Of a stretch of 64,000 bases of DNA, positions 1 to 64,000 are shown piece by piece. Under the pieces are notes generated by a model. That model saw nothing but the letters and a program-made list of their open reading frames with translations. It was not told the DNA's origin and ran no database searches. The DNA lies in the NCBI RefSeq assembly GCF_019239235.1, contig NZ_JAAZTS010000006.1, positions 62,001 through 126,000 on the forward strand, in the 5' to 3' direction. The translations under genes and the position numbers were made by a program. Numbering within the stretch: the stretch's first letter is position 1; each line of letters starts with the position of its first letter. This DNA comes from Caecibacteroides pullorum (GTDB lineage Bacteria; Bacteroidota; Bacteroidia; Bacteroidales; Bacteroidaceae).

Positions 1-207
1 TGACCCTCTCGGTTCTCCTTCCTTGAAAACGGCTGTCAGGAAGGTCCGGTCGGCCTCGGGCACAAAATGATTGACGGTACGCTCCTGGTGGATGTAGCGC
101 ACCAGCACAAAGACACAACCCAAGCTCAGGGCCAGTCCCAGCACATTGATGGCGGTGTAGGTCCTGAAGCGCAGGATGGTACGGATGGATAAGAGTAATG
201 CTTTCAT
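1..207 (-). CDS. FtsX-like ABC transporter permease, N-terminal part only
   Basis: Only the first 69 codons are present; the frame runs open to the left edge from an ATG at 205-207. The N terminus is short and basic (MKALLLSIRTILRF), followed by one hydrophobic helix at about residues 17-38 and the start of a soluble region. This matches the first helix and the beginning of the MacB_PCD periplasmic domain of FtsX/MacB-type permeases. It follows the next permease gene by only 11 bp and is on the same strand, so it is probably the sixth permease gene of one operon. The product presumably sits in the inner membrane and works with an ABC ATPase not seen here. The family call rests on the first helix and on context. 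Confidence 0.75.
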   Translation of the reverse strand, partial: MKALLLSIRTILRFRTYTAINVLGLALSLGCVFVLVRYIHQERTVNHFVPEADRTFLTAVFKEGEPRGS

Positions 208-218
208 ATATTCATTAT

Positions 219-2585
219 TTATTCATTCTTCATCGCCTCCACCGGCTTCACCCGGCTCAGCATCCAGCCTTGCAGGCAGACGATGAGGGCCGACACGCCC
301 CACACCACAACCAACGGCCACACAAAGATACCAACCGAGAGTGAGGCACGGTAGGCAAACTGCTCCAGCCAGCGTTGCATCAGCCACCAGGCGACGGGCA
401 TGGCCAGCACGTAGGCCACTGCGGCGTAGAGGCAGAAGGGCTTGTTGAGCAGCCAGATGATCTGTCCGCGCGTGGCGCCGTGCACCTTGCGGATACTGAT
501 TTCGCGTATCCGCTGGCGGGTGGCATACCAGGCGATGCCGAACAGGCCGAAGCCCGTCAGCAGCAAGCCGATGAGGGCGTAGAACGTCAGGATGCGCGAC
601 AGCGAAAGCACCTTCCCGTTACGCTTCATGAAGTCCTGGTGCATGTCCGTGTATTGGAAGGGTTGGCCGGGATGAAGCTCGTCCCACACGGCTTCAATCT
701 GTTGTAGTGTCTCCGCACGGTTTTCGGGGCGCAGGCGGATTTGTACATAAAATCCTTTTTGTAAATCATTTGTTGAAAGCAGCTTGATAATAAGCGGCGT
801 TACAGATTCTTCCAACGAGTTTACAGGAAAGTCACGTGCCACGCCAGCTATCACCGCTAAGCTGTCAGACGCCTCCGCATCAAATTCACGCAACGAATGA
901 CCGATAAACTCTGTACCCGCAGGTATCAGCAAACGGACAAAACTTTCGTTTACCAGTATCGGGCGGGCTTGCCGATCCAGCAGACGGTCCGGCCGGTCAC
1001 CACTCAACTGTTCGATACGTATGGTACCAAGCAAGGTCGAATCGCCTTCCAACGTCAGCAGGTTTGTACGTACTTCTTCGCCACCGGCGGTCTGAATACT
1101 CAGCTGGCGTATCCAGGCATTCAATATGGATGATTTCGAAAGGGTCATAGACTCAATATTCCTGACCCGTTTTTCCAACTCGGCTTTGAAGGGTGCCAGT
1201 GGGGCGCCAAACGCATCCCCTATCTCGATGCAGTTCTCGTAGCGCGAGGCCTGCCGTTCAGTCAGGGACATCTGGTTGCGCGCCACGAGGGTGGCCAGCA
1301 GCAGGCCGATGGAGATGGCAAACTGAACCGTCACCAGCACGGCCACGAAGCGCTGCTTGCGTCGTCCGCCATAAAGCGTGCGGTACTGGCTGAACGACAG
1401 GCGCGACAGGCGGCGGCTGATGTACCAGGCCGGTATGACGGACATCACCAGAATGAACACCAACAGCCAGGGCAGCATCTGGCTGCTGAAGAAGAAGCCC
1501 ATCGTGAGCCGCGAGCCAAGCAGGCCGTTGAACACCGCCAGGCAGTCGTTCACCAGCAGGATGGAGAGGAGGAACGCCAGCACCACCGTCAGGAAGGCGT
1601 CGCCGAAGAGTTGCAGGCGGATGTTGCGCAGCGTGCTGCCCATCAGCTTCTCCACGTGGATCATGCGGAGCTGTTGCAGCAGGCGCGAGAGACTCATGTT
1701 GGTGTAGTTGCAGCAGGCGATGACCAGTATCAGCACCGCCGCCAGCAGACTGATGTAGAGCGTCTGCACGGGCGTCTGGCTGATGTAGCTGAGGACTTGC
1801 TGCGAAGCGTCGTCGGGCGTGGTGAAGCAGACGGCTTCCAGCGGGTCGAGGTAATACTTCGTCTGGTCGGGCAGCATGGTGGGCACCTTGTCGGCGTTTA
1901 TCTTGTCGGCCAGGCGGGCGGCGTTTGTTCCTTTCGAAAGCTTCAGCAGCGTCGGGCCGCCCCAGTAGTTGGCGGCCGAAGCCGTCAGCATGTCGAAGCG
2001 CAGGAGCGACTGCTCACGTTCCTTGAGCACCGCCGCCACTTCGTACGTCTGCCTGTCCCCGCCTTCCATCTGTACCTCGATGTGCTGTCCCACGGCCTCC
2101 CTGCTTCCGAAGAGCTTGCGGGCACAGGCTGCACTCAAGGCCACTTTGTTCGGCTGGCGAAGTGCCTGCTCCAGGTTTCCTTCCGCCGCACGGTAGTCGA
2201 AGAAACGGGTCAGCGTCGTGTCGGTCGAGAGGACGATGAAGTTGCTTTCCACCTTCTGCCCGTCCACCTTGCAGCTGAGCAGGTGCAGCGTGCCCATGCG
2301 CAGGTAGTCTTCCACTTCGGCATAGCTGTTCTTCAGCCGCTGGGGGATTTCGGCAGCGGCGTAGGCCACGCGCTTTCCTTCAGTCATCGGGTCGTCCTGC
2401 CGCAGGAAGACGATGCGGTCGCGGTCGGGGTTGCGCCCCTCCAGCCCGTGTTCATGTACGAAATACGTCATCAGCAGATTGGTACATGCCAACCCCAAGG
2501 CCAAACTGGCTACGGAGACGAGGAAGAACACCTTGTTCCGCCACCAGCTCCTGAGAATCATTTTCAGTGTTACGTTCAGTATCAT
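219..2585 (-). CDS. FtsX/MacB-type ABC transporter permease (788 aa)
   Basis: This is an inner-membrane permease of the MacB/FtsX superfamily. A first helix at about residues 18-40 is followed by a periplasmic MacB_PCD region (about 45-270). Helices lie near 278-298, 325-347, 366-388 and 415-437, then a second periplasmic region and three C-terminal helices (about 665-770). The FtsX signature appears before the C-terminal helices as REISIRKVHGA, and the protein ends in VKPVEAMKNE. At nearly 800 aa it is the double-FtsX type common in Bacteroidetes, longer than enterobacterial MacB or LolC. Its N terminus (MILNVTLKMILRSWW) differs from the MILHYLK start of the five genes upstream. It is separated from them by a 211-bp gap holding a tandem-repeat array. 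Known members use ATP-driven mechanotransmission to move substrates through an adaptor and TolC; the substrate here is unknown. Confidence 0.88.
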   Translation of the reverse strand: MILNVTLKMILRSWWRNKVFFLVSVASLALGLACTNLLMTYFVHEHGLEGRNPDRDRIVFLRQDDPMTEGKRVAYAAAEIPQRLKNSYAEVEDYLRMGTLHLLSCKVDGQKVESNFIVLSTDTTLTRFFDYRAAEGNLEQALRQPNKVALSAACARKLFGSREAVGQHIEVQMEGGDRQTYEVAAVLKEREQSLLRFDMLTASAANYWGGPTLLKLSKGTNAARLADKINADKVPTMLPDQTKYYLDPLEAVCFTTPDDASQQVLSYISQTPVQTLYISLLAAVLILVIACCNYTNMSLSRLLQQLRMIHVEKLMGSTLRNIRLQLFGDAFLTVVLAFLLSILLVNDCLAVFNGLLGSRLTMGFFFSSQMLPWLLVFILVMSVIPAWYISRRLSRLSFSQYRTLYGGRRKQRFVAVLVTVQFAISIGLLLATLVARNQMSLTERQASRYENCIEIGDAFGAPLAPFKAELEKRVRNIESMTLSKSSILNAWIRQLSIQTAGGEEVRTNLLTLEGDSTLLGTIRIEQLSGDRPDRLLDRQARPILVNESFVRLLIPAGTEFIGHSLREFDAEASDSLAVIAGVARDFPVNSLEESVTPLIIKLLSTNDLQKGFYVQIRLRPENRAETLQQIEAVWDELHPGQPFQYTDMHQDFMKRNGKVLSLSRILTFYALIGLLLTGFGLFGIAWYATRQRIREISIRKVHGATRGQIIWLLNKPFCLYAAVAYVLAMPVAWWLMQRWLEQFAYRASLSVGIFVWPLVVVWGVSALIVCLQGWMLSRVKPVEAMKNE

Positions 2586-2796
2586 AGTCGTTATTGTAAT
2601 ATGTTGTTATTCAGTCGTTAATCAGTTTATTTTTGTTTATCCGAAATAAACTGTCAGTTTAATGGCTTTAAACTGCCAGTTTAAACGGACTAAACTATCA
2701 GTTTAAACGGACTAAACTATCAGTTTAAACGGAGTAAACTGCCGGTTTAAACGGGTTGTACTGGTGCCACGAAGCGTGTTGTTGTCAGGCATGCAG
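2586..2796. other. Intergenic gap with 22-bp repeat array between two permease genes
   Basis: This 211-bp space interrupts an otherwise tightly packed minus-strand operon, where the other gaps are about 11-23 bp. More than half of it is the five-unit 22-bp repeat listed separately. I saw no TAnnTTTG promoter box for the downstream permease gene (219-2585) and no clear intrinsic terminator. Confidence 0.7.
2647..2756. repeat. Five tandem 22-bp palindromic units
   Basis: Five contiguous units of exactly 22 bp start at 2647, 2669, 2691, 2713 and 2735. Each begins TAAACT and holds the dyad core AAACTGNCAGTTT (two units have ATC or GCCGG variants in the centre). A short linker follows, ACGGAC or close to it in units 2-5. 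The units abut directly, with no unique spacers. The array lies between two co-directional permease genes. Confidence 0.9.
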
Positions 2797-5121
2797 TTAT
2801 TCTCTTTTCACCACTTCCGCCGGATTCTCGTTCGCCGCCCGCCACACGCGCCAGCCGATGCAGAGGGCCACCAGCAGCGCCATGCCGAGGAAGATGACGG
2901 CATAGAGCCACCAGCTGAGGGGTGTCTGCTCCACATAACTCTCCAGCCAGCGTTTCATCAGCACATAGCCCACGGGGAAGGCTACTACGGCAGCTGCGGC
3001 GAGCAGCAACAGGTATTCGCGGGCAAAGAGACTGAGGATGTCGCCCACCCGTGCCCCGTTTACCTTGCGGATGGCCACCTCCTTGCGGCGGCGTTCGCAG
3101 CTCAGGGTAATCATGGAGAAGATGCCGAAAGCTGATACCAGGATACAGACGGTGGAAACAAAGGCCAGCAGACGGAGAAGCAGATGTTCCGACTGTAAGT
3201 ACTCTTGATACAAGTCCTCAGTACGTTCCAGGTCGTAACGTTGCAGTCCATGTTTCTGTGACAACAGCTCCAAATCTTTTTGTAGTTCTTTATAGTATCC
3301 GTCTTGATATTTGATGAGAATCCGTCCGTTATGAGAATCCATGAATCCCATTGCTGCCATTTCCTCTTTCCATCCCAAACCATTTTCACCAATAAACAAC
3401 ATAGGTTGGACAGGCATTGTGGGCGCATTGATATGGAAATCCTTCAACAGCCCTACGATTTCCAATGTCTTTCCTTTTACCGTAAGGTGTTTACCTATTG
3501 GTTGGCGTATGGCCATCATACGTGCTGCCGTTTCATTGATAACGGCATAGCGTTTGTCGGTTGGTGTCATCATATGCCCTTCCAGTAACTTCATGCCATA
3601 AAAGTCGGTAAAGACACCACTTTCCTGCGGCATCACCATTTGTATGGGGGCTTCATCCGGGTGACGTCCGTCCCAGTCTGTTACCTCACCCCGCATAATT
3701 GCTGGCTGTGCGAGAAGACTCCAATGATTGTCCATAGTCTGAGTAACGTAGGAAAGACGTGCTATATCATCTCGCAAGGCTGCTATATTTTTAAAGATGT
3801 TTTCCGTGTCGTTCATTCTTACTACCAGGAGCGAGGCTATGTTTTTGCGTTCCCATCCCAAGTCTGTATTGGACAAGTAATATAATTGTTTCATCAGTAC
3901 AGCCGTCACGAAGACGAAAAAGATACTGACGCTCATCTGCAAGCCTATACTGAATGGACGGAAGAAACTACGTCCGGTTTGACAGATATTTCGAATACGG
4001 ACAATGAATGGCAATAGCATTAACCAAGACAACAGTAGCACCGGCAGGAAAAAAGAAAAGGCTTCCTGATAGACCGTTCCACTGATGCCTGACATACTGC
4101 GGAAAGAGGGTAAGATGATTTCTACCAATACCATCCCTAACAATCCGGCAAACAATACCAATGCTGTATATTCTGTTCCAAAAAGCAGGAATAGACTTCT
4201 ACGGGAAGAACCGTTGACGCGGCGAAGCTGTATCTCGCGGTTGCGTATCCTCATGCGTACTACGAACAACGATAAATAGTTGAACAAGGTGACAATGATT
4301 ACTAGTCCTCCGATTGTGGAGAACATTAACAGATACGTGAATCTGACTGTCTGCTCCGTATTGATCTTTGAACAACGGTATTTCGTTAATGGCATCCATT
4401 GTATATTCTTAAATGGAAATGCCTCCTTTCCATCCTTTATTTGTCGAAACGCTTCCAGCTTACGGCTTAGTGTCTCTATATCTGCATCTTCCCGTAAGCG
4501 GATGAGGAGTGGATTGCCAGAACTGGCGAAATATTTGTTCCCTTCGCTTGTCCAGTAATCAAAGGTTAAATTGCTGTGAGGTAGTGCAGAGATGATAGCC
4601 CCAACAGTCACTTTTCGGAAAATTCTTAATTCTTTTCCTATGACATCAGTTGTACCATACAGACGCAAAGCTGTTTCTTCTGTTATTGCTATTTTCCGGT
4701 CGTTATGTAGAAAATCTGTATCACCCGATAAGACCTTAATACCAAACAAATTCATGAAAGTAGTGTCTGCTACCAGGCCAGTCACTTTGATGGGTACTTG
4801 TCCTTCAACCTCCAACTCCCGATTCTTTGTTCGGCTGATACCACACACAGTTTCTACTTCTGGGAAATTCTCTTTTAGCAGGGGGATAACATCTGTTGTC
4901 TGCAAATCATATCCACCCGTGTGTGTTGTACTGATTCGATAGGCCAAATAGATTCGGTCTGCGCCTTCATGGTAGTTGTCGTAACTCAGTTCATAACGCA
5001 TCCACATGGCTGACAAGGCAAAGCAGGCAAAGCCAACAGCCAATCCAAATATATTGACGAAACTCTGCATGCGGTACTTCAGCAGGTTGCGCCAGGCGAT
5101 TTTCAGGTAGTGTAGTATCAT
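2797..5121 (-). CDS. FtsX/MacB-type ABC transporter permease (774 aa), mosaic
   Basis: This double-FtsX permease starts with MILHYLKIAWRNLLKYR. The first helix is at about 21-41 and the first FtsX core near 295-335 (NREIQLRRVNGSS). Further helices lie near 353-374 and 393-415. A second periplasmic region is followed by the C-terminal FtsX core (RRKEVAIRKVNGA, about 665-770) and the tail NPAEVVKRE. Its last 372 bp (2799-3170) are about 98% identical to the 3' end of the neighbouring gene (5147-5518), whereas the middle is clearly different and AT-richer. One 60-base line near 4081 is 43% G+C by hand count, against 65% for a line near 13321. This pattern suggests gene conversion of the ends or import of the centre. 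It follows the gene at 5145-7448 by 23 bp. It probably belongs to the same efflux assembly as the adaptor and TolC-like genes upstream. Confidence 0.9.
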   Translation of the reverse strand: MILHYLKIAWRNLLKYRMQSFVNIFGLAVGFACFALSAMWMRYELSYDNYHEGADRIYLAYRISTTHTGGYDLQTTDVIPLLKENFPEVETVCGISRTKNRELEVEGQVPIKVTGLVADTTFMNLFGIKVLSGDTDFLHNDRKIAITEETALRLYGTTDVIGKELRIFRKVTVGAIISALPHSNLTFDYWTSEGNKYFASSGNPLLIRLREDADIETLSRKLEAFRQIKDGKEAFPFKNIQWMPLTKYRCSKINTEQTVRFTYLLMFSTIGGLVIIVTLFNYLSLFVVRMRIRNREIQLRRVNGSSRRSLFLLFGTEYTALVLFAGLLGMVLVEIILPSFRSMSGISGTVYQEAFSFFLPVLLLSWLMLLPFIVRIRNICQTGRSFFRPFSIGLQMSVSIFFVFVTAVLMKQLYYLSNTDLGWERKNIASLLVVRMNDTENIFKNIAALRDDIARLSYVTQTMDNHWSLLAQPAIMRGEVTDWDGRHPDEAPIQMVMPQESGVFTDFYGMKLLEGHMMTPTDKRYAVINETAARMMAIRQPIGKHLTVKGKTLEIVGLLKDFHINAPTMPVQPMLFIGENGLGWKEEMAAMGFMDSHNGRILIKYQDGYYKELQKDLELLSQKHGLQRYDLERTEDLYQEYLQSEHLLLRLLAFVSTVCILVSAFGIFSMITLSCERRRKEVAIRKVNGARVGDILSLFAREYLLLLAAAAVVAFPVGYVLMKRWLESYVEQTPLSWWLYAVIFLGMALLVALCIGWRVWRAANENPAEVVKRE
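2799..3170 (-). repeat. 372-bp near-identical block, copy A
   Basis: Aligned by eye against 5147-5518 (offset 2348), I count about 8 mismatches in 372 bp, and none in roughly the last 140 bp. The block encodes the C-terminal FtsX core and tail of the permease at 2797-5121. Similarity ends abruptly after position 3170. Confidence 0.9.
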
Positions 5122-5144
5122 ATTCTTTTTTTATTTAGTAGGCA

Positions 5145-7448
5145 TCATTCTCTTTTCACCACTTCCGCCGGGTTCTCGTTCGCCGCCCGCCACACGCGCC
5201 AGCCGATGCAGAGGGCTACCAGCAGCGCCATGCCGAGGAAGATGACGGCATAGAGCCACCAGCTGAGGGGTGTCTGCTCCACATAACTCTCCAGCCAGCG
5301 TTTCATCAGCACGTAGCCCACGGGGAAAGCTACCACGGCAGCTGCGGCGAGCAGCAACAGGTATTCGCGGGCAAAGAGGCCGAGGATGTCGCCCACCCGT
5401 GCCCCGTTCACCTTGCGGATGGCCACCTCCTTGCGGCGGCGTTCGCAGCTCAGGGTAATCATGGAGAAGATGCCGAAAGCTGATACCAGGATACAGACGG
5501 TGGAAACAAAGGCCAGCAAACGCATCAGCAGGTGTTCGGCCTTGAGATAGGCATTATACTCGTCCATGACGTTCACCAGCCGGTAATGCACTTCGGGATA
5601 GTCCTTGGCAAAGAGGCTGTCTACGCGATGACGAAGTTCGGGCCAGGCTCCTTCGTGGTACTTCAACAGAATATCGTCATGGGCAATCCATTCAGTTTGA
5701 CATACATAAAGCGTCGGTTGTATAGGAATGGTAGGAGCAGTAATATGTAAATCACGTACTACACCGATTACTGTGGCTTGCCGTTTGTCGCGATAAGTAA
5801 CGGTCATTCCTACCGGATTGGCTATTCCCATCACCCGCACAGCCGATTCGTTCAGCATAATCTCTCCCCTGCCGCTATTAGGTCGGATAAATTTGCCTGC
5901 CGCTAAGCGGATGCCATAGAAAGAGGCCAGTGTATCGTCCATACAGGCCATGCGCATGTTTTTGATTTCAAGGCCTTCCGGTTTTCCTTCCCAGTCGATG
6001 GAAGTGGCGGCCACAGCTCCTTCGGGCAAAAGGCCTGTATAGTCCGTAAGTACCCGACTGACAAAAGGCATCTGGCGGACACGGTCCACAATCTCATCTT
6101 TCGCATTGTCGGGATAGAGGAAGGTAAAGGCGGCGATGTTGCGGCGTTCCCAGCCCAGGTCGGTGTGTTGCAGATAGTTCAACTGTTTCATCAGCGCCAC
6201 CGTACAGAAGATGGCTAGCAGACTGATGAAGAGCTGCAGGCCCACCATCGCCTTGAGGCGGCGGCCCGATCGGCTGCGATCAGGGCGTAGGGAAGAATAG
6301 CGGAAAACGAAAGGCAGCAACAATACCAGAGAAAGCGCCAGCACCATCAGGAAATAGAGCAGCGACTCGCCATATACATTGCCTTCCACGCCCGAAAGCC
6401 GCTGGAAGGATGGTTGTAACAGCTCGACCAGCATAAAGCCCAGGAAGCCCGAAAGCAGGACAAGCAGGGAATATTCGGTGGTGAGCATCGCGAAGAGCCC
6501 CCTGCCGGAAGAACCGCATGTGCACCGCAAGGCCAGCTCGCGACGGCGGATGTCCATGCGTGAGAGGAACAGGGCCAGGTGGTTGAACAGCGAACAGAGG
6601 ATGACCAGCCCACCCGCCGCAGCAAACAGCACGAGGTAGGAGAAACTGACAAGCCGTTCCTCGTTGAACGGAGCCTGACGGACTTCGGAAAGAGGCATCA
6701 GGCGCAGGCGACCGGTAATCTTGCGGTAACGGTCGTCTGTCTGCTCGGCATAAGCACGGAACTTTTCTTCCAGTGCCTGGGGTGATACACCTGGGGCAAG
6801 GCGTACCACCACCTCAAAGCCTGCGTTGTACCACACGTCCTGCCATTTGCGGAAGTAAGCTCCCTCGCAGATGAAGCCAAACGAGAAGTTACTGTGTGGC
6901 AGGTCGCTGACGATGGCGCAGACGGTAACCTCTTCATCATTGCACGTTACGGTGCGTCCCAGCACGTCCGTTGTGCCAAACAGCCGTCGGGCCGTTCGCT
7001 CCGTCAGGGCTATTTGTCCGTTGGTATAAAGGAAATCGTTCGTGCCTGCCAATACACGGATGCCGAAGAGGTTCATGAAGCAAGAGTCCAACTGTATGCT
7101 GGGCAGCTCCACCTCAGGTTGTCCCTCCAATTCCAATTTGTCAGCTTTCGTATAGCGGGTGAAGGCACAGGCCGCCTCCACCTCGGGAAACTCCTGCTTC
7201 AGCAGGGTAGAGACGGGGTAAGGCACATGGGGTGACAGGCCTCCGGCCTCGATGGCCGTTTCGGCGTAGAGCAGATACATGCGGTCGGCCGCTTCGTAAC
7301 GGCTGTCGAACGAGGCTTCGTATCGCATCCACAGGTTGGCAAAGGCGAAGCAGGCAAAGCCCACGGCCAGTCCCGCCACATTGATGGCAGTCTGCATGCG
7401 GTACTTCAGCAGGTTGCGCCAGGCGATTTTCAGGTAGTGTAGTATCAT
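5145..7448 (-). CDS. FtsX/MacB-type ABC transporter permease (767 aa)
   Basis: This has the same architecture as its neighbours: the MILHYLKIAWRNLLKYR start, first helix at about 21-41, and a MacB_PCD periplasmic region. A first FtsX core follows (helices about 260-285, 305-330, 345-370, 385-405), with RRRELALRCTCGSS in place of the usual motif. After a second periplasmic region comes the C-terminal FtsX core with RRKEVAIRKVNGA and the tail NPAEVVKRE. The C-terminal 124 residues are nearly identical to those of the permease at 2797-5121, differing at one visible position (GLFAREY for SLFAREY), while the rest is diverged. It lies 23 bp upstream of that gene and 18 bp downstream of the permease at 7467-9848, so co-transcription is likely. 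The substrate cannot be read from the sequence. Confidence 0.9.
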   Translation of the reverse strand: MILHYLKIAWRNLLKYRMQTAINVAGLAVGFACFAFANLWMRYEASFDSRYEAADRMYLLYAETAIEAGGLSPHVPYPVSTLLKQEFPEVEAACAFTRYTKADKLELEGQPEVELPSIQLDSCFMNLFGIRVLAGTNDFLYTNGQIALTERTARRLFGTTDVLGRTVTCNDEEVTVCAIVSDLPHSNFSFGFICEGAYFRKWQDVWYNAGFEVVVRLAPGVSPQALEEKFRAYAEQTDDRYRKITGRLRLMPLSEVRQAPFNEERLVSFSYLVLFAAAGGLVILCSLFNHLALFLSRMDIRRRELALRCTCGSSGRGLFAMLTTEYSLLVLLSGFLGFMLVELLQPSFQRLSGVEGNVYGESLLYFLMVLALSLVLLLPFVFRYSSLRPDRSRSGRRLKAMVGLQLFISLLAIFCTVALMKQLNYLQHTDLGWERRNIAAFTFLYPDNAKDEIVDRVRQMPFVSRVLTDYTGLLPEGAVAATSIDWEGKPEGLEIKNMRMACMDDTLASFYGIRLAAGKFIRPNSGRGEIMLNESAVRVMGIANPVGMTVTYRDKRQATVIGVVRDLHITAPTIPIQPTLYVCQTEWIAHDDILLKYHEGAWPELRHRVDSLFAKDYPEVHYRLVNVMDEYNAYLKAEHLLMRLLAFVSTVCILVSAFGIFSMITLSCERRRKEVAIRKVNGARVGDILGLFAREYLLLLAAAAVVAFPVGYVLMKRWLESYVEQTPLSWWLYAVIFLGMALLVALCIGWRVWRAANENPAEVVKRE
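5147..5518 (-). repeat. 372-bp near-identical block, copy B
   Basis: This is the partner of 2799-3170. It encodes the C-terminal FtsX core and tail of the permease at 5145-7448. The synonymous-site match is much closer than in any other part of the two genes, which indicates recent homogenisation and not selection on the protein alone. Confidence 0.9.
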
Positions 7449-7466
7449 ATTTGTTTATCTTTCTTA

Positions 7467-9848
7467 TTATTCACTCTTTATCACTTCAGCCGGATTCTCG
7501 TTCGCCGTCTTCCAGATGCGGTGACCGATGCTGGCAGCCACACAGACGGCAATGCCGGCAAAGATAAGCAGAAATGGTAGTACGCCGATTTCCACCTGAC
7601 GGTTATAATTCTCTATCCAGCGCTTCATCGCCCACCAGGCGGCGGGGAAAGCGATCAGCGAGGAAACGACCAACAGCAGGGCATATTCGCGGAAGAACAG
7701 GGCGAGGATGTCTCTCACCGTGGCACCGTTCACTTTGCGGATGGCAATCTCCTTGCGGCGCCGTTCGCAGGCCAGCGTCACCAGCGAGTAGATGCCGAAG
7801 ATGGAGATGAGGATGCACACCACCGACGAGAACCCGAGCAGCGATGACAGGGCGTCTTCCGACTTCAAGTAGTCGTTGTAGCGTTCTTCCTCGCTGAAGA
7901 GGAAGAGCTTGCGGTCGGGCAGTTCGGCACGCTGCATCTCCTCGATGCAACGGCGACATTCGTCCCACGTACCCGGACGGTATTTGAAGAGGACGAAGCA
8001 ACGGGCATGCATCCACTCCATCCGGTCAGTGTTGACAAATACCGTGTTGGGCAGTTCGGCGGTGGGCGACTTGTAGGCACAGTCCTTCAGCACGCCGATG
8101 ACGGTCATCGGCTCCACTTTGCGGTTGACGAAGAACAGCTGCTTGCCCACTGCCTCTTCGGGACTCCAACCCATGCGGCGGGCCGTACTCTCCATGATGT
8201 TCACCTGCCGGTACTCCGACTTGGCCGATACCCATTCACCGGCCAGCAGCTGCATGTCGTAGAAACGGAAGAACTCTTCACCGGCCAGCACTTCGTCGAA
8301 AGTCAAAGGTTGCTCCAGCCGGCCTTCCATGCCCGTGTATCCATCTATCTGGTACGACGAATAGGCCCCCTCGCCCAGCAGCGGCCAATAGGCCGGGCGT
8401 ACCACTTCCGTCACCATAAGCAAGGCCTTGATTTTCTCGGCCCATACGTTCATATCCACATCCGTCCAGATGCTCATGGCCGCCCGTCCGCGATAGTCCA
8501 GCCCTGTATCCACACTACGCAAATGGTGCAGCTGCATCTGCATGGCCACCGTACAGAAGATGAAGGCCAGGCAGACCGTCAGCTGAAGGACGACACTTCC
8601 CTTGCGCCAGACCGTGCCCGAGAGGGCGTTACCCGTGTGGATGTTTCCGTGCAACGACCGCTTCTGGAACAGCCACACCGACAGGACGACAACAGCCATC
8701 ATGACTGCCGAGACGCACGTAATGTAGAGCAGCGCCGAACGATAGACCGAGAAATCGGCGTCCTGAATGAGAGAATAGCGCAGGAAAGCCGGCATCAGCA
8801 ATTCCACCAGCACCATGCCCACTACCAGCGAGGCCAGCACGGTGAGCAGAAAGTCGGTGCAGAGCAGGGCCACCAGTGAACGCAGGCCTGCTCCGCAGAT
8901 TTGCCGCAAAGCCATTTCCCTGCGACGCGTACGGAAGCGGTCGGCGTAGATGGTCAGGTAATTGAGGAAGGCACAGACGATGATGAGCACACCCACGGCG
9001 GCAAACCAGGTGATGTAACGGAACTGCACCGTCTGATTGTTTTTGAGGATAAAGCCCTCCGTGGCACGAAGACCCGTCAGCGGTTCCAGATAGAAACGGG
9101 TCAGTCCTGTAGTTGCCCGGTACTTGCTTTTGGTCAGCTCTTCGGGGAAGTGGGCATTCATCTTCTCCAGCAGACGGGAGACATCCGTACCCGGCTTCAC
9201 CTTGACAAGCGTCCGGTAGGTGTAGTCGTCCCAGCCTGCCCGGCTGCTTCCGTTTCCCAGGAAGGCGTAGGGGAAATTGGTGTGTACTCCCCAGTCGCTC
9301 ACGACAGAGCCGATGGTGTATTCCTTGTTCCAGTTGGCGTCGGTCACAGTCTGGCCGATGACATCCGTTGTACCGAACAGCAGGCGTGCGGTTTTCTCAG
9401 TAATGGCGATACGGTTGCCTGCCGCACCGGCGGAGCGGAGGAAACTCTCGTCACCGTCCAGCGTCCGGATATCCAGCATACGCAGGGCGGTTGTGTCGGG
9501 CATGAGCATGGGAAGCTCCAGCATCCGGTTGTCTTTTACGACAAAAAGCATACTTGTTTCAAACAGACAATAGTCCTCAATCTCCGAATAGTGTTCTTTC
9601 AGGTAACGGCCCAGCGCTTGGGGCGTGTAGCTTGCGGAGGAGCCTCCGAAACTGTCATCGTTCACCCCGACCAGATACAGGCGGTCGGCATCGCGGTGAA
9701 AACTGTCATAAGTCATCTCGTAATGCACCCAGAAGGCTGAAAGGGCAAAGCAGGCCAGGCCCACAGCCAGTCCCAGGATGCTGACGACGCTCTGTGTGCG
9801 GTATTTCAGCAGGTTGCGCCAGGCGATTTTCAGGTAGTGTAGTATCAT
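7467..9848 (-). CDS. FtsX/MacB-type ABC transporter permease (793 aa)
   Basis: This is the third complete MILHYLK-type permease from the operon's promoter side. The first helix is at about 21-41. A first FtsX core near 280-385 has RRREMALRQICGAG, and a helix near 415-437 precedes the second periplasmic region. The C-terminal core has RRKEIAIRKVNGATVRDIL and the tail NPAEVIKSE. The first 17 residues are almost identical to the two genes downstream, and the last roughly 50 bp of coding DNA at the 5' end are shared by several of the paralogues. It overlaps nothing and sits 18 bp from each flanking permease. As a family, such permeases pair with one ATPase and a HlyD adaptor; whether these paralogues form heterodimers or separate pumps is not visible. 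Confidence 0.9.
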   Translation of the reverse strand: MILHYLKIAWRNLLKYRTQSVVSILGLAVGLACFALSAFWVHYEMTYDSFHRDADRLYLVGVNDDSFGGSSASYTPQALGRYLKEHYSEIEDYCLFETSMLFVVKDNRMLELPMLMPDTTALRMLDIRTLDGDESFLRSAGAAGNRIAITEKTARLLFGTTDVIGQTVTDANWNKEYTIGSVVSDWGVHTNFPYAFLGNGSSRAGWDDYTYRTLVKVKPGTDVSRLLEKMNAHFPEELTKSKYRATTGLTRFYLEPLTGLRATEGFILKNNQTVQFRYITWFAAVGVLIIVCAFLNYLTIYADRFRTRRREMALRQICGAGLRSLVALLCTDFLLTVLASLVVGMVLVELLMPAFLRYSLIQDADFSVYRSALLYITCVSAVMMAVVVLSVWLFQKRSLHGNIHTGNALSGTVWRKGSVVLQLTVCLAFIFCTVAMQMQLHHLRSVDTGLDYRGRAAMSIWTDVDMNVWAEKIKALLMVTEVVRPAYWPLLGEGAYSSYQIDGYTGMEGRLEQPLTFDEVLAGEEFFRFYDMQLLAGEWVSAKSEYRQVNIMESTARRMGWSPEEAVGKQLFFVNRKVEPMTVIGVLKDCAYKSPTAELPNTVFVNTDRMEWMHARCFVLFKYRPGTWDECRRCIEEMQRAELPDRKLFLFSEEERYNDYLKSEDALSSLLGFSSVVCILISIFGIYSLVTLACERRRKEIAIRKVNGATVRDILALFFREYALLLVVSSLIAFPAAWWAMKRWIENYNRQVEIGVLPFLLIFAGIAVCVAASIGHRIWKTANENPAEVIKSE

Positions 9849-9866
9849 ATCTTTGTTTTTTAATTA

Positions 9867-12140
9867 TCATTCTCTCTTTATCACCTCCGCCGGATTGAGT
9901 CTCATGACTTGCCAAATCTTCATACCTAAGGTAACGACTACCAGACTGCCTACCGAAATGAACATCAGCAAGGGCCATTCCCAACGATAAATGCAGTCCA
10001 GGGTATAACGGCCCAGCACCGTTTTCATGGAGAGGAAAAGCAGCGGATAGACCAGCAGGAAAGTGAAGGCAAACAGCAGGATGTAAACCTTGCCGAACAT
10101 CCAGGCAATGTTTCTCGGAGTGGCTCCGTTGATTTTGCGGATGGCCACTTCCTTCAGGCGGGCTACCGTGTCCATGGAGATGGCGGAGAAAATACTGAGT
10201 ACCACTAACAGCAGGCTGACAACTGCCAGTACCGACATGGCCACGCGCATGGTCTTGATGATATTCAGACCTTCGTCGGACTCATCCAACATCATCAGGT
10301 CAATCGGCAGGGTGGACGGTACAAATTCGCGGCACAGGTCGTCCAGCCGCTTCAGGAAGGCAGGCAGGTCGGTCGCTTCGGTTACCTTTATATAATAGAG
10401 TTGTGCATCGGTACTGGGCATAAAAACAGAACCCGTGTATTTGGGGTCTTCCACCTCGTTGAACAATGCCTTGTAAATGCCTGCTATCCGATAATCCTTG
10501 TTATCCAGGCGGACAGTTCCCGCATTGCCGTCGGCATCCAGCAGCCGCTTGAAGGCTTCGCTTACATAAACCTCGCCTGAAGCATCATCGGGGACTACCT
10601 TCCCTTGCATCGGTATATGGAAGAAACGGAAGTAACGGGGACTGCCGCTGGACATGACGATACGGGCTATGCTCTTGTCCTTACGTTCGTATTCGGTGTA
10701 AACGTGGAAATTGATTGGGTTGGAAATGCAATAACTGATGATGTCTTCCACTTCGGGCATCTTGCGTACCTCTGTCAGAATGGGTTGTATGTTGTTTTCC
10801 AGGTATTGGGTCTTCAGGGGAAGCACCACAATCCGTTCCTGTTCTCCTTCGGACAAAGGATTGTACATCTTGTCGAACAGCAATTCGTTCGATGCGAGCC
10901 AGGTCAGTGCGACACCACCCGCAAAGAACATGGAGATGACCAGTTGCAGACCAATCATCGCATTGCGGAACGTGTGCCTCTTGCGGCTCTGCTGGAGGAA
11001 GGCATACAGGGATACCTGACGCAGCTTACGCAGCGGGAAGCTGACAATGAGCAGGCAGACCGCCACGACGACCAGGTAAACCTTCAGTTGGGTCAGATAG
11101 ACATCCTGCAAACGGATATCGGGAACTTCGTCCATGGGCAGAAGGCTGTATGCCAGACCGAATGTCCATTCCGTCAGCAGGAACGAAAGAAGCAGGGCAG
11201 CCGTCATCATCAGGATGACTTCCGACGCAAGCAGGCCATACAGGCCTTTGGTATCGGAACCCAGACACTTGCGCAAGGCCAGTTCGCGCTGGCGGTTGAA
11301 GAACATTTGGATGGTGAACTTCAGGAAGTTGATCAGTCCAGACACCAGAATGAGGGAGACGACCAGCAGAAACAACAGCTTGGCAAGCAAGGTCTGCCTG
11401 TGCTGGCTGCTCTCCGACTCGACTTGAAACTTTATCGGTTTGCCTTGCGAATCGGGCCAGGCAATCTTTTCCATCAAGGCTCGGAAGCTGTTCAGGTCCA
11501 TATTTTCGGGCCGGTAGCAACTGGCGTACAGGATATGGTTGTCTGACGGCTTTGTTACAGGAAAGTAACAGTCGGGAACCGTATTCGGATCTTTCCCCGT
11601 GGCCACACCTGCTACCTTGAACAATTGGCCCGACTGGTCGTTGACGACGCGCAAGGTCATGCCTGTCGGATCGGTGTTACCAAAAGCTTTCCGGGCAAAG
11701 GCTTCGGACAGCACGACGTCCGTAGGTCCGAATTCATTCGTTGCCCCCGTTATCGAAATGCCGTTGTAGGTATAGTAATAGGCATCGGCATTGCGATAAC
11801 GGACCAGGAAAGGACGCTCCCGCCCTTCCGGGTCGAAGAATACCACTTCCCGGGTATGCAATCCTTTGGAATAGGCTGTCACAGCCTCTACACCCGCATG
11901 CCGGAGTTCTTCCTCCATACGGGTAATCTGGTTGATGGAAAACGCCCAGTTGTTTGCCAACGAAAGATTCAACCGGCGGTCGTAGTGGGGACGGTGGTCG
12001 GTGGGGGCTACCGTCTCCACAAACTGATAGGTATAGCTGAAGCATACAATGCCGGCAGCCAGGCAGAGAGCCGATATCAGGCTCTGCATCTTGTATTTCA
12101 TCAGGCTGCGGGCAGCCACTTTCAGGTAATGTAGTATCAT
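9867..12140 (-). CDS. FtsX/MacB-type ABC transporter permease (757 aa)
   Basis: I start it at 12140 so that it begins MILHYLK like its paralogues; an in-frame ATG four codons upstream (12152) is possible. The first helix is at about 22-42. A first FtsX core near 260-385 carries RQRELALRKCLGSD, and a helix near 400-420 precedes the second periplasmic region. The C-terminal core has LKEVAIRKINGATPRNI and the tail NPAEVIKRE. Its start region reads KVAARSLMKYKMQS, more diverged than the KIAWRNLLKYR of the three genes downstream. It lies 18 bp upstream of the next permease and about 30 bp downstream of the one at 12170-14566. Role by family: inner-membrane component of an ABC-type tripartite exporter. 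Confidence 0.9.
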   Translation of the reverse strand: MILHYLKVAARSLMKYKMQSLISALCLAAGIVCFSYTYQFVETVAPTDHRPHYDRRLNLSLANNWAFSINQITRMEEELRHAGVEAVTAYSKGLHTREVVFFDPEGRERPFLVRYRNADAYYYTYNGISITGATNEFGPTDVVLSEAFARKAFGNTDPTGMTLRVVNDQSGQLFKVAGVATGKDPNTVPDCYFPVTKPSDNHILYASCYRPENMDLNSFRALMEKIAWPDSQGKPIKFQVESESSQHRQTLLAKLLFLLVVSLILVSGLINFLKFTIQMFFNRQRELALRKCLGSDTKGLYGLLASEVILMMTAALLLSFLLTEWTFGLAYSLLPMDEVPDIRLQDVYLTQLKVYLVVVAVCLLIVSFPLRKLRQVSLYAFLQQSRKRHTFRNAMIGLQLVISMFFAGGVALTWLASNELLFDKMYNPLSEGEQERIVVLPLKTQYLENNIQPILTEVRKMPEVEDIISYCISNPINFHVYTEYERKDKSIARIVMSSGSPRYFRFFHIPMQGKVVPDDASGEVYVSEAFKRLLDADGNAGTVRLDNKDYRIAGIYKALFNEVEDPKYTGSVFMPSTDAQLYYIKVTEATDLPAFLKRLDDLCREFVPSTLPIDLMMLDESDEGLNIIKTMRVAMSVLAVVSLLLVVLSIFSAISMDTVARLKEVAIRKINGATPRNIAWMFGKVYILLFAFTFLLVYPLLFLSMKTVLGRYTLDCIYRWEWPLLMFISVGSLVVVTLGMKIWQVMRLNPAEVIKRE

Positions 12141-12169
12141 TCTTTGTATCATTATTTATTCTGTGTTTA

Positions 12170-14566
12170 TCATTCTCTCTTTATCACCTCCGCCGGATTC
12201 TGTCGCGCCGTACGCAGGATGCGGAAGATAACCGTCAGCGCCGTAACAGCTGCCACCAGAACAAATACGCTGGCCCAATAGAAGAAACCGCAGTCGAAAA
12301 ACACGATGTACATCCGCTTCCATTGCTGCAGTGCGAATCCGACCAGCGGGAAGGCCAGCAGGGCACTGACGGCCAGCAGCACGATGTACAGGCGGGCGAA
12401 GAGCAGCATGATCTGCGGCACTCCCGCTCCGTTCACCTTGCGGATGGCTACCTCCTTCTGCCGGCGTTCGGTGTCGAGCGTGATACTCGAATAGACGCCC
12501 AGCAGCGTGATGAGGATGCTGACCACGGCAAAGAACAGCACGATGTTCTTCATCGTGTATTCCAGCGGCTGACGGTCGTGGATGTCGTCGAGCAGCGTGC
12601 CTACCCGCACAGGCACGCTTTCGGGCAAAGCCTCACGGAGCAGTTGCTCCACCCGCGCCTGGACTTCCTGTACCTGGCCACTGTGGCACTTCAGATAGCA
12701 GTGACCGATGTAGTCGGACGGATTGTAAGGGAGGAAGACGTAACCGATGCTCTTCGAATAGGTGTCGGTCTGGAAAGGCGCACAGATGCCGCATACGCTA
12801 TAGTCGCGTTGCGAGTCGTAAAGAGGCATCCCCAGTATGTCTTTCTCCATCCGTTGCTGCCAGGTACGGTCGGCCACGATGTCGGCTTCCGTCTTCGGAG
12901 CGCGTCCCTGCTCCAGCGGGATATTCATGAAGGAGAAGAAATTGGCGGGGACACGCATCACCTCAACTTCTATCCATGAGTTGTCGTTGCCTTTCTCGGT
13001 CATCATCAGGTTGCCCGACGAACCTCCCAGATAACTGACGTCTGCCAGCAGGGCATCTTTCACTGCAGCCAGGCTCTTGAAGCGGCCGACCAGGCTCTGC
13101 TTTTCCGCATTGTTCAGGCAGGAGTAATCCAGCGGGATGCTGAGGATGGAAGCCTTCTCCTGCATGGAGAGGGTGTGCAGCAGGGTGCCGCTTGTCTTCT
13201 CGGACTGCAGGTAGAGGGCTGCTGACAGCGCGACAAACAGCCAGCAGAGAAAGAACTGTACCCCCAGCATGAAGTTGCGCCCCCGATGGCTCTGCCGTCT
13301 GCGCCGTCCGCCGCCAAGTCCGTCCTGCACCGATATGCGGCGGATGCGCAGCGTGGCCACCAGGCAGATACCTGCGCAAAGCAGTACCAGCAACCCGATG
13401 TATTGGACGGCATGACGCATGAGCAGCGACTTGCTGAACGTCATCGACATGAATTCGACGGAATAGTCCAGCCGTCCGTCGGTCACTTCGATGCCCCAAA
13501 GCATCAGCAGCGAGGCTGCCAGTACCACCAGCAAGGATTGTACGAAGAGCAGGGTAAAGAGCTGCCCGCCGCTGCATCCGTTCACCTTCATCACGCTGAA
13601 CTCTTTCGTGCGGTTGAAGTAGGAACCGATCAGGAAATGGAAGAAGTTGAGCAGACCCACCAGCAGGATGAGCAGTCCCATGGTGCCTGTAATCCAGCTG
13701 GTGACGGACAGTTGCCTGTGCTCGTAGGGAAAGCGGCCGATGGGAAATACTTGTGCTTCATAGTCCCTGTCGTACAGCCGCCAGCGGTAGTCGCGCTGCA
13801 TGAACTGCTCTTCCAACTGACGGATGTCGGCATCGGGTGCCAGCAGGGCAAATGTGTTGCCTCCCGTCATCTCGTGGCGTCTGTTGCTTTGCAGCAGGCC
13901 TTCGCTGTCGTTCAGCACCAGCATGTCCATCGTCTCCATGAAGTGGAGGGAATTGTTGAGCGGCGTGTCGTCCATGACGGCCTGCACGGTATAGGTGATG
14001 CCTCCGTCGCGGGGAGTGGTCGACGGCGAAGTGGGCAGCCGGCGGGTCATGACACACGTCTTTCCGATGGCTTCGGCCTCGCTGCCGAAGATGCGGACAG
14101 CTGTCGAACGGCTCATCACCAGCGCGTTGGGCGTATGGCTGGCCGTCTGCCAGCTTCCGGCCACGATGCGGGGCGTGAAGATGCGGGCATAGAGGCTGTC
14201 CGTCTCCATCCGCTTCAGCTCGTAGGGCAAGGTCTTGCCTGGCCTTACCTCGATGTCGAAGGGCATTTGGCGGGGATAGGTGACAAACGAAAGGGCCTCT
14301 ACCCCCTTTGCCCAGCCGTGCATGTCCTCGCAGAGCGGTGCGGGTGTGCCGGAGAAATAATGGTTCTGTTCGCTATCATACAAACTAACCAGTACAATCC
14401 GCTTGTAATTGTCGAAACAATGGTTGGTAGACTGTATGAAACGGCTGCAATACAGGCAGACGCAGAAGCTGAACAGGCCCACGGCCAGTCCGATGATGGA
14501 AATGATATTCTGCGTTCTGTATTTCAGCAGGTTTCTGATGGCAAGTGTAAGGTAATGTAGTATCAT
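12170..14566 (-). CDS. FtsX/MacB-type ABC transporter permease (798 aa)
   Basis: This is the promoter-proximal permease of the operon, starting MILHYLTLAIRNLLKYRTQN. The first helix is at about 21-41. A periplasmic MacB_PCD region is followed by a first FtsX core near 290-405 with TKEFSVMKVNGCS. An Arg-rich cytoplasmic stretch follows (GGGRRRRQSHRGRN, near 425), then a helix and a second periplasmic region. The C-terminal core has RQKEVAIRKVNGAGVPQI and the tail NPAEVIKRE. It is separated from the adaptor gene by 71 bp, in which I see neither an ATPase gene nor a remnant of one; in many MacB-type operons the ATPase gene lies near the adaptor. G+C content is high: the 60-base line from 13321 is 65% by hand count. 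Confidence 0.9.
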   Translation of the reverse strand: MILHYLTLAIRNLLKYRTQNIISIIGLAVGLFSFCVCLYCSRFIQSTNHCFDNYKRIVLVSLYDSEQNHYFSGTPAPLCEDMHGWAKGVEALSFVTYPRQMPFDIEVRPGKTLPYELKRMETDSLYARIFTPRIVAGSWQTASHTPNALVMSRSTAVRIFGSEAEAIGKTCVMTRRLPTSPSTTPRDGGITYTVQAVMDDTPLNNSLHFMETMDMLVLNDSEGLLQSNRRHEMTGGNTFALLAPDADIRQLEEQFMQRDYRWRLYDRDYEAQVFPIGRFPYEHRQLSVTSWITGTMGLLILLVGLLNFFHFLIGSYFNRTKEFSVMKVNGCSGGQLFTLLFVQSLLVVLAASLLMLWGIEVTDGRLDYSVEFMSMTFSKSLLMRHAVQYIGLLVLLCAGICLVATLRIRRISVQDGLGGGRRRRQSHRGRNFMLGVQFFLCWLFVALSAALYLQSEKTSGTLLHTLSMQEKASILSIPLDYSCLNNAEKQSLVGRFKSLAAVKDALLADVSYLGGSSGNLMMTEKGNDNSWIEVEVMRVPANFFSFMNIPLEQGRAPKTEADIVADRTWQQRMEKDILGMPLYDSQRDYSVCGICAPFQTDTYSKSIGYVFLPYNPSDYIGHCYLKCHSGQVQEVQARVEQLLREALPESVPVRVGTLLDDIHDRQPLEYTMKNIVLFFAVVSILITLLGVYSSITLDTERRQKEVAIRKVNGAGVPQIMLLFARLYIVLLAVSALLAFPLVGFALQQWKRMYIVFFDCGFFYWASVFVLVAAVTALTVIFRILRTARQNPAEVIKRE

Positions 14567-14637
14567 ATTCTATTCTGCAATATTCTTCTTATAGTCCTTT
14601 TTCTGAAAAGTGTCAAAATCGAAAAGGTATGTCCCGT

Positions 14638-15885
14638 TTACAACACCAGCTCCTCGGCATCGCCAAAGTTATCGTATCCGGTTGTAATTACCCAGTCGCC
14701 AGGCTGGAGGCCGTCGGTAACTTCGTACTGTTGTGGGTTCTGTCGGCCGATGGTGAGAGGCACGCGCACGGCACGCGTCTTGTCCTTGTTCAGCTTGTAG
14801 ATCCACTGCCCACCCGTAGCCTGGTAGAAATTGCCGCGGGGAATGACGAGGGCATCTTCGGGCTGCCCCAGTTCGATCTGTACGCGGAAGCTCTTGCCCA
14901 CGCGGACGTTGTCGGGCATGTCGGCAGTGAAAACGAGGTCGACGTCGAACATGCGGTCCTTCACTTCGGGCACCACTTTGGTGATCTTCAGCGGATAGCG
15001 CTTTCCCTGATAAAGGATGGTGGCGGGCAGGCCGGTGGTGATACGGTCGATGTAGTATTCGCTGAGCGAGGTATGTACCTTGAACTGGTCGAGTACCTTG
15101 ATTTCGCCGATGCTTTCGCCGGACTGTACCTGCTGGCCAGGCGTCACGCTGACGAAGCTGAGCTGCCCGCTGATGGGGGCGCATACTACCAGGTCGTTCA
15201 GGCGTTGACGCGAACGTTCGTACTTCTTCTGTTCACGGTCGCGGTCGTTCAGCAGCAGGTCGCGGCGGATGATGGAGACAGCCGAATCGTGGCGCAGGCT
15301 CTGGCGTTGCAGGCGGGCTGTCTTTTCCTTGTAGCGGTACTCGTCTTCGGAGACTTGGAGCTGAGCCTTGCTCTTGATACCCATGCGAAACTCTTCTTTC
15401 TCCAGTTCAAAACTCTTGCGCAGCTTCTCCAGTTCGTAGTCAGTTTGCAGGGCTTGCTGCTGTAGGGTGAGGCTTTGTTGTTCCATTTCGATTTCCTTTT
15501 CGCGGTAGGTGATGAGCTGTTTCTCCCACTCGTCGCGCTGGTCTTCGATGGTGCGCAGCAGGTCGAGATTCTCCAGCACGAGGATGGTATCGCCTTTCTT
15601 CATCATGTTGCCTTCTTCGCCCACAATGCGGCTCACACTACCTGCCTCACGGGCGTTGACCTTGATGGTGAGGATGGGCTGCACGAGTCCTTCGACGTCG
15701 ACATATTCCATGAATTTGTCGTTCTTCACTTCAGCCATTTGCAGGCTCTCGGGATCGATACGCAGCTTGCGCGGTCCGGCCGAGAGAATGATGACATAAA
15801 TCAGGAAGGTGGCAAATACCACTCCGCCTGCCAGATAGTAACGGTAACGGATGTACCAGGGTTTCTTTTCGAGTTTGATATCCAT
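14638..15885 (-). CDS. HlyD/MacA-type periplasmic adaptor (membrane fusion protein)
   Basis: This 415-residue protein has one membrane anchor at about 15-35. The first lipoyl half is at about 73-108 (AGSVSRIVGEEGNMMKKGD). A long charged helical hairpin follows (about 108-232). The second lipoyl half is near 233-268 (CAPISGQLSFVSVTPG), then the beta-barrel and membrane-proximal domains. The length and domain order are typical of MacA/HlyD adaptors that bridge an inner-membrane pump to TolC. It lies between the TolC-like gene (54 bp upstream) and the first permease (71 bp downstream) on the same strand. This supports one tripartite export system driven from the sigma-54 promoter at 17441-17455. 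The transported molecule is unknown. Confidence 0.92.
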   Translation of the reverse strand: MDIKLEKKPWYIRYRYYLAGGVVFATFLIYVIILSAGPRKLRIDPESLQMAEVKNDKFMEYVDVEGLVQPILTIKVNAREAGSVSRIVGEEGNMMKKGDTILVLENLDLLRTIEDQRDEWEKQLITYREKEIEMEQQSLTLQQQALQTDYELEKLRKSFELEKEEFRMGIKSKAQLQVSEDEYRYKEKTARLQRQSLRHDSAVSIIRRDLLLNDRDREQKKYERSRQRLNDLVVCAPISGQLSFVSVTPGQQVQSGESIGEIKVLDQFKVHTSLSEYYIDRITTGLPATILYQGKRYPLKITKVVPEVKDRMFDVDLVFTADMPDNVRVGKSFRVQIELGQPEDALVIPRGNFYQATGGQWIYKLNKDKTRAVRVPLTIGRQNPQQYEVTDGLQPGDWVITTGYDNFGDAEELVL

Positions 15886-15939
15886 TTTATTAATTGATAA
15901 TTGAAAATTGATAATGGGATAGTATTTTGTAGTGAGAAT

Positions 15940-17412
15940 TTATTTGATAAGTCGTTCCAGATCTTCCTCCAACGGTTGGTCCTGCCCAAAGTCGTAGAGC
16001 GTAAGGCTGCGCAGGGTGTAGTACAGGCTCCAATAGTCGTAGAGGGCTGTCACATAATTGCGGCGGGCAGAATCTTTTTCGGTAATGGAAGCATTGAGGT
16101 CGAGGATGGTAGACTGTCCCAGCAGGTAGAGGCGGCGGGCTACGTCGGCACGGCGCTGTGCGGTAGCGTCTGTACGGGCGGCAATGTGTACGCGTTGGGC
16201 TTGCAGATTGAATTGCTTCACCAGTTTGCGGATGTTCAGGTCGAAATCAGTCTTGTCCTGTTCCACTTGTGTATGTACCAGGTCGCGGTTGCTCTTGGCT
16301 ACGCGTACTTGGCCCTTGCCACGCCCCCAGTCGAGGATAGGCAGCGAGATGCCGAGGCTGACGTATTGCTGATCCATGGGGTTGCGCCAGGCGTTTTTCC
16401 AGCGGTCGGCTGTCTGCGTCAGGCCGAATCGCAGGTAGATGTCGGCTTTTAGGCCGGCGTTGGCACGAGCCTGGGACACGGTGCTTTCACTTTCCAACTT
16501 GCGGCGCTGCATGTTCTCGATGTCGGGGCTGTTCTGGGCGGCCAGCAGCAGCGCCTCGTTGAGGTCGATTTGAAGATCGGGCACAAAGTCCTCAATTCGG
16601 ACCTTCAGTTCCACGTCCTGCTGGATGCCCAGGTACGAACGGAGTTCCTGCATGGCGTTGTCCACTTCGATGCGGGCGTTCATGCGGTTGGTCTCCTCAG
16701 TGAGCTTGTTGATTTCGAGTTGCAGCATCTCGTTCTCGCTGATGGTGCCGATGTCGTAGCGGCCGCGTGCATACATATACAGTGTGTCGGCATTGGCGTA
16801 GTTGGTGCTGGCTATCTCGTAGTTGCTCTGTGCCGTAGCCAGGGCGAAGAACTTCTGTGTGGCAGCAGCCGCCACCAGTTCTAGCGTTTCGACGTAACGT
16901 TTGCGCGCCTCGCGATAGCGCACGGGTTCGATGCGGCGGTCCCACTTCAGCGAGTTGTAGCCGAAGAGTGACTGACGATAGCCGATGTTGACGGGTGATG
17001 TCTGGTAAGAGTGACTATCGTCGCTGAAGAGGTCGATGCGTTGGGCCGAGGTCTCCACGAAGAAGGTACCGCCTGTCCAGGGTACATTTTGCGTCAGGCT
17101 CAGGGTCAGGTCACTGGCGAGCAGATTCTGTTCCACAAACTTCACACTGCCGTCGCCCATTGTCACCTTGTTGATGGCGCGATCCAGGTAGGGGTTGGAC
17201 GTCAGCGTCAGGTTGGGCAGGTAGTTGGCTCGGTAGTAGCGATAGTTCCAGTAGGAGGAACGGAAGCTGTGGCGGGCACTCTGTGCATCGGGCGACTTTT
17301 CCTGCGCATGGTGGATAGTCTGTTGCAGGGTCAGTTCCAGGGCCTCCTGGGCGTGGAGGACTGTCCCCATGCCGCAAGTGGCCGCTATCAGTAAAAGGAT
17401 ACGTTTGAACAT
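15940..17412 (-). CDS. TolC-type outer-membrane efflux protein
   Basis: The 490-residue product has a signal peptide (about 1-21, cleaved after VLHA). Two outer-membrane efflux repeats of mostly long alpha-helices follow, the usual TolC/OprM organisation and length. It would form a trimeric outer-membrane channel and periplasmic tunnel. No lipobox cysteine is seen near the predicted cleavage site, so it is likely not a lipoprotein. It is the first gene of the minus-strand export operon. Its start lies about 30 bp from a near-perfect sigma-54 promoter at 17441-17455, which gives an untranslated leader of only about 15-20 nt. Confidence 0.92.
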   Translation of the reverse strand: MFKRILLLIAATCGMGTVLHAQEALELTLQQTIHHAQEKSPDAQSARHSFRSSYWNYRYYRANYLPNLTLTSNPYLDRAINKVTMGDGSVKFVEQNLLASDLTLSLTQNVPWTGGTFFVETSAQRIDLFSDDSHSYQTSPVNIGYRQSLFGYNSLKWDRRIEPVRYREARKRYVETLELVAAAATQKFFALATAQSNYEIASTNYANADTLYMYARGRYDIGTISENEMLQLEINKLTEETNRMNARIEVDNAMQELRSYLGIQQDVELKVRIEDFVPDLQIDLNEALLLAAQNSPDIENMQRRKLESESTVSQARANAGLKADIYLRFGLTQTADRWKNAWRNPMDQQYVSLGISLPILDWGRGKGQVRVAKSNRDLVHTQVEQDKTDFDLNIRKLVKQFNLQAQRVHIAARTDATAQRRADVARRLYLLGQSTILDLNASITEKDSARRNYVTALYDYWSLYYTLRSLTLYDFGQDQPLEEDLERLIK

Positions 17413-17440
17413 AGTTTTTCCATTATTTTATAAATAGATA

Positions 17441-17455
17441 TCAAAATCCGTGCCA
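17441..17455 (-). promoter_or_regulatory. Sigma-54 (-24/-12) promoter of the export operon
   Basis: Read on the minus strand from 17455 the sequence is TGGCACG-GATT-TTGA. The -24 element matches TGGCACG exactly, the spacer is 4 nt, and the -12 element TTGA differs from TTGC at one base. It faces the tolC-like gene starting at 17412 and lies in the same intergenic region as the gene for a sigma-54-dependent activator. Confidence 0.8.
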
Positions 17456-17507
17456 AATGGTTAACTGACTGTTGACCAGTAATTAAGCGAAATATTCTGT
17501 GGGGGCT

Positions 17508-17548
17508 TACGTGCACTATCGCACAAAAATAGTGCGGAAGCGCACGTA
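17508..17548. promoter_or_regulatory. Candidate enhancer (UAS): two GTGC-N6-GCAC dyads
   Basis: Two 14-bp dyads of the form GTGC-N6-GCAC lie at 17511-17524 and 17532-17545, with centres 21 bp apart (about two helical turns). They sit inside a larger inverted repeat, TACGTGC (17508-17514) against GCACGTA (17542-17548). A further pair, GCACTAT (17513-17519) and ATAGTGC (17529-17535), is nested within it. They lie roughly 80-115 bp upstream of the predicted sigma-54 start site, a normal distance for NtrC-type activator binding, and close to the start of the regulator gene itself. Confidence 0.65.
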
Positions 17549-17568
17549 CAGCACACGGATATTATACG

Positions 17569-17576
17569 TATCTTTG
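17569..17576 (+). promoter_or_regulatory. -7 box upstream of the response regulator gene
   Basis: TATCTTTG matches the Bacteroidales -7 consensus TAnnTTTG and lies 20 bp before the start codon at 17596. I do not see a good TTTG -33 element at the expected distance. The 17532-17545 dyad lies in or next to the -33 region, so autoregulation is possible. Confidence 0.45.
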
Positions 17577-17595
17577 TCCCGACACACAATGTATC

Positions 17596-18972
17596 ATGAT
17601 TATGGAGAAATTTGGTAAGATATTGATTGTAGATGACAACGAAGATGTACTCTTCGCCCTCAATTTACTGCTTGAGCCTTACGCCGAGAAGATAAAGGTC
17701 ATCACCGGTCCTGAGCGGCTGGAATATTTCATGACGACCTTTCAGCCGGATGTCGTGCTACTGGATATGAACTTCAGCCGCGATGTGGTGAGCGGACAGG
17801 AAGGCTTCGACTGTCTGAAGCAAATCTTGCACATAGACCCGCAGGCGGTGGTTATCTTCATGACCGCCTATTCGGACACCGACAAGGCTGTACGGGCCAT
17901 CAAAGCGGGAGCTACGGACTTCATTCCCAAACCGTGGGAGAAGGAAAAGCTGCTGGCCACGTTGTCTTCGGGTATGAAGCTGCGCCGCTCGCAACGCGAA
18001 GTAAACCTGCTGAAGGAGCAGGTGGAAGCCCTGAGCGACGGCAATGCCGACGAACGCATCATCGGCGAATCGGATGCCATGCGGGCCATCTTTGATACGG
18101 TGGAGAAGCTGCGCGACACGGATGCTAACATCCTGATTCTTGGTGAGAACGGTACGGGAAAAGACATCATCGCCCGCCTGCTCTACCGCCATTCACCTCG
18201 CTCGGGAAAGCCTTTCGTCACCATCGACTTGGGTAGTATCCCCGAACAACTGTTCGAAAGCGAGTTGTTTGGCTACGAGAAAGGCGCCTTTACCGATGCC
18301 CGCAAGGCCAAGGCAGGACGTATGGAAGTAGCCACAGGCGGTACGCTGTTTCTCGACGAGATAGGTAACCTCTCTCTGCCTATGCAGGCCAAGTTGCTCA
18401 CCGCCATCGAGAAGCGACAAATCAGTCGGTTGGGCAGTACACAGAGTACGCCCATCGACGTGCGGCTCATCTGCGCCACCAATGCCGACATCCGACGAAT
18501 GGTGGAGGAAGGGCGTTTCCGGCAGGATTTGCTCTACCGCATCAATACCATTGAACTACACATTCCGCCTTTGCGCGAGCGAGGCAACGACATCTTGCTA
18601 TTGGCCGATCACTTCCTGCAACGTTATGCCCGCAAGTACCGGAAGGAGATGCGTGGTCTGACGCGCGAGGCCAAGAACAAGCTATTGAAATATGCTTGGC
18701 CGGGTAACGTGCGCGAGCTGCAACATACGATGGAGCGCGCCGTCATCCTGGGCGATGGTTCCTTGCTCCGCCCCGAGAACTTCGTATTTCAGGCCTCTTC
18801 TGTCGCTCGTCCGCATAAGGAGGAAAAGGAAGTGCTCAACTTGGAACAATTGGAACGGCAGGCTGTGGAGCGTGCCATGCGTCTGAGCGAGGGAAACATG
18901 ACGAAGGCGGCCGAATACTTGGGTATTACGCGGTTTGCCCTATACCGAAAAATTGAAAAGTTAGGCTTATGA
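17596..18972 (+). CDS. NtrC-family sigma-54-dependent response regulator
   Basis: The 458-residue protein has a receiver domain (about 7-125) with acidic D13/D14, phosphoacceptor D57, T90 and K112. An AAA+ sigma-54 activation domain follows (about 155-385), with Walker A GENGTGKD (183-190), GAFTDA at 230-235, Walker B LFLDEIG and an RLICATN-type sensor region. A Fis-type helix-turn-helix is at about 417-458. The sigma-54 contact loop reads GAFTDA, not the canonical GAFTGA. The start could be the ATG two codons later (17602). The last bases overlap the kinase gene (ATGA), so the two are translationally coupled. By position it should activate the divergent export operon from the nearby -24/-12 promoter. 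Confidence 0.95.
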   Translation: MIMEKFGKILIVDDNEDVLFALNLLLEPYAEKIKVITGPERLEYFMTTFQPDVVLLDMNFSRDVVSGQEGFDCLKQILHIDPQAVVIFMTAYSDTDKAVRAIKAGATDFIPKPWEKEKLLATLSSGMKLRRSQREVNLLKEQVEALSDGNADERIIGESDAMRAIFDTVEKLRDTDANILILGENGTGKDIIARLLYRHSPRSGKPFVTIDLGSIPEQLFESELFGYEKGAFTDARKAKAGRMEVATGGTLFLDEIGNLSLPMQAKLLTAIEKRQISRLGSTQSTPIDVRLICATNADIRRMVEEGRFRQDLLYRINTIELHIPPLRERGNDILLLADHFLQRYARKYRKEMRGLTREAKNKLLKYAWPGNVRELQHTMERAVILGDGSLLRPENFVFQASSVARPHKEEKEVLNLEQLERQAVERAMRLSEGNMTKAAEYLGITRFALYRKIEKLGL

Positions 18973-19934
18973 GACGCTATTCATTCATCGTTGTTCTTCA
19001 CGTTCTTGCCATCGCTCTGCTGGCGGTAGGCGTCTACTTGTTGGCTGTCAGGGAGCTGTGGTTCAGTGCCCTGATGGTGTTTCTTGTGTTGGTAGCTGTA
19101 GGTTTCAACCTCTACCGTATGCAGATGGTCCAGATACGCATGATGCGTCACCTGGCCGAAAGCCTGCGTTTCGATGACATGATGCTCTCTTTTCGCTCCC
19201 CTTATCGCAACCGTTCGATGGAGCAGATGGTGGACGAGTTGTGTGAAGCCATGCGGAACTTCCGTACCCACGTGTTGGAACACAACGAGATGGCTGCCTG
19301 GCAGAAGTTGATACGTGTGCTGACACACGAAATCATGAATTCGCTGACGCCCATCATTTCCCTGTCCGAGACGCTGTGCGAACGTGAGGTAGACGAGCGT
19401 AGTTACAGCCTGATGTATCAGGGTATGCAGACCATCCACCGGCGTAGCAAGGGCTTGTTGGAGTTCGTAGAGAATTATCGCAAACTGACTCGCCTGCCCG
19501 CTCCCGTGCGTCGTCCGGTATTACTTACTGAGTTGTTGCTGGACCTGCGCAAGCTCTTTCCTGAGGACTACATCCACATCGAACTCCCGACCGAAGACCG
19601 TACTTTGCAGATAGATCGTACACAGATTGAACAGGTGCTTATCAATTTGATAAAGAATGCGCGTGAGGCATGTGCCAAGTGTGAGCATCCTTTAATTGAG
19701 ATTAAAGTGCTGCCTGTACAGTCGTGGCAATGCCGCATTGCGGTCAGTGACAACGGTGAGGGAATTTTACCTGAGGTGTTGGACAAAGTTTTTGTTCCTT
19801 TCTTTACCACTAAATCCGGTGGGCAGGGCATCGGACTGAGCTTGTGTAAACAAATCATGAACCGTCATGGCGGGAATATCACGGTGCAGTCTGCCGTGGG
19901 GCAGGGCTCCTGTTTCACCCTCCTGTTCGGATGA
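18969..19934 (+). CDS. Sensor histidine kinase, NtrB-like, minimal sensor
   Basis: This 321-residue kinase has two membrane helices (about 7-27 and 31-49) separated by only a few residues, so there is almost no periplasmic domain. A cytoplasmic linker leads to the phosphoacceptor H120 in the motif LTHEIMNSLTPI. The ATP-binding domain has an N box (INLIKNAREA, 225-234), G1 DNGEG (261-265) and G2 GGQGIGL (284-290). Kinases of this shape usually sense inside the membrane or through a partner protein. It overlaps the regulator gene by 4 bp and is its likely partner. It is followed at once by a strong bidirectional terminator. Confidence 0.94.
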   Translation: MRRYSFIVVLHVLAIALLAVGVYLLAVRELWFSALMVFLVLVAVGFNLYRMQMVQIRMMRHLAESLRFDDMMLSFRSPYRNRSMEQMVDELCEAMRNFRTHVLEHNEMAAWQKLIRVLTHEIMNSLTPIISLSETLCEREVDERSYSLMYQGMQTIHRRSKGLLEFVENYRKLTRLPAPVRRPVLLTELLLDLRKLFPEDYIHIELPTEDRTLQIDRTQIEQVLINLIKNAREACAKCEHPLIEIKVLPVQSWQCRIAVSDNGEGILPEVLDKVFVPFFTTKSGGQGIGLSLCKQIMNRHGGNITVQSAVGQGSCFTLLFG

Positions 19935-19936
19935 AA

Positions 19937-19977
19937 AAAGAACGGGGATACTCTTTCGCAGAGTGTCCCCGTTCTTT
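19937..19977. terminator. Bidirectional intrinsic terminator between kinase gene and secDF
   Basis: An 18-bp stem (19937-19954 with 19960-19977, one wobble pair) closes a 5-nt loop. The arms begin AAAGAACGGGGA and end TCCCCGTTCTTT. It lies between convergent genes and can serve both strands. Confidence 0.9.
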
Positions 19978-19999
19978 CTGATATTTAGAAATAATTTGC

Positions 20000-22993
20000 T
20001 TATTTCTTAGAGTCCTCCGGTGCTGCAGCATTCTTTTTCATCAGCTTGTAAGCAATCGGCGAAGCGATGAACAAAGAGGAGAAGGTTCCGAATACGACAC
20101 CCAAAATCATGGCGAACGAGAAGCTGCGGATGCTTTCTCCACCCAAGATAAAGATTACAACCAGCACAATCAACGTAGACGAACCGGTGAACAACGTACG
20201 GGTCAGCGTAGAGTTCAGTGAATCGTTGAACAACTGGAATGTACTGCGCTTGGGATAGAGGTGGAAGTATTCGCGTACACGGTCGAAGATAACCACCTTA
20301 TCGTTGATAGAATAACCGATAGCAGTCAGAATGGCACCGATAAAGGTCTGGTCAATCTCCATGGAGAACGGAAGAATGTTCCAGAACATGGAGTAAACAC
20401 CCAATATCAAAATCGTGTCGAATGTCAATGCTGCAATGGAACCTACACTGTAAGCGATGTTGCGGAAGCGGAAGAGAATGTAAAGACCGATACCCAGCAC
20501 GGCAAAGATAACGGCCCATACGGCTGCTACCTTAAGGTCATCCGCAATGCTCGGACCTACTTTCTGCGAACTGATGATACTGCCGCCCGTGTGATTGTCG
20601 CGGTCGATGAAGGTCTCCAACGAGATATTCTTCGTGAGCAACGGCTTCAATACTTCATACAGCTTGGCTTCGATTTCAGAGTCTACGTTATTGCCTTCTT
20701 CGTTGATGCGGTAGTTGGTGCTGATACGCACTGTCTTACCATCGGTGCCGATGGCGATAACCGTTACGTTGGCATCCTCGAATTGGCCTTCTATGAGTTC
20801 GCGCACTTGTTCGGGCTCGATGGACTGTTCAAAGCGCACCTGATAATTGCGGCCACCAGTGAAGTCAATACTTTGACTCAAGCCTCGAACGAAGAGGAAG
20901 CCTACACAAATCAGGACGATTATCAATCCGCTGGAAAGCCATGTCTTATTATACTTCATGAAGTTGTACTTCGTATCTTGCAGCACGCCTTTGGACAGAG
21001 GAGTCTCAAACGTAAGGTTCAACCACTTGTCTTTGTTCATGAAATGCTCGAACACGAGACGGGTTATAAACACGGCGGTAAAGAACGAAATGGCGATACC
21101 GATAATTAACGTCGTGGCAAATCCGCGGATAGGACCCGTTCCGAAGTAGAACAGAATGACACCGGTGATGATAGACGTAAAGTTGGAGTCAAAGATGGCG
21201 GAGAAGGCGTTGGAATAACCGTCTTTCAAGGCATCTTTCACTTTCTTGCCTAAACGAAGTTCTTCCTTGGTACGTTCGAAAATCAACACGTTGGCATCCA
21301 CGGCCATACCCAGTGACAATACCAAACCGGCGATACCGGACATGGTCAATGCGGCCTGGAAGGAAGAAAGGATACCGAGGGTGAAGAAGAAGTTGAGCAG
21401 CAGGGCGCCATTGGCAACCATACCGGCTGTGAAACCGTACATGGAGCACACGTATACCATCAGCAGGATGAAGGCGACGATGCAGGAAATGATACCGGCT
21501 TCGATAGACTCCTGACCCAGTGACGGTCCTACAATATCTTCCTGAACAATGTGAGCCGGGGCAGGCATCTTACCGGACTTCAGCACGTTGGCCAAGTCTT
21601 TGGCTTCTTCGGGAGTGAAATGGCCGGTGATTTGTGAGTTACCGCCGGTGATTTCATTCGATACAGTCGGAGCAGAATATACGTAACCGTCCAATACGAT
21701 GGCGATGCAACCTTGCGTAACAGCCACTTTCTTGGTCAGCTGTGCCCAGCGGCGTGCACCGTCGGTATTCATAGACATACTTACAGACGGCTTACCATAT
21801 TGGTCGAAGTCGTCCTTGGCGTCTACAATAACATCGCCTTCCAATGGAGCACGACCATTACGCTCGGTGGCCCGGATGGCATACAGTTCGAAGGTTTGTT
21901 TCTTGGGATCGAAAGAAGCGGCGGATACACCCCATTTCAGGCGGAGATCTTTCGGGAACTCGGCTTGTATTTCGGGCATAGCCAGGTAGCGGTTCACCTC
22001 AGCTGTATCCTTAGCCAGCGCATAGGCTGCAATCGGACCAACATTGGGATTTACTTGCAGAATAGCAAGCAGTGGGTGATCTTTCTTGTACTGAGCCAGG
22101 TCAGCTTCCTGTGCAGCAGTGCTTTCACCTTTCAGAGCAGCTGCAAGACTGTCGGTTGCGCTTGTTGCGGCAACGGCAGCAGTTGTGTCGATGGCAGCGG
22201 CTGTATTGGTCGTGTCGTTGGCGGCCAGCAGGCTGCGCAGCTTGGCATCGGCCGACTGCATATAAGGAGCGATTTCGTTGGCGTTGTAAGTTTCCCAGAA
22301 TTCCAGATTTGCAGAACCTTGTAACAATTTTCTTACACGTTCAGGTTCTTTGATACCCGGAAGTTCTACCATGATACGTCCCATTTTGTCTTCCAGACTT
22401 TGGATGTTGGGCTGAACCACACCAAAGCGGTCGATACGGGTACGAAGTACATTATATGAATTGTCTACAGCGGCTTTTACTTCTTCGCGCAGTACTTTTT
22501 CTACTTCTGCGTCAGTCGACTTCTGATTGACTTTGTCTTTCAGTTGCTGGGTAGCGAACAGCTGTGCGAGCGGAGCGTCCGGAGCCAGACGGTGATACTC
22601 TCTGATGAAAAGCGTGATGACGTCATCTTGGCTGGTAGTAGCTTGCTTGGCGGCTGTAGCCAATGCCTGGTTGAATGTCTCATCCTGCTTGTTGTCAGCC
22701 AAAGCTTTGATGACATCAGGTACAGACACCTCCAAAATGACGTTCATACCACCCTTCAGGTCCAGACCTAAACCAATTTCCATCTCTCTACAATCTTTCA
22801 GGCTCCAGTTCCATAACCAAACCTTTTCATTGGCCAGTGAGTCCAAGTAGCTTTGCTCCACTCTCGGATCTCCGTTTGCTATCTCCCGTGCTTTGTTTGT
22901 GTAGTGGCGGGTAACAAAAGAGAACGATAAGTAGAACACGCATACCAAGGTCAGCAGTATGGCAAAAGCCTTTACAAATCCTTTGTTTTGCAT
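20000..22993 (-). CDS. secDF: Fused protein-export membrane protein SecDF
   Basis: The 997-residue product fuses SecD and SecF, as is usual in Bacteroidetes. An N-terminal helix (about 8-27) is followed by the D1 motif LGLDLKGGM (near 75-83), the large periplasmic P1 region and the six-helix SecD membrane domain (about 500-640). The SecF half begins near 665 with its own first helix and the SIDFTGGRNYQV motif, and ends in the second RND-type membrane domain. It uses the proton gradient to pull proteins out of the SecYEG channel on the periplasmic side. P1 contains an Ala/Thr/Asp-rich insertion (around residues 250-290) that looks unstructured. The gene appears monocistronic. Confidence 0.97.
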   Translation of the reverse strand: MQNKGFVKAFAILLTLVCVFYLSFSFVTRHYTNKAREIANGDPRVEQSYLDSLANEKVWLWNWSLKDCREMEIGLGLDLKGGMNVILEVSVPDVIKALADNKQDETFNQALATAAKQATTSQDDVITLFIREYHRLAPDAPLAQLFATQQLKDKVNQKSTDAEVEKVLREEVKAAVDNSYNVLRTRIDRFGVVQPNIQSLEDKMGRIMVELPGIKEPERVRKLLQGSANLEFWETYNANEIAPYMQSADAKLRSLLAANDTTNTAAAIDTTAAVAATSATDSLAAALKGESTAAQEADLAQYKKDHPLLAILQVNPNVGPIAAYALAKDTAEVNRYLAMPEIQAEFPKDLRLKWGVSAASFDPKKQTFELYAIRATERNGRAPLEGDVIVDAKDDFDQYGKPSVSMSMNTDGARRWAQLTKKVAVTQGCIAIVLDGYVYSAPTVSNEITGGNSQITGHFTPEEAKDLANVLKSGKMPAPAHIVQEDIVGPSLGQESIEAGIISCIVAFILLMVYVCSMYGFTAGMVANGALLLNFFFTLGILSSFQAALTMSGIAGLVLSLGMAVDANVLIFERTKEELRLGKKVKDALKDGYSNAFSAIFDSNFTSIITGVILFYFGTGPIRGFATTLIIGIAISFFTAVFITRLVFEHFMNKDKWLNLTFETPLSKGVLQDTKYNFMKYNKTWLSSGLIIVLICVGFLFVRGLSQSIDFTGGRNYQVRFEQSIEPEQVRELIEGQFEDANVTVIAIGTDGKTVRISTNYRINEEGNNVDSEIEAKLYEVLKPLLTKNISLETFIDRDNHTGGSIISSQKVGPSIADDLKVAAVWAVIFAVLGIGLYILFRFRNIAYSVGSIAALTFDTILILGVYSMFWNILPFSMEIDQTFIGAILTAIGYSINDKVVIFDRVREYFHLYPKRSTFQLFNDSLNSTLTRTLFTGSSTLIVLVVIFILGGESIRSFSFAMILGVVFGTFSSLFIASPIAYKLMKKNAAAPEDSKK

Positions 22994-23052
22994 GTTACTT
23001 TTAGTTTATTATGATTACTTTATTGATTAATTTCTACGCATTTACAAGGCTG

Positions 23053-23060
23053 CAAATATA
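23053..23060 (-). promoter_or_regulatory. -7 box upstream of secDF
   Basis: On the minus strand the sequence reads TATATTTG, an exact TAnnTTTG match, about 60 bp upstream of the secDF start at 22993. The -33 element is poor. Confidence 0.45.
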
Positions 23061-23125
23061 GTTCTTTTTTCACAATATATTACTTCGTGGCCTTATTTTT
23101 TTAAATCTCAGAAGCCTTGACGCTG

Positions 23126-24229
23126 TTATTTCTCTTTGAAAGTGAAGTAACACCAGATGGGATAGTGGTCAGAATCTTTGATGCTTTTGTCCACTGTGCA
23201 GTTATAGGTTTGCAGGTTTTTGCTGGTCAGGATATGGTCAATGCGAAAATAGAACTTGTTCTGATTGTACGAAATGCCCAGTCCTTGTCCCGATTGGGTG
23301 AAGGCATCGTTCAGCCCTTGACTGGCTACGCGATGGGTGTACGAGATGGGGGTGTCGTTGAAGTCGCCGCAGACGATGACAGTGGAATATTTCGACTGTT
23401 CGACAGCCTGAGCTATAGCATCGGCTTGTGGGGCGCGCAGGGCTGAGGCTTCGGCCAGCTTTCCCAGCAGCAGGCGCGCACCGCTTTCCACTTTATCGCG
23501 TTGGGGAGAGGCCAGCATGTCTTCGTAGACGACTTTGTCTTCTTTGGTCAGTTTATTCGACTCCAGATGGTTGTTGATGAGGGTCAGTGTGTCTTTCCCT
23601 ATTTTCAGTTCATAGACGACCGAGCCGTTGTAGTTGCTTTTGTAGTCCAGTTTGCGAGTGGATAGGATGGGGTATTTTGAGTAACAGGCTATGCGGTTCG
23701 TGGTAGCTTGCGAATTTCCCAATTTGTCGATACGGTGGTAGGGATAATCTTTCAGGGCGTGGTCGATATCTTTCTGTGTCAGATGTTGTTTGGAGTTGGA
23801 AGTGGCATATTCCTGCAGGCACAGAATGTCAGCTCCGCTCTCTTGAAGATAGGTGAGTATAGGGTTTTTCCCGTCTTTTTTCGTGCATCCGTCAAAGCCC
23901 ATGATATTGTATGAAAGGATTTTCAGGCTTTCTTCCGGCAGGTGGTCGGTATGGAAATTGACGGGCATGTAGCTGCGTATCTGCGGATATGCCAGCAACA
24001 TTCCAGCCAACGGCAATAGAGCCAGCTTGTAGTGTCGTATGATCAGCCAGAAAAACAAAAAGCAGATGTTTGCTATCAGGAAAATAGGGAAAGCCAGGCC
24101 CAGACAGGATCGCAACGGATGCTCGACTGGTTGAATATAAGGACTGTAGGCCGTGAGCAGAAATGCCACTGTGAAAGCGGCATTCACGGCTCCGATTGTG
24201 AGTGCTGCAACATTTCGGAGAAGTTTCAT
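23126..24229 (-). CDS. Membrane-anchored endonuclease/exonuclease/phosphatase family protein
   Basis: The 367-residue protein starts with three hydrophobic helices (about 8-30, 42-65, 68-86). A C-terminal EEP (DNase I-like) domain follows (about 100-365). Its active-site motifs are visible in order: SYNIMGF, CLQEY with the metal-binding Glu, NNHLES, GDFND, RIDHIL and SDHYPI. All the usual catalytic Asn, Glu, His and Asp positions are kept, so it should be an active phosphodiesterase or phosphatase outside the cytoplasm. Nucleic acid, phospholipid or phosphosugar are all possible substrates. It begins 9 bp after the second rhomboid gene, as the third gene of a minus-strand operon. Confidence 0.87.
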   Translation of the reverse strand: MKLLRNVAALTIGAVNAAFTVAFLLTAYSPYIQPVEHPLRSCLGLAFPIFLIANICFLFFWLIIRHYKLALLPLAGMLLAYPQIRSYMPVNFHTDHLPEESLKILSYNIMGFDGCTKKDGKNPILTYLQESGADILCLQEYATSNSKQHLTQKDIDHALKDYPYHRIDKLGNSQATTNRIACYSKYPILSTRKLDYKSNYNGSVVYELKIGKDTLTLINNHLESNKLTKEDKVVYEDMLASPQRDKVESGARLLLGKLAEASALRAPQADAIAQAVEQSKYSTVIVCGDFNDTPISYTHRVASQGLNDAFTQSGQGLGISYNQNKFYFRIDHILTSKNLQTYNCTVDKSIKDSDHYPIWCYFTFKEK

Positions 24230-24238
24230 GTGCGTTGT

Positions 24239-25129
24239 TTATCTTTTGCTGGCATCGAACAGGCTTTTCTTTTCTTCAGCAGTCAGGCTTTCGTATCCCG
24301 ATTTCTTCAGCTTCTCCAGGATGCGGTCTATTTCGTCCGACTGGCTTTTCTTCCGTGCGTTGTATTCGTAGTCTTTCTGACGGTTTCCGCCATAGTTTAT
24401 TTTCATCTTCGGTTTGCGAGGGCGGGGACTGAAGAGACCTTCTATGCTATCCAGCAAACGGTTGATCCATGCGGTGATGTCTTTTCCTTTGCTAAGGGAA
24501 GCTGCGAACCACAAACCTGCTAATGCTCCACCAAGGTGGGAAATGTGTCCTCCTGCATTGCTGGAGGTGATGAAGAGCAGGTCCATACCGATAACAATCA
24601 GGGCCAGGTATTTCAGCCGAACGGTTCCAAACAGGAAGAGCTGTATCGGATAGTTAGGTTCTCTATATGCGGTAGCGGCAACAATGGCCAATACCGATGC
24701 CGATGCTCCCAGTAGGAAAGAGCCTTCTATCATGTATTGGAAATAGGGGAATACATTGTAAGACACCATATAGAGCAATCCTCCGCAGATACCTCCCAAC
24801 AAATATACGCCACGCAAGTGTTTGGCAGAGAAGAATTGCAGGAAAAGGGTTCCAAACCAGTAGAGCCACAACATGTTGAACAGAATATGCAGTAGTCCCG
24901 CATGCATGAACATGTAGGTCAGGATCGTCCAGGGTTGCATGATGAAGCGACTGAACGAGGCCGGAAGTTCCAACCAACTGATCCAGCTGCCTAATGAATG
25001 GTTGAACAACTGGAACAGGATTCTGACCAGCGTGACTACAACAAAGACGGCAACGTTGATGTAGACCAACCGCAGGCAGATGTTACCTCTACGGAACTTT
25101 TCTTTTAAATCAGTTATAATAGTAGCCAT
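24239..25129 (-). CDS. Rhomboid-family intramembrane serine protease (second of a pair)
   Basis: The 296-residue protein has six or more membrane helices. The rhomboid motifs are HAGLLHILFNML near 76-87, the catalytic Ser in GAS (S143) and the catalytic His in HISHLGG (H198). After residue 215 comes a charged cytoplasmic tail containing a DUF6576-like segment (DEIDRILEKLKKSGYESL). The motif around the serine is GASAS, not GASGA, but the dyad is intact. It would cleave membrane-spanning segments of unknown client proteins. Its start overlaps the end of the first rhomboid gene by 20 bp, and the EEP gene follows 9 bp later. Confidence 0.92.
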   Translation of the reverse strand: MATIITDLKEKFRRGNICLRLVYINVAVFVVVTLVRILFQLFNHSLGSWISWLELPASFSRFIMQPWTILTYMFMHAGLLHILFNMLWLYWFGTLFLQFFSAKHLRGVYLLGGICGGLLYMVSYNVFPYFQYMIEGSFLLGASASVLAIVAATAYREPNYPIQLFLFGTVRLKYLALIVIGMDLLFITSSNAGGHISHLGGALAGLWFAASLSKGKDITAWINRLLDSIEGLFSPRPRKPKMKINYGGNRQKDYEYNARKKSQSDEIDRILEKLKKSGYESLTAEEKKSLFDASKR

Positions 25130-25844
25130 TTCCTCTGTTTTTGTTTCTCCAGTACATAATCAAAAGGAATCCGAAAATCATTCCACCCAAGTGGGCAAAA
25201 TGGGCAACATTGTCGCCGGCACTGTTGGCCAGTCCCGAGTAGAGTTCTATCAGTGCGTAGCCCATGACGAAATACTTGGCCTTGATGGGGAAAGGCAAGG
25301 GGAAGATGAACATGGGTTGATTGGGAAACAGCATGCCAAAACCCAGCAGGATGGCATATACCGCTCCCGAAGCTCCTACCGTAGATGAGTTTAGCACCAG
25401 ATTCAGGCTGGCCATCGCAGGATCTACAAAATTCATGTTCGATTGCAATGCTTTAGATCCCTGTTCAAAAACGGCTTGGATTGCTTCCGGACTCATACCC
25501 GATTCGATGGTGAAGTAGCGGACGGCTGTTACGGCTTCCTGTATCAGGCCAGCGCCAATACCGCAAATCATGTAGTAGGCCAGAAAACGCTTGGGACCCC
25601 ATACCTGCTCCAGGATGCGTCCGAACATCCATACGGCGAACATATTGAAGAAAACATGTGTGAAGCCGGCATGCATAAACATGTAGGTGATGAGCTGGCC
25701 GACATTGAACCGGTCGGATAATACAAAATGCAGTCCCAGGTAATCGGCAAGATCTATTCCATAGCTTTCGGCTACAAGCGTACCAAGAAACATCAGTACA
25801 TTAATAATCAGCAGATTTTTGGTAACTGTCGGAATGTTGTTCAT
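25110..25844 (-). CDS. Rhomboid-family intramembrane serine protease (first of a pair)
   Basis: I place the start at 25844 (MNNIPTVTKN), giving 244 residues. An upstream in-frame ATG at 26288 would run across the HU gene and through the promoter at 25873-25902, so I reject it. The protein has six helices and the rhomboid motifs HAGFTHVFFNMFAVWMFG (59-76), GASGAVY with catalytic S159, and HFAHLGG with catalytic H218. There is a longer loop with an amphipathic segment at about 115-145. This is the core rhomboid form without an extra tail. Its 3' end overlaps the second rhomboid gene by 20 bp. Confidence 0.94.
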   Translation of the reverse strand: MNNIPTVTKNLLIINVLMFLGTLVAESYGIDLADYLGLHFVLSDRFNVGQLITYMFMHAGFTHVFFNMFAVWMFGRILEQVWGPKRFLAYYMICGIGAGLIQEAVTAVRYFTIESGMSPEAIQAVFEQGSKALQSNMNFVDPAMASLNLVLNSSTVGASGAVYAILLGFGMLFPNQPMFIFPLPFPIKAKYFVMGYALIELYSGLANSAGDNVAHFAHLGGMIFGFLLIMYWRNKNRGNGYYYN

Positions 25845-25872
25845 ATAGAATTCTTTTGATTTATCAAGACTG

Positions 25873-25902
25873 CAAAAATACGAATAAATTCTGTTATGCA
25901 AC
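25873..25902 (-). promoter_or_regulatory. Promoter of the rhomboid/EEP operon
   Basis: On the minus strand, -33 GTTG (25902-25899), an 18-nt spacer and -7 TATTTTTG (25880-25873) match the Bacteroidales housekeeping promoter. It lies about 30 bp before the chosen rhomboid start. Confidence 0.6.
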
Positions 25903-25963
25903 AGGAAAAGTGTATCTTGTTGATTCTTTTTCAGTTTTTGGGCTCTTTTTTCTTCTCTTTTTA

Positions 25964-25994
25964 TTTGATATTCAGAATATTTGCTATATTTTTG
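25964..25994 (+). promoter_or_regulatory. Promoter of the HU gene
   Basis: -33 TTTG (25964-25967), a 19-nt spacer and -7 TATTTTTG (25987-25994) form a consensus Bacteroidales promoter about 60 bp before the HU start codon. Confidence 0.7.
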
Positions 25995-26055
25995 TGGGGA
26001 CTGGCTCGGAATACTTTTCTTGTTAAACAATATACATTTCAAAAGAACTAAGGTT

Positions 26056-26322
26056 ATGAATAAGACTGATTTGATTGCTGCCATGGCTGCCAGTGGTGGA
26101 ATGGCGAAGGCGGATGCTGCAAAGGCTTTGAATGCATTTATGGAGGCAGTGGCCGATGCGTTGAAGAAGGGCGATAAGGTGACTTTGGTGGGATTTGGGA
26201 CTTTTTCGGTGACTGAGAGGGCGGCTCGTACAGGAGTTAATCCGGCTACGAAGCAGATGATTGAGATTCCGGCGAAGAAAGTTGTCAAATTTAAGGCAGG
26301 TTCGGAATTATCGTTCGACTGA
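26056..26322 (+). CDS. HU-family nucleoid-associated DNA-binding protein
   Basis: The 88-residue protein is a standard-length HU. A helical dimerisation half (MNKTDLIAAMAASGGMAKAD...) is followed by the GFGTFSVTERAAR strand and the DNA-binding arm RTGVNPATKQMIEIP, then a closing helix. The start at 26056 is chosen because it gives the family's usual N terminus; an in-frame start at 25981 would begin inside the promoter. It bends and compacts DNA and acts in the nucleoid. It stands alone, with its own promoter and about 200 bp to argS. Confidence 0.96.
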   Translation: MNKTDLIAAMAASGGMAKADAAKALNAFMEAVADALKKGDKVTLVGFGTFSVTERAARTGVNPATKQMIEIPAKKVVKFKAGSELSFD

Positions 26323-26470
26323 TAAAGGTATTTATTGGATCGTATCGTTTTTTAGGGAAATATGGGTTGCTGGCTTGTTCGCGGTTCTTTCTGTGGAGGG
26401 CTTGTGACCCATTCTTGTTTGAGGGTTAGGGTGCGCTTATATGGGAAAGCTTGAAAACTTCGTTTTCCGC

Positions 26471-26501
26471 TTTGCGCTTCTCTCGGTTTGCACTATCTTT
26501 G
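26471..26501 (+). promoter_or_regulatory. Promoter of argS
   Basis: -33 TTTG (26471-26474), a 19-nt spacer and -7 TATCTTTG (26494-26501) match the consensus. The start codon is at 26524. Confidence 0.75.
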
Positions 26502-26523
26502 CAGCAGGAAATAATTAGAAACT

Positions 26524-28344
26524 ATGGATATACAACAGAAACTGGTAGCGTCCGTCATCAGCGGACTGAAAGCACTCTATGGGCAGGATGTGCCTGCCGC
26601 ACAGGTGCAGTTGCAGAAAACCAAGAAAGAATTTGAAGGACATCTGACGCTGGTTGTGTTCCCCTTCCTCCGCATGTCGAAGAAGGGACCCGAGCAGACG
26701 GCGCAGGAAATCGGTGAATATCTGCTGGCAAACGAGCCTTCACTCGTGGCCAAGTTCAACGTCATCAAGGGCTTCCTGAACCTCACCATTGCTTCGTCGG
26801 CATGGATCGAGCTGCTCAACGGCATTCAGGCTGATCCGCACTACGGATTGACTGAAGCTACAGATCAGTCGCCGCTGGTGATGATCGAGTATTCGTCGCC
26901 CAACACCAACAAGCCTCTCCACTTGGGGCACGTGCGCAACAACCTGTTGGGTAACGCCTTGGCCAACATCATCGCCGCCAACGGCAACCGTGTGGTGAAG
27001 ACCAACATCGTGAACGACCGCGGTATTCACATCTGCAAGTCCATGCTGGCTTGGCTGAAGTATGGCAACGGTGAGACGCCCGAGTCGAGTGGCAAGAAGG
27101 GCGACCACCTCATCGGCGACTACTACGTAGCTTTCGACAAACATTTCAAGGCTGAAGTGAAGGAGTTGATGGCCAAGTATCAGGCCGAAGGCATGAACGA
27201 GGAAGAAGCCAAGGCTAAGGCAGAAGCCGAATCGCCCCTGATGAAGGAAGCTCGCGAGATGCTCGTGAAGTGGGAGGCTGGTGACCCTGAGGTACGTGCC
27301 CTGTGGCAAAAGATGAACGACTGGGTATATGCCGGCTTCGACGAGACTTACAAGATGATGGGTGTCAGCTTCGACAAGATATACTACGAATCGAACACAT
27401 ACTTGGAAGGCAAGAAGAAAGTGCTCGAAGGACTGGAGAAAGGTCTTTTCTACCGCAAGGAAGACGGCTCCGTGTGGGCCGACCTGACGGGCGAAGGCCT
27501 CGACCACAAGCTGCTGCTCCGTGCCGACGGTACGTCGGTCTACATGACGCAGGACATCGGTACGGCCGAACAGCGTTTCTCCGACTATCCCATTGACAAG
27601 ATGATCTACGTGGTGGGCAACGAGCAGAACTATCACTTCCAGGTGCTGTCCATCCTGCTCGACCGTCTGGGCTTTGAGTGGGGCAAGAGCTTGGTACACT
27701 TCTCCTATGGTATGGTGGAACTGCCCGAAGGCAAGATGAAGAGCCGTGAGGGTACGGTAGTCGATGCCGACGACCTGATGGAGGAGATGATCAACACCGC
27801 CAAGGAAACCAGTGGCGAGCTGGGTAAGCTGGACGGTCTGACGCAGGCCGAGGCCGACGACATCGCCCGCATCGTAGGTTTGGGTGCGCTGAAGTATTTC
27901 ATTCTGAAGGTAGATGCCCGCAAGAACATGACGTTCAACCCCAAGGAATCCATCGACTTCAACGGCAATACCGGTCCTTTCATCCAATATACTTACGCCC
28001 GCATCCAGTCCGTCCTGCGCAAGGCGGCCGAAGCAGGCATTGTTATCCCCGAACAGCTTCATTCGGGCATTGAACTGAGTACGAAGGAAGAAGGTTTGAT
28101 TCAGATGCTGGCCGACTTTGCCGGCGTGGTGAAGCAGGCAGGCGAGGACTACAGTCCTTCAGGCATTGCCAATTACTGCTACGACCTGGTGAAGGAGTAC
28201 AACCAGTTCTACCACGACTTCAGTATCCTGCGCGAGGAGAATGCCGACGTCAAGGTGTTCCGTCTCGCCCTGTCGCGCGAGGTGGGCAAGGTAGTCCGTC
28301 TGGGCATGGGACTGCTGGGTATCGAAGTTCCCGAACGTATGTAA
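26524..28344 (+). CDS. argS: Arginyl-tRNA synthetase
   Basis: The 606-residue enzyme charges tRNA-Arg with arginine in the cytoplasm using ATP. It shows the N-terminal additional domain (about 1-90), the class I HIGH signature as HLGH (133-136, in SSPNTNKPLHLGHVRNN) and the catalytic core. The KMSKS-equivalent is KMKSREGTVV, and the C-terminal helical anticodon-binding domain contains the typical DFSILREE and LRLG-like end. Length and order fit bacterial ArgS. It has a consensus promoter upstream and a strong terminator just downstream, so it is a single-gene unit. Base composition is high in G+C, like the export operon. Confidence 0.98.
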   Translation: MDIQQKLVASVISGLKALYGQDVPAAQVQLQKTKKEFEGHLTLVVFPFLRMSKKGPEQTAQEIGEYLLANEPSLVAKFNVIKGFLNLTIASSAWIELLNGIQADPHYGLTEATDQSPLVMIEYSSPNTNKPLHLGHVRNNLLGNALANIIAANGNRVVKTNIVNDRGIHICKSMLAWLKYGNGETPESSGKKGDHLIGDYYVAFDKHFKAEVKELMAKYQAEGMNEEEAKAKAEAESPLMKEAREMLVKWEAGDPEVRALWQKMNDWVYAGFDETYKMMGVSFDKIYYESNTYLEGKKKVLEGLEKGLFYRKEDGSVWADLTGEGLDHKLLLRADGTSVYMTQDIGTAEQRFSDYPIDKMIYVVGNEQNYHFQVLSILLDRLGFEWGKSLVHFSYGMVELPEGKMKSREGTVVDADDLMEEMINTAKETSGELGKLDGLTQAEADDIARIVGLGALKYFILKVDARKNMTFNPKESIDFNGNTGPFIQYTYARIQSVLRKAAEAGIVIPEQLHSGIELSTKEEGLIQMLADFAGVVKQAGEDYSPSGIANYCYDLVKEYNQFYHDFSILREENADVKVFRLALSREVGKVVRLGMGLLGIEVPERM

Positions 28345-28378
28345 GCCGTAGTGCTTATTTGATATAGTTTTCAGCAGG

Positions 28379-28409
28379 GAGGGTGTGCGGATAGCACACC
28401 CTCTTTTTT
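28379..28409 (+). terminator. Intrinsic terminator after argS
   Basis: A 10-bp stem, GAGGGTGTGC (28379-28388) with GCACACCCTC (28394-28403), closes a 5-nt loop and is followed by six T residues. Confidence 0.92.
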
Positions 28410-28415
28410 CTTGTT

Positions 28416-28868
28416 TTAAATGTTGCTCTTAGGATTGCAGACTGATAGTATTTCTTGGTACACTTGTCTGGTTTCATCTGGTTTCTTGCGGTTGAAGAAT
28501 GCGGGTACACCTGTTTTGCAACGGATGTGAATAAATGGTGGAGTGCCATTTCGTAAAAAAAGAAAGCATTTTTCTCCGTTTCCCAGCATGAAGTATCCTG
28601 TATTGATTCCTTTGAACGAGGATCCGTTCAGTCGGAAGGATACAGGTGGCATTTTGTCTATTAAGGATACCTCGGCAATGTCGGAGGTCGGAATTTGGAT
28701 TGCATCTCCTCCTTCCAGTGTGATTGTTTCTTGGCTTATAGTAACGTTATCTAAGTGAGTCATATTGAAAGGCCCTACTATCCCCCAGAATATCCCTGCC
28801 AGCAGGATTGCTAAGAAAAGAACGATTGCCTGGTCTCTACGTTTTTCTGTTTTGAATAACTTCTTCAT
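28416..28868 (-). CDS. Small membrane protein with bacterial PH-like domain
   Basis: I start it at 28868 (MKKLFKTEKRRD), giving 150 residues; a longer frame to 28952 would run into the gene upstream. A basic N terminus is followed by one membrane helix (about 14-34). A beta-rich domain (about 45-145) follows, with a pattern like bacterial PH domains: ITLEGGDAIQIPTSDIAEVSLID, then SFKGINTGYFMLGNGEKC, and a final helix DETRQVYQEIL. The function is unknown; such proteins sit in the inner membrane. It begins 23 bp after the DUF6624 gene and is probably co-transcribed with it. Confidence in the gene is high and in the domain call moderate. Confidence 0.72.
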   Translation of the reverse strand: MKKLFKTEKRRDQAIVLFLAILLAGIFWGIVGPFNMTHLDNVTISQETITLEGGDAIQIPTSDIAEVSLIDKMPPVSFRLNGSSFKGINTGYFMLGNGEKCFLFLRNGTPPFIHIRCKTGVPAFFNRKKPDETRQVYQEILSVCNPKSNI

Positions 28869-28891
28869 ATTGATTCTTTTTATTGTTTCTG

Positions 28892-29830
28892 TCAGATACC
28901 TTCTATGATATAGTCTTGTTCTTGGGAGAAGGGTTTCAGCGTATGTGTCCATTCCTTTCCGTCGGAAGAAACCAATCGCAGGGACTGGATGTCTTCCTTT
29001 TTATCGGTTTTGAACATGAGGAGGCCGTCTTTGTCCGTTGTTCCTCTGTATTGCCGGTTAGCATAGATTTTTATGTTTCCCGTTTGGGGGCGGGAAGGGC
29101 TGGTTTTGACCATCAGGATGAAGCCTCTTTCATTGTCCTCTAGTTCGAGCCAGCTGACCTCTTGCCGGGTTGTACAAGTGTCGGTTGGTTGGCTTTGGAA
29201 AGCGGAGAGGGCGGAGAGGGATGCGTCTGTTATGGTGGAGGTAAATGTGAATTTCCCGTTTCTGATTTGTACGCTCTTGGGAGCGATGCCGAGTGTCTGT
29301 AGCAAGGAGTCACGCTTGGCTTTGGGAAGCATGGGGAGAAAGATGTGTTTCCCGTTAGGGAACTCGGCGCTTTGGCTGCCAAAGGGTTGTGCCTTTCGTT
29401 GGTTGGCGTGGATTCTGTCCACATAAATCAGGTATTCGTAGTTCAGGATATGGCCCTTGCGGTAGTATTCGGTTACGAACGGCAGGTATTTGAGTTGAGT
29501 TTGGGAATCGGCATGTTGCAGCACCATGAAACAGGCTCTCCAGCTGCTGTCCGACAGGCCTTCAAGCCGGCCGTTGATGATGGAGTTGACGATGGGCAGG
29601 ACTATCGATTGGTTGATGGAGTCGGTTCTGTCCCATTGGCGCAAATAGGCCTCCTTTTCTTTCGGGTCATGGCTTTGATTGTAATCGTGTCTCACTTTCT
29701 GGTCGTTGTGTAAGACTACTTTGAGCAGCGAGTCGATTGTGGCGGCTGGCCTTTGTTCTTGAGCCTTGGACGGATGGGAGCAAAAGGCAAGAAAGATCAA
29801 TAGAAGCAAAGTGTTTATGAATTGTTTCAT
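28892..29830 (-). CDS. Exported DUF6624-family protein
   Basis: I choose the start at 29830 (MKQFINTLLLLIFLAF) because it gives a clean signal peptide ending near SKA, and because ATG codons upstream lie at or before the predicted transcription start. The mature part (about 290 residues) carries the DUF6624 pattern: a central DRTDSIN segment, a WRACFMVLQHADSQTQLKYLP helix, and VDRIHANQRKAQPFGSQ, which contains the family's DR and Q-xGxQ positions. A C-terminal beta-rich segment of about 90 residues, perhaps immunoglobulin-like, follows. The biochemical role of this family is not known to me. The gene has its own promoter and leads a two-gene unit with the small PH-like protein. Confidence 0.75.
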   Translation of the reverse strand: MKQFINTLLLLIFLAFCSHPSKAQEQRPAATIDSLLKVVLHNDQKVRHDYNQSHDPKEKEAYLRQWDRTDSINQSIVLPIVNSIINGRLEGLSDSSWRACFMVLQHADSQTQLKYLPFVTEYYRKGHILNYEYLIYVDRIHANQRKAQPFGSQSAEFPNGKHIFLPMLPKAKRDSLLQTLGIAPKSVQIRNGKFTFTSTITDASLSALSAFQSQPTDTCTTRQEVSWLELEDNERGFILMVKTSPSRPQTGNIKIYANRQYRGTTDKDGLLMFKTDKKEDIQSLRLVSSDGKEWTHTLKPFSQEQDYIIEGI

Positions 29831-29853
29831 GACAGAATTATTTTTCATTACTA

Positions 29854-29885
29854 CAAATGTACAGAAATAAGCAAATACCTGCAAG
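29854..29885 (-). promoter_or_regulatory. Promoter of the DUF6624 gene pair
   Basis: On the minus strand, -33 CTTG (29885-29882), a 20-nt spacer and -7 TACATTTG (29861-29854). The predicted start of transcription, near 29848, favours translation from 29830. Confidence 0.6.
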
Positions 29886-29997
29886 CGCTTGAAGGCTTAA
29901 TAATATCCCTCTTTACGCTCCTCAAGTTCATAGTTAGCCCGCTCAAGTCCATAGTTAGCGTCGTAAAGTAGGCTTTGGCATTTTCTTTTCTGCCAAT

Positions 29998-30080
29998 CGT
30001 TTTCGGTAAAACATCGTTTTCTCGTGTGTAAAGCATTGCTTTTTATGGGGGAAAACATCGTTTTCTTAAAGGAATTTCAT
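29998..30080. repeat. Imperfect 22-bp dyad units (CGTTTTC...AAACAT)
   Basis: Units begin at 29998, 30015, 30037 and 30059, spaced 17, 22 and 22 bp. Each has a GTTTTC-like left arm (GCTTTT in one unit), and the three upstream units end in an AAACAT-like right arm (AAGCAT in one). The last unit is partial. It resembles the 22-bp arrays at 2647-2756 and 61393-61527 in period and layout but not in arm sequence. Confidence 0.55.
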
Positions 30081-30185
30081 GAATGGGTGAAGGGTGTACA
30101 GACTTTTTGTGTTTCCTTTTAAATTGGTTTCATGCTTTCACGAGAGTATAAGCTGCTGTTTTACAGTGGATAATTGTGAAAGATA

Positions 30186-30207
30186 ATCCTTCACACCTGT
30201 GAAGGAT
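30186..30207. repeat. Perfect 10-bp inverted repeat
   Basis: ATCCTTCACA (30186-30195) and TGTGAAGGAT (30198-30207) are separated by CC. The next base run, ATTTTTCTG, is T-rich, so it could also terminate a plus-strand transcript. Confidence 0.75.
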
Positions 30208-30214
30208 ATTTTTC

Positions 30215-30359
30215 TGTGACACCTTGACACCCTATATTTATAGAATCCACGCGCGCGCGGGCGAGAGTGACTGTTAATTCTAATTTAACATTAACAGTTG
30301 AGTAGTGAATTTGTTATTTATATAATAAAAGTTTGTTTTTTGCGTGACAAGGTGTCACA
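30215..30359. repeat. Long-range 12-bp inverted repeat around an alternating CG run
   Basis: TGTGACACCTTG (30215-30226) and its exact complement CAAGGTGTCACA (30348-30359) are about 120 bp apart. Between them lie ACGCGCGCGCG-type sequence near 30250-30260 and an 8-bp inverted repeat CTGTTAAT/ATTAACAG (30271-30297). Confidence 0.75.
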
Positions 30360-30498
30360 CCCTTGTTGAAATTGTCTATTTGGATGATTCCTTGTAGCTG
30401 GCTTTCAGCGTTTTGCGATTTTTTACAAAGAAATCTTCAAAAATAGGATTAGGTTTTTCTCTCCTGTCCGTCTTTATAACAGAACGAAATCTGAAATT

Positions 30499-31581
30499 AT
30501 GCAGAATCAAGACCCCATAGAAGAAGCACGGCGCCATCCGTTGGTATCCTACTTCAAGTCTCGGGAAAAGGAAGTGCCCGAGGAAGAGATCGACCGACGC
30601 TGGAACGATCTGGCTCGCCGCTTGCAGCGTGAATCCGCTCCCCGTCGGAGTAAGGTGTGGCGCTTGTATGCCGAAGTGGCCTGTGCGGCCGCTTTGTTGG
30701 CGGGTGTGCTTTGGTGTGGAAAACTCTATATGGACCGTCAGTCCCATTCTTTGGAACAGGCTATTGCCCAGCTTGACCAGTGTTCCATCGATACGGCCAG
30801 TCAGGTGCTGCTTATCACTCATGCCGAACAGCGTATCGAAGCCGGTAAGAATGCCCGCATAGCCTATTCGGAGAAAGGTAAGGTTTCGGTGAACCAGCGC
30901 CAGGTGAAAGAGGCTCCACAGAAGTTGGAATACAACCAGCTGATTGTGCCCAAGGGCAAGTCGTCCCAGCTGTTACTGGCCGATGGAACTTCGTTGTATG
31001 TCAATGCCGGTACGAAAGTGGTCTATCCAAGCGTATTTGCAGGCAAGACCCGTGAAATCTATGTGGAAGGCGAAATCTATATCGACGTCAAGAAGAATAC
31101 AGAGCAGCCGTTTATTGTCAAAACTCCCGGCTTCGATATTCGTGTGACGGGTACAGCCTTCAACGTGAATGCCTATAAGTCGATGAGCGAGTCGGAAGTG
31201 GTGCTGGTGCGTGGTTCCATCATTGTGACCGACCATGCCGAGCGTGAAACAGCTGTGAAACCCAATGAACTTCTTCGCCTGACCGACGGTGTGGCCCGTT
31301 CCAAACGTCAGGTCGATGCTTCTGAATATACAGCTTGGACACAAGGATATTTCCCTTTGCAGGGACGCAGCATGGAAAGCATTCTTCAGCGCTTGTCGTT
31401 CTATTACGGTTGTGACCTGACTTGTGATCCTTCTGTCAAAGACTTGTCGCTACAGGGTACCATTGATATGAGCGTTCCCCTTCCCAAGGTGCTCGAACGA
31501 ATTGCTAAAATACATCCCATCGGCATTCGCCAGACGACCGATGGTTACCATTTGTTTATAACCCCAAATACTAATCTTTAA
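30499..31581 (+). CDS. FecR-family anti-sigma factor
   Basis: The 360-residue protein has an N-terminal cytoplasmic part (about 1-52, with WNDLARRLQ), one membrane helix (about 56-75) and a periplasmic FecR domain (about 150-250, with LLLADGTSLYVNAGTKVVYP and VTGTAFNVNAY). It ends in a DUF4974 domain (about 285-352) that resembles the STN domain. It would hold an ECF sigma factor until the SusC STN domain signals substrate. No sigma gene is next to it; the upstream neighbour is the unrelated DUF6624 gene. The nearest sigma gene is at 56515-57051, at the other end of the locus. It is directly upstream of susC. Confidence 0.93.
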   Translation: MQNQDPIEEARRHPLVSYFKSREKEVPEEEIDRRWNDLARRLQRESAPRRSKVWRLYAEVACAAALLAGVLWCGKLYMDRQSHSLEQAIAQLDQCSIDTASQVLLITHAEQRIEAGKNARIAYSEKGKVSVNQRQVKEAPQKLEYNQLIVPKGKSSQLLLADGTSLYVNAGTKVVYPSVFAGKTREIYVEGEIYIDVKKNTEQPFIVKTPGFDIRVTGTAFNVNAYKSMSESEVVLVRGSIIVTDHAERETAVKPNELLRLTDGVARSKRQVDASEYTAWTQGYFPLQGRSMESILQRLSFYYGCDLTCDPSVKDLSLQGTIDMSVPLPKVLERIAKIHPIGIRQTTDGYHLFITPNTNL

Positions 31582-31713
31582 AAAGCACAGACTGCCTATG
31601 AGAAAGGAAATATGAAATGCACACATCTGACAGGAGAAACCCAAGGTTTGGTTCTGTCTATTTAATCTTATACAAAAACTTTTTATTAACCCTTATGGCA
31701 GAGTCTCACTCCA

Positions 31714-31785
31714 TAAAAAAGCCCGGACAACCCCCATTGTCCGAGCCCTTAAAGTGTGATACTTAGCTGTAAGTATCTAATCAAT
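31714..31785 (-). ncRNA. Candidate antisense sRNA in the susC leader (DonS-like)
   Basis: A complete minus-strand transcription unit fits here. A promoter lies at 31790-31821, the predicted start is near 31784, and a strong intrinsic terminator stem at 31721-31746 is followed by six U residues (31720-31715). The RNA would be about 70 nt and antisense to the region just before the susC start codon at 31797. Small antisense RNAs in this position, between the anti-sigma and susC genes, are known in Bacteroides fragilis PULs (DonS) and repress the locus. No plus-strand T-run follows the hairpin, so it does not look like a terminator for the FecR gene. Confidence 0.68.
31721..31746 (-). terminator. 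Intrinsic terminator on the minus strand
   Basis: GCCCGGACAA (31721-31730) pairs with TTGTCCGAGC (31737-31746) around a 6-nt loop. On the minus strand the stem is followed by TTTTTT (31720-31715). Confidence 0.8.
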
Positions 31786-31789
31786 CATG

Positions 31790-31821
31790 CAAAAATATGG
31801 ATTTTTCTGTAAGAAAACAAC
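31790..31821 (-). promoter_or_regulatory. Promoter of the candidate antisense sRNA
   Basis: On the minus strand, -33 GTTG (31821-31818), a 20-nt spacer and -7 TATTTTTG (31797-31790). The -7 box overlaps the first base of the susC start codon. Confidence 0.65.
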
Positions 31822-34800
31822 TGATTTCAGCAATGTTAGTATTTTTTGCATTGCTTTTCCCGCTAGCACTTCCTGCTGCGGAACAATATAACAAGAACTT
31901 TTCATTCGAACTGCGCGATGTCACTGTCAAAGATGTGTTCCGTTACATCGAGAAGAACAGTGAATATGTTTTTCTCTATGCTTCTAATAAAAACTTGTCG
32001 AAGAAGGTCAATGTGGATGTGAAGGATAAGAATGTCAAACAGATCTTGAACGAAGTGTTGGAACATACTGGGCTAGTTTATGAGATTGATGGGAAGCAGA
32101 TTATTGTAAAGGAACCCAAGACTAATGTACAAGCTGTATTGCAACAACAAAAAGGTAAAACGGTGAAAGGTCAGGTGCTTGACAAGACGGGTGAAACTAT
32201 CATCGGTGCTAATGTTGTGGTAGACGGTACAACCAATGGTGTGATGACCGACATTGACGGGCGTTTTGAATTGTCGGATGTTCCAGAGAATGGAAAAATA
32301 AAAGTAACCTTTGTAGGTTATAAAGCACAAGTCATTTCAGTAAAAGGTAAAAAGGAACTAAATATAGTGTTGGAAGAAGACACAGAGATGTTGAGCGAAG
32401 TCGTTGTTGTGGGTTATGGTAGCCAAAAGAAAGAAAGTCTGGTCGGTTCGGTTCAGATGGTAAAGCCTGAACAACTGAAAGTTCCGAGTTCCAATCTGTC
32501 CTCTGGATTTGCAGGTCGTCTGGCCGGTGTGGTAGCAGTACAGCGTTCTGGTGAGCCGGGTGCTGATGGAGCGGACTTTTGGATACGTGGTGTGTCAACG
32601 TTCAGTGGGGTGACGTCTCCTTTGATCGTAATTGATGGTGTTGAGGCTTCTTCGGGAGACTTGAATGCTTTGGATCCAGAAGTCATTGAGGGCTTTTCAA
32701 TCTTGAAAGATGCTACAGCTACGGCTCTTTATGGCTCGCGTGGTGCCAATGGTGTGATGATTGTGACGACCAAGAGCGGACGGAACCAGGAAAAGGCCAC
32801 AATTAACTTTCGTTTGGAGAATACCTATAATACGCCAATTCAAGTTCCTGAGTTTGTAGATGGTGTGCGCTATATGGAGATGTATAATGAGGCGGTAACT
32901 ACTCGTGGAACGGGAGAAGTGCTTTATCCGCAAAGCAAAATAGACGGAACACGGGCTGGCCTTGATCCATATGCATTTCCTAATGTGGACTGGTATGATG
33001 AACTGTTCCGTAAAGGAGCTATGAATCAGAACCTTAATTTTAATATCCGTGGAGGTAGTCAACGTATCGATTATTTCAGTAGTGTATCCATTAATCACGA
33101 TAGTGGCGTGTTGAAGAACAATAACGACTTCTCATACGACAACAATATCAATATCATGCGTTATGTTTTTCAAAACAACATTAATGCTCATTTGAGTAAA
33201 ACCAGTACGCTGTCTTTGCGTCTGAATGTTCAATTACGTGATTATAATGGGCCTCATAGCAGTGCCAGTGAGGTATATGGCATGGTTATGGAGGCTAATC
33301 CTGTTGATTTTCCTGTCCGTTGGCCGTCTGATCCCACAATGGACTATATCCTTTGGGGAGGTAAGTCAGGTGGTAAGTTCAATAATGGTTTTCGTAATCC
33401 CTATGCGGAAATGGCCCGTGGATATAAATCACAGTTCGAGAGTACGGTTGTTTCCAACTTGAAGTTTGATCAGAAGTTGGATTTTATCACACCGGGGTTG
33501 TCTGCCAATGTGCTGTTCTCGTTCAAGAACTGGTCACAAACTCAAACCAAACGTTCGGGCGGTTATAATCAATTCGAAGTGGATAAGTATCAGTATGATG
33601 ACGCTGGTAATTATACGGGCTATACGCTTCGGCGTGTAGGTAAGGAGCAGGATCCTACGTTGAGTACGAGTAGTAGTTCTACGGGAGACCGTCGTATCTA
33701 TTTGCAAGCTATGATTAATTATGATCGTACATTTGGAAGTAAACACAATGTGAGTGCCATGTTACTTTATAATCAGGATCAGTATAATGTGAATAACCCG
33801 GGTGATCTGATTGCATCTTTACCACAGCGTAAGCAGGGATTGGCCGGTCGTTTGACTTATAGTTACGATTATCGTTATTTGGCAGAATTTAATTTTGGTT
33901 ACAATGGGTCGGAGAATTTTGCGGAAGGACACCGTTTCGGCTTTTTCCCGTCGTTGGCATTGGGCTATACCATAAGTCGAGAGAAATGGTTTGAACCATT
34001 GAATGATGTCATCACCAACCTGAAAATTCGTGGTTCTTGGGGATTGGTAGGAAATGACCAGATTGGAGCTGAGCGCTATATTTATATGTCCAACATAGAA
34101 TTGCAGAATAGTGATCTTGGTTTTACGACAGGTAAAGATCAGAATACAACCTATTGGGGACCCAAGTACTTGCGTTATCCCAATCCGGATATCACGTGGG
34201 AAGTAGGCAGCAAATTCAACATTGGTATGGATTTGACATTGTTCAATGATTTTAATCTGACATTCGACGTGTTTAAGGAAATCCGTCATGACATATTTAT
34301 GGAGCGTCAAAGTATTCCAAGCTTTATAGGCACTTCTCCATCGGACATGTGGATGGACCTTTCTACCAAGTTGTATGGAAATTTAGGTAAGGTTGAAAAC
34401 AAAGGATTGGACTTTTCCATTGATTATAACCATACCTTCAATAAGAATTTCTCCATGTCGTTTAAAGGTACATTCACCTATGCGACAAATAAAGTGCTGG
34501 AATATGATGAGCCTGATTATCAAGAGTATCCGAATTTGTCACGTGTAGGTCATTCTATTAATCAACCTTTGTTGTATGTCGCCGAGCGTTTGTTTATAGA
34601 CGATGAAGAGGTTGCCAATAGTCCCAAACAGAATTTGGGAGGTTTTGTACAGGCCGGTGATATTAAGTATAAGGATATTCCAAATGCAGAAGGCGTTTGT
34701 GACGGCGTTATTGATGCCAATGACCGCGTGTATACAGGACACCCTACGGTGCCGGAAATCGTTTACGGGTTTGGTCCTTCTTTCCAATACAAGAAATGGG

Positions 34801-35207
34801 ATTTCTCCTGTTTCTTCCAAGGGGCGGCACGGACTTCTATTGTTGTAGGCGATATTCATCCTTTTGGAACGGACGGTTTGCGCAATGTGCAGAAGTTCAT
34901 CGCGGATGATTATTGGAGTGAATCTAATCAGAACATTTATGCGGCCTATCCTCGTTTGAGCAAGCAGTATAATCAGAATAATACTGTTGGGTCTACATAT
35001 TGGCTGCGTAATGGCGCTTTCCTGAAACTGAAGGATATCGAATTGGGTTATTCGTTTAAAATGTTCCGCGTTTATTTGCGTGGCTCCAATCTGTTGACTT
35101 TCTCTCCGTTTGATTTGTGGGATCCGGAACAAGGGAATGGTAATGGTTTGTTTTATCCTACTCAAAAGAGTTTTAATGTGGGAATTCAGTTCTCTTTAAA
35201 TAAATAA
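31797..35207 (+). CDS. SusC/RagA-type TonB-dependent outer-membrane transporter with STN domain
   Basis: The 1136-residue protein has a signal peptide (about 1-28). An STN signalling domain (about 34-108) is followed by a carboxypeptidase-like regulatory domain (about 122-195), a TonB-box region SEVVVVGYGSQKK (200-212), a plug domain (about 215-330) and a C-terminal 22-strand barrel ending in FNVGIQFSLNK. It imports oligosaccharides across the outer membrane with the SusD lid and TonB energy. The STN domain marks it as a sensor that signals to a FecR anti-sigma factor, which fits the upstream gene. SusD follows 13 bp later. Codon usage is visibly AT-richer than in the FecR gene before it. Confidence 0.97.
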   Translation: MDFSVRKQLISAMLVFFALLFPLALPAAEQYNKNFSFELRDVTVKDVFRYIEKNSEYVFLYASNKNLSKKVNVDVKDKNVKQILNEVLEHTGLVYEIDGKQIIVKEPKTNVQAVLQQQKGKTVKGQVLDKTGETIIGANVVVDGTTNGVMTDIDGRFELSDVPENGKIKVTFVGYKAQVISVKGKKELNIVLEEDTEMLSEVVVVGYGSQKKESLVGSVQMVKPEQLKVPSSNLSSGFAGRLAGVVAVQRSGEPGADGADFWIRGVSTFSGVTSPLIVIDGVEASSGDLNALDPEVIEGFSILKDATATALYGSRGANGVMIVTTKSGRNQEKATINFRLENTYNTPIQVPEFVDGVRYMEMYNEAVTTRGTGEVLYPQSKIDGTRAGLDPYAFPNVDWYDELFRKGAMNQNLNFNIRGGSQRIDYFSSVSINHDSGVLKNNNDFSYDNNINIMRYVFQNNINAHLSKTSTLSLRLNVQLRDYNGPHSSASEVYGMVMEANPVDFPVRWPSDPTMDYILWGGKSGGKFNNGFRNPYAEMARGYKSQFESTVVSNLKFDQKLDFITPGLSANVLFSFKNWSQTQTKRSGGYNQFEVDKYQYDDAGNYTGYTLRRVGKEQDPTLSTSSSSTGDRRIYLQAMINYDRTFGSKHNVSAMLLYNQDQYNVNNPGDLIASLPQRKQGLAGRLTYSYDYRYLAEFNFGYNGSENFAEGHRFGFFPSLALGYTISREKWFEPLNDVITNLKIRGSWGLVGNDQIGAERYIYMSNIELQNSDLGFTTGKDQNTTYWGPKYLRYPNPDITWEVGSKFNIGMDLTLFNDFNLTFDVFKEIRHDIFMERQSIPSFIGTSPSDMWMDLSTKLYGNLGKVENKGLDFSIDYNHTFNKNFSMSFKGTFTYATNKVLEYDEPDYQEYPNLSRVGHSINQPLLYVAERLFIDDEEVANSPKQNLGGFVQAGDIKYKDIPNAEGVCDGVIDANDRVYTGHPTVPEIVYGFGPSFQYKKWDFSCFFQGAARTSIVVGDIHPFGTDGLRNVQKFIADDYWSESNQNIYAAYPRLSKQYNQNNTVGSTYWLRNGAFLKLKDIELGYSFKMFRVYLRGSNLLTFSPFDLWDPEQGNGNGLFYPTQKSFNVGIQFSLNK

Positions 35208-35220
35208 GATAAGAAAAGCT

Positions 35221-37023
35221 ATGAAGAAAAATTATATTATAGTTGTTGTTTTGTCAATGTTGCTGGGATTTGCTTCCTGTGACTATTTGGATGTGGTACC
35301 GGATGAAAGGCCTACAGAGGAAGATGCTTTCAAGGATAAATATGCGGCAGAACGATATTTGTATTCTTGTTATGCTTTTATGCCTCAGGAAAGGCAGATA
35401 GATAATATTGTAAATCATGGCCAGACAGTTTCCTCTACCAAAAATGAGGCTACCCATATTCTGTTGGGGAATATCTCGGCAGCTAATTTGGGTAATCTTC
35501 AATATTGGTCTAGAATGTATGGCGCCTTCAGGCGGTGCTATACCTTCTTGGATAATGTAGATGCAGTTCCTCGTTTGGAAGAAGAAACCAAACTCGTTTA
35601 TAAGGCTGAAGCTCAATTCTTATTGGCTTATTATGGCTTTTATTTATTGAAGTCTTATGGACCGTTTATTATTCCAGATGGTGTATTTGATTATAACATG
35701 CCGTCAGATGCTTATCCCAAACGGGCAAAATTTGATGATTGTGTGCAATGGATTTTGGACCGGTTGGATGAGGCTTATCCCAATTTGTTGGATGCACAGT
35801 CTGTTTCTGCTCAGGGGCGTGCAACGAAGGTGATAGCCGATGCTTTACGTTCGCGTGTGTTGTTGTATGCCGCTTCTCCTTTGTTTAATGGGAATAAGAC
35901 TTTTTTTCAGAATACTTTGCTTGATCCTGAAACGGGTGAACCATTGATGCCTTTGGAATATGATGAGAATAAATGGAAAAAGGCGTTGGATGCCAGCGAA
36001 GTTGCAATTAAGAGCGCATTGGATGCAGGTTTTGAGTTATATAAAGGCGATGATCGTAGTAGTGACCTGCCTTATCCCGAAGATCAGACGGAATACGCTT
36101 TGCGCATGACATTTGTGGATCGTGAGAATAAGGAGGTCATTTTCTGGGATGCTCGTGAGGAAGGGTATTATGATTGGCAGAATGAATCTACTCCTCGAGA
36201 TCCGGAACAGGGTGATCCATCGTGGAATAACAATGGCCCGTCGTTGGAATCAGTTGAAATGTTTTATTCCGAGAATGGTTTGCCGATTGATGAGGATCCG
36301 GCTTATTTCCCGGAAGGTGACTGGTTCAAGTTGGGTGAATATGATGGTGAACCTACCAGCAATCTGCATTTGAAACGTGAACCCCGTTTTTATGCTTGGA
36401 TTGCTTTTCATAACAGTTGGTATGAGATGCAGCGGAATGACCAAAGCCGGATCCGTGTAAAGTTTAGAAAGGACGATGAACAAGGTGTGGGAAACCGTTC
36501 GCGTAATTTTTCAAAATCAGGTTATTTGGCTAAAAAAGGTGTAGGCCTTGCTTATAGTACGCGCAATGGCTTTACGAAATATCCTTGGCCCTTGATTCGT
36601 TTGGCCGAGCTTTATCTGAATGCAGCTGAAGCTGCCATTGAATCAGGTGATTTGGATAAAGGCAAGGAGTATTTGAATGTAGTTCGTCAACGTGCGGGTG
36701 TACCGGATGTGGAAGTGGCTTGGAAAGGTATTGCAACCTTGGATAAAGACAAGTTACGGGAGATTGTACATCGGGAACGTAATATTGAACTTTTCTTGGA
36801 AGGACATTATCGTTGGGATATGAACCGCTGGCTGGAATCGGAAGCTGCAATGAATCATAATCCTCATGGTTTGAACATTTATGGGGAAGATGATGAAAGT
36901 TTCTCTCAACCTGTAGAGGTTTCTATGCGTTGGGCGTTTACTAGTCCCGCCAATTATTTGTTGCCTATTGAAACCCGTGAATTGAATATAAATTCACGTT
37001 TGGTACAAAATCCTGGTTATTAA
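35221..37023 (+). CDS. SusD/RagB-type surface glycan-binding lipoprotein
   Basis: This 600-residue lipoprotein has a lipobox ending at C20 (LLGFASC) followed by DYLDVVPDERPTEEDAF, the usual SusD start. TPR-like helical segments are visible (RCYTFLDNVD, AEAQFLLAYYGFYLLKSYG, ATKVIADALRSRVLLYAASP). The C-terminal RagB/SusD signature is NAAEAAIESG, REIVHRERNIELFLEGHYRWDMNRW and LLPIETRELNIN. It would form the lid of the SusC transporter and bind the glycan at the surface. It is 13 bp after susC and 18 bp before the discoidin lipoprotein. Confidence 0.96.
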   Translation: MKKNYIIVVVLSMLLGFASCDYLDVVPDERPTEEDAFKDKYAAERYLYSCYAFMPQERQIDNIVNHGQTVSSTKNEATHILLGNISAANLGNLQYWSRMYGAFRRCYTFLDNVDAVPRLEEETKLVYKAEAQFLLAYYGFYLLKSYGPFIIPDGVFDYNMPSDAYPKRAKFDDCVQWILDRLDEAYPNLLDAQSVSAQGRATKVIADALRSRVLLYAASPLFNGNKTFFQNTLLDPETGEPLMPLEYDENKWKKALDASEVAIKSALDAGFELYKGDDRSSDLPYPEDQTEYALRMTFVDRENKEVIFWDAREEGYYDWQNESTPRDPEQGDPSWNNNGPSLESVEMFYSENGLPIDEDPAYFPEGDWFKLGEYDGEPTSNLHLKREPRFYAWIAFHNSWYEMQRNDQSRIRVKFRKDDEQGVGNRSRNFSKSGYLAKKGVGLAYSTRNGFTKYPWPLIRLAELYLNAAEAAIESGDLDKGKEYLNVVRQRAGVPDVEVAWKGIATLDKDKLREIVHRERNIELFLEGHYRWDMNRWLESEAAMNHNPHGLNIYGEDDESFSQPVEVSMRWAFTSPANYLLPIETRELNINSRLVQNPGY

Positions 37024-37041
37024 CCTTAAAAATGTGATTTT

Positions 37042-37908
37042 ATGAAGAAACTGATATTTTATTTGTGTTTGTGTATTGGTTTGTGTGTCTCTTGTAGTGA
37101 GGATGACTCAATTGATTATACATTTCAAGTGGTTAATTTGACGGCTGAAGCTCGTGAGGGGGCCATTAAGCTCAATTGGGAACTTCCTCAAGACTCAAAT
37201 CTGCTGTATGTGAGAATCGATTATTATAATATTCGTCAGAAGAAGGATTATGTTGTGAATAAAAGCGTTTTTGCAGATTCTTTGGTCATAGATGGCCTTT
37301 TGGCACGTGATGGAGCTTATACATTTCGATTGACAGCTGTTAATGCGAATGGACAAGAGAGTGCTTTGTCTGCAGAAGTTTCTTGTACTTGTCTTCCTGT
37401 ACAGCCGGTGGTCACCACTTCGCAAAAGGAAGTTGATGCCGATATGATTCATTATGAAACAAATGCTCAAGAACCGTCCGAAGGTCCATTGGACGATTTG
37501 TTTGATGGGGATAATGATACATTCTTTCATACTCCATGGACTTTTAGTGCCCCTTGGCCTCAATGGGTAGAGATAGAGGTGTCACAACCTGTCAATGGTG
37601 TAATGTTTTATACGGTTAATCGTGGAAATGGTTCAGGTCGTCCCGGCTATGTGGAGATATTAGCTAGTAATGATCGTGAGACTTGGACCAAATTGTATGA
37701 ATTTTCTGGTACAGATGATATTCCGGAAACAGATAAAGGTCGTTATGACAGTCCGTTAATTTATGATTTGAACACATCTTATACATATTTCCGTTATAAT
37801 GCGATAGAAGGCAACGGAGGTAATAGTTTTTGGAATATGGCTGAAATGGATTGGACTTTCTATGAAGTAACTCAAACTGTTTATGATCCTGAGAATGAGA
37901 CGGATTAG
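37042..37908 (+). CDS. Surface lipoprotein with fibronectin-like and F5/8 type C (discoidin) domains
   Basis: The 288-residue lipoprotein has its lipobox cysteine at C18 (GLCVSC). An N-terminal fibronectin type III-like domain (about 30-115, with GAIKLNWELP and YTFRLTAVNANGQES) is followed by a galactose-binding-like discoidin domain (about 130-275, with LFDGDNDTFFHTPW and YVEILASNDRETWTKL). Position third after SusC and SusD, size and lipid anchor fit a surface glycan-binding protein of the SusE/SGBP type. No catalytic motif is seen. An intrinsic terminator follows 31 bp later, so this is probably the end of the most abundant transcript. Confidence 0.85.
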   Translation: MKKLIFYLCLCIGLCVSCSEDDSIDYTFQVVNLTAEAREGAIKLNWELPQDSNLLYVRIDYYNIRQKKDYVVNKSVFADSLVIDGLLARDGAYTFRLTAVNANGQESALSAEVSCTCLPVQPVVTTSQKEVDADMIHYETNAQEPSEGPLDDLFDGDNDTFFHTPWTFSAPWPQWVEIEVSQPVNGVMFYTVNRGNGSGRPGYVEILASNDRETWTKLYEFSGTDDIPETDKGRYDSPLIYDLNTSYTYFRYNAIEGNGGNSFWNMAEMDWTFYEVTQTVYDPENETD

Positions 37909-37939
37909 CGTGTTGTAGGACTTCGTCTATTTGTATATA

Positions 37940-37977
37940 ACAGGCAGAGGTTTGCTGAAAGGCTCTGCCTGTTTTTC
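37940..37977 (+). terminator. Intrinsic terminator after the SusCD-lipoprotein cluster
   Basis: ACAGGCAGAG (37940-37949) pairs with CTCTGCCTGT (37963-37972) and is followed by TTTTC. Its location inside the locus suggests that transcription of the enzyme genes is partly uncoupled from susCD. Confidence 0.85.
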
Positions 37978-38016
37978 TAAACTTAGTTGGTTTATTAATT
38001 ATATCATGAATACACA

Positions 38017-40848
38017 ATGAAAAAAAATATTTGTGTGAGCCTATTGGGCTTGCTGTTACCTGTGTTGGGATGTGAAGACAAGGTTGCGGCAGAACCTGTA
38101 TTGTCTTTGTCGGAGACTTCATTGAACTGTATCCAAGAAGCAGCTCAGTATGAAGTGAAAGTGGAAAGTAACGTGGACTGGACGGTTTCGGTTCCTGGCG
38201 ATGCATTTTGGTGTGTGGCCAGTAACTTGGGTGACAGGCTTTTAGTGGATTTGGAAGAGAATACAGGATTAGAGGTACGTCAGACCGAGGTTACGGTTAC
38301 TGCCGGACCTTTGATTGAAAAGGTGGAAGTGAAGCAGTTGGGAGAAAATCCTGATATTTTGTTTGAGAAAGAACGGCAAGATTTGTATTATGGTGACACA
38401 TTGGTCGCTGTAAAGATCTTGAGTAATGTTGATTATGAAGTATCTATTCCAGATGATGTTGATTGGATTACTTTTATGCCTGATACGCGTACTATGACAG
38501 AAAGTACTTGTGGATTTCAAATTTCTGAAAATGAATCAGATACAGTGCGTTATGCTAATGTTTCATTCCATTCGCCGGATGGTAAGGTAGAACGAAAGCT
38601 GATGTTCCGACAGGATTTTCGTAACAGGGATTATGTACCGGGAGACCCTTCTGAATTGGGTGATATCTTGATAGCTATAGAAAGCGCTGAGGCAAACCAA
38701 AGTAATTCGCAGGAAGAAAGCGTAGAAAAGTCCTTTGATGGAACAACTTCCACTTGGTATCATTCTCCTTGGTATAGTACCTCTTTCCCGGTTGAATTGA
38801 CGTATTCTTTCGCTACGCCACAAGTTGTGGATTATTTTATCTACAAACCTCGTGGTTCGGGTGATAATGGAAATTTTGATGAGTTTGATTTATTTGTATC
38901 TACAGCCAATAATGAGAACTATACGAAAGTTGGAACCTATCAGTTGGGGGGGGCAACACAAACATCGAAGATTATGTTTGATTCTCCATTGGAGGGAGTG
39001 AAATCTTTTCGTTTTTCAGTCAAAAGTGCAAAAGGAGATGTGGTAAGTTGTGGTGAAATGGAATTTTACCGAAAGGCAGCTCCTGTTGCAGGGTTGGAAG
39101 AGGTGTTTGCCGATGAACTTTATTCTGAATTGAAGTCGGATGTCAATCAGCGTAAGATTGATGGTATAGAGAATACCTTTTTTCGTAGCATAGCCCAAAG
39201 TCTGTTTGATAAAACTTACGATTTGAAATATCGCGTACAGGAATATGAACCTTATCGGGATTTGAATGATTTGGCTGCTGAAATGAAAACGAGCGGCTAT
39301 AATCCGTTTGAAAATCCTACAGGAATTTATTTTGCAGACGATGAAGAGGCTATTGTTATTGTTGGTGAAACGCAAGGTGAAGTTTTGTCACTTAAAGTCT
39401 ATGATTTTGATGGCACACGGCAAGGATTGTCTACGCCAGAACCGACATCTTACCCGTTAGAACAGGGGATAAACAAATTACGTATATCTCACGGCGGTTT
39501 GGCTTATGTGGATTATTACACTTCTCGCTGGGAAACAGCTCCTCGTCTTAAGGTTCATATCGCTTCGGGTAAGATAAATGGCTATTTTGACAAGAAACGT
39601 GATTCGTCTGCCGATTGGAAGCAGATCTTGAATAGTGCTACCTATGGTTGTTTGGATATAAAAGGAGATTATATTAATCTTGTCTATGGTGTGAATAGCC
39701 TCAAACAATATTGTGATGATGGGCTGAAGTTAATTCAGAATTACGATGCAATTGTAGATCTGGAATATGAAATAATGGGTCTGAAGAAATATAACAGACT
39801 TCCTAAGAACCACATGTTTGCAAGGGTAGTGAAGGATGGTTTGTTTGCGGATGGATGGGGGGCCGGATTCGGAGAATGGGCAATGAACGAATTGGCTAGC
39901 CCTACAAAATCTATAAAAGAAGGTGTGTGGTGTATTGCTCATGAATTGGGGCATGTCAATCAGATTCGTCCGGGGTTGAAATGGGTTTCTACTACAGAGG
40001 TAACGAATAATGTATATTCTGTTTGTGCCAGATATAAGTTCAATCGTGAATATTTAAACTTGGAGCAAGAACGCTGCAATGATGGAGATAATAATAACGT
40101 ATTGGGCGGTCGCTTTAATTCTTATTTAAATTATGGTATTGTCAAGGGTGAACATTGGCTTTGCCAAAAGGGGCAGGACAATATGGATCCCAATTCCTAT
40201 CCCAATGGTGGAGATCACTTTGTGAAACTTTGTCCGTTGTGGCAGCTACTTCTTTATTATCGTGAAATTGTGGGTGGTGAAAAACGTGATTGGTATGGAG
40301 ACGTAGCTGAAATCGTTCGGAATACAGATGAAACTAATCTTAGTAATGGACAGTTGAATTTGAATTTCATGCGCAATACGATGGATGTGGTAAAAGAGGA
40401 CTTGACGGACTTCTTTATCAAGTGTGGTATGTTGAAGCCCATTGATAAGGAATTGGATGACTATGCGCGTGGCTGGCTGACTATCACACAGGAAGAATGT
40501 GACGAGATGGTACGTTATGCCTCCCGTTATCCGAAACCTGCTACTCCAGTACTCTATTATCTGTCAGGCAACAGTGAGAAAGCTTTCAAAGAGAAGCTGC
40601 CGGTAGAGGGTACCTATGGCGAAGGTCTTCGGATAAAGAGTGACGGGAATATCGTTGTTAGCCATGATGTGTGGAAAAATGCGGCAGTATTTGAAACTTA
40701 TGAGGGAGATGAGTTGAAATATGTGGCTTTGGTTGGTACTGATTCATCCGATTTGAGTTCGACTTTAGTACGTTATCCTTCTGGTAGTACCCGTATTGAA
40801 GCAGTAGCTTGGGATGGTACCCGAACATTGGTATATGGAGAACGCTGA
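38017..40848 (+). CDS. M60-like (enhancin-type) metallopeptidase lipoprotein with BACON and discoidin domains
   Basis: The 943-residue product has a lipobox ending at C19 (LLPVLGC). Two BACON-type beta domains (about 27-107 and 112-200) are followed by a discoidin domain (about 215-352) and an M60-like peptidase region (about 365-760). The zinc motif is H642-E643-L-G-H646 with E661 fifteen residues later, matching the M60 pattern HExxHx(8-28)E. Members of this family cut mucin-type or other glycosylated proteins and use carbohydrate-binding modules to dock on glycans. The lipid anchor and BACON domains point to the cell surface. It lies 108 bp after the discoidin lipoprotein gene, with a terminator between, and before the glycosidase genes. 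It suggests that the target of this locus is a glycoprotein. Confidence 0.9.
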   Translation: MKKNICVSLLGLLLPVLGCEDKVAAEPVLSLSETSLNCIQEAAQYEVKVESNVDWTVSVPGDAFWCVASNLGDRLLVDLEENTGLEVRQTEVTVTAGPLIEKVEVKQLGENPDILFEKERQDLYYGDTLVAVKILSNVDYEVSIPDDVDWITFMPDTRTMTESTCGFQISENESDTVRYANVSFHSPDGKVERKLMFRQDFRNRDYVPGDPSELGDILIAIESAEANQSNSQEESVEKSFDGTTSTWYHSPWYSTSFPVELTYSFATPQVVDYFIYKPRGSGDNGNFDEFDLFVSTANNENYTKVGTYQLGGATQTSKIMFDSPLEGVKSFRFSVKSAKGDVVSCGEMEFYRKAAPVAGLEEVFADELYSELKSDVNQRKIDGIENTFFRSIAQSLFDKTYDLKYRVQEYEPYRDLNDLAAEMKTSGYNPFENPTGIYFADDEEAIVIVGETQGEVLSLKVYDFDGTRQGLSTPEPTSYPLEQGINKLRISHGGLAYVDYYTSRWETAPRLKVHIASGKINGYFDKKRDSSADWKQILNSATYGCLDIKGDYINLVYGVNSLKQYCDDGLKLIQNYDAIVDLEYEIMGLKKYNRLPKNHMFARVVKDGLFADGWGAGFGEWAMNELASPTKSIKEGVWCIAHELGHVNQIRPGLKWVSTTEVTNNVYSVCARYKFNREYLNLEQERCNDGDNNNVLGGRFNSYLNYGIVKGEHWLCQKGQDNMDPNSYPNGGDHFVKLCPLWQLLLYYREIVGGEKRDWYGDVAEIVRNTDETNLSNGQLNLNFMRNTMDVVKEDLTDFFIKCGMLKPIDKELDDYARGWLTITQEECDEMVRYASRYPKPATPVLYYLSGNSEKAFKEKLPVEGTYGEGLRIKSDGNIVVSHDVWKNAAVFETYEGDELKYVALVGTDSSDLSSTLVRYPSGSTRIEAVAWDGTRTLVYGER

Positions 40849-40881
40849 TAGAATCTCGCAAATTTTTATTCAAAAAGGGAC

Positions 40882-40918
40882 AAGAAGTTGGGAGCCGGGT
40901 ATTCGGCTTCCGCTTCTT
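40882..40918 (+). terminator. Probable intrinsic terminator after the M60-like gene
   Basis: An imperfect stem pairs AAGAAG..GGGAGCCG (from 40882) with CGGCTTCC.CTTCTT (to 40917). Only a short T tract follows, so it may be leaky. Confidence 0.55.
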
Positions 40919-41098
40919 TGCTTCCCTGATTGGATGATTTTGTTCTTGTATTTCTTGTTTTTCAATTAGAAGGATATGAATAGAGACAACTGTGTTGAGA
41001 ATTATTTTTTATAGTTCTGTTTTGGGAAGATAAGATTCCAGTTTGGATAGGCAAGAAGAAGAGACTGAATGAAAGAATGGATAGAAAGCATAAAGATG

Positions 41099-43381
41099 AT
41101 GAATTCGTATAAAAAAATAGTGGGAATATTGGTACTGTTGCTGATGTTGACGTCTTGTCATCCTTTTGGCGTTAACTTGGATGATCGGTATTTCCAAAAC
41201 AAACGAGGTATGCTGACTGCTCGATGGACTGCCCCATTTGGTAAGGAGGATGTGGAGAGCAGTCATGCTCCCAAAGGGCCTTTCCTTGGAAACGGCGATG
41301 TGGGGCTTGTGAGCTATACATCGGAGAAAGGACAAACGTTACAATTGTCTAAAGTGGATTTCATTACGGATGATTGGACAGACTGGACCGGAACAGGACC
41401 GGCTGCCTTACCGGTAGGAGGAGTATCTATTCAGATTCATGCGGAAACGGATGACGACTTTTTATACGAGATGCGGTTGCTGGAGGCCGAACTTTATATG
41501 AAAACAGGAACTGTAGAACCGGTGGAAATGCGTACATGGATGTCGATGAACGATAATTATGTAGTAACAGAGTTGGCTACTCGAGCCTCTTGCCCCATTT
41601 TGGTCACGGTAGAAACTTATGCAGGTTGTGAGGATACGTATTATGAGACTACTGCTGAAATACATGATGGGATAGGACAGGTGACGCGGCGCACTCGAAC
41701 AGGGGAAAAAGTTCGTTGGACGGCTCGTGCGGGTATTTCGACCCGCATCATAGGTACAGAAGTTATTTGGGAACAGGCTTCTTCTTCGCAGGTAACATCT
41801 ACTTTTTTGATTCGGTCTGGACATCCAATCCATATTGTCACCTATGTGTCGGGAAGCCTGAATGATAATGCTAATCTGTCTGAAGCTTACGAAAAGTTGT
41901 GTGGGCTGGACGGGGATAGTCTGATTTTGCTCAAAGAAAGCAAGGATGCTTGGTGGAGGGATATGTGGACCCGCTCTTATGTAGAAACGAATGATTCGTT
42001 GTTAAATCGTCAGTATCTGTCATCTATTTATCTGATGGCGTCGGCTTGCAATTTGCATAGTCCGGTCTGTGGGGGTATGTATGGTGTATGGAATATGAAT
42101 GATACGATGAATTATCATGGTGACATCCACTTGAATTATAATAGTCAGGCCGGTTTTTACAGCGTTTTTTCCGCTAATCGTCCTGAACTTGCAATGCCTT
42201 ATTATGAATTTTTAGAGAAGATGATTCCAGAAGGGCGGAGGAGAGCGCGTGAAGATTTAGGTTCAGTTCACCCGTCATTGAAAGGAAAATCTTGTAGAGG
42301 TTTGTTGTTCCCGGTCAGTGCTTTGGGGAATGGATATTTTTATTGTCAATATTGGCAACAGACTGTAAATGCGCCTTTTAATATACCATTGTTCAGCTGG
42401 TATTATGAATATACAGGTGACAAGGAGTTTTTGCGGGAACGGGCCTATCCTTTTATACGGGAGTGTGGCGATTTCTATGAAGATTATTTGGAGAAGGATG
42501 TATCCGATAATACATATCATTATACAATTACAACTGGTGGCCATGAAAATTCGTGGGACTTGAACCCTCCTTCAGATTTGGGCTTTGTAGAAATGACGTT
42601 TAGGCTTTTGTTGCGTTACAGTGAAGTGTTGGATGTAGATTCTGAAAGACGAGCTTTGTGGAAAGATATTGTAGATCATTTGCCTTTATATAAGGTCATT
42701 ATGCCTACTCAAACTCCTAACCAAGGTTTACCGATTTATGCTAAAAATGAGGAAGGATGGGACTGGCCCGCACATGTTATTCAGCTTCAACCAGTTTATC
42801 CTTGCGAAGTGCTGAATTTACATTCAGATAGTACAACCTTACAATTGGCACGGAATACGTTGTATTATTACGGAATTGATCAACAGGGTTTGACAGAGAC
42901 TATGAATGAACTTGGATTAAGTGCCTTTATAATGGGAACCCGTATTGGTTTTAATCCCAATATTCTGATAAACAAAATGAAAGTCTTGATTCGAAGAGCT
43001 GGAACAAACTTTTTGATATTGGACGGGCATCATTGTCTTGAAAAGACCACTTTTGTAGAAACGATTAATTCGATGATGCTTCAATCTGTAGAAGGTGTTT
43101 TATATTTGTTTCCTTGTTGGATTGATTCGCCGGCATCTTTTACACGTTTAAGGGCGAAAGGCGCTTTTGTCGTTTCGGCGGATTATGATGGTAAGGAGGT
43201 CGTTTCTTTAAATTTGTTAAGTGAAAAAGGAGGAATATGCCGTATTAATAATCCATGGCCAAATAAGGGAAATGTAAAAGTTTTGTGCAATGGGGAAGAA
43301 GTTGATTTTAAGCTCGAAAACCGTATTCTTTCATTTTTGACTGAGACAGGTGGAACGTATGAACTTTTTTGCGCAGATTAG
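41099..43381 (+). CDS. GH95-like (six-hairpin) glycosidase-type lipoprotein
   Basis: I start it at 41099 (MNSYKK...), which puts a clean lipobox at C20 (LLMLTSC); ATGs at 41069 and 41096 are in frame. The 760-residue protein has an N-terminal beta-sandwich with the GNGDVGL motif seen near the start of GH95 and related enzymes. An (alpha/alpha)6-type region follows (about 290-650, with MNDTMNYHGDIHLNYNSQ and GGHENSWDLNPPSDLGFVEM). A C-terminal beta domain ends it, with the LRAKGAFVVSADYDG pattern also found at the end of GH95 proteins. It lacks the SPE and HRH-SH motifs of true GH95 in the expected form, so its activity is open. It is probably a surface enzyme of the same locus. Confidence 0.7.
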   Translation: MNSYKKIVGILVLLLMLTSCHPFGVNLDDRYFQNKRGMLTARWTAPFGKEDVESSHAPKGPFLGNGDVGLVSYTSEKGQTLQLSKVDFITDDWTDWTGTGPAALPVGGVSIQIHAETDDDFLYEMRLLEAELYMKTGTVEPVEMRTWMSMNDNYVVTELATRASCPILVTVETYAGCEDTYYETTAEIHDGIGQVTRRTRTGEKVRWTARAGISTRIIGTEVIWEQASSSQVTSTFLIRSGHPIHIVTYVSGSLNDNANLSEAYEKLCGLDGDSLILLKESKDAWWRDMWTRSYVETNDSLLNRQYLSSIYLMASACNLHSPVCGGMYGVWNMNDTMNYHGDIHLNYNSQAGFYSVFSANRPELAMPYYEFLEKMIPEGRRRAREDLGSVHPSLKGKSCRGLLFPVSALGNGYFYCQYWQQTVNAPFNIPLFSWYYEYTGDKEFLRERAYPFIRECGDFYEDYLEKDVSDNTYHYTITTGGHENSWDLNPPSDLGFVEMTFRLLLRYSEVLDVDSERRALWKDIVDHLPLYKVIMPTQTPNQGLPIYAKNEEGWDWPAHVIQLQPVYPCEVLNLHSDSTTLQLARNTLYYYGIDQQGLTETMNELGLSAFIMGTRIGFNPNILINKMKVLIRRAGTNFLILDGHHCLEKTTFVETINSMMLQSVEGVLYLFPCWIDSPASFTRLRAKGAFVVSADYDGKEVVSLNLLSEKGGICRINNPWPNKGNVKVLCNGEEVDFKLENRILSFLTETGGTYELFCAD

Positions 43382-43620
43382 AACTCTGCTAATTGATTAA
43401 TGTTTTATGTGCAAAATATGAGGAAGGGAATAAACATGCTTATAACAGCTCTTTTAATTTATAGTAGTGCCGATGGGAAGTTGTTTATTTAGATGTTTCT
43501 CGGCTCATTGAAGAAGAGTAGAATAAAAGACTTTATCGGAAAGGAGGCCAAATGGATATGATGGCTATATAGGATAGAGGAAAAATAGAAACACAGGGTG
43601 ATTTGATTTATAAAATTATA

Positions 43621-45219
43621 ATGATTATGAGAATAGATAGGCTTATTATTACAGTTATTTTATTGAACTGTTTAGGAGTGTACAACGTTTTTGCACAAAA
43701 GGATAATGTATGGAATCCAGATAACGGAAATGGGACTTTTACCAATCCTATTTTTTGGGGAGATTGGCCGGATCCGGATATTATTCGTGTGGATGATAAG
43801 TTTTATTTTGTTTCTACAAGTATGCATTATGTCCCAGGTTGTCCAATCGCTGTTTCTGAGGATTTGATAAATTGGGAAATGGCTGGTTATGCTGTGGAAA
43901 GATATGAGGAAGATCCGCGGTATGACATGCAAGGAGGCACTCTTTATTTGAATGGCTCATGGGCTGCCACTATACGGCATAAAGATGGCAAGTTTTATGT
44001 GGGATTTTGTACGCCTTATGGATGGGGAAGAGAAAAGGGGAATTTTTCTGTTTGCATTGCTGATGACGTAAAAGGCCCTTGGGAACGAGTAATCTTCTCA
44101 GAATATATGTATGACCCTGGATTATTTTTTGATGATAATGGTAAGGTTTATGTTGTTCATGGTCAAGGTACACTTTATTTGACAGAATTAAACGAGGATG
44201 TTCGTTCTGTAAAGGGAAGCCCTGTTAAGATTTGGGAGGGAGGATTTAAAAACGCCTATGAATTGGGTGGTGCCTATGGCATGGAAGGTGCGCACATGTA
44301 TAAAATTAATGGTAAATATTATATTACTTGTCCTGCGGGTGGAACAGAAGGGTGGCAAATTTGTTTGCGTTCAGACAATATTTATGGTCCGTATGAGCAT
44401 AAACTCATCATGCATGATGATTCTTCTTACCCTAAGAATGGCCTTCATCAAGGAGGGATGGTGCAACTGAAGAATGGTGATTGGTGGTTTATGATTATGC
44501 AGGATCGGGGTCCGATAGGACGAGTACCTTGTTTAGTCCCTGTAACTTGGGTTGACGGTTGGCCCATGTTAGGGGAGGGTGGGAAGGATTTGATAACTTA
44601 TCCGAAACCAAGTGTTGGAAAACGTTCTAAATTTAAAAGTCCAGCCACATCTGATGAATTCAATGCACCTAAGTTAGGGTTGCAATGGCAATGGAACCAT
44701 AATCCTGATAATTCCAAATGGACATTGAAAGAACGTAAAGGGTATATGCGTTTAAAGGCATCTCAGGCCGGGACATTAAAGGAGGCTCGGAATACCCTGA
44801 CTCAACGTGTGCAAGGACCTACTTCTGAAGGAACTGTGGAGATTGATATTTCAGGGTTGAAAAATGGTAATATAGCAGGTTTTGGAATATTTGAATTTCC
44901 TTATGCTTATGTGGCCGTTGAACAAATGGATAATAAACGGCGTATCGTAATGTGTAATGATGGAAAGATTGTGGAGTCAATAAATGATTTTAATAATACT
45001 CGATTATGGATACGCGCCAGAGTAATGGATAAGGACTTTCGTGCTTTGTTTTACTATAGTCTTGATGGAATAAATTATAAACGAATAGGTGATACATTGA
45101 AAATGGGATTAGGCTTGCCTTGGACTGCTAATCGTTTTGCATTGTTTAATTTTAGTAAAACCGCAGAAGGCGTAGATGGACATGCGGATTTTAATTGGTT
45201 TCATTTTAATGATAAATAA
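43621..45219 (+). CDS. GH43-family glycosidase with C-terminal beta-sandwich
   Basis: The start is at 43621 or 43627; both give a signal peptide ending near VFAQ. The 532-residue enzyme has a five-bladed propeller domain (about 35-325). Visible catalytic positions are D51 in GDWPDPD (general base), D165 in YDPGLF (pKa modulator) and E222 in MEGAH (general acid). A C-terminal concanavalin-like domain (about 340-530, EFNAPKLGLQWQWNHNP) is typical of beta-xylosidase and arabinofuranosidase subfamilies that use it to shape the active site. It likely removes xylose or arabinose from oligosaccharides in the periplasm. It is 9 bp before the GH120 gene. Confidence 0.92.
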   Translation: MIMRIDRLIITVILLNCLGVYNVFAQKDNVWNPDNGNGTFTNPIFWGDWPDPDIIRVDDKFYFVSTSMHYVPGCPIAVSEDLINWEMAGYAVERYEEDPRYDMQGGTLYLNGSWAATIRHKDGKFYVGFCTPYGWGREKGNFSVCIADDVKGPWERVIFSEYMYDPGLFFDDNGKVYVVHGQGTLYLTELNEDVRSVKGSPVKIWEGGFKNAYELGGAYGMEGAHMYKINGKYYITCPAGGTEGWQICLRSDNIYGPYEHKLIMHDDSSYPKNGLHQGGMVQLKNGDWWFMIMQDRGPIGRVPCLVPVTWVDGWPMLGEGGKDLITYPKPSVGKRSKFKSPATSDEFNAPKLGLQWQWNHNPDNSKWTLKERKGYMRLKASQAGTLKEARNTLTQRVQGPTSEGTVEIDISGLKNGNIAGFGIFEFPYAYVAVEQMDNKRRIVMCNDGKIVESINDFNNTRLWIRARVMDKDFRALFYYSLDGINYKRIGDTLKMGLGLPWTANRFALFNFSKTAEGVDGHADFNWFHFNDK

Positions 45220-45228
45220 TTGGTGTAT

Positions 45229-47025
45229 ATGAAAAATACTTTTGAAAAGAGGGTAATAGTATCTTTCGTATTGGTCTGGGGAATATTGGTACTCAATTCG
45301 ATTGAGGCAGCTTCACGGGAATGGCATGTTTCGCTTTCTGGTAATGATAATGATAGTGGGACATTGGAGTTCCCATTGAGGCATATTCAATATGCTGCGA
45401 ATAAAGCTCAACCAGGTGATAAGGTAATTATCCATGAAGGGATTTATCGCGAAAGTGTAGTTCCTGTTTGTGGTGGAGAGGAAGGGAAACCTATTGTCTA
45501 TCAAGCTGCAGATGGGGAGAAAGTTGTGATTAAAGGGTCAGAAGTAATAAAAGATTGGAAAAATATTACCGGAACGATTTGGCAAGTTGCAGTACCCAAT
45601 AGCTTGTTCGGAGATTTCAATCCTTATTCAGATACGATTCATGGAGATTGGTTGGCAAGAGGACAATGGGCGCATACTGGTGAAATCTATTTGAATGATG
45701 AGGCTTTGACCGAGACTCCTCATTTGGAAAATATCTTGTTGAACAACAAGAAGTCTCCTCTATGGTATGCCCGGGTAGCGGAGGATACTACTTGGATATG
45801 GGCTGATTTCCGTGGGGCGGATCCTAATAAAGAATTGGTGGAAATAAATGTGCGGCGTACTATTTTTTATCCGAATAAACCTTTTGTAAATTATATAACG
45901 GTTAGAGGATTACATCTTAGTCAAGCTGCTACTCCGTGGGCACCTCCTACTGCAGAACAGCCAGGGGCTATTGGTACACATTGGAGTAAGGGTTGGGTGA
46001 TAGAAGATAATATAATAACTCATTCTAAGTGTGTGGGGATTACATTGGGAAAATATGGTGATGAGTGGGATAATAGAGCGGAAAGTGTTGAAGGATATAT
46101 TGGTACGACGAAGAGAGCGCTTCATAATAAATGGCATCGTGATTTTATTGGAAGTCATGTAGTGCGAAATAATCGAATATCTTATTGTGGACAAGCTGGA
46201 ATCGCTGGTAGTTTGGGAGCGATTTTCAGTCAAATTAGTGATAATATTATTCATGATATAGGCCAGCAAAAAACATTTTGGGGATATGAATTGGCAGGTA
46301 TAAAGATTCATGCCGCTATTGATGTGCTGATCGAACATAATCATATTTACCGTACAGAAGGTGGCATTTGGCTGGATTGGATGGCACAAGGAACAAGGGT
46401 TACTCGTAACTTGCTTCATGATAATAAAGTTCAGGATTTTTCTTTGGAGGTGAATCATGGTCCAGTATTGGTTGATAATAATTTATTTTTGTCATCGGAA
46501 CTGGCACAAGTGAAGTTGTCTCAAGGTGTGGCGTTTGTTCATAATCTGATAGCTTGGGAAATATGGCCTACGGGTAAAGTAGATGAACGTGAGACGCCTT
46601 ATCTTTATCCGCATGATACTCGTATTGCCGGTTACCATGATTGCCCTTGTGGTAATGTGGGTTATTTGAACAATCTTTTTGTTCGGGAAGATTTGAAAGA
46701 TTATGAAGATTCTTCGTTACCGGTGGTAATAAAAGGTAATTTGTTGGATAAACAAATTCGTTTTAATGTTGAAGAAGAAAGGGATGGGTGGTATTTGACT
46801 ATGTCTCTTCCTTTGGATTGGAAATCCAAACGTACATGTCAATTAGTATCCATTGATGACCTGCCTATGGCTTTAATACCACAGCAAAAGATCATTTTGC
46901 CCATGAATGCAAAGACCTTTTCCCATGATTATTTAGGGAACAAACGTAAACGTCAAGGGAATTGCCCGGGTGCATTGGAACTAAATGGAGAAAATGATTT
47001 AAAAGTGAAAATTTTTTGTAAATAG
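45229..47025 (+). CDS. GH120-like beta-xylosidase, right-handed beta-helix
   Basis: The start is the ATG at 45229; the TTG at 45220 is in frame but abuts the previous gene. The 598-residue protein has a signal peptide (cleaved near SIEA). A DUF1565-like start WHVSLSGNDNDSGT is followed by a right-handed parallel beta-helix. From memory of XylC of Thermoanaerobacterium saccharolyticum (founding GH120 enzyme), long blocks correspond: FGDFNPY, ATPWAPPT and HWSKGWVIEDNII. The catalytic nucleophile would be D383 in WLDWMAQGTR and the acid/base E407 in SLEVNHGP. The neighbouring GH43 may act on related xylose or arabinose linkages. It is 6 bp before the GH95 gene. Confidence 0.85.
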   Translation: MKNTFEKRVIVSFVLVWGILVLNSIEAASREWHVSLSGNDNDSGTLEFPLRHIQYAANKAQPGDKVIIHEGIYRESVVPVCGGEEGKPIVYQAADGEKVVIKGSEVIKDWKNITGTIWQVAVPNSLFGDFNPYSDTIHGDWLARGQWAHTGEIYLNDEALTETPHLENILLNNKKSPLWYARVAEDTTWIWADFRGADPNKELVEINVRRTIFYPNKPFVNYITVRGLHLSQAATPWAPPTAEQPGAIGTHWSKGWVIEDNIITHSKCVGITLGKYGDEWDNRAESVEGYIGTTKRALHNKWHRDFIGSHVVRNNRISYCGQAGIAGSLGAIFSQISDNIIHDIGQQKTFWGYELAGIKIHAAIDVLIEHNHIYRTEGGIWLDWMAQGTRVTRNLLHDNKVQDFSLEVNHGPVLVDNNLFLSSELAQVKLSQGVAFVHNLIAWEIWPTGKVDERETPYLYPHDTRIAGYHDCPCGNVGYLNNLFVREDLKDYEDSSLPVVIKGNLLDKQIRFNVEEERDGWYLTMSLPLDWKSKRTCQLVSIDDLPMALIPQQKIILPMNAKTFSHDYLGNKRKRQGNCPGALELNGENDLKVKIFCK

Positions 47026-47031
47026 AAAAAC

Positions 47032-49422
47032 ATGAGGGTTACTAAGTATTGGATGTATCTGTTATCCATTGTGTTTGTGATGGATTGTAGTATTGTTTAT
47101 GCAAAAGGTCTGTCTTCTGGGCGTTGGGTCGTTTGGTCTTCGAATGCAGCTTCTGCATGGGAAGATGCCTTCGTGGTAGGGAATGGCGTTCAGGGAATGA
47201 TGGCTGTGAATGATTCTGCAAGTGAACGTTTTATATGTACCCATGAAGAATTGTTTATTCGCGGTTGGGATCGTCGCAAAGTTGCCGTCCCTAAAACGGC
47301 GCATTTGCTTCCTCAAGTTCGTCATTTAATGGAAATGAGAAAAACGGATGAAGCAGATGAATTGTTGACAGGGGAGGCTGAACGTCAGCTGCGGGAGATG
47401 GGGGCTCTGCAACGTTGGCCATTGATACCACATCCGGCTTTTGACCTTTGTGTGGATTGGGAAGGAAAGGAGCGGAATGCTTTTCGACGACAGCTTGATC
47501 TGGAAATTGGAGAAGGGAAGAGCCGCTGGCAATATACGGGTGGTTTCTTGGAAGAATCCTATTTCTCTTCTCGGACTCATCATGTGAATGTAGTACGTTT
47601 TAAAGGTGAGAATGGAAAACGTCTGAATCTGCTTTTGTCTTTAAAAGAAACTCCAGGGCGTGATGGAATGCATTTTGAACATGATTTGGCAAATGCTTTT
47701 AAAGACATTAAAAAAGAGGTCGATTTGGGTTGGTTGACCTATCATGCGGCTTATAGCCAGGATTCCGGAGGATATGATGGAGTGGCCCGGGTGATACTTC
47801 GAGGAGGGCGTATGTCGCAAAAAGGTTCTGCTTTACAAATAGAGGATGCAAAAGAGGTTTTGGTTTTGATTCGAATAGTTCCTTGGGAAAAAGAGAAATT
47901 GTCTGATATAAATTCGATAAAAAGGAATTTGTCAGAATTGCCCTCGGATTATCGATCATTGTTAGAGACTCATGCAGAAGAACAAGGGGAAATGTTTCGT
48001 AGGATGCAGTTTGATTTAGGTGGTGCAAAAGAATGGAAAAAGAGTTCTGTAGAAGAAATATTACGGTCTGTACGTGAAAACGGAATAAGTCCAGTCTTTT
48101 TGGAACAAGTTGCGGCTATGGGGCGCTATTTGTTAATTTCTTCTTGTGGGAAATACCCGCCCCCGTTACAAGGCATTTGGGGAGGAACTTGGAAACCGGC
48201 CTGGATTGGTGGATTTGTATGGGATTCAAATCTCAATTTGGCTATTTCTGCTGCTTCTATGAGTAATTTGCAGGAATGTGCTGAAACGTATGCTACTTAT
48301 GTAGAACGTTTATTGCCAGGCTGGCGGCTGAATGCCCAAAACTATTTGGGGTGTAGAGGGTTTATTGTTGCCCATTACAATGATCCGCTTAACGGATATT
48401 TGACTCATTTTGGGCATGGTTTCCCTTGGATGTTTTGGTCTGGAGGGGCTGGATGGAATATACGACCTTTGTATGAATATGCAATGTTGATGGGTGATGA
48501 AACCTTCTTGAAAGAACGGGTTTTTCCATTATACAAAGAAATGGCTAATTTCTATGAGGATTATTTACGTATGGAGGCAGATGGTATGTTTCATATAAGT
48601 CCAAGTATTTCTCCAGAGAATACTCCAGTTGGTAGTAATACTTGGTTGAGTAAAGATGCAACGATGGATGTGGCGATAGCAAAAGAAGTCTTTTACCTGC
48701 TGGGTGAAATGGGGGAAGTTTGTGGGGCTACGCCTATGGAAATGAAGAAATGGCAAAGATATTTGGAGAAATTACCTGATTATCGTGTTAATTCGGATGG
48801 GGCCTTAGCAGAATGGATAGATGATAATTATTCTGATATTTATAATCATCGCCATAATTCACACTTATATCCCGTATTCCCAGGTTTTGAGCTTGTAGGT
48901 GAAAATGCTGATGTGGAATTACAGAAAGCAGCTGGTATTGCGCTGGATAAACGTTTTGCTTTTGATACAACTTCGGCCCACGGACTGATTCATTTGGCCC
49001 TTCAGGCTGTTCGCTTGAGACGTTTGGATATTGTACTGGCAAATATTGACCGTTTCAGTAGGCGTGGATATTTATATGGTAGTCTGGTGACGTCTCATGA
49101 ACCGAATCATCAAATATATAATTTGGATGCTATTTTGAGTTTTCCACGTCTGCTCATGGAAATGCTGGCCTTTACGAAGAAGGGGTATCTGGAGATAATG
49201 CCAGCTTGGCCGGCTGTTTATCCGGATGGGAGTTTGAAGGGAATGCGTATATATGGTGGGCATACATTGGACTTGACATGGAAAGAAGCAAAATTGGAAT
49301 CTTTGAAAATTTATGCGGTAGCCGATGAGAAATTGGTGATGAAATGTGATGGAAAACAGTATCAGGTGCAGTTGGTAAAGGGTACCTGTTATCAATGGAA
49401 AAGAAATGGCTTGAACAATTGA
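47032..49422 (+). CDS. GH95-family alpha-L-fucosidase or alpha-L-galactosidase
   Basis: The 796-residue enzyme has a signal peptide (about 1-24). The N-terminal beta domain has VVGNGVQGMM (48-57). An (alpha/alpha)6 catalytic barrel and a C-terminal beta domain follow. Typical GH95 motifs are present: GIWGGTWKPAW (381-391), SPSISPEN with the proposed catalytic E529, IYNHRHNSHLYPVFPG (603-618) and RRGYLYGSLVTSHEP. The family inverts and removes alpha-1,2-fucose or alpha-L-galactose; this choice cannot be made from the visible residues. It is 6 bp after GH120 and 20 bp before GH2. Confidence 0.9.
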   Translation: MRVTKYWMYLLSIVFVMDCSIVYAKGLSSGRWVVWSSNAASAWEDAFVVGNGVQGMMAVNDSASERFICTHEELFIRGWDRRKVAVPKTAHLLPQVRHLMEMRKTDEADELLTGEAERQLREMGALQRWPLIPHPAFDLCVDWEGKERNAFRRQLDLEIGEGKSRWQYTGGFLEESYFSSRTHHVNVVRFKGENGKRLNLLLSLKETPGRDGMHFEHDLANAFKDIKKEVDLGWLTYHAAYSQDSGGYDGVARVILRGGRMSQKGSALQIEDAKEVLVLIRIVPWEKEKLSDINSIKRNLSELPSDYRSLLETHAEEQGEMFRRMQFDLGGAKEWKKSSVEEILRSVRENGISPVFLEQVAAMGRYLLISSCGKYPPPLQGIWGGTWKPAWIGGFVWDSNLNLAISAASMSNLQECAETYATYVERLLPGWRLNAQNYLGCRGFIVAHYNDPLNGYLTHFGHGFPWMFWSGGAGWNIRPLYEYAMLMGDETFLKERVFPLYKEMANFYEDYLRMEADGMFHISPSISPENTPVGSNTWLSKDATMDVAIAKEVFYLLGEMGEVCGATPMEMKKWQRYLEKLPDYRVNSDGALAEWIDDNYSDIYNHRHNSHLYPVFPGFELVGENADVELQKAAGIALDKRFAFDTTSAHGLIHLALQAVRLRRLDIVLANIDRFSRRGYLYGSLVTSHEPNHQIYNLDAILSFPRLLMEMLAFTKKGYLEIMPAWPAVYPDGSLKGMRIYGGHTLDLTWKEAKLESLKIYAVADEKLVMKCDGKQYQVQLVKGTCYQWKRNGLNN

Positions 49423-49442
49423 TCATCTTACTAAATATATTT

Positions 49443-51902
49443 ATGGGTCGAAATCGTTTTATATTGTTTGTTTGGTGTGTCTGGCTTTCATTGGCTTTGT
49501 CGGCACAAATGTCGGTTTCTATGAATGAGAACTGGCAATTCCAACGTTTGAGTGAGAAGCAACATGGTGTTGAAATTAAGAATCAAGGCTCCGATTGGAG
49601 TTCGCAATTCAATATTCAACATATAGAGGGGCGGAATGGAAATCTTGCAATAAATCCAGATACTTTGCGTATGGAATTTGACAAATTGTCGAATGGGCAG
49701 TGGGAAAACGTGCGTTTGCCTCACACATCTTTTGTGGAACCCCTTGTTGTGCTGAACCCTTGGCAGGGGATATGTTATTATCGCAAGAAATTTGATATAT
49801 CTTCTGAGTGGGTTGACAAGGAATTGTGGTTGGAGTTTGAGGGTGCAATGCATTTGGCCGATGTATGGGTGAACGGACGGTATGTAGTACAACATGCAGG
49901 CGGGTATACTCCGTTTGTGTTGAACCTTACGGGGATGTTGCGTCTGACTGATAATGAGATTTTGGTCAGATTGGATAATAGAAATAACTCTTTAATTCCT
50001 CCTGGAAAGCCTCAAAATACGCTTGACTTTTGCTATTATGGGGGATTGTATCGCGATGTGAATCTGATAGTTAATGAACCGATACATATTAGTCACTGCA
50101 TGATGGCTGATGAAGTGGCTGGTGGAGGCATTTTTGTGAGTTATCCGGAAGTGTCAGATCAAAAAGCTGAAATAGAGGTTAAGGCACATGTTGTCAATAA
50201 CTCCAACCTGTTTAAGCAGCTTACGGTTCGGCATACGTTATATGAATGGAGTAAAAAGAAAGGATGTCGTAAGAAAGTTGTTTCAGTTGAGGCGTTGTTG
50301 AACTTGCAGGCTGGTGTTTCACAGCATCAGATACAACATCTTATGGTTGATAAACCTAAATTATGGTTTCCTGACTCGCCCTCATTATATGTATTGCGAA
50401 CTGAAGTAATGGATGGAAAGAAGGTGATGGATTGTGAAGATACGCGTATTGGAATTCGGCGTATAGAGATGTCTCGTGAGGAGGGATTTGTGATTAATGG
50501 TAAACCATTGAAATTAGAAGGAACTAATCGGCATATGGAATATCCTTATGTAGGAAATGCTTTGTCTGACCAGGCTCAGTATAGAGATATGTATCAGATA
50601 CGAATGAACGGTTTTAACATTGTGCGGTTGGGACATTATCCTCAGGATCCTTCTGTACTTGATGCTTGTGATGAGTTAGGCTTACTTGTTATTGAACCTA
50701 TTCCCGGTTGGCAGTTTTATAATAAGAATCAGACTTTTATCGACCATACGTATCAGGACATTCGTGATTTGATACGTCGCGATCGCAATCATCCCTCTGT
50801 TGTTATGTGGGAAACGACATTGAATGAGTCTTGGCCCCCCAAGGAATGGAAAGATGGGGCAGTACGTATTGCTCATGAAGAATATCCCGGTAATCAGTGC
50901 TTTACATCAGGAGATAGTTATGGTTATGATGGGTTTGATGTATGTTATAACGATTGGGAGGAAGGATTTAATCGTCCCAACAAAACAAAGAAACCTGGAT
51001 TTATACGTGAATATTATGATTATGAGTTTGGAGGACATTACAGTACTACTCGAATAAGCAGAAAGGATGGAGATCGTGCTTTGGTACAGAATGCATGGAA
51101 TGCTCAATGGAGTCATAATCGTTATCGTGCATATTATCCTTGGACAATTGGAGGTGCTATATGGAGTATGTATGACTATAATCGAGGATGTTGTGATAAT
51201 ATATGTTATAGTGGTTTGGCTGATTTGTTCCGATTGCCGAAGTTTAGTTTGTCCTATTTCCGCTCACAAATACCTGCCGGAAGTTTTACTCCTGATGGTC
51301 CTATGCCTTATGAGGTGTTTATTAATAGTCATTGGCTGAAGGACTCTTCGGATACGGTGGTGGTATATGGAAATGTGGATGAGGTGGAATTGTTATTGAA
51401 CGGTCAGTCTGTTGCGCGTCAATATCCGGATAATAGGCCTTCGACCAAAGAATATGTATCTCGTCCAGACGGTGGTAATGCCGAGAATATCAATTGCCCT
51501 CCCTTTACTTTTATGAATGTAAAATGGGAAAAGGGTGAATTGAAGGCTGTAGGTTACAAAAAAGGTAAGGCTGTTGCTGAACATGTAGTACATACTCCTG
51601 ATGAGGCATGTAATCTGAAGATTGATTATTTTGAGAGTGGAAAGCCTGCCTCAAACCATGATTTGCTCATAGTATACGTAAGGTTGGAGGATGAAAACGG
51701 AACCGTTTGTTTTGGTGAGAATACGCGCGAAGTCAGTCTTGAGGTTTTGGATGGTGGCTGGATATCAGGTCCGTCACGTATTAAGGCTGAAGCAGGTGTT
51801 GCCTCTTTCTTGGTAGAGACTGATATGTGTAGATCATTGGTTTTAAGAGCGTTTTCTGAGGGATTAAGTGCAGACCATAAAATACGGTTGGAGAAATATT
51901 AA
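49443..51902 (+). CDS. GH2-family glycosidase (beta-galactosidase-like)
   Basis: I start it at 49443 (MGRNRFILFVW), which gives a signal peptide ending LALSAQ. An ATG at 49395 would overlap the previous gene and spoil the signal. The 819-residue enzyme has the sugar-binding and immunoglobulin-like GH2 domains (about 30-340). A TIM barrel (about 345-620) follows, with acid/base E462 in TLNESW and nucleophile E523 in FIREYYDYEFGG. C-terminal DUF4982/Ig-like domains follow (CNLKIDYFESGKPASNHD). Family activities include beta-galactosidase, beta-glucuronidase and beta-mannosidase. The RNHPSVVMWETTLNES and REYYDY context is that of the shorter Bacteroidetes GH2 enzymes. It precedes the GH38-like gene. 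Confidence 0.88.
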   Translation: MGRNRFILFVWCVWLSLALSAQMSVSMNENWQFQRLSEKQHGVEIKNQGSDWSSQFNIQHIEGRNGNLAINPDTLRMEFDKLSNGQWENVRLPHTSFVEPLVVLNPWQGICYYRKKFDISSEWVDKELWLEFEGAMHLADVWVNGRYVVQHAGGYTPFVLNLTGMLRLTDNEILVRLDNRNNSLIPPGKPQNTLDFCYYGGLYRDVNLIVNEPIHISHCMMADEVAGGGIFVSYPEVSDQKAEIEVKAHVVNNSNLFKQLTVRHTLYEWSKKKGCRKKVVSVEALLNLQAGVSQHQIQHLMVDKPKLWFPDSPSLYVLRTEVMDGKKVMDCEDTRIGIRRIEMSREEGFVINGKPLKLEGTNRHMEYPYVGNALSDQAQYRDMYQIRMNGFNIVRLGHYPQDPSVLDACDELGLLVIEPIPGWQFYNKNQTFIDHTYQDIRDLIRRDRNHPSVVMWETTLNESWPPKEWKDGAVRIAHEEYPGNQCFTSGDSYGYDGFDVCYNDWEEGFNRPNKTKKPGFIREYYDYEFGGHYSTTRISRKDGDRALVQNAWNAQWSHNRYRAYYPWTIGGAIWSMYDYNRGCCDNICYSGLADLFRLPKFSLSYFRSQIPAGSFTPDGPMPYEVFINSHWLKDSSDTVVVYGNVDEVELLLNGQSVARQYPDNRPSTKEYVSRPDGGNAENINCPPFTFMNVKWEKGELKAVGYKKGKAVAEHVVHTPDEACNLKIDYFESGKPASNHDLLIVYVRLEDENGTVCFGENTREVSLEVLDGGWISGPSRIKAEAGVASFLVETDMCRSLVLRAFSEGLSADHKIRLEKY

Positions 51903-51918
51903 TATTAGTGATCATATT

Positions 51919-53937
51919 ATGAAATTTATTCTGAATCATTTTATGAATGAGATTTTGAAGAAACCTCTACTTCTGTTTTGTTGCTGTTTTTTGTTGACAG
52001 GATATATTAGGGCCAATCAAGATGTTTCTAAAGTATATGTGGTATTTAAAACCCATCTTGACGTAGGTTTTACAGATTTAAGTTCGGTAGTGGAACGTAA
52101 TTATATTGAAGAGTTTATTCCAAAGGCTTTGGAGGTGGCTGAACAGTTGAAGAAGGATGGTAAAGGCGAACGATACATTTGGACTACAGGTTCCTGGTTG
52201 ATATGGCGCTATCTGCAAACTGCGACGCCCGAGGCTGTAGAACGATTGAGAAAAGCTATTGCTGATGGTGATATAGTGTGGAATGGCGTACCTTACACAA
52301 TGGAATCAGAAACGATGAATTTAGACTTATTCGGTACTTGCTTGTCTTTGACAAAAAGGCTGGATAAAATGTTTGGTAAGCATACTATAGCAGCTAAAAT
52401 GACTGACGTGCCAGGGCATACGAGGAGTATTATTGCTCCTTTATGTCGTGCGGGAATCCGTTTTCTTCATATTGGGGTCAATTTCGCTTGTCCGGTACCT
52501 GACGTACCACCTTTTTGTCGTTGGCGAGATATAGAAGGCAATGAAGTAATCTTAGTATATCAGCAAGAATATGGTTCGGAGAGTATATTGCCAGATGGAA
52601 AGACTGCTATTGCTGTGAATTTTACGGGAGATAATCACGGTCCGCATAGTTATGAAGCGATCAAGTCCATTTATGCAAATCTACGAAGGCGTTATCCCAA
52701 TGCTCAGTTGATACCGGCTTCATTTAATGAAATAGCTAAAGATTTACTCAACATGAAAGAGCGTCTGCCAGTCATAACCTCAGAAATAGGTGATACATGG
52801 ATTTATGGATACGGTAGTTCGCCTGTGCGTATGGCTAAGTTTCGCGCTTTATCCAGGCTTTATTCTCAGTGGTTGAGAGATGGAAAGTTGGATCCAGAGA
52901 GTGATGAAGCTCTTAATTTTGCAGTAGAATTAGGCCTGATTGGGGAACATACACAAGGTATGGATATCAAGACTCATTTGCGGAATTGGGATAAATATGA
53001 TATGGATAAATTTATACCTGCGAGGAAAGAACTGGCGTTTCAGCGAGTAGAACAATCTTGGAAAGAAATAGATGATTATATCGGGTTGGCCATTGCTTAT
53101 TTGCCTGAGCATTTGCGGAACGAGGCTTGGGAGAAAATTGAAGAAACGGAAAAGATTTCTATTCCATCATTTACTATAAATGCGTCAAAGGGAGATTACG
53201 CCCCTTGGCAATGTGAATTGTTGGATGGTAATTTGAGAGTTGGAGGGTTGTGTTATCAAATGTTTGATAGTAATGATTATAAAAGATTCTTAAAGAATTA
53301 TTTGCGTAATAATCCACAATGGGCTTTGGAGGATTTGAGTAAGATTGGCTTGGAAGATTCAAGAGCCGTTAGTGTTTCTTTGCCTGCTTTGACGATTAAA
53401 AGGGAAGAGCGAAATGAAAAGAAAGGTAAACGATTTGTTTATGAATTGTCTTTCCCATATCGTAATGGGGTGGACGGCCGTTGCTATCCGGAAAAGATGT
53501 ATGTCAATACTTTATCTTATAAAAATGGGAAAAGGGCCGAACTGGAAGTCACGTTTGTCAATAAACCGGCTGTTCGTCTACCTGAAGCCTATTGGCTTTC
53601 TTTTAATGCGACCGATATTGTTTCATTGGTCGCTGAAAAAGTAGGCCGACCGGTTGATCTCTTGGATGTAGTGAAAAAGGGGAACCGACAGATGCATGGT
53701 ATTGATCGTTTTGTAGATATTGTCACTTCCCAGGGAACTATTCGTATTTGGAGTAAAGATGCTTTTTTGGTGAATATAGGTGAACCTTGTGGACTGAATT
53801 ATAGCCTGCAATATCCTGATAAAAGAGGAGGAATTCATTTTAATTTGGGTAATAACTTGTGGAACACAAATTTTAGTATGTGGTGGGAAGGTTCGATAAC
53901 TTATCGATTTGTCATTGAATTATTAACGATAAAATAA
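51919..53937 (+). CDS. GH38-like protein (DUF5054), possible alpha-mannosidase-type enzyme
   Basis: Starting at 51919 (MKFILNHF; MNEILKK at 51943 is an alternative), the 672-residue protein has a signal peptide ending near YIRA. The N-terminal half has GH38/GH57-type metal-site motifs: H46-L-D48-VGFTD and DVPGHT (D163), with LIGEHTQGMD further on. These correspond to the HxD and D positions that hold zinc and the nucleophile in class II mannosidases. The C-terminal half is a beta-sandwich region. Its substrate is not known; alpha-mannosidase is the nearest guess. It lies in the enzyme run of the locus, 11 bp before GH35. Confidence 0.75.
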   Translation: MKFILNHFMNEILKKPLLLFCCCFLLTGYIRANQDVSKVYVVFKTHLDVGFTDLSSVVERNYIEEFIPKALEVAEQLKKDGKGERYIWTTGSWLIWRYLQTATPEAVERLRKAIADGDIVWNGVPYTMESETMNLDLFGTCLSLTKRLDKMFGKHTIAAKMTDVPGHTRSIIAPLCRAGIRFLHIGVNFACPVPDVPPFCRWRDIEGNEVILVYQQEYGSESILPDGKTAIAVNFTGDNHGPHSYEAIKSIYANLRRRYPNAQLIPASFNEIAKDLLNMKERLPVITSEIGDTWIYGYGSSPVRMAKFRALSRLYSQWLRDGKLDPESDEALNFAVELGLIGEHTQGMDIKTHLRNWDKYDMDKFIPARKELAFQRVEQSWKEIDDYIGLAIAYLPEHLRNEAWEKIEETEKISIPSFTINASKGDYAPWQCELLDGNLRVGGLCYQMFDSNDYKRFLKNYLRNNPQWALEDLSKIGLEDSRAVSVSLPALTIKREERNEKKGKRFVYELSFPYRNGVDGRCYPEKMYVNTLSYKNGKRAELEVTFVNKPAVRLPEAYWLSFNATDIVSLVAEKVGRPVDLLDVVKKGNRQMHGIDRFVDIVTSQGTIRIWSKDAFLVNIGEPCGLNYSLQYPDKRGGIHFNLGNNLWNTNFSMWWEGSITYRFVIELLTIK

Positions 53938-53948
53938 AATATATTTAA

Positions 53949-56444
53949 ATGAAACGTTTATTTATTGTGTGGTTATTGTTGGGGAGTTTATTGAATTCTT
54001 ATATCCTTTTTACGCAGGATGTTAAAGCGTCCGAATCTCTTTCAGGAAATCCTCCTCAAAAGAAATTTCTTAATCCGAATCGAATCCGTTACGATGGTTC
54101 GTGTATGACAATTGACGGTAAAGATGTGTTTATCTATAGCGCAGCTTTTCATTATTTCCGTTGTCCGGAAGAGTTGTGGCGTGACCGTTTTCGTGACATT
54201 AAGGCGGCCGGTTTTAATACGGTCGAGACGTATGTACCTTGGAACTGGCATGAACGTATTATGCCGGCAAGTCCTGAAGACAATACCCATTTTGATTTTG
54301 CTGATCTCAAGCGTTGGTTGAAGATGGCTCAAGAGGAGTTTGGCTTGTATACCATTGTCCGCCCTGGACCATTTATTTGTGCTGAATATTCGGGCGGTGG
54401 CTATCCTCGTTGGCTGGCAAGATTTCGTCCGTCAAGTTACAAGGAGTTTTGGTTGAGAAGTGCAGATGAACAACACATCAGTTGGTGCAAACACTGGTTT
54501 GGTGCTGTATGCAAAGCGTTGGCAGATGAGCAGTTAACCCGTAAATCCGTGGGAGAGAAAGGAATTATCCTTATTCAGATTGAAAATGAGTATAACCATC
54601 ACGGATGTTATGGTAAAGAAAAGCTTTTGAAAGCATTGTATAAATCTGTTCGTGACAGCGGATGGGATGTTCCTATATTTACGTGTTTGACCAATGAATG
54701 TCGCAGTAGTAAGGATGAGGAATTGTCACAGGTTTTTGATAGTGATAATTACTATGTGGGACTTTCATCTGCTCCAGATTGTGCCTACCGTATGGCAGAG
54801 CTTAAAAAAGCGCAGCCTGATGCTCCAGGATTTGTGACTGAACTTCAAGGGGGATGGTTTTCACTGGTGACAGGAGGTTTAAGTGAGGACCATTATTCGG
54901 ATGCACGCCATTTCAAAGCTGTGGGGTTGATGTCTTTGTTGGGAGGTGCTACAGGGATAAATTATTATATGTTCTTTGGTGGTACTCATTTTGCAGGTTG
55001 GGGCGCAAGAGGTATGACAACTAGTTATGATTATAATGCGGCAATCAGGGAAAATGGTGCACGTGGTCCAAAGTATTTCGAGGCTCAGGCTATCGGTGAA
55101 TTTATCCATAGGTTTGAAACCTCTTTGGTTCGTTCCGAAGGCGGTCCTTGTATGCTTGAAGAAGCTCCGGAATCCTTATTTGGTGGTATTCGTGTTGGAA
55201 TTGACGGTACACGTTTTGTGTTTCTACATAATACCGATCCTCAAAAGCCAATTAAGGGGACAGTACGTCTTTTGCCGGGAAAAATAAAACGTCCCTCGAA
55301 ACCGATGTACAATATTAATCAGCATGGAGAAAAAGTCCTGATAGATGTGCATGATGATGGAGAGAATGGAACTTTAGCTCTTGAACCTGTCGAAGTGACT
55401 TATGAACTGAAAGCGTTGGATACAAAGGTACTGGTTATTCCTTCTGGCAAACGACCGAATCAGGGTGAGTGGTGGCCTCATAAAGTAGTTCAACCCAAAC
55501 GTCCTTCAAAAGTACCCGCTTCCATTCGTATTGCATCCGTAAAGAAAAAAGAAGATCGTGTCGGAAATGCAGATTGGATACATTTACATCGTTTGGCATC
55601 TTTATCGGATTTGGGCGTGAACGATTTTCGTTATAGCTTGTATCGTGCTAATGTAACGTTGGATGCCAATCAGGTTGCAAAGGAGCGTTTCTTGTTATTT
55701 AATATGTATACCAGAGATATTGTGTCGGTGCAGGTTAATGGAAAGAATGTCAAACGCCTTTTCCCTGATCATGCAGATGCACAATCTTGGACTACTCGTG
55801 ATTGTTTCCAGCAGATTCGTCCAAATGAATATGACAATCGTTTTGATGTCTCTGGTACCCTCCGTGTAGGTGAAAATGAGATTGTTGTGGTATATGAAAA
55901 TTTGGGGCATGCTCATGGTTATTTTCCAATGGAAGAACTGGCCGGTATACGGGAAGCAGGGTTGTCTATTACTGAAACTGCTTTGACACATCCTTTGGAA
56001 TGGGATTATTCTGCTGATGTTGCAGGTATAAGTGAAGGATGGAATCTTCCGGACTTTGAACCAAAAGATTGGGAAGCCGTAAACTTGGATGTACAATGTA
56101 AAATCCCTCGAAAAGGTAATGGTGTTCAGCCTAAATCTGTTGCAGACGGATTGTTTACCTGGTATCGTATAGAGTTCGAACTTCCTGAACAGAAAAAAGG
56201 AATTTGGATTCCTTGGTTGGCTCGTATTAATGCGTCTGGTAACGGCTATATGTGGCTTAATGGACACAATATAGGTCGTCATTGGGAAGCAGGACCACAA
56301 CGTGAATATTTTTTGCCTGAGTGCTGGTTGAACTTTGGAGGGAAGAAGAATGTATTGGTGCTAGGGCTGAGGCAGACAGTCAATGGCGCTTTACTGAATG
56401 CGCTTGAAATTCTTCCATATCCGGAAATGGCGGAAATCAGGTAA
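53949..56444 (+). CDS. GH35-family beta-galactosidase
   Basis: The 831-residue enzyme has a signal peptide (about 1-27). The GH35 TIM barrel (about 50-400) has the RPGPFICAEY motif (138-147), acid/base E214 in IQIENEY and nucleophile E298 in FVTELQGGWF. Where most relatives read TE-WTGWF this one has TELQGGWF. The middle and C-terminal beta domains (about 405-831) include a jelly-roll near the end with YMWLNGHNIGRHWEAGPQ. It would cut terminal beta-galactose from oligosaccharides in the periplasm or at the surface. It is the last plus-strand gene of the locus and is followed by a terminator. Confidence 0.94.
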   Translation: MKRLFIVWLLLGSLLNSYILFTQDVKASESLSGNPPQKKFLNPNRIRYDGSCMTIDGKDVFIYSAAFHYFRCPEELWRDRFRDIKAAGFNTVETYVPWNWHERIMPASPEDNTHFDFADLKRWLKMAQEEFGLYTIVRPGPFICAEYSGGGYPRWLARFRPSSYKEFWLRSADEQHISWCKHWFGAVCKALADEQLTRKSVGEKGIILIQIENEYNHHGCYGKEKLLKALYKSVRDSGWDVPIFTCLTNECRSSKDEELSQVFDSDNYYVGLSSAPDCAYRMAELKKAQPDAPGFVTELQGGWFSLVTGGLSEDHYSDARHFKAVGLMSLLGGATGINYYMFFGGTHFAGWGARGMTTSYDYNAAIRENGARGPKYFEAQAIGEFIHRFETSLVRSEGGPCMLEEAPESLFGGIRVGIDGTRFVFLHNTDPQKPIKGTVRLLPGKIKRPSKPMYNINQHGEKVLIDVHDDGENGTLALEPVEVTYELKALDTKVLVIPSGKRPNQGEWWPHKVVQPKRPSKVPASIRIASVKKKEDRVGNADWIHLHRLASLSDLGVNDFRYSLYRANVTLDANQVAKERFLLFNMYTRDIVSVQVNGKNVKRLFPDHADAQSWTTRDCFQQIRPNEYDNRFDVSGTLRVGENEIVVVYENLGHAHGYFPMEELAGIREAGLSITETALTHPLEWDYSADVAGISEGWNLPDFEPKDWEAVNLDVQCKIPRKGNGVQPKSVADGLFTWYRIEFELPEQKKGIWIPWLARINASGNGYMWLNGHNIGRHWEAGPQREYFLPECWLNFGGKKNVLVLGLRQTVNGALLNALEILPYPEMAEIR

Positions 56445-56468
56445 TGGTTTCATGAGATATCTGTAGGA

Positions 56469-56505
56469 AAGCATCGCTTTAACTCGTTTAAAACGATGCT
56501 TTTCT
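56469..56505. terminator. Terminator at the end of the PUL
   Basis: AAGCATCG (56469-56476) pairs with CGATGCTT (56494-56501), with an inner TTTAA/TTAAA extension and a T-rich tail. It lies between the convergent GH35 and sigma genes. Confidence 0.8.
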
Positions 56506-56514
56506 TATTTTAAA

Positions 56515-57051
56515 CTACAGCAACATCTCCCTCAACCTCCGCAACGTCTTCGATACCGAATTCATGGAGGCTTGAGGGGTGATATCCAAGAGCTCGGCGA
56601 TTTCCTTGTGTGAAAGGTCTTTGATGTAGAAAAGGTAGAGTATTTGCTTTTGTTGAGGGGGAAGGCTGTTGATGGCTTTCCGAAGGGCCTGATATTGACG
56701 GGTCTCTTCGTCGTCACGGGCAAAAAAGTGGCGGAAGGCGTCTTCGTCCTCGGAAAGTGAGAACTCTATCTCGTCAATAGACAGATTGTCGTGGCGTGAG
56801 GCGTAGTAATCGTAGGCCATATTGCGCATGGCACGGAGAAGATAGATTTTCAAGTCGTCAATGCCGTGCAAGTCGCCTCGTTTACAGAGGCGGATGAAGA
56901 TGTCTTGAATAAAGTTTTCGATCAGGCCGGTATCATTGACAAATTTCAGGCCATAGTTGTAAAGCAGGTTATAATGTCTCTTGTATGAAAGCTCCAATAC
57001 TTCCAGAAAGTCGTTCTTCGTGGCAGATATGTTTCTTCCCTTTTGCTTCAT
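56515..57051 (-). CDS. ECF-type RNA polymerase sigma factor, no adjacent anti-sigma
   Basis: The 178-residue protein has region 2 (about 20-85, with NFIQDIFIRLCKRG and IYLLRAMRNMAYDYY) and region 4 (about 120-172, with SLPPQQKQILYLFYIKDLSHKEIAELL). It is a standard Bacteroidetes ECF sigma without extra domains. The gene faces the PUL in convergent orientation and has no FecR gene beside it, whereas the FecR gene at 30499 has no sigma gene beside it. The two may be partners across the locus, which is an inference. The promoter recognised by the sigma is not evident. Confidence 0.93.
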   Translation of the reverse strand: MKQKGRNISATKNDFLEVLELSYKRHYNLLYNYGLKFVNDTGLIENFIQDIFIRLCKRGDLHGIDDLKIYLLRAMRNMAYDYYASRHDNLSIDEIEFSLSEDEDAFRHFFARDDEETRQYQALRKAINSLPPQQKQILYLFYIKDLSHKEIAELLDITPQASMNSVSKTLRRLREMLL

Positions 57052-57186
57052 GTTTTTTCCGTATCAGAACCCTGCATCTCGTAAAATTGTCGGCTAAGAT
57101 AGTAAAAAGAACGGATAAATCATAGAAAAAGTGAAAAAGAGTTTGGCTTATAGTGGGTATAGAGGGACTCGTAAGGAAAAAAAACG

Positions 57187-57194
57187 TATTTTTG
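57187..57194 (+). promoter_or_regulatory. -7 box upstream of the large GH2 gene
   Basis: TATTTTTG is an exact TAnnTTTG match 35 bp before the start codon at 57229. No good -33 element is seen at 19-21 bp. Confidence 0.45.
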
Positions 57195-57228
57195 TTTCCT
57201 GTAATTTGTAATATAATCAATCGCTTTT

Positions 57229-60200
57229 ATGAAGAAAAACTTATTATCTGTCATTCTCTTGTTAGGAACGTTGGGCGGTTTTGCCCAGACGACAAGTCTG
57301 AATGGTTTCGCTTATGGACAGGCTGAGGCACCGACAGGCAAGGAGTGGGAGTCTCCCGAGGAGCTGGCACTGAACAAGGAGCAGCCGCGGGCGTGGTTCT
57401 TTACGTTTGCCGACGTGGAAAGTGCACGACGTGTCCTGCCTGAACACAGTAGTTATTATCAGTCGTTGAACGGCGACTGGAAGTTTCATTGGGTGGGCAA
57501 TCCCGAAGAGCGTCCGACGGACTTCTACAAGCCGGAGTTCGACGTGTCGGGCTGGGACGACGTCACCGTGCCGATGCAGTGGAACGTGGTCGGCATCCGG
57601 AAGGACGGCAGCCTGAAGTATGGTACCCCGATTTATTGTAACCAGCCGGTTATCTTCCAGCACAAGGTGGCCGTAGGCGACTGGAAGGGAGGGGTGATGC
57701 GTACGCCGCCTCAGGACTGGGTGACCTACAAGCACCGCAACGAAGTAGGTTCCTACCGCCGTTCGTTCACCATCCCTGCCGGTTGGGAAGGACGCGAGGT
57801 GTACATCAACTTCGACGGCGTTTCGTCTTTCTTCTACCTTTGGATCAACGGGCATTACGTGGGGTTCTCGAAGAACTCGCGCAATACGGCTTCATTCGAC
57901 ATCACGCCTTATCTGAACGAGAAGGGCGACAACATGGTGGCCGTCGAGGTCTATCGCAATTCGGACGGTTCCTTCCTCGAGGCGCAGGATATGTTCCGCC
58001 TGCCGGGTATCTTCCGCACCGTTTCGCTGACATCGACGTCGCAGGTGCAGGTGCGTGACCTTCGCGTCTTCCCCAACTTGGATGCTAATTATGAGGACGG
58101 TACCCTCCGCATCGAGGCTGACCTTCGCAATCTGGGTAAGAAGAAGGCCAAGGGATATACGCTGACCTATTCGCTCTATGCCAACAAGCTTTATTCAGAC
58201 GAGAATGAGCCGGTGGAGGGCATGGATGGCACTTATTCGCTGGCCGAGATGAAGCCGGGTGACGAGATTTCCTCGCAGACCGTGATGGCCGTTCACGCTC
58301 CCCGCAAGTGGTCGGCCGAGGCTCCCTACCGTTATGTTTTGGTGGGTCAGCTGAAGGACAAGAAAGGCCGTGTCGTGGAGACGTTCTCCACCGCCTTGGG
58401 CTTCTGCAAGGTCGAAATCAAGGATACGCCTGCCAACGAAGACGAGTTCGGACTGGCCGGACGCTACTACTACGTGAACGGCAAGACGGTGAAGTTGAAA
58501 GGTGTGAACCGTCAGGAAATCAATCCGGCTACAGGCAACGCCATCACGGTGAAGCAGATGGAAGAGGAAATCATGCTGATGAAGCGTGGCAACATCAACC
58601 ATGTGCGCAACTCGCATTACTCCAACGATCCGCACTGGTACTACCTCTGCGACAAGTATGGCATCTATCTGGAGGATGAGGCTAACATCGAAAGCCACCA
58701 GTATTATTACGGTGATGCCTCTCTGTCGCATGTGCCCGAATTTGAGGCGGCCCACGTGGCACGCGTCATGGAGCTGGCACATGCACACGTCAACCATCCG
58801 TCGGTAGTCATCTGGTCGCTGGGCAACGAGGCCGGGCCGGGCAAGAACTTTGTGACGGCCTACAATGCCCTCCATCAGTTCGATCCCTCGCGCCCCGTGC
58901 AGTACGAACGCAACAACGACATCGTGGACATGGGTTCCAACCAGTATCCGTCCATCGCGTGGATGCGTGGTGCCGTGACAGGCAAGTACGACATCAAGTA
59001 CCCCTTCCACGTATCGGAATACGCTCACTCGATGGGTAATGCCGTGGGTAACCTCATCGACTACTGGGAAGCTATCGAGTCGACCAACTTTTTCTGCGGA
59101 GCCGCCATCTGGGACTGGGTGGACCAGGCACTCTACAACTACGACCCGAAGACGGGCGACCGCTACCTGGCCTACGGAGGCGACTTCGGCGACAAGCCCA
59201 ACAGCGGTATGTTCTGCATGAACGGTATCCTCTTCCCTGGGCATCAGCCCAAACCTCAGTACTACGAAGTGAAGAAGGTTTATCAGAACGTGGGCGTCAA
59301 GGCGGTGGATATGACGAAGGGACAGATTGAAGTCTTCAACAAGCGTTACTTCGAGCCGCTGACCGATGTCTATATGGTATGGTCGTTGTGGAAGGATGGG
59401 AAGAAGATAGAGGAAAGCACTGCCTTCAAGGGTCCGCGCAACATCCTCGGCCCGCGCGAGAAAGTGGCCTACACCCTGCCTTACGACTACAGCAAGCTGG
59501 CTCCCGAAAGCGAATACTTCGTGAAAGTACAGTTTCTGCTGGCTCAGGATATGCCTTGGGCCAAGAAGGGTTTCGTGCAGATGGAAGAACAGCTGCCCGT
59601 GAAGGCCGCCGGCGAGAAGCCTGCTCTGGCCTCTGTGACGGCCTCGATGGAACGTCCGTTGGTAGAGGAAGCCGAAGACTTCACCACCGTATCGGGCAAC
59701 GGCTTTACGCTGAAGTTCGACAACCGCGAAGGTACAATCTATAGTATGGAATACAATGGTCGCAAGGTCATCCTTGACGGCAAGGGACCGAAGCTTGATG
59801 CCCTTCGCGCCCCGGTGGACAACGACAACTGGGCCCGCGACCGCTGGTTCGAGAAAGGCTTGCACAACCTGAAGCACAAAGTCCTGAACTATGCGTGGGT
59901 CAACGCCAAGCGAAAAGGAGACAATACGGTTCAGCTGATGTACACCGTCGAGTCGCAGGCACCGAACGCTGCTGTACTCGAGGGAGGTAACTCCGGTCGT
60001 AACTCCATAAAGGAACTGACTGACCGTCCCTTCGGTCCGAACGACTTCAAGTTCGTTACCAACCAGATATGGACTGTCTATCCCGACGGTTCGGTAGAGC
60101 TCCAGTCGAGCATCACGTCGAATGATCCCTCGCTGGTGTTGGCCCGTTTGGGTTATGTGATGGAACTCCCTGCCGAACTCCAGCAATACACGTGGTACGG

Positions 60201-61269
60201 CCGTGGTCCGTGGAACAACTATAACGACCGTCTGACAGGTTCGTTCATCGAGCAGCATCAGAGTCTGGTGAAAGACCTTTTCGTAAACTTCCCCAAACCG
60301 CAAAGCATGGGCAACCGTGAGGACGTCCGCTGGTGTGCCCTGGCTGATGCCAAGGGCGATGGTGTGGAGTTTGTGGCTGGTACCCGCATGTCGGCTTCCG
60401 CTCTGCCCTGGTCGGCTTTGGAAATGACGCTGGCCCCGCACCCATACCAATTGTCTAAATCTACGGGTACTCACCTGCATATCGACTTGGGTGTGACCGG
60501 CTTGGGTGGTAATAGCTGTGGACAGGGCGGCCCGTTGGAACCCGACCGCATGAAAGCCGGCGACCACAACATGAGTTTCATTATTCGCCCTGTGCGTCAG
60601 GCTGATTTTACTAAGACAGCTTGTGTTTCGACATCCGGTGAAATGCCATTGTCTATCTCGCGTAGTCGTAATGGAGAAGTGACTATCAGCACTCAAAAGA
60701 AGAATGCAGAGATTCTTTATACCCTGAACGGCAAGAAGAAGGAATATCTCTATATTGAACCCTTTAACCTGCGCGAAGGTGGTGTAGTAACAGCTCGTTA
60801 TAAAGATAATAAAGCTGTATCCGTAACGATGAAGTTTGAAAAACAGGAAAGTGTTCCGATGACTGTAGTGTATGCATCGAGTGAAGAGACTGGCGAAGGA
60901 GCTGCTGCTCACCTGGTAGATGGTAATCCGAGTACGACGTGGCATACGATGTATTCCGTGACCGTGGCCAAGTATCCCCACTGGGTGGACTTCGATGCAG
61001 GTGAAGTGAAGACTATCAAGGGCTTTGTTTATCTGCCTCGTCAGGATGGTGGAAGCAACGGTAATATTAAGGACTATAGCTTGCATACAAGTATGGATGG
61101 CAAGGCATGGACTGAAGTTACGAAGGGGACCTTTGGTAAAGGTAAACTGGAACAGCGTGTGATGCTGGACAAACCTGTACGTGCCCGTTATATCCGTTTT
61201 ACGGGCTTGAGCTCGCAGAATGGAGCCGACTTTGCCGGTGGTGCCGAGTTCACGGTGATTGCCGATTGA
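57229..61269 (+). CDS. Large GH2 beta-galactosidase (LacZ-type) with C-terminal discoidin domain
   Basis: The 1346-residue enzyme has a signal peptide (about 1-20). The GH2 sugar-binding domain (about 75-270) and Ig-like domain (about 275-395) precede a TIM barrel (about 400-700), with acid/base E534 in SLGNEAGPG and nucleophile E597 in FHVSEYAHSMGN. A beta-galactosidase small-chain domain (about 850-1110) and a final F5/8 type C domain (about 1225-1346) follow. It is longer than E. coli LacZ because of the signal peptide and the discoidin domain. It would cut terminal beta-galactose outside the cytoplasm. High G+C, its own promoter box and its own terminator suggest it is separate from the AT-rich PUL to its left. 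Confidence 0.95.
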   Translation: MKKNLLSVILLLGTLGGFAQTTSLNGFAYGQAEAPTGKEWESPEELALNKEQPRAWFFTFADVESARRVLPEHSSYYQSLNGDWKFHWVGNPEERPTDFYKPEFDVSGWDDVTVPMQWNVVGIRKDGSLKYGTPIYCNQPVIFQHKVAVGDWKGGVMRTPPQDWVTYKHRNEVGSYRRSFTIPAGWEGREVYINFDGVSSFFYLWINGHYVGFSKNSRNTASFDITPYLNEKGDNMVAVEVYRNSDGSFLEAQDMFRLPGIFRTVSLTSTSQVQVRDLRVFPNLDANYEDGTLRIEADLRNLGKKKAKGYTLTYSLYANKLYSDENEPVEGMDGTYSLAEMKPGDEISSQTVMAVHAPRKWSAEAPYRYVLVGQLKDKKGRVVETFSTALGFCKVEIKDTPANEDEFGLAGRYYYVNGKTVKLKGVNRQEINPATGNAITVKQMEEEIMLMKRGNINHVRNSHYSNDPHWYYLCDKYGIYLEDEANIESHQYYYGDASLSHVPEFEAAHVARVMELAHAHVNHPSVVIWSLGNEAGPGKNFVTAYNALHQFDPSRPVQYERNNDIVDMGSNQYPSIAWMRGAVTGKYDIKYPFHVSEYAHSMGNAVGNLIDYWEAIESTNFFCGAAIWDWVDQALYNYDPKTGDRYLAYGGDFGDKPNSGMFCMNGILFPGHQPKPQYYEVKKVYQNVGVKAVDMTKGQIEVFNKRYFEPLTDVYMVWSLWKDGKKIEESTAFKGPRNILGPREKVAYTLPYDYSKLAPESEYFVKVQFLLAQDMPWAKKGFVQMEEQLPVKAAGEKPALASVTASMERPLVEEAEDFTTVSGNGFTLKFDNREGTIYSMEYNGRKVILDGKGPKLDALRAPVDNDNWARDRWFEKGLHNLKHKVLNYAWVNAKRKGDNTVQLMYTVESQAPNAAVLEGGNSGRNSIKELTDRPFGPNDFKFVTNQIWTVYPDGSVELQSSITSNDPSLVLARLGYVMELPAELQQYTWYGRGPWNNYNDRLTGSFIEQHQSLVKDLFVNFPKPQSMGNREDVRWCALADAKGDGVEFVAGTRMSASALPWSALEMTLAPHPYQLSKSTGTHLHIDLGVTGLGGNSCGQGGPLEPDRMKAGDHNMSFIIRPVRQADFTKTACVSTSGEMPLSISRSRNGEVTISTQKKNAEILYTLNGKKKEYLYIEPFNLREGGVVTARYKDNKAVSVTMKFEKQESVPMTVVYASSEETGEGAAAHLVDGNPSTTWHTMYSVTVAKYPHWVDFDAGEVKTIKGFVYLPRQDGGSNGNIKDYSLHTSMDGKAWTEVTKGTFGKGKLEQRVMLDKPVRARYIRFTGLSSQNGADFAGGAEFTVIAD

Positions 61270-61289
61270 GTCTGTTCCTGAAATAAGGG

Positions 61290-61339
61290 AAAGGCTGCAT
61301 CAGAATGAATTGTCATCCTGATGCAGCCTTTTCTTTTTT
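61290..61339 (+). terminator. Intrinsic terminator after the large GH2 gene
   Basis: A perfect 14-bp stem (61290-61303 with 61318-61331; arms AAAGGCTGCATCAG and its complement) is followed by TTCTTTTTT. Confidence 0.93.
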
Positions 61340-61392
61340 GATAGAGCGAGGTGTCATGCTTTCTTTTGGCAGGCAAGATACACGGATGTCCT

Positions 61393-61527
61393 CGTTTCCT
61401 TCGTAGGGAACGCCCGTTTCCAGCGCACGGAAACGCTCGTTTCCAAGCATGGTAACTCCCGTTTCCTCATAGGGGAACTGTTGTTTCCTAATAGAGGGAA
61501 CGCTCGTTTCCTTATAGGGGAAACGGA
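61393..61527. repeat. Six tandem 22-23 bp dyad units (GTTTCC...GGGAAC)
   Basis: Units start at 61393, 61415, 61438, 61460, 61482 and 61505, at steps of 22, 23, 22, 22 and 23 bp. Each has GTTTCC near its start. Most have GGGAAC or GGAAAC about six bases later, forming a short dyad, then a 3-5 nt linker. The array fills the space between a terminator and the 3' end of the sigma gene at 61561. Confidence 0.88.
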
Positions 61528-61560
61528 TGAAAGTTCCTGTTTTCGTTTGTTACGATGCTT

Positions 61561-62193
61561 TTAGGCCAGAACCCAGAACGATTTCAGCAAGAGGATGGTC
61601 TGGCATACGCCCAAGGTCATACCGTCTCTCCCCATCAGGGAACGAAGCTTGAGCAGGGCGCGGTTGGTCAGATTCATGGACGACTGTTCGTTGATCTCCA
61701 TGATGGCCGCTATTTCTTTGTGCGAAAGCTCCTTGACGTAGCGCAGGTAGAGGGCTGTCTTCTGGTGTGGAGGCAGCTGCGCGATGGCTTTCAGCAAGTA
61801 TTGGGCCAGTGCAAAGTCCCGGTCGTTTTGCGGAAACATCTGTTCGAAGAGGTCTTCGTCGGTCGGTATCTCAAACGAAGAGGTATCCAGCGAATCCCTC
61901 TCCCGCTCCAGCCCGACAAGCTTGTTGAACAGACTGTTCTTCAATGCTCTCAGCAGATAGGCCCGTACGGTGATGCCTTCGATGCTGATGCGGGTATTGT
62001 GATAGAGGTAGACAAAGAGGTCGTGGATGCAGTCTTTGATCAGTTCGCGGTCGGAAGTACATTTCAAGCCATAATTCAACAGCAGGACGTAATACCGTTG
62101 GTAGATTACCTCCAGCGCCTTGCGGTCTCCTTGGATCAGAAGATGCCACAGGGTGGTGTCGTCTGTCTGTTCGATGCTTGTTATGTCTTTCAT
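61561..62193 (-). CDS. ECF-type RNA polymerase sigma factor with hydrophobic C-terminal tail
   Basis: The 210-residue protein has sigma region 2 (about 30-95, IKDCIHDLFVYLYHNT and AYLLRALKNSLFNKL) and region 4 (about 135-185, LPPHQKTALYLRYVKELSHKEIAAIM). After region 4 it carries a tail of about 20 mostly hydrophobic residues (TLGVCQTILLLKSFWVLA). It is divergent from the FecR gene at 62377, with 183 bp between the start codons. Such divergence is less usual than the sigma-FecR order on one strand. It likely controls the SusC locus starting at 63598. Confidence 0.93.
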   Translation of the reverse strand: MKDITSIEQTDDTTLWHLLIQGDRKALEVIYQRYYVLLLNYGLKCTSDRELIKDCIHDLFVYLYHNTRISIEGITVRAYLLRALKNSLFNKLVGLERERDSLDTSSFEIPTDEDLFEQMFPQNDRDFALAQYLLKAIAQLPPHQKTALYLRYVKELSHKEIAAIMEINEQSSMNLTNRALLKLRSLMGRDGMTLGVCQTILLLKSFWVLA

Positions 62194-62376
62194 TTTTGGG
62201 ATTCCTTTTGCAAATAAAGCTATTTTTTATGTTTTGTCCAAGGTTGGAGTGAAATATTGCGGGTGTTTGGAGATGCTTGCGGCCTTTTTTTTATTCTTCT
62301 GAAAAAAAAGTTTCCGATAAGTGAGTAGGTTTTTCGTGCGAAGCTCTTTTAAATACAAAGGGCTGATTTATGAGAT

Positions 62377-63450
62377 ATGAGATATAAGATAAGTGACATA
62401 AAGCGCGTGCTGTCCCGGCTGGTAACTTACTTCCGGGTTCAGGAAGATGCCTCCTCGCAACAGGAGATGAATGAGTTGTGGCGTCGGATTGACCGCAGCA
62501 TCGATGCCCGCCGCAGCAAACGTCGGATAATGGTGTGGAGCAGTGTGTCGGCGGCAGCGTTGCTGGCAGGTTGCATTTGGTTGGGAGCGGGACATTACCG
62601 GAAGCAGCAACCCGATTTGTCGGTTGTCGCGGCCTGTTTGATGGAAAAGGTGATGGAAGCAGACGAAATCCAGCTGATAGTCGCTCCTGGGCAGATGCTT
62701 CGGGTGAAAGACGGAGGTACGGTGACTTATCAACAGAATGGCGGTATCCAAGTGGATGAGAATGTGCTTTCAAGTGATGAAATACAAAATGGCCCCTATG
62801 ACCAGATTATTGTACCCAAAGGGCGTTTGGGAAGGCTGATATTATCGGATGGGACAGAATTGTACATAAATTCGGGTACTAAAGTCGTTTATCCTGAACG
62901 ATTTGAAAGAAAACGGCGTGAGATTTTTGTGGATGGTGAGATTTATATCGATGTGCGCCGTGACGGAACAGCACCGTTTGTCGTGAAGACAGCGCATTTC
63001 GATGTAGAAGTGTTGGGCACTGCTTTCGATGTCAGAGCTTATAGCAATGAAGATAGTTGCGATGAAATTGTTTTACTTCGAGGGGCTGTGAATGTGAAAA
63101 GCGTTTCTGGCGCTGAAGTAAAACTGATACCCGACAAGAAAGCGGTTGTATCAGCTAATGGAGTCATACATACGGAAACGGTGGATGCAGCCGACTATAT
63201 TCTATGGACCAAAGGGATTTTGCCATTGAACAACGGTACTATAGGAGATATCGTAGATGACTTGAGCCGCTATTACGATGTGAAGATCACTTGTGAGGAG
63301 AATATTAGAAATATAAGAATTGCCGGCAAAATTGATTTGCAGCAGGGAGTGGAAGAAGCGCTTCGGAATCTTTCACTTACAGGAGGATTCTCTTGTATGA
63401 AGCAGTCGGATGCTTATATTTTGTATTCTCAGAATAGTGACCGATATTAA
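62377..63450 (+). CDS. FecR-family anti-sigma factor
   Basis: The 357-residue protein has a cytoplasmic N-terminal part (about 1-50, with a WRRIDRSIDARR helix) and one membrane helix (about 53-70). A FecR domain (about 140-245, with LILSDGTELYINSGTKVVYP and VLGTAFDVRAY) is followed by a DUF4974 domain (about 280-350). It would bind the divergently encoded sigma factor and release it when the downstream SusC signals. Overall it resembles the FecR protein at 30499-31581 in layout and length. The susC gene starts 147 bp downstream; in that space I see no minus-strand terminator like the one at 31721. Confidence 0.94.
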   Translation: MRYKISDIKRVLSRLVTYFRVQEDASSQQEMNELWRRIDRSIDARRSKRRIMVWSSVSAAALLAGCIWLGAGHYRKQQPDLSVVAACLMEKVMEADEIQLIVAPGQMLRVKDGGTVTYQQNGGIQVDENVLSSDEIQNGPYDQIIVPKGRLGRLILSDGTELYINSGTKVVYPERFERKRREIFVDGEIYIDVRRDGTAPFVVKTAHFDVEVLGTAFDVRAYSNEDSCDEIVLLRGAVNVKSVSGAEVKLIPDKKAVVSANGVIHTETVDAADYILWTKGILPLNNGTIGDIVDDLSRYYDVKITCEENIRNIRIAGKIDLQQGVEEALRNLSLTGGFSCMKQSDAYILYSQNSDRY

Positions 63451-63597
63451 AATAACGAGAGTAATAATCCGATGTTTAACTTTAAAGTATTGCCTATGAG
63501 TATATCTTTTAAAAAAAGAAATCCATACAATATTGAGAATATGTTTGGATCCGTGAAGAACACCTAATGTTGGTAATTAAATCAGTATAGAAATATT

Positions 63598-64000
63598 ATG
63601 AAAAAAGGAATGAAAAACGCAATCATGATGTCTCGGTTGACGAAATTTATGTTTGCAGTGGGATTTTTATTAACCACAATTTTTAGTTATGCCGGTAATT
63701 TGGCATATGCGCAAAAACAGACTTTTACATTTGATTTGAAGAACGTAACTGTTAAAACCGTACTCCAAACCATTGAGAAACGGAGTGAGTTCATCTTTAT
63801 GTATCGTTCCGATTTGTTTGATGCTTCAAAGAGGGTGTCGGTGAGTGCTGACAAACAGAGTATTTCCCAGATTTTGGATCAAATATTGGCAGGTACAGCA
63901 GTGACATACGAAATTAATGATAGACAGATTTTGTTGAAAGCAGCGGATGAAAAAGAGAATTCTTTTTTACAGACTGGCAATTCTAAGAAAATCAGCGGAA
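63598..64000 (+). CDS. SusC/RagA-type TonB-dependent transporter with STN domain, 5' part
   Basis: The gene is cut by the right edge after 134 codons. It begins MKKGMKNAIMMSRL; a signal peptide ends near residue 38 (LAYA). The STN domain spans about 41-116 (TFTFDLKNVTVKTVLQTIEK and VTYEINDRQILLK). The last residues in the window (KKISG) are the start of the regulatory carboxypeptidase-like domain. An STN domain means this transporter signals through the FecR protein and sigma factor just upstream. The rest of the locus lies outside the window, so its substrate cannot be judged. Confidence 0.93.
   Translation, partial: MKKGMKNAIMMSRLTKFMFAVGFLLTTIFSYAGNLAYAQKQTFTFDLKNVTVKTVLQTIEKRSEFIFMYRSDLFDASKRVSVSADKQSISQILDQILAGTAVTYEINDRQILLKAADEKENSFLQTGNSKKISG

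Follow-up and report, generated by a model that had tools for sequence, protein, structure and literature searches.

A predicted DonS-type antisense RNA cassette at the start codon of an anti-sigma-linked susC gene in Caecibacteroides pullorum

DonS and other PUL-associated cis-antisense RNAs of Bacteroides were reportedly described by Cao et al. in 2016. In B. fragilis DonS was found to repress its own PUL, and B. thetaiotaomicron has 32 annotated PUL antisense RNAs (PMC10994844, PMC11697453), the length of the DonS family being 78-128 nt (PMC7366714). One paper has PUL antisense RNAs acting 'through an unknown mechanism' (PMC11697453), and another reports that some of them correlate positively with their susC, and calls for functional work (PMC10994844). 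A further described RNA, FopS, carries an R1′ seed at its 5′ end (PMC11697453).

We have studied a stretch of 64,000 nucleotides from Caecibacteroides pullorum, here called the window, for which an initial annotation had proposed an antisense RNA of DonS type in a susC leader. With a probability of about 0.7, we take the element to be a DonS-type PUL cis-antisense RNA that would repress susC; its transcription, pairing and repression are argued from the DonS precedent. The features are as follows, in window coordinates.

30499-31581, plus strand: FecR-type anti-sigma gene, upstream of susC, with no ECF gene adjoining
31677-31698, plus strand: candidate ECF-type susC promoter, AACT-N13-TTATGG
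31797-35207, plus strand: susC homologue with STN domain (Pfam, TIGR04056), the proposed target
31818-31821, minus strand: GTTG at -33 spacing, with a 20-nt spacer to the -7 box; a possible promoter part
31790-31797, minus strand: antisense -7 box TATTTTTG, an exact TAnnTTTG match whose first base complements the A of the susC ATG (31797)
31715-31785, minus strand: predicted antisense RNA of about 70 nt (68-71, the start being assumed), fold z = -6.3, within the match 31799-31713 of covariance model R2
31758-31777, minus strand: 5′ stem-loop of 8 bp, from folding
31715-31750, minus strand: intrinsic terminator, its GC-rich hairpin at 31750-31717 and its six T at 31720-31715
63513-63597, minus strand: degenerate form related to the cassette, ahead of the second susC, and the second R2 match in the window (20.8 bits, E = 0.5)

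As a set of predicted signals, the minus-strand cassette at 31715-31797 is real, and it is very probably functional. The GTTG, the 20-nt spacer, TATTTTTG on the susC start codon, the GC-rich hairpin and the six T named in the initial annotation are all present on this strand, where box and start codon together read CATAnnTTTG. The 5′ end of the RNA would lie near 31782-31785. An RNA of 72 nt beginning at 31785 folds with -28.7 kcal/mol, compared with -12.1 kcal/mol in shuffled sequences (z = -6.3). The same annotation had described about 40 nt of unstructured RNA; given this fold and the 8-bp stem-loop at 31777-31758, that description has to be given up. The tip of the terminator hairpin carries ATGGGGGT, a sequence also found in 29 of the 30 terminators of a related single-copy RNA (L359-L388) discussed below.

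Could promoter-like and terminator-like sequences have come together by chance, and be functionless? The -7 box by itself is uninformative, because TAnnTTTG occurs 48 times in the window where 41.1 are expected, and random promoters may yield part of antisense transcription, as PMC7366714 cautions. Nevertheless, a chance origin is very improbable. Shuffling the leader 300 times gave two terminators and no cassette (box plus terminator), and the arrangement recurs in one gene class and one register (see below). Each strand of the window contains one box-plus-terminator cassette, and eight shuffled strands contained one in total. The plus-strand example (57402-57484) falls within a beta-galactosidase gene and, at -10.0 kcal/mol, is weak compared with that on the minus strand (-20.8 kcal/mol). 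The window leader gave no match in Rfam at gathering score; membership of a known Rfam family was rejected, the weak matches falling far under the cut-offs. There was also no match to FopS, which the Rfam copy used may not include.

The recurrence of the cassette was examined in 80 FecR loci drawn from the best-scoring FecR_C matches listed in 100 genomes. These were chosen regardless of antisense signals; some matches, many of them near contig ends, were passed over. Two loci were dropped, L279 (contig end) and L260 (no susC), leaving 78. For comparison we used 47 susC genes taken as non-STN (15 and 32 from two locus sets). Counts are given without probabilities, because the loci are mutually related. 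Where the gap between FecR and susC was at least 100 nt (41 loci), an antisense terminator was found in 31 leaders and a sense terminator in one. With gaps below 100 nt (37 loci) the antisense terminator was present in three or four, varying with the stretch searched, and among the non-STN genes in 2 of 47. The exact box in the start-codon register, a test in which the start codon supplies one of the six fixed letters in the controls too, occurred at 15/41, 1/37 and 0/47 loci, respectively; the 12 neighbouring registers held two exact boxes in total among the 41 loci. Between -120 and +60 the boxes of the 41 loci numbered 38 antisense and 2 sense, and those of the non-STN class 3 and 22. Two further clear cassettes in the start-codon register lie in the window's own genome (L156 and L158), together with L160, which has a variant box. 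In a second arrangement, seen at L161 of the own genome, at L211, L219, L234 and L269 and elsewhere, the box is further from the start codon, at about -53 to -73, and most of the terminators lie beyond -120. As for the GTTG at -33, it is present in the window but does not hold as a feature of the family: TTG at this spacing was found at 2 of the 16 loci having an exact box, and the element therefore carries little weight.

The strand bias of these signals bears on another explanation, namely that the hairpin serves the sense strand, by giving the susC mRNA a 5′ structure or by binding a protein, and that the antisense promoter is incidental. The hairpin would indeed fall within the susC leader, and as an inverted repeat it is present in both strands. 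However, its T tract is on the minus-strand side, terminators (31 to 1) and boxes (38 to 2) in the 41 leaders are overwhelmingly antisense, and the sense leader folds weakly better than its shuffles (z = -1.9). We consider a sense-strand role improbable. That the hairpin terminates the anti-sigma gene on the plus strand was also considered, and was rejected given the position of the T tract and the single sense terminator in 41 leaders.

Does the cassette follow the transporter or the anti-sigma gene? None of the eight nearest STN-bearing SusC homologues (L118-L125, 52-56% identity) has an antisense terminator; at L118 the FecR-like coding sequence, read by eye, apparently reaches nearly to susC. 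A terminator is present at L126 (SusC 50% identical), and L134, L135, L136 and L154 were set aside as having no proper start. The nearest anti-sigma homologues (30-42% identity) comprised 29 loci, three of them unusable. The remaining 26, several of which had already been read in the SusC comparison, gave a strict antisense terminator at 15, a sense terminator at none and an exact box in register at 4. The hairpin was also visible by eye at L302, L303, L304 and L310, and not at L301 or L317, the ORF of the latter being unlike susC. A well conserved leader is common to L306, L312, L313, L314, L315, L318, L321 and the own-genome L160. On these comparisons the cassette tracks the anti-sigma lineage, because the terminator is carried by 15/26 anti-sigma homologues and 0/8 of the nearest STN SusC homologues. 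The initial annotation had looked to close relatives with intact PULs for a loss of hairpin and promoter; none of the loci compared is such a relative, the nearest STN SusC homologues being 52-56% identical. A scan of genome contigs (44 loci) gave a best segment of 51% identity, and no close relative of the window PUL.

Two covariance models were built, for both of which the E-values are rough. R1 was trained on 32 of 37 distinct hairpins, leaving out L126, L245, L264, L277 and L283. Applied to the window it ranked the window hairpin second, behind a chance match, at E = 0.16, which is not significant; in the own genome, with E allowed up to 5, it gave 11 matches, of which the best two are training loci and none is the window hairpin. 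The hairpin alone was rejected as a family marker on these results. R2 was trained on 24 hand-picked leaders extending from the start codon to the T tract, some of them lacking a strict terminator, and with the window excluded. In the window it ranked 31799-31713 (minus) first, in the start-codon register, with 34.7 bits and E = 0.0016. Applied to 49 other loci it gave six matches below E = 0.001. Five of these (L160, L127, L144, L147 and L141) had been used in training, in part under other locus identifiers, and L156 of the own genome is a new match (E = 0.00022). None of 15 non-STN controls was matched. In a whole-genome search of 61 genomes with stricter filters, R2 at E = 0.01 gave 47 matches, spread over 27 of the genomes and not including the window element. 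Thirty of the R2 loci were read, 11 of them training places and 19 new. Ten of the new loci overlap the start of a long SusC-like ORF that has FecR upstream. The other nine comprise one cut by a contig end, with an upstream FecR, five on a short truncated ORF, two with no gene and one (L355) that is apparently unrelated.

The second R2 match in the window, at 63597-63513, is directly beside the start codon of the second susC gene. It has an AT-rich hairpin (-9.1 kcal/mol, z = -1.85), a T tract and a poor -7 box. The second locus had been said to lack the antisense signals, so that control would be specific to the first. Since a degenerate copy of the cassette is located there, the statement was not borne out and the argument from specificity is not supported; the support for the DonS-type reading comes from recurrence in other loci and genomes. 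The second locus also carries the candidate sense promoter motif, and has an ECF gene (61561-62193, minus) divergent from its FecR gene.

At the first locus the FecR gene is followed by susC, susD, genes for a DUF4959/F5-F8 protein and an M60-like peptidase, and glycoside hydrolase genes (GH95, GH43, GH120, GH2 and GH35). The M60-like peptidase, GH95, GH2 and GH35 fit a PUL for mucosal glycans; GH43 and GH120 need not. The own genome has nine FecR-type genes, from 12 matches of which three lie inside long SusC-type frames. Each of the other eight has an ECF match within about 2 kb, and the window FecR gene has none nearer than about 25 kb (56515-57051, minus). That ECF gene is itself without an adjoining FecR gene, and the two may be partners. 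The initial annotation had drawn its comparison with RNAs of ECF/anti-sigma PULs; here the anti-sigma gene is present, but no ECF sigma gene is beside it.

Of 40 distinct related leaders, 22 have the sense motif AAC[CT]-N12..19-[CT]ATG[AGT] upstream of the hairpin, and in 16 of these its end is 20-33 nt away from the hairpin. Single-base shuffles gave a mean of 1.7 and a maximum of 6, and the first 110 nt of susC gave 3/40. These counts are descriptive, because the motif was picked by inspecting the same leaders. A paper of 2020 reports that no ECF motif was known for B. thetaiotaomicron (PMC7366714). If the match at 31677-31698 is an ECF-type promoter, as we infer, the susC mRNA would begin near 31705, giving a leader of about 90 nt that would contain the entire complement of the antisense RNA.

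We can now set out how a DonS-type RNA might operate here, in a scheme where both start sites, transcription, pairing, repression and mutual exclusion are all proposed. Housekeeping RNA polymerase would initiate on the minus strand, 12-15 nt outside the susC start codon, and make an antisense RNA of about 70 nt ending at the hairpin. When no inducing glycan is present, this steadily produced RNA would pair with stray susC mRNA near the start codon, leading to a block of translation or to decay of the mRNA. In the presence of the glycan, strong sense transcription would traverse the antisense promoter on the first susC codons and so silence it. The outcome would be two mutually exclusive states.

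A relative of the RNA can be followed beyond the transporter. Thirteen R2 loci have a nearly invariant RNA body in common, and a 36-base pattern from this body (at most 3 mismatches) was found in 47 of 148 genomes, in one copy each and always in the window's genus, to which 89 of the 148 belong; it has no match in the window's own genome. Of 30 such loci that were read (L359-L388; e.g., L359, L360, L374, L383), 12 have the RNA facing the start of an open SusC-like frame, among them L386, cut by a contig end, and L387, without a detected FecR. At L385 the SusC-like frame is interrupted. At 17 loci neither SusC nor FecR was present in the stretch examined, L384 among them being cut by a contig end. 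Eleven of the 17 keep a short ORF starting MRKIS, MRKF or similar, which overlaps the RNA's own promoter; susC may have been lost at these loci, or the RNA may have come in on its own. The first 40 bases of the RNA are 99% identical in both groups, most loci having been picked with the pattern. The following 40 bases, which lie outside the pattern and take in the terminator, show 92% identity among the 12 susC loci and 94% among the other 18. In the flanks of the 18, identity falls to 39% and 43%. A conserved RNA body with diverged flanks is what one would expect if the RNA were retained for a function in trans, and this suggests that such antisense RNAs can persist without the transporter. 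The related RNA has no match in Rfam.

From this we tentatively suggest, at somewhat less than even odds, that the cassette is a separable unit that follows the anti-sigma lineage and not SusC and is able to exist without a transporter, so that PUL cis-antisense RNAs would be a source of trans-acting sRNAs, the window RNA being a cis member. The same observations weigh on transcriptional interference, in which the antisense promoter would act by polymerase collision or promoter competition, the terminator would just shield the anti-sigma gene from antisense transcription and the RNA would be idle. The geometry is suitable for this, with the antisense promoter on the susC start and facing the sense promoter. 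Interference alone would not, however, demand the conservation of RNA bodies in related loci, nor that of one relative also without susC, and we regard it as unlikely, if less so than a sense-strand role for the hairpin.

We therefore favour the DonS-type reading, which is supported by the absence of cassettes from 300 shuffles, the fold z of -6.3, the recurrence in related leaders, the R2 match at E = 0.0016, the own-genome cassettes and the DonS precedent. Counted against it are the failure of the stricter R2 whole-genome search to return the element, the R1 value of E = 0.16, the lack of a cassette at all eight nearest STN SusC homologues, the lack of an adjoining ECF gene, and the positive correlation of some PUL antisense RNAs with their susC reported in PMC10994844.

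What this comparison adds is a set of testable features: a constant placing of the antisense -7 box relative to the susC start codon, a candidate promoter from which ECF-controlled susC genes would be read, and a related RNA that is conserved without susC. In the open-licence literature that was searched, we found neither the start-codon register nor stand-alone copies described; such descriptions may exist elsewhere.

How does the element compare with the described RNAs? GibS is also a Bacteroides sRNA of glycan metabolism, but is intergenic and trans-acting, with the promoter motif PM2 (PMC7366714, PMC11697453). FopS acts on the start region of susC mRNA and has an intrinsic terminator, and 4 of 14 are antisense RNAs; it is, however, a family with 12-15 members in each genome, which act in trans (PMC11697453), whereas the window leader matches its own genome once. 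The related RNA is also single copy, which tells against FopS. The closest resemblance is to DonS, which likewise faces the start of a susC homologue as a short RNA, its PUL being linked to an anti-sigma gene, and which has a housekeeping-type promoter and an intrinsic terminator (PMC7366714, PMC10994844). The window RNA differs in its predicted length of 68-71 nt (with an assumed start) compared with 78-128 nt, in a comparison of descriptions, and in the anti-sigma gene being without its ECF neighbour. Like a DonS-type RNA it is encoded opposite the 5′ region of susC (31715-31785 on the minus strand, with susC starting at 31797) and has, as predicted signals, its own promoter and transcript end. 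The window RNA would thus be one more case of a known type of switch, and the comparison that surrounds it is worth more than the single locus.
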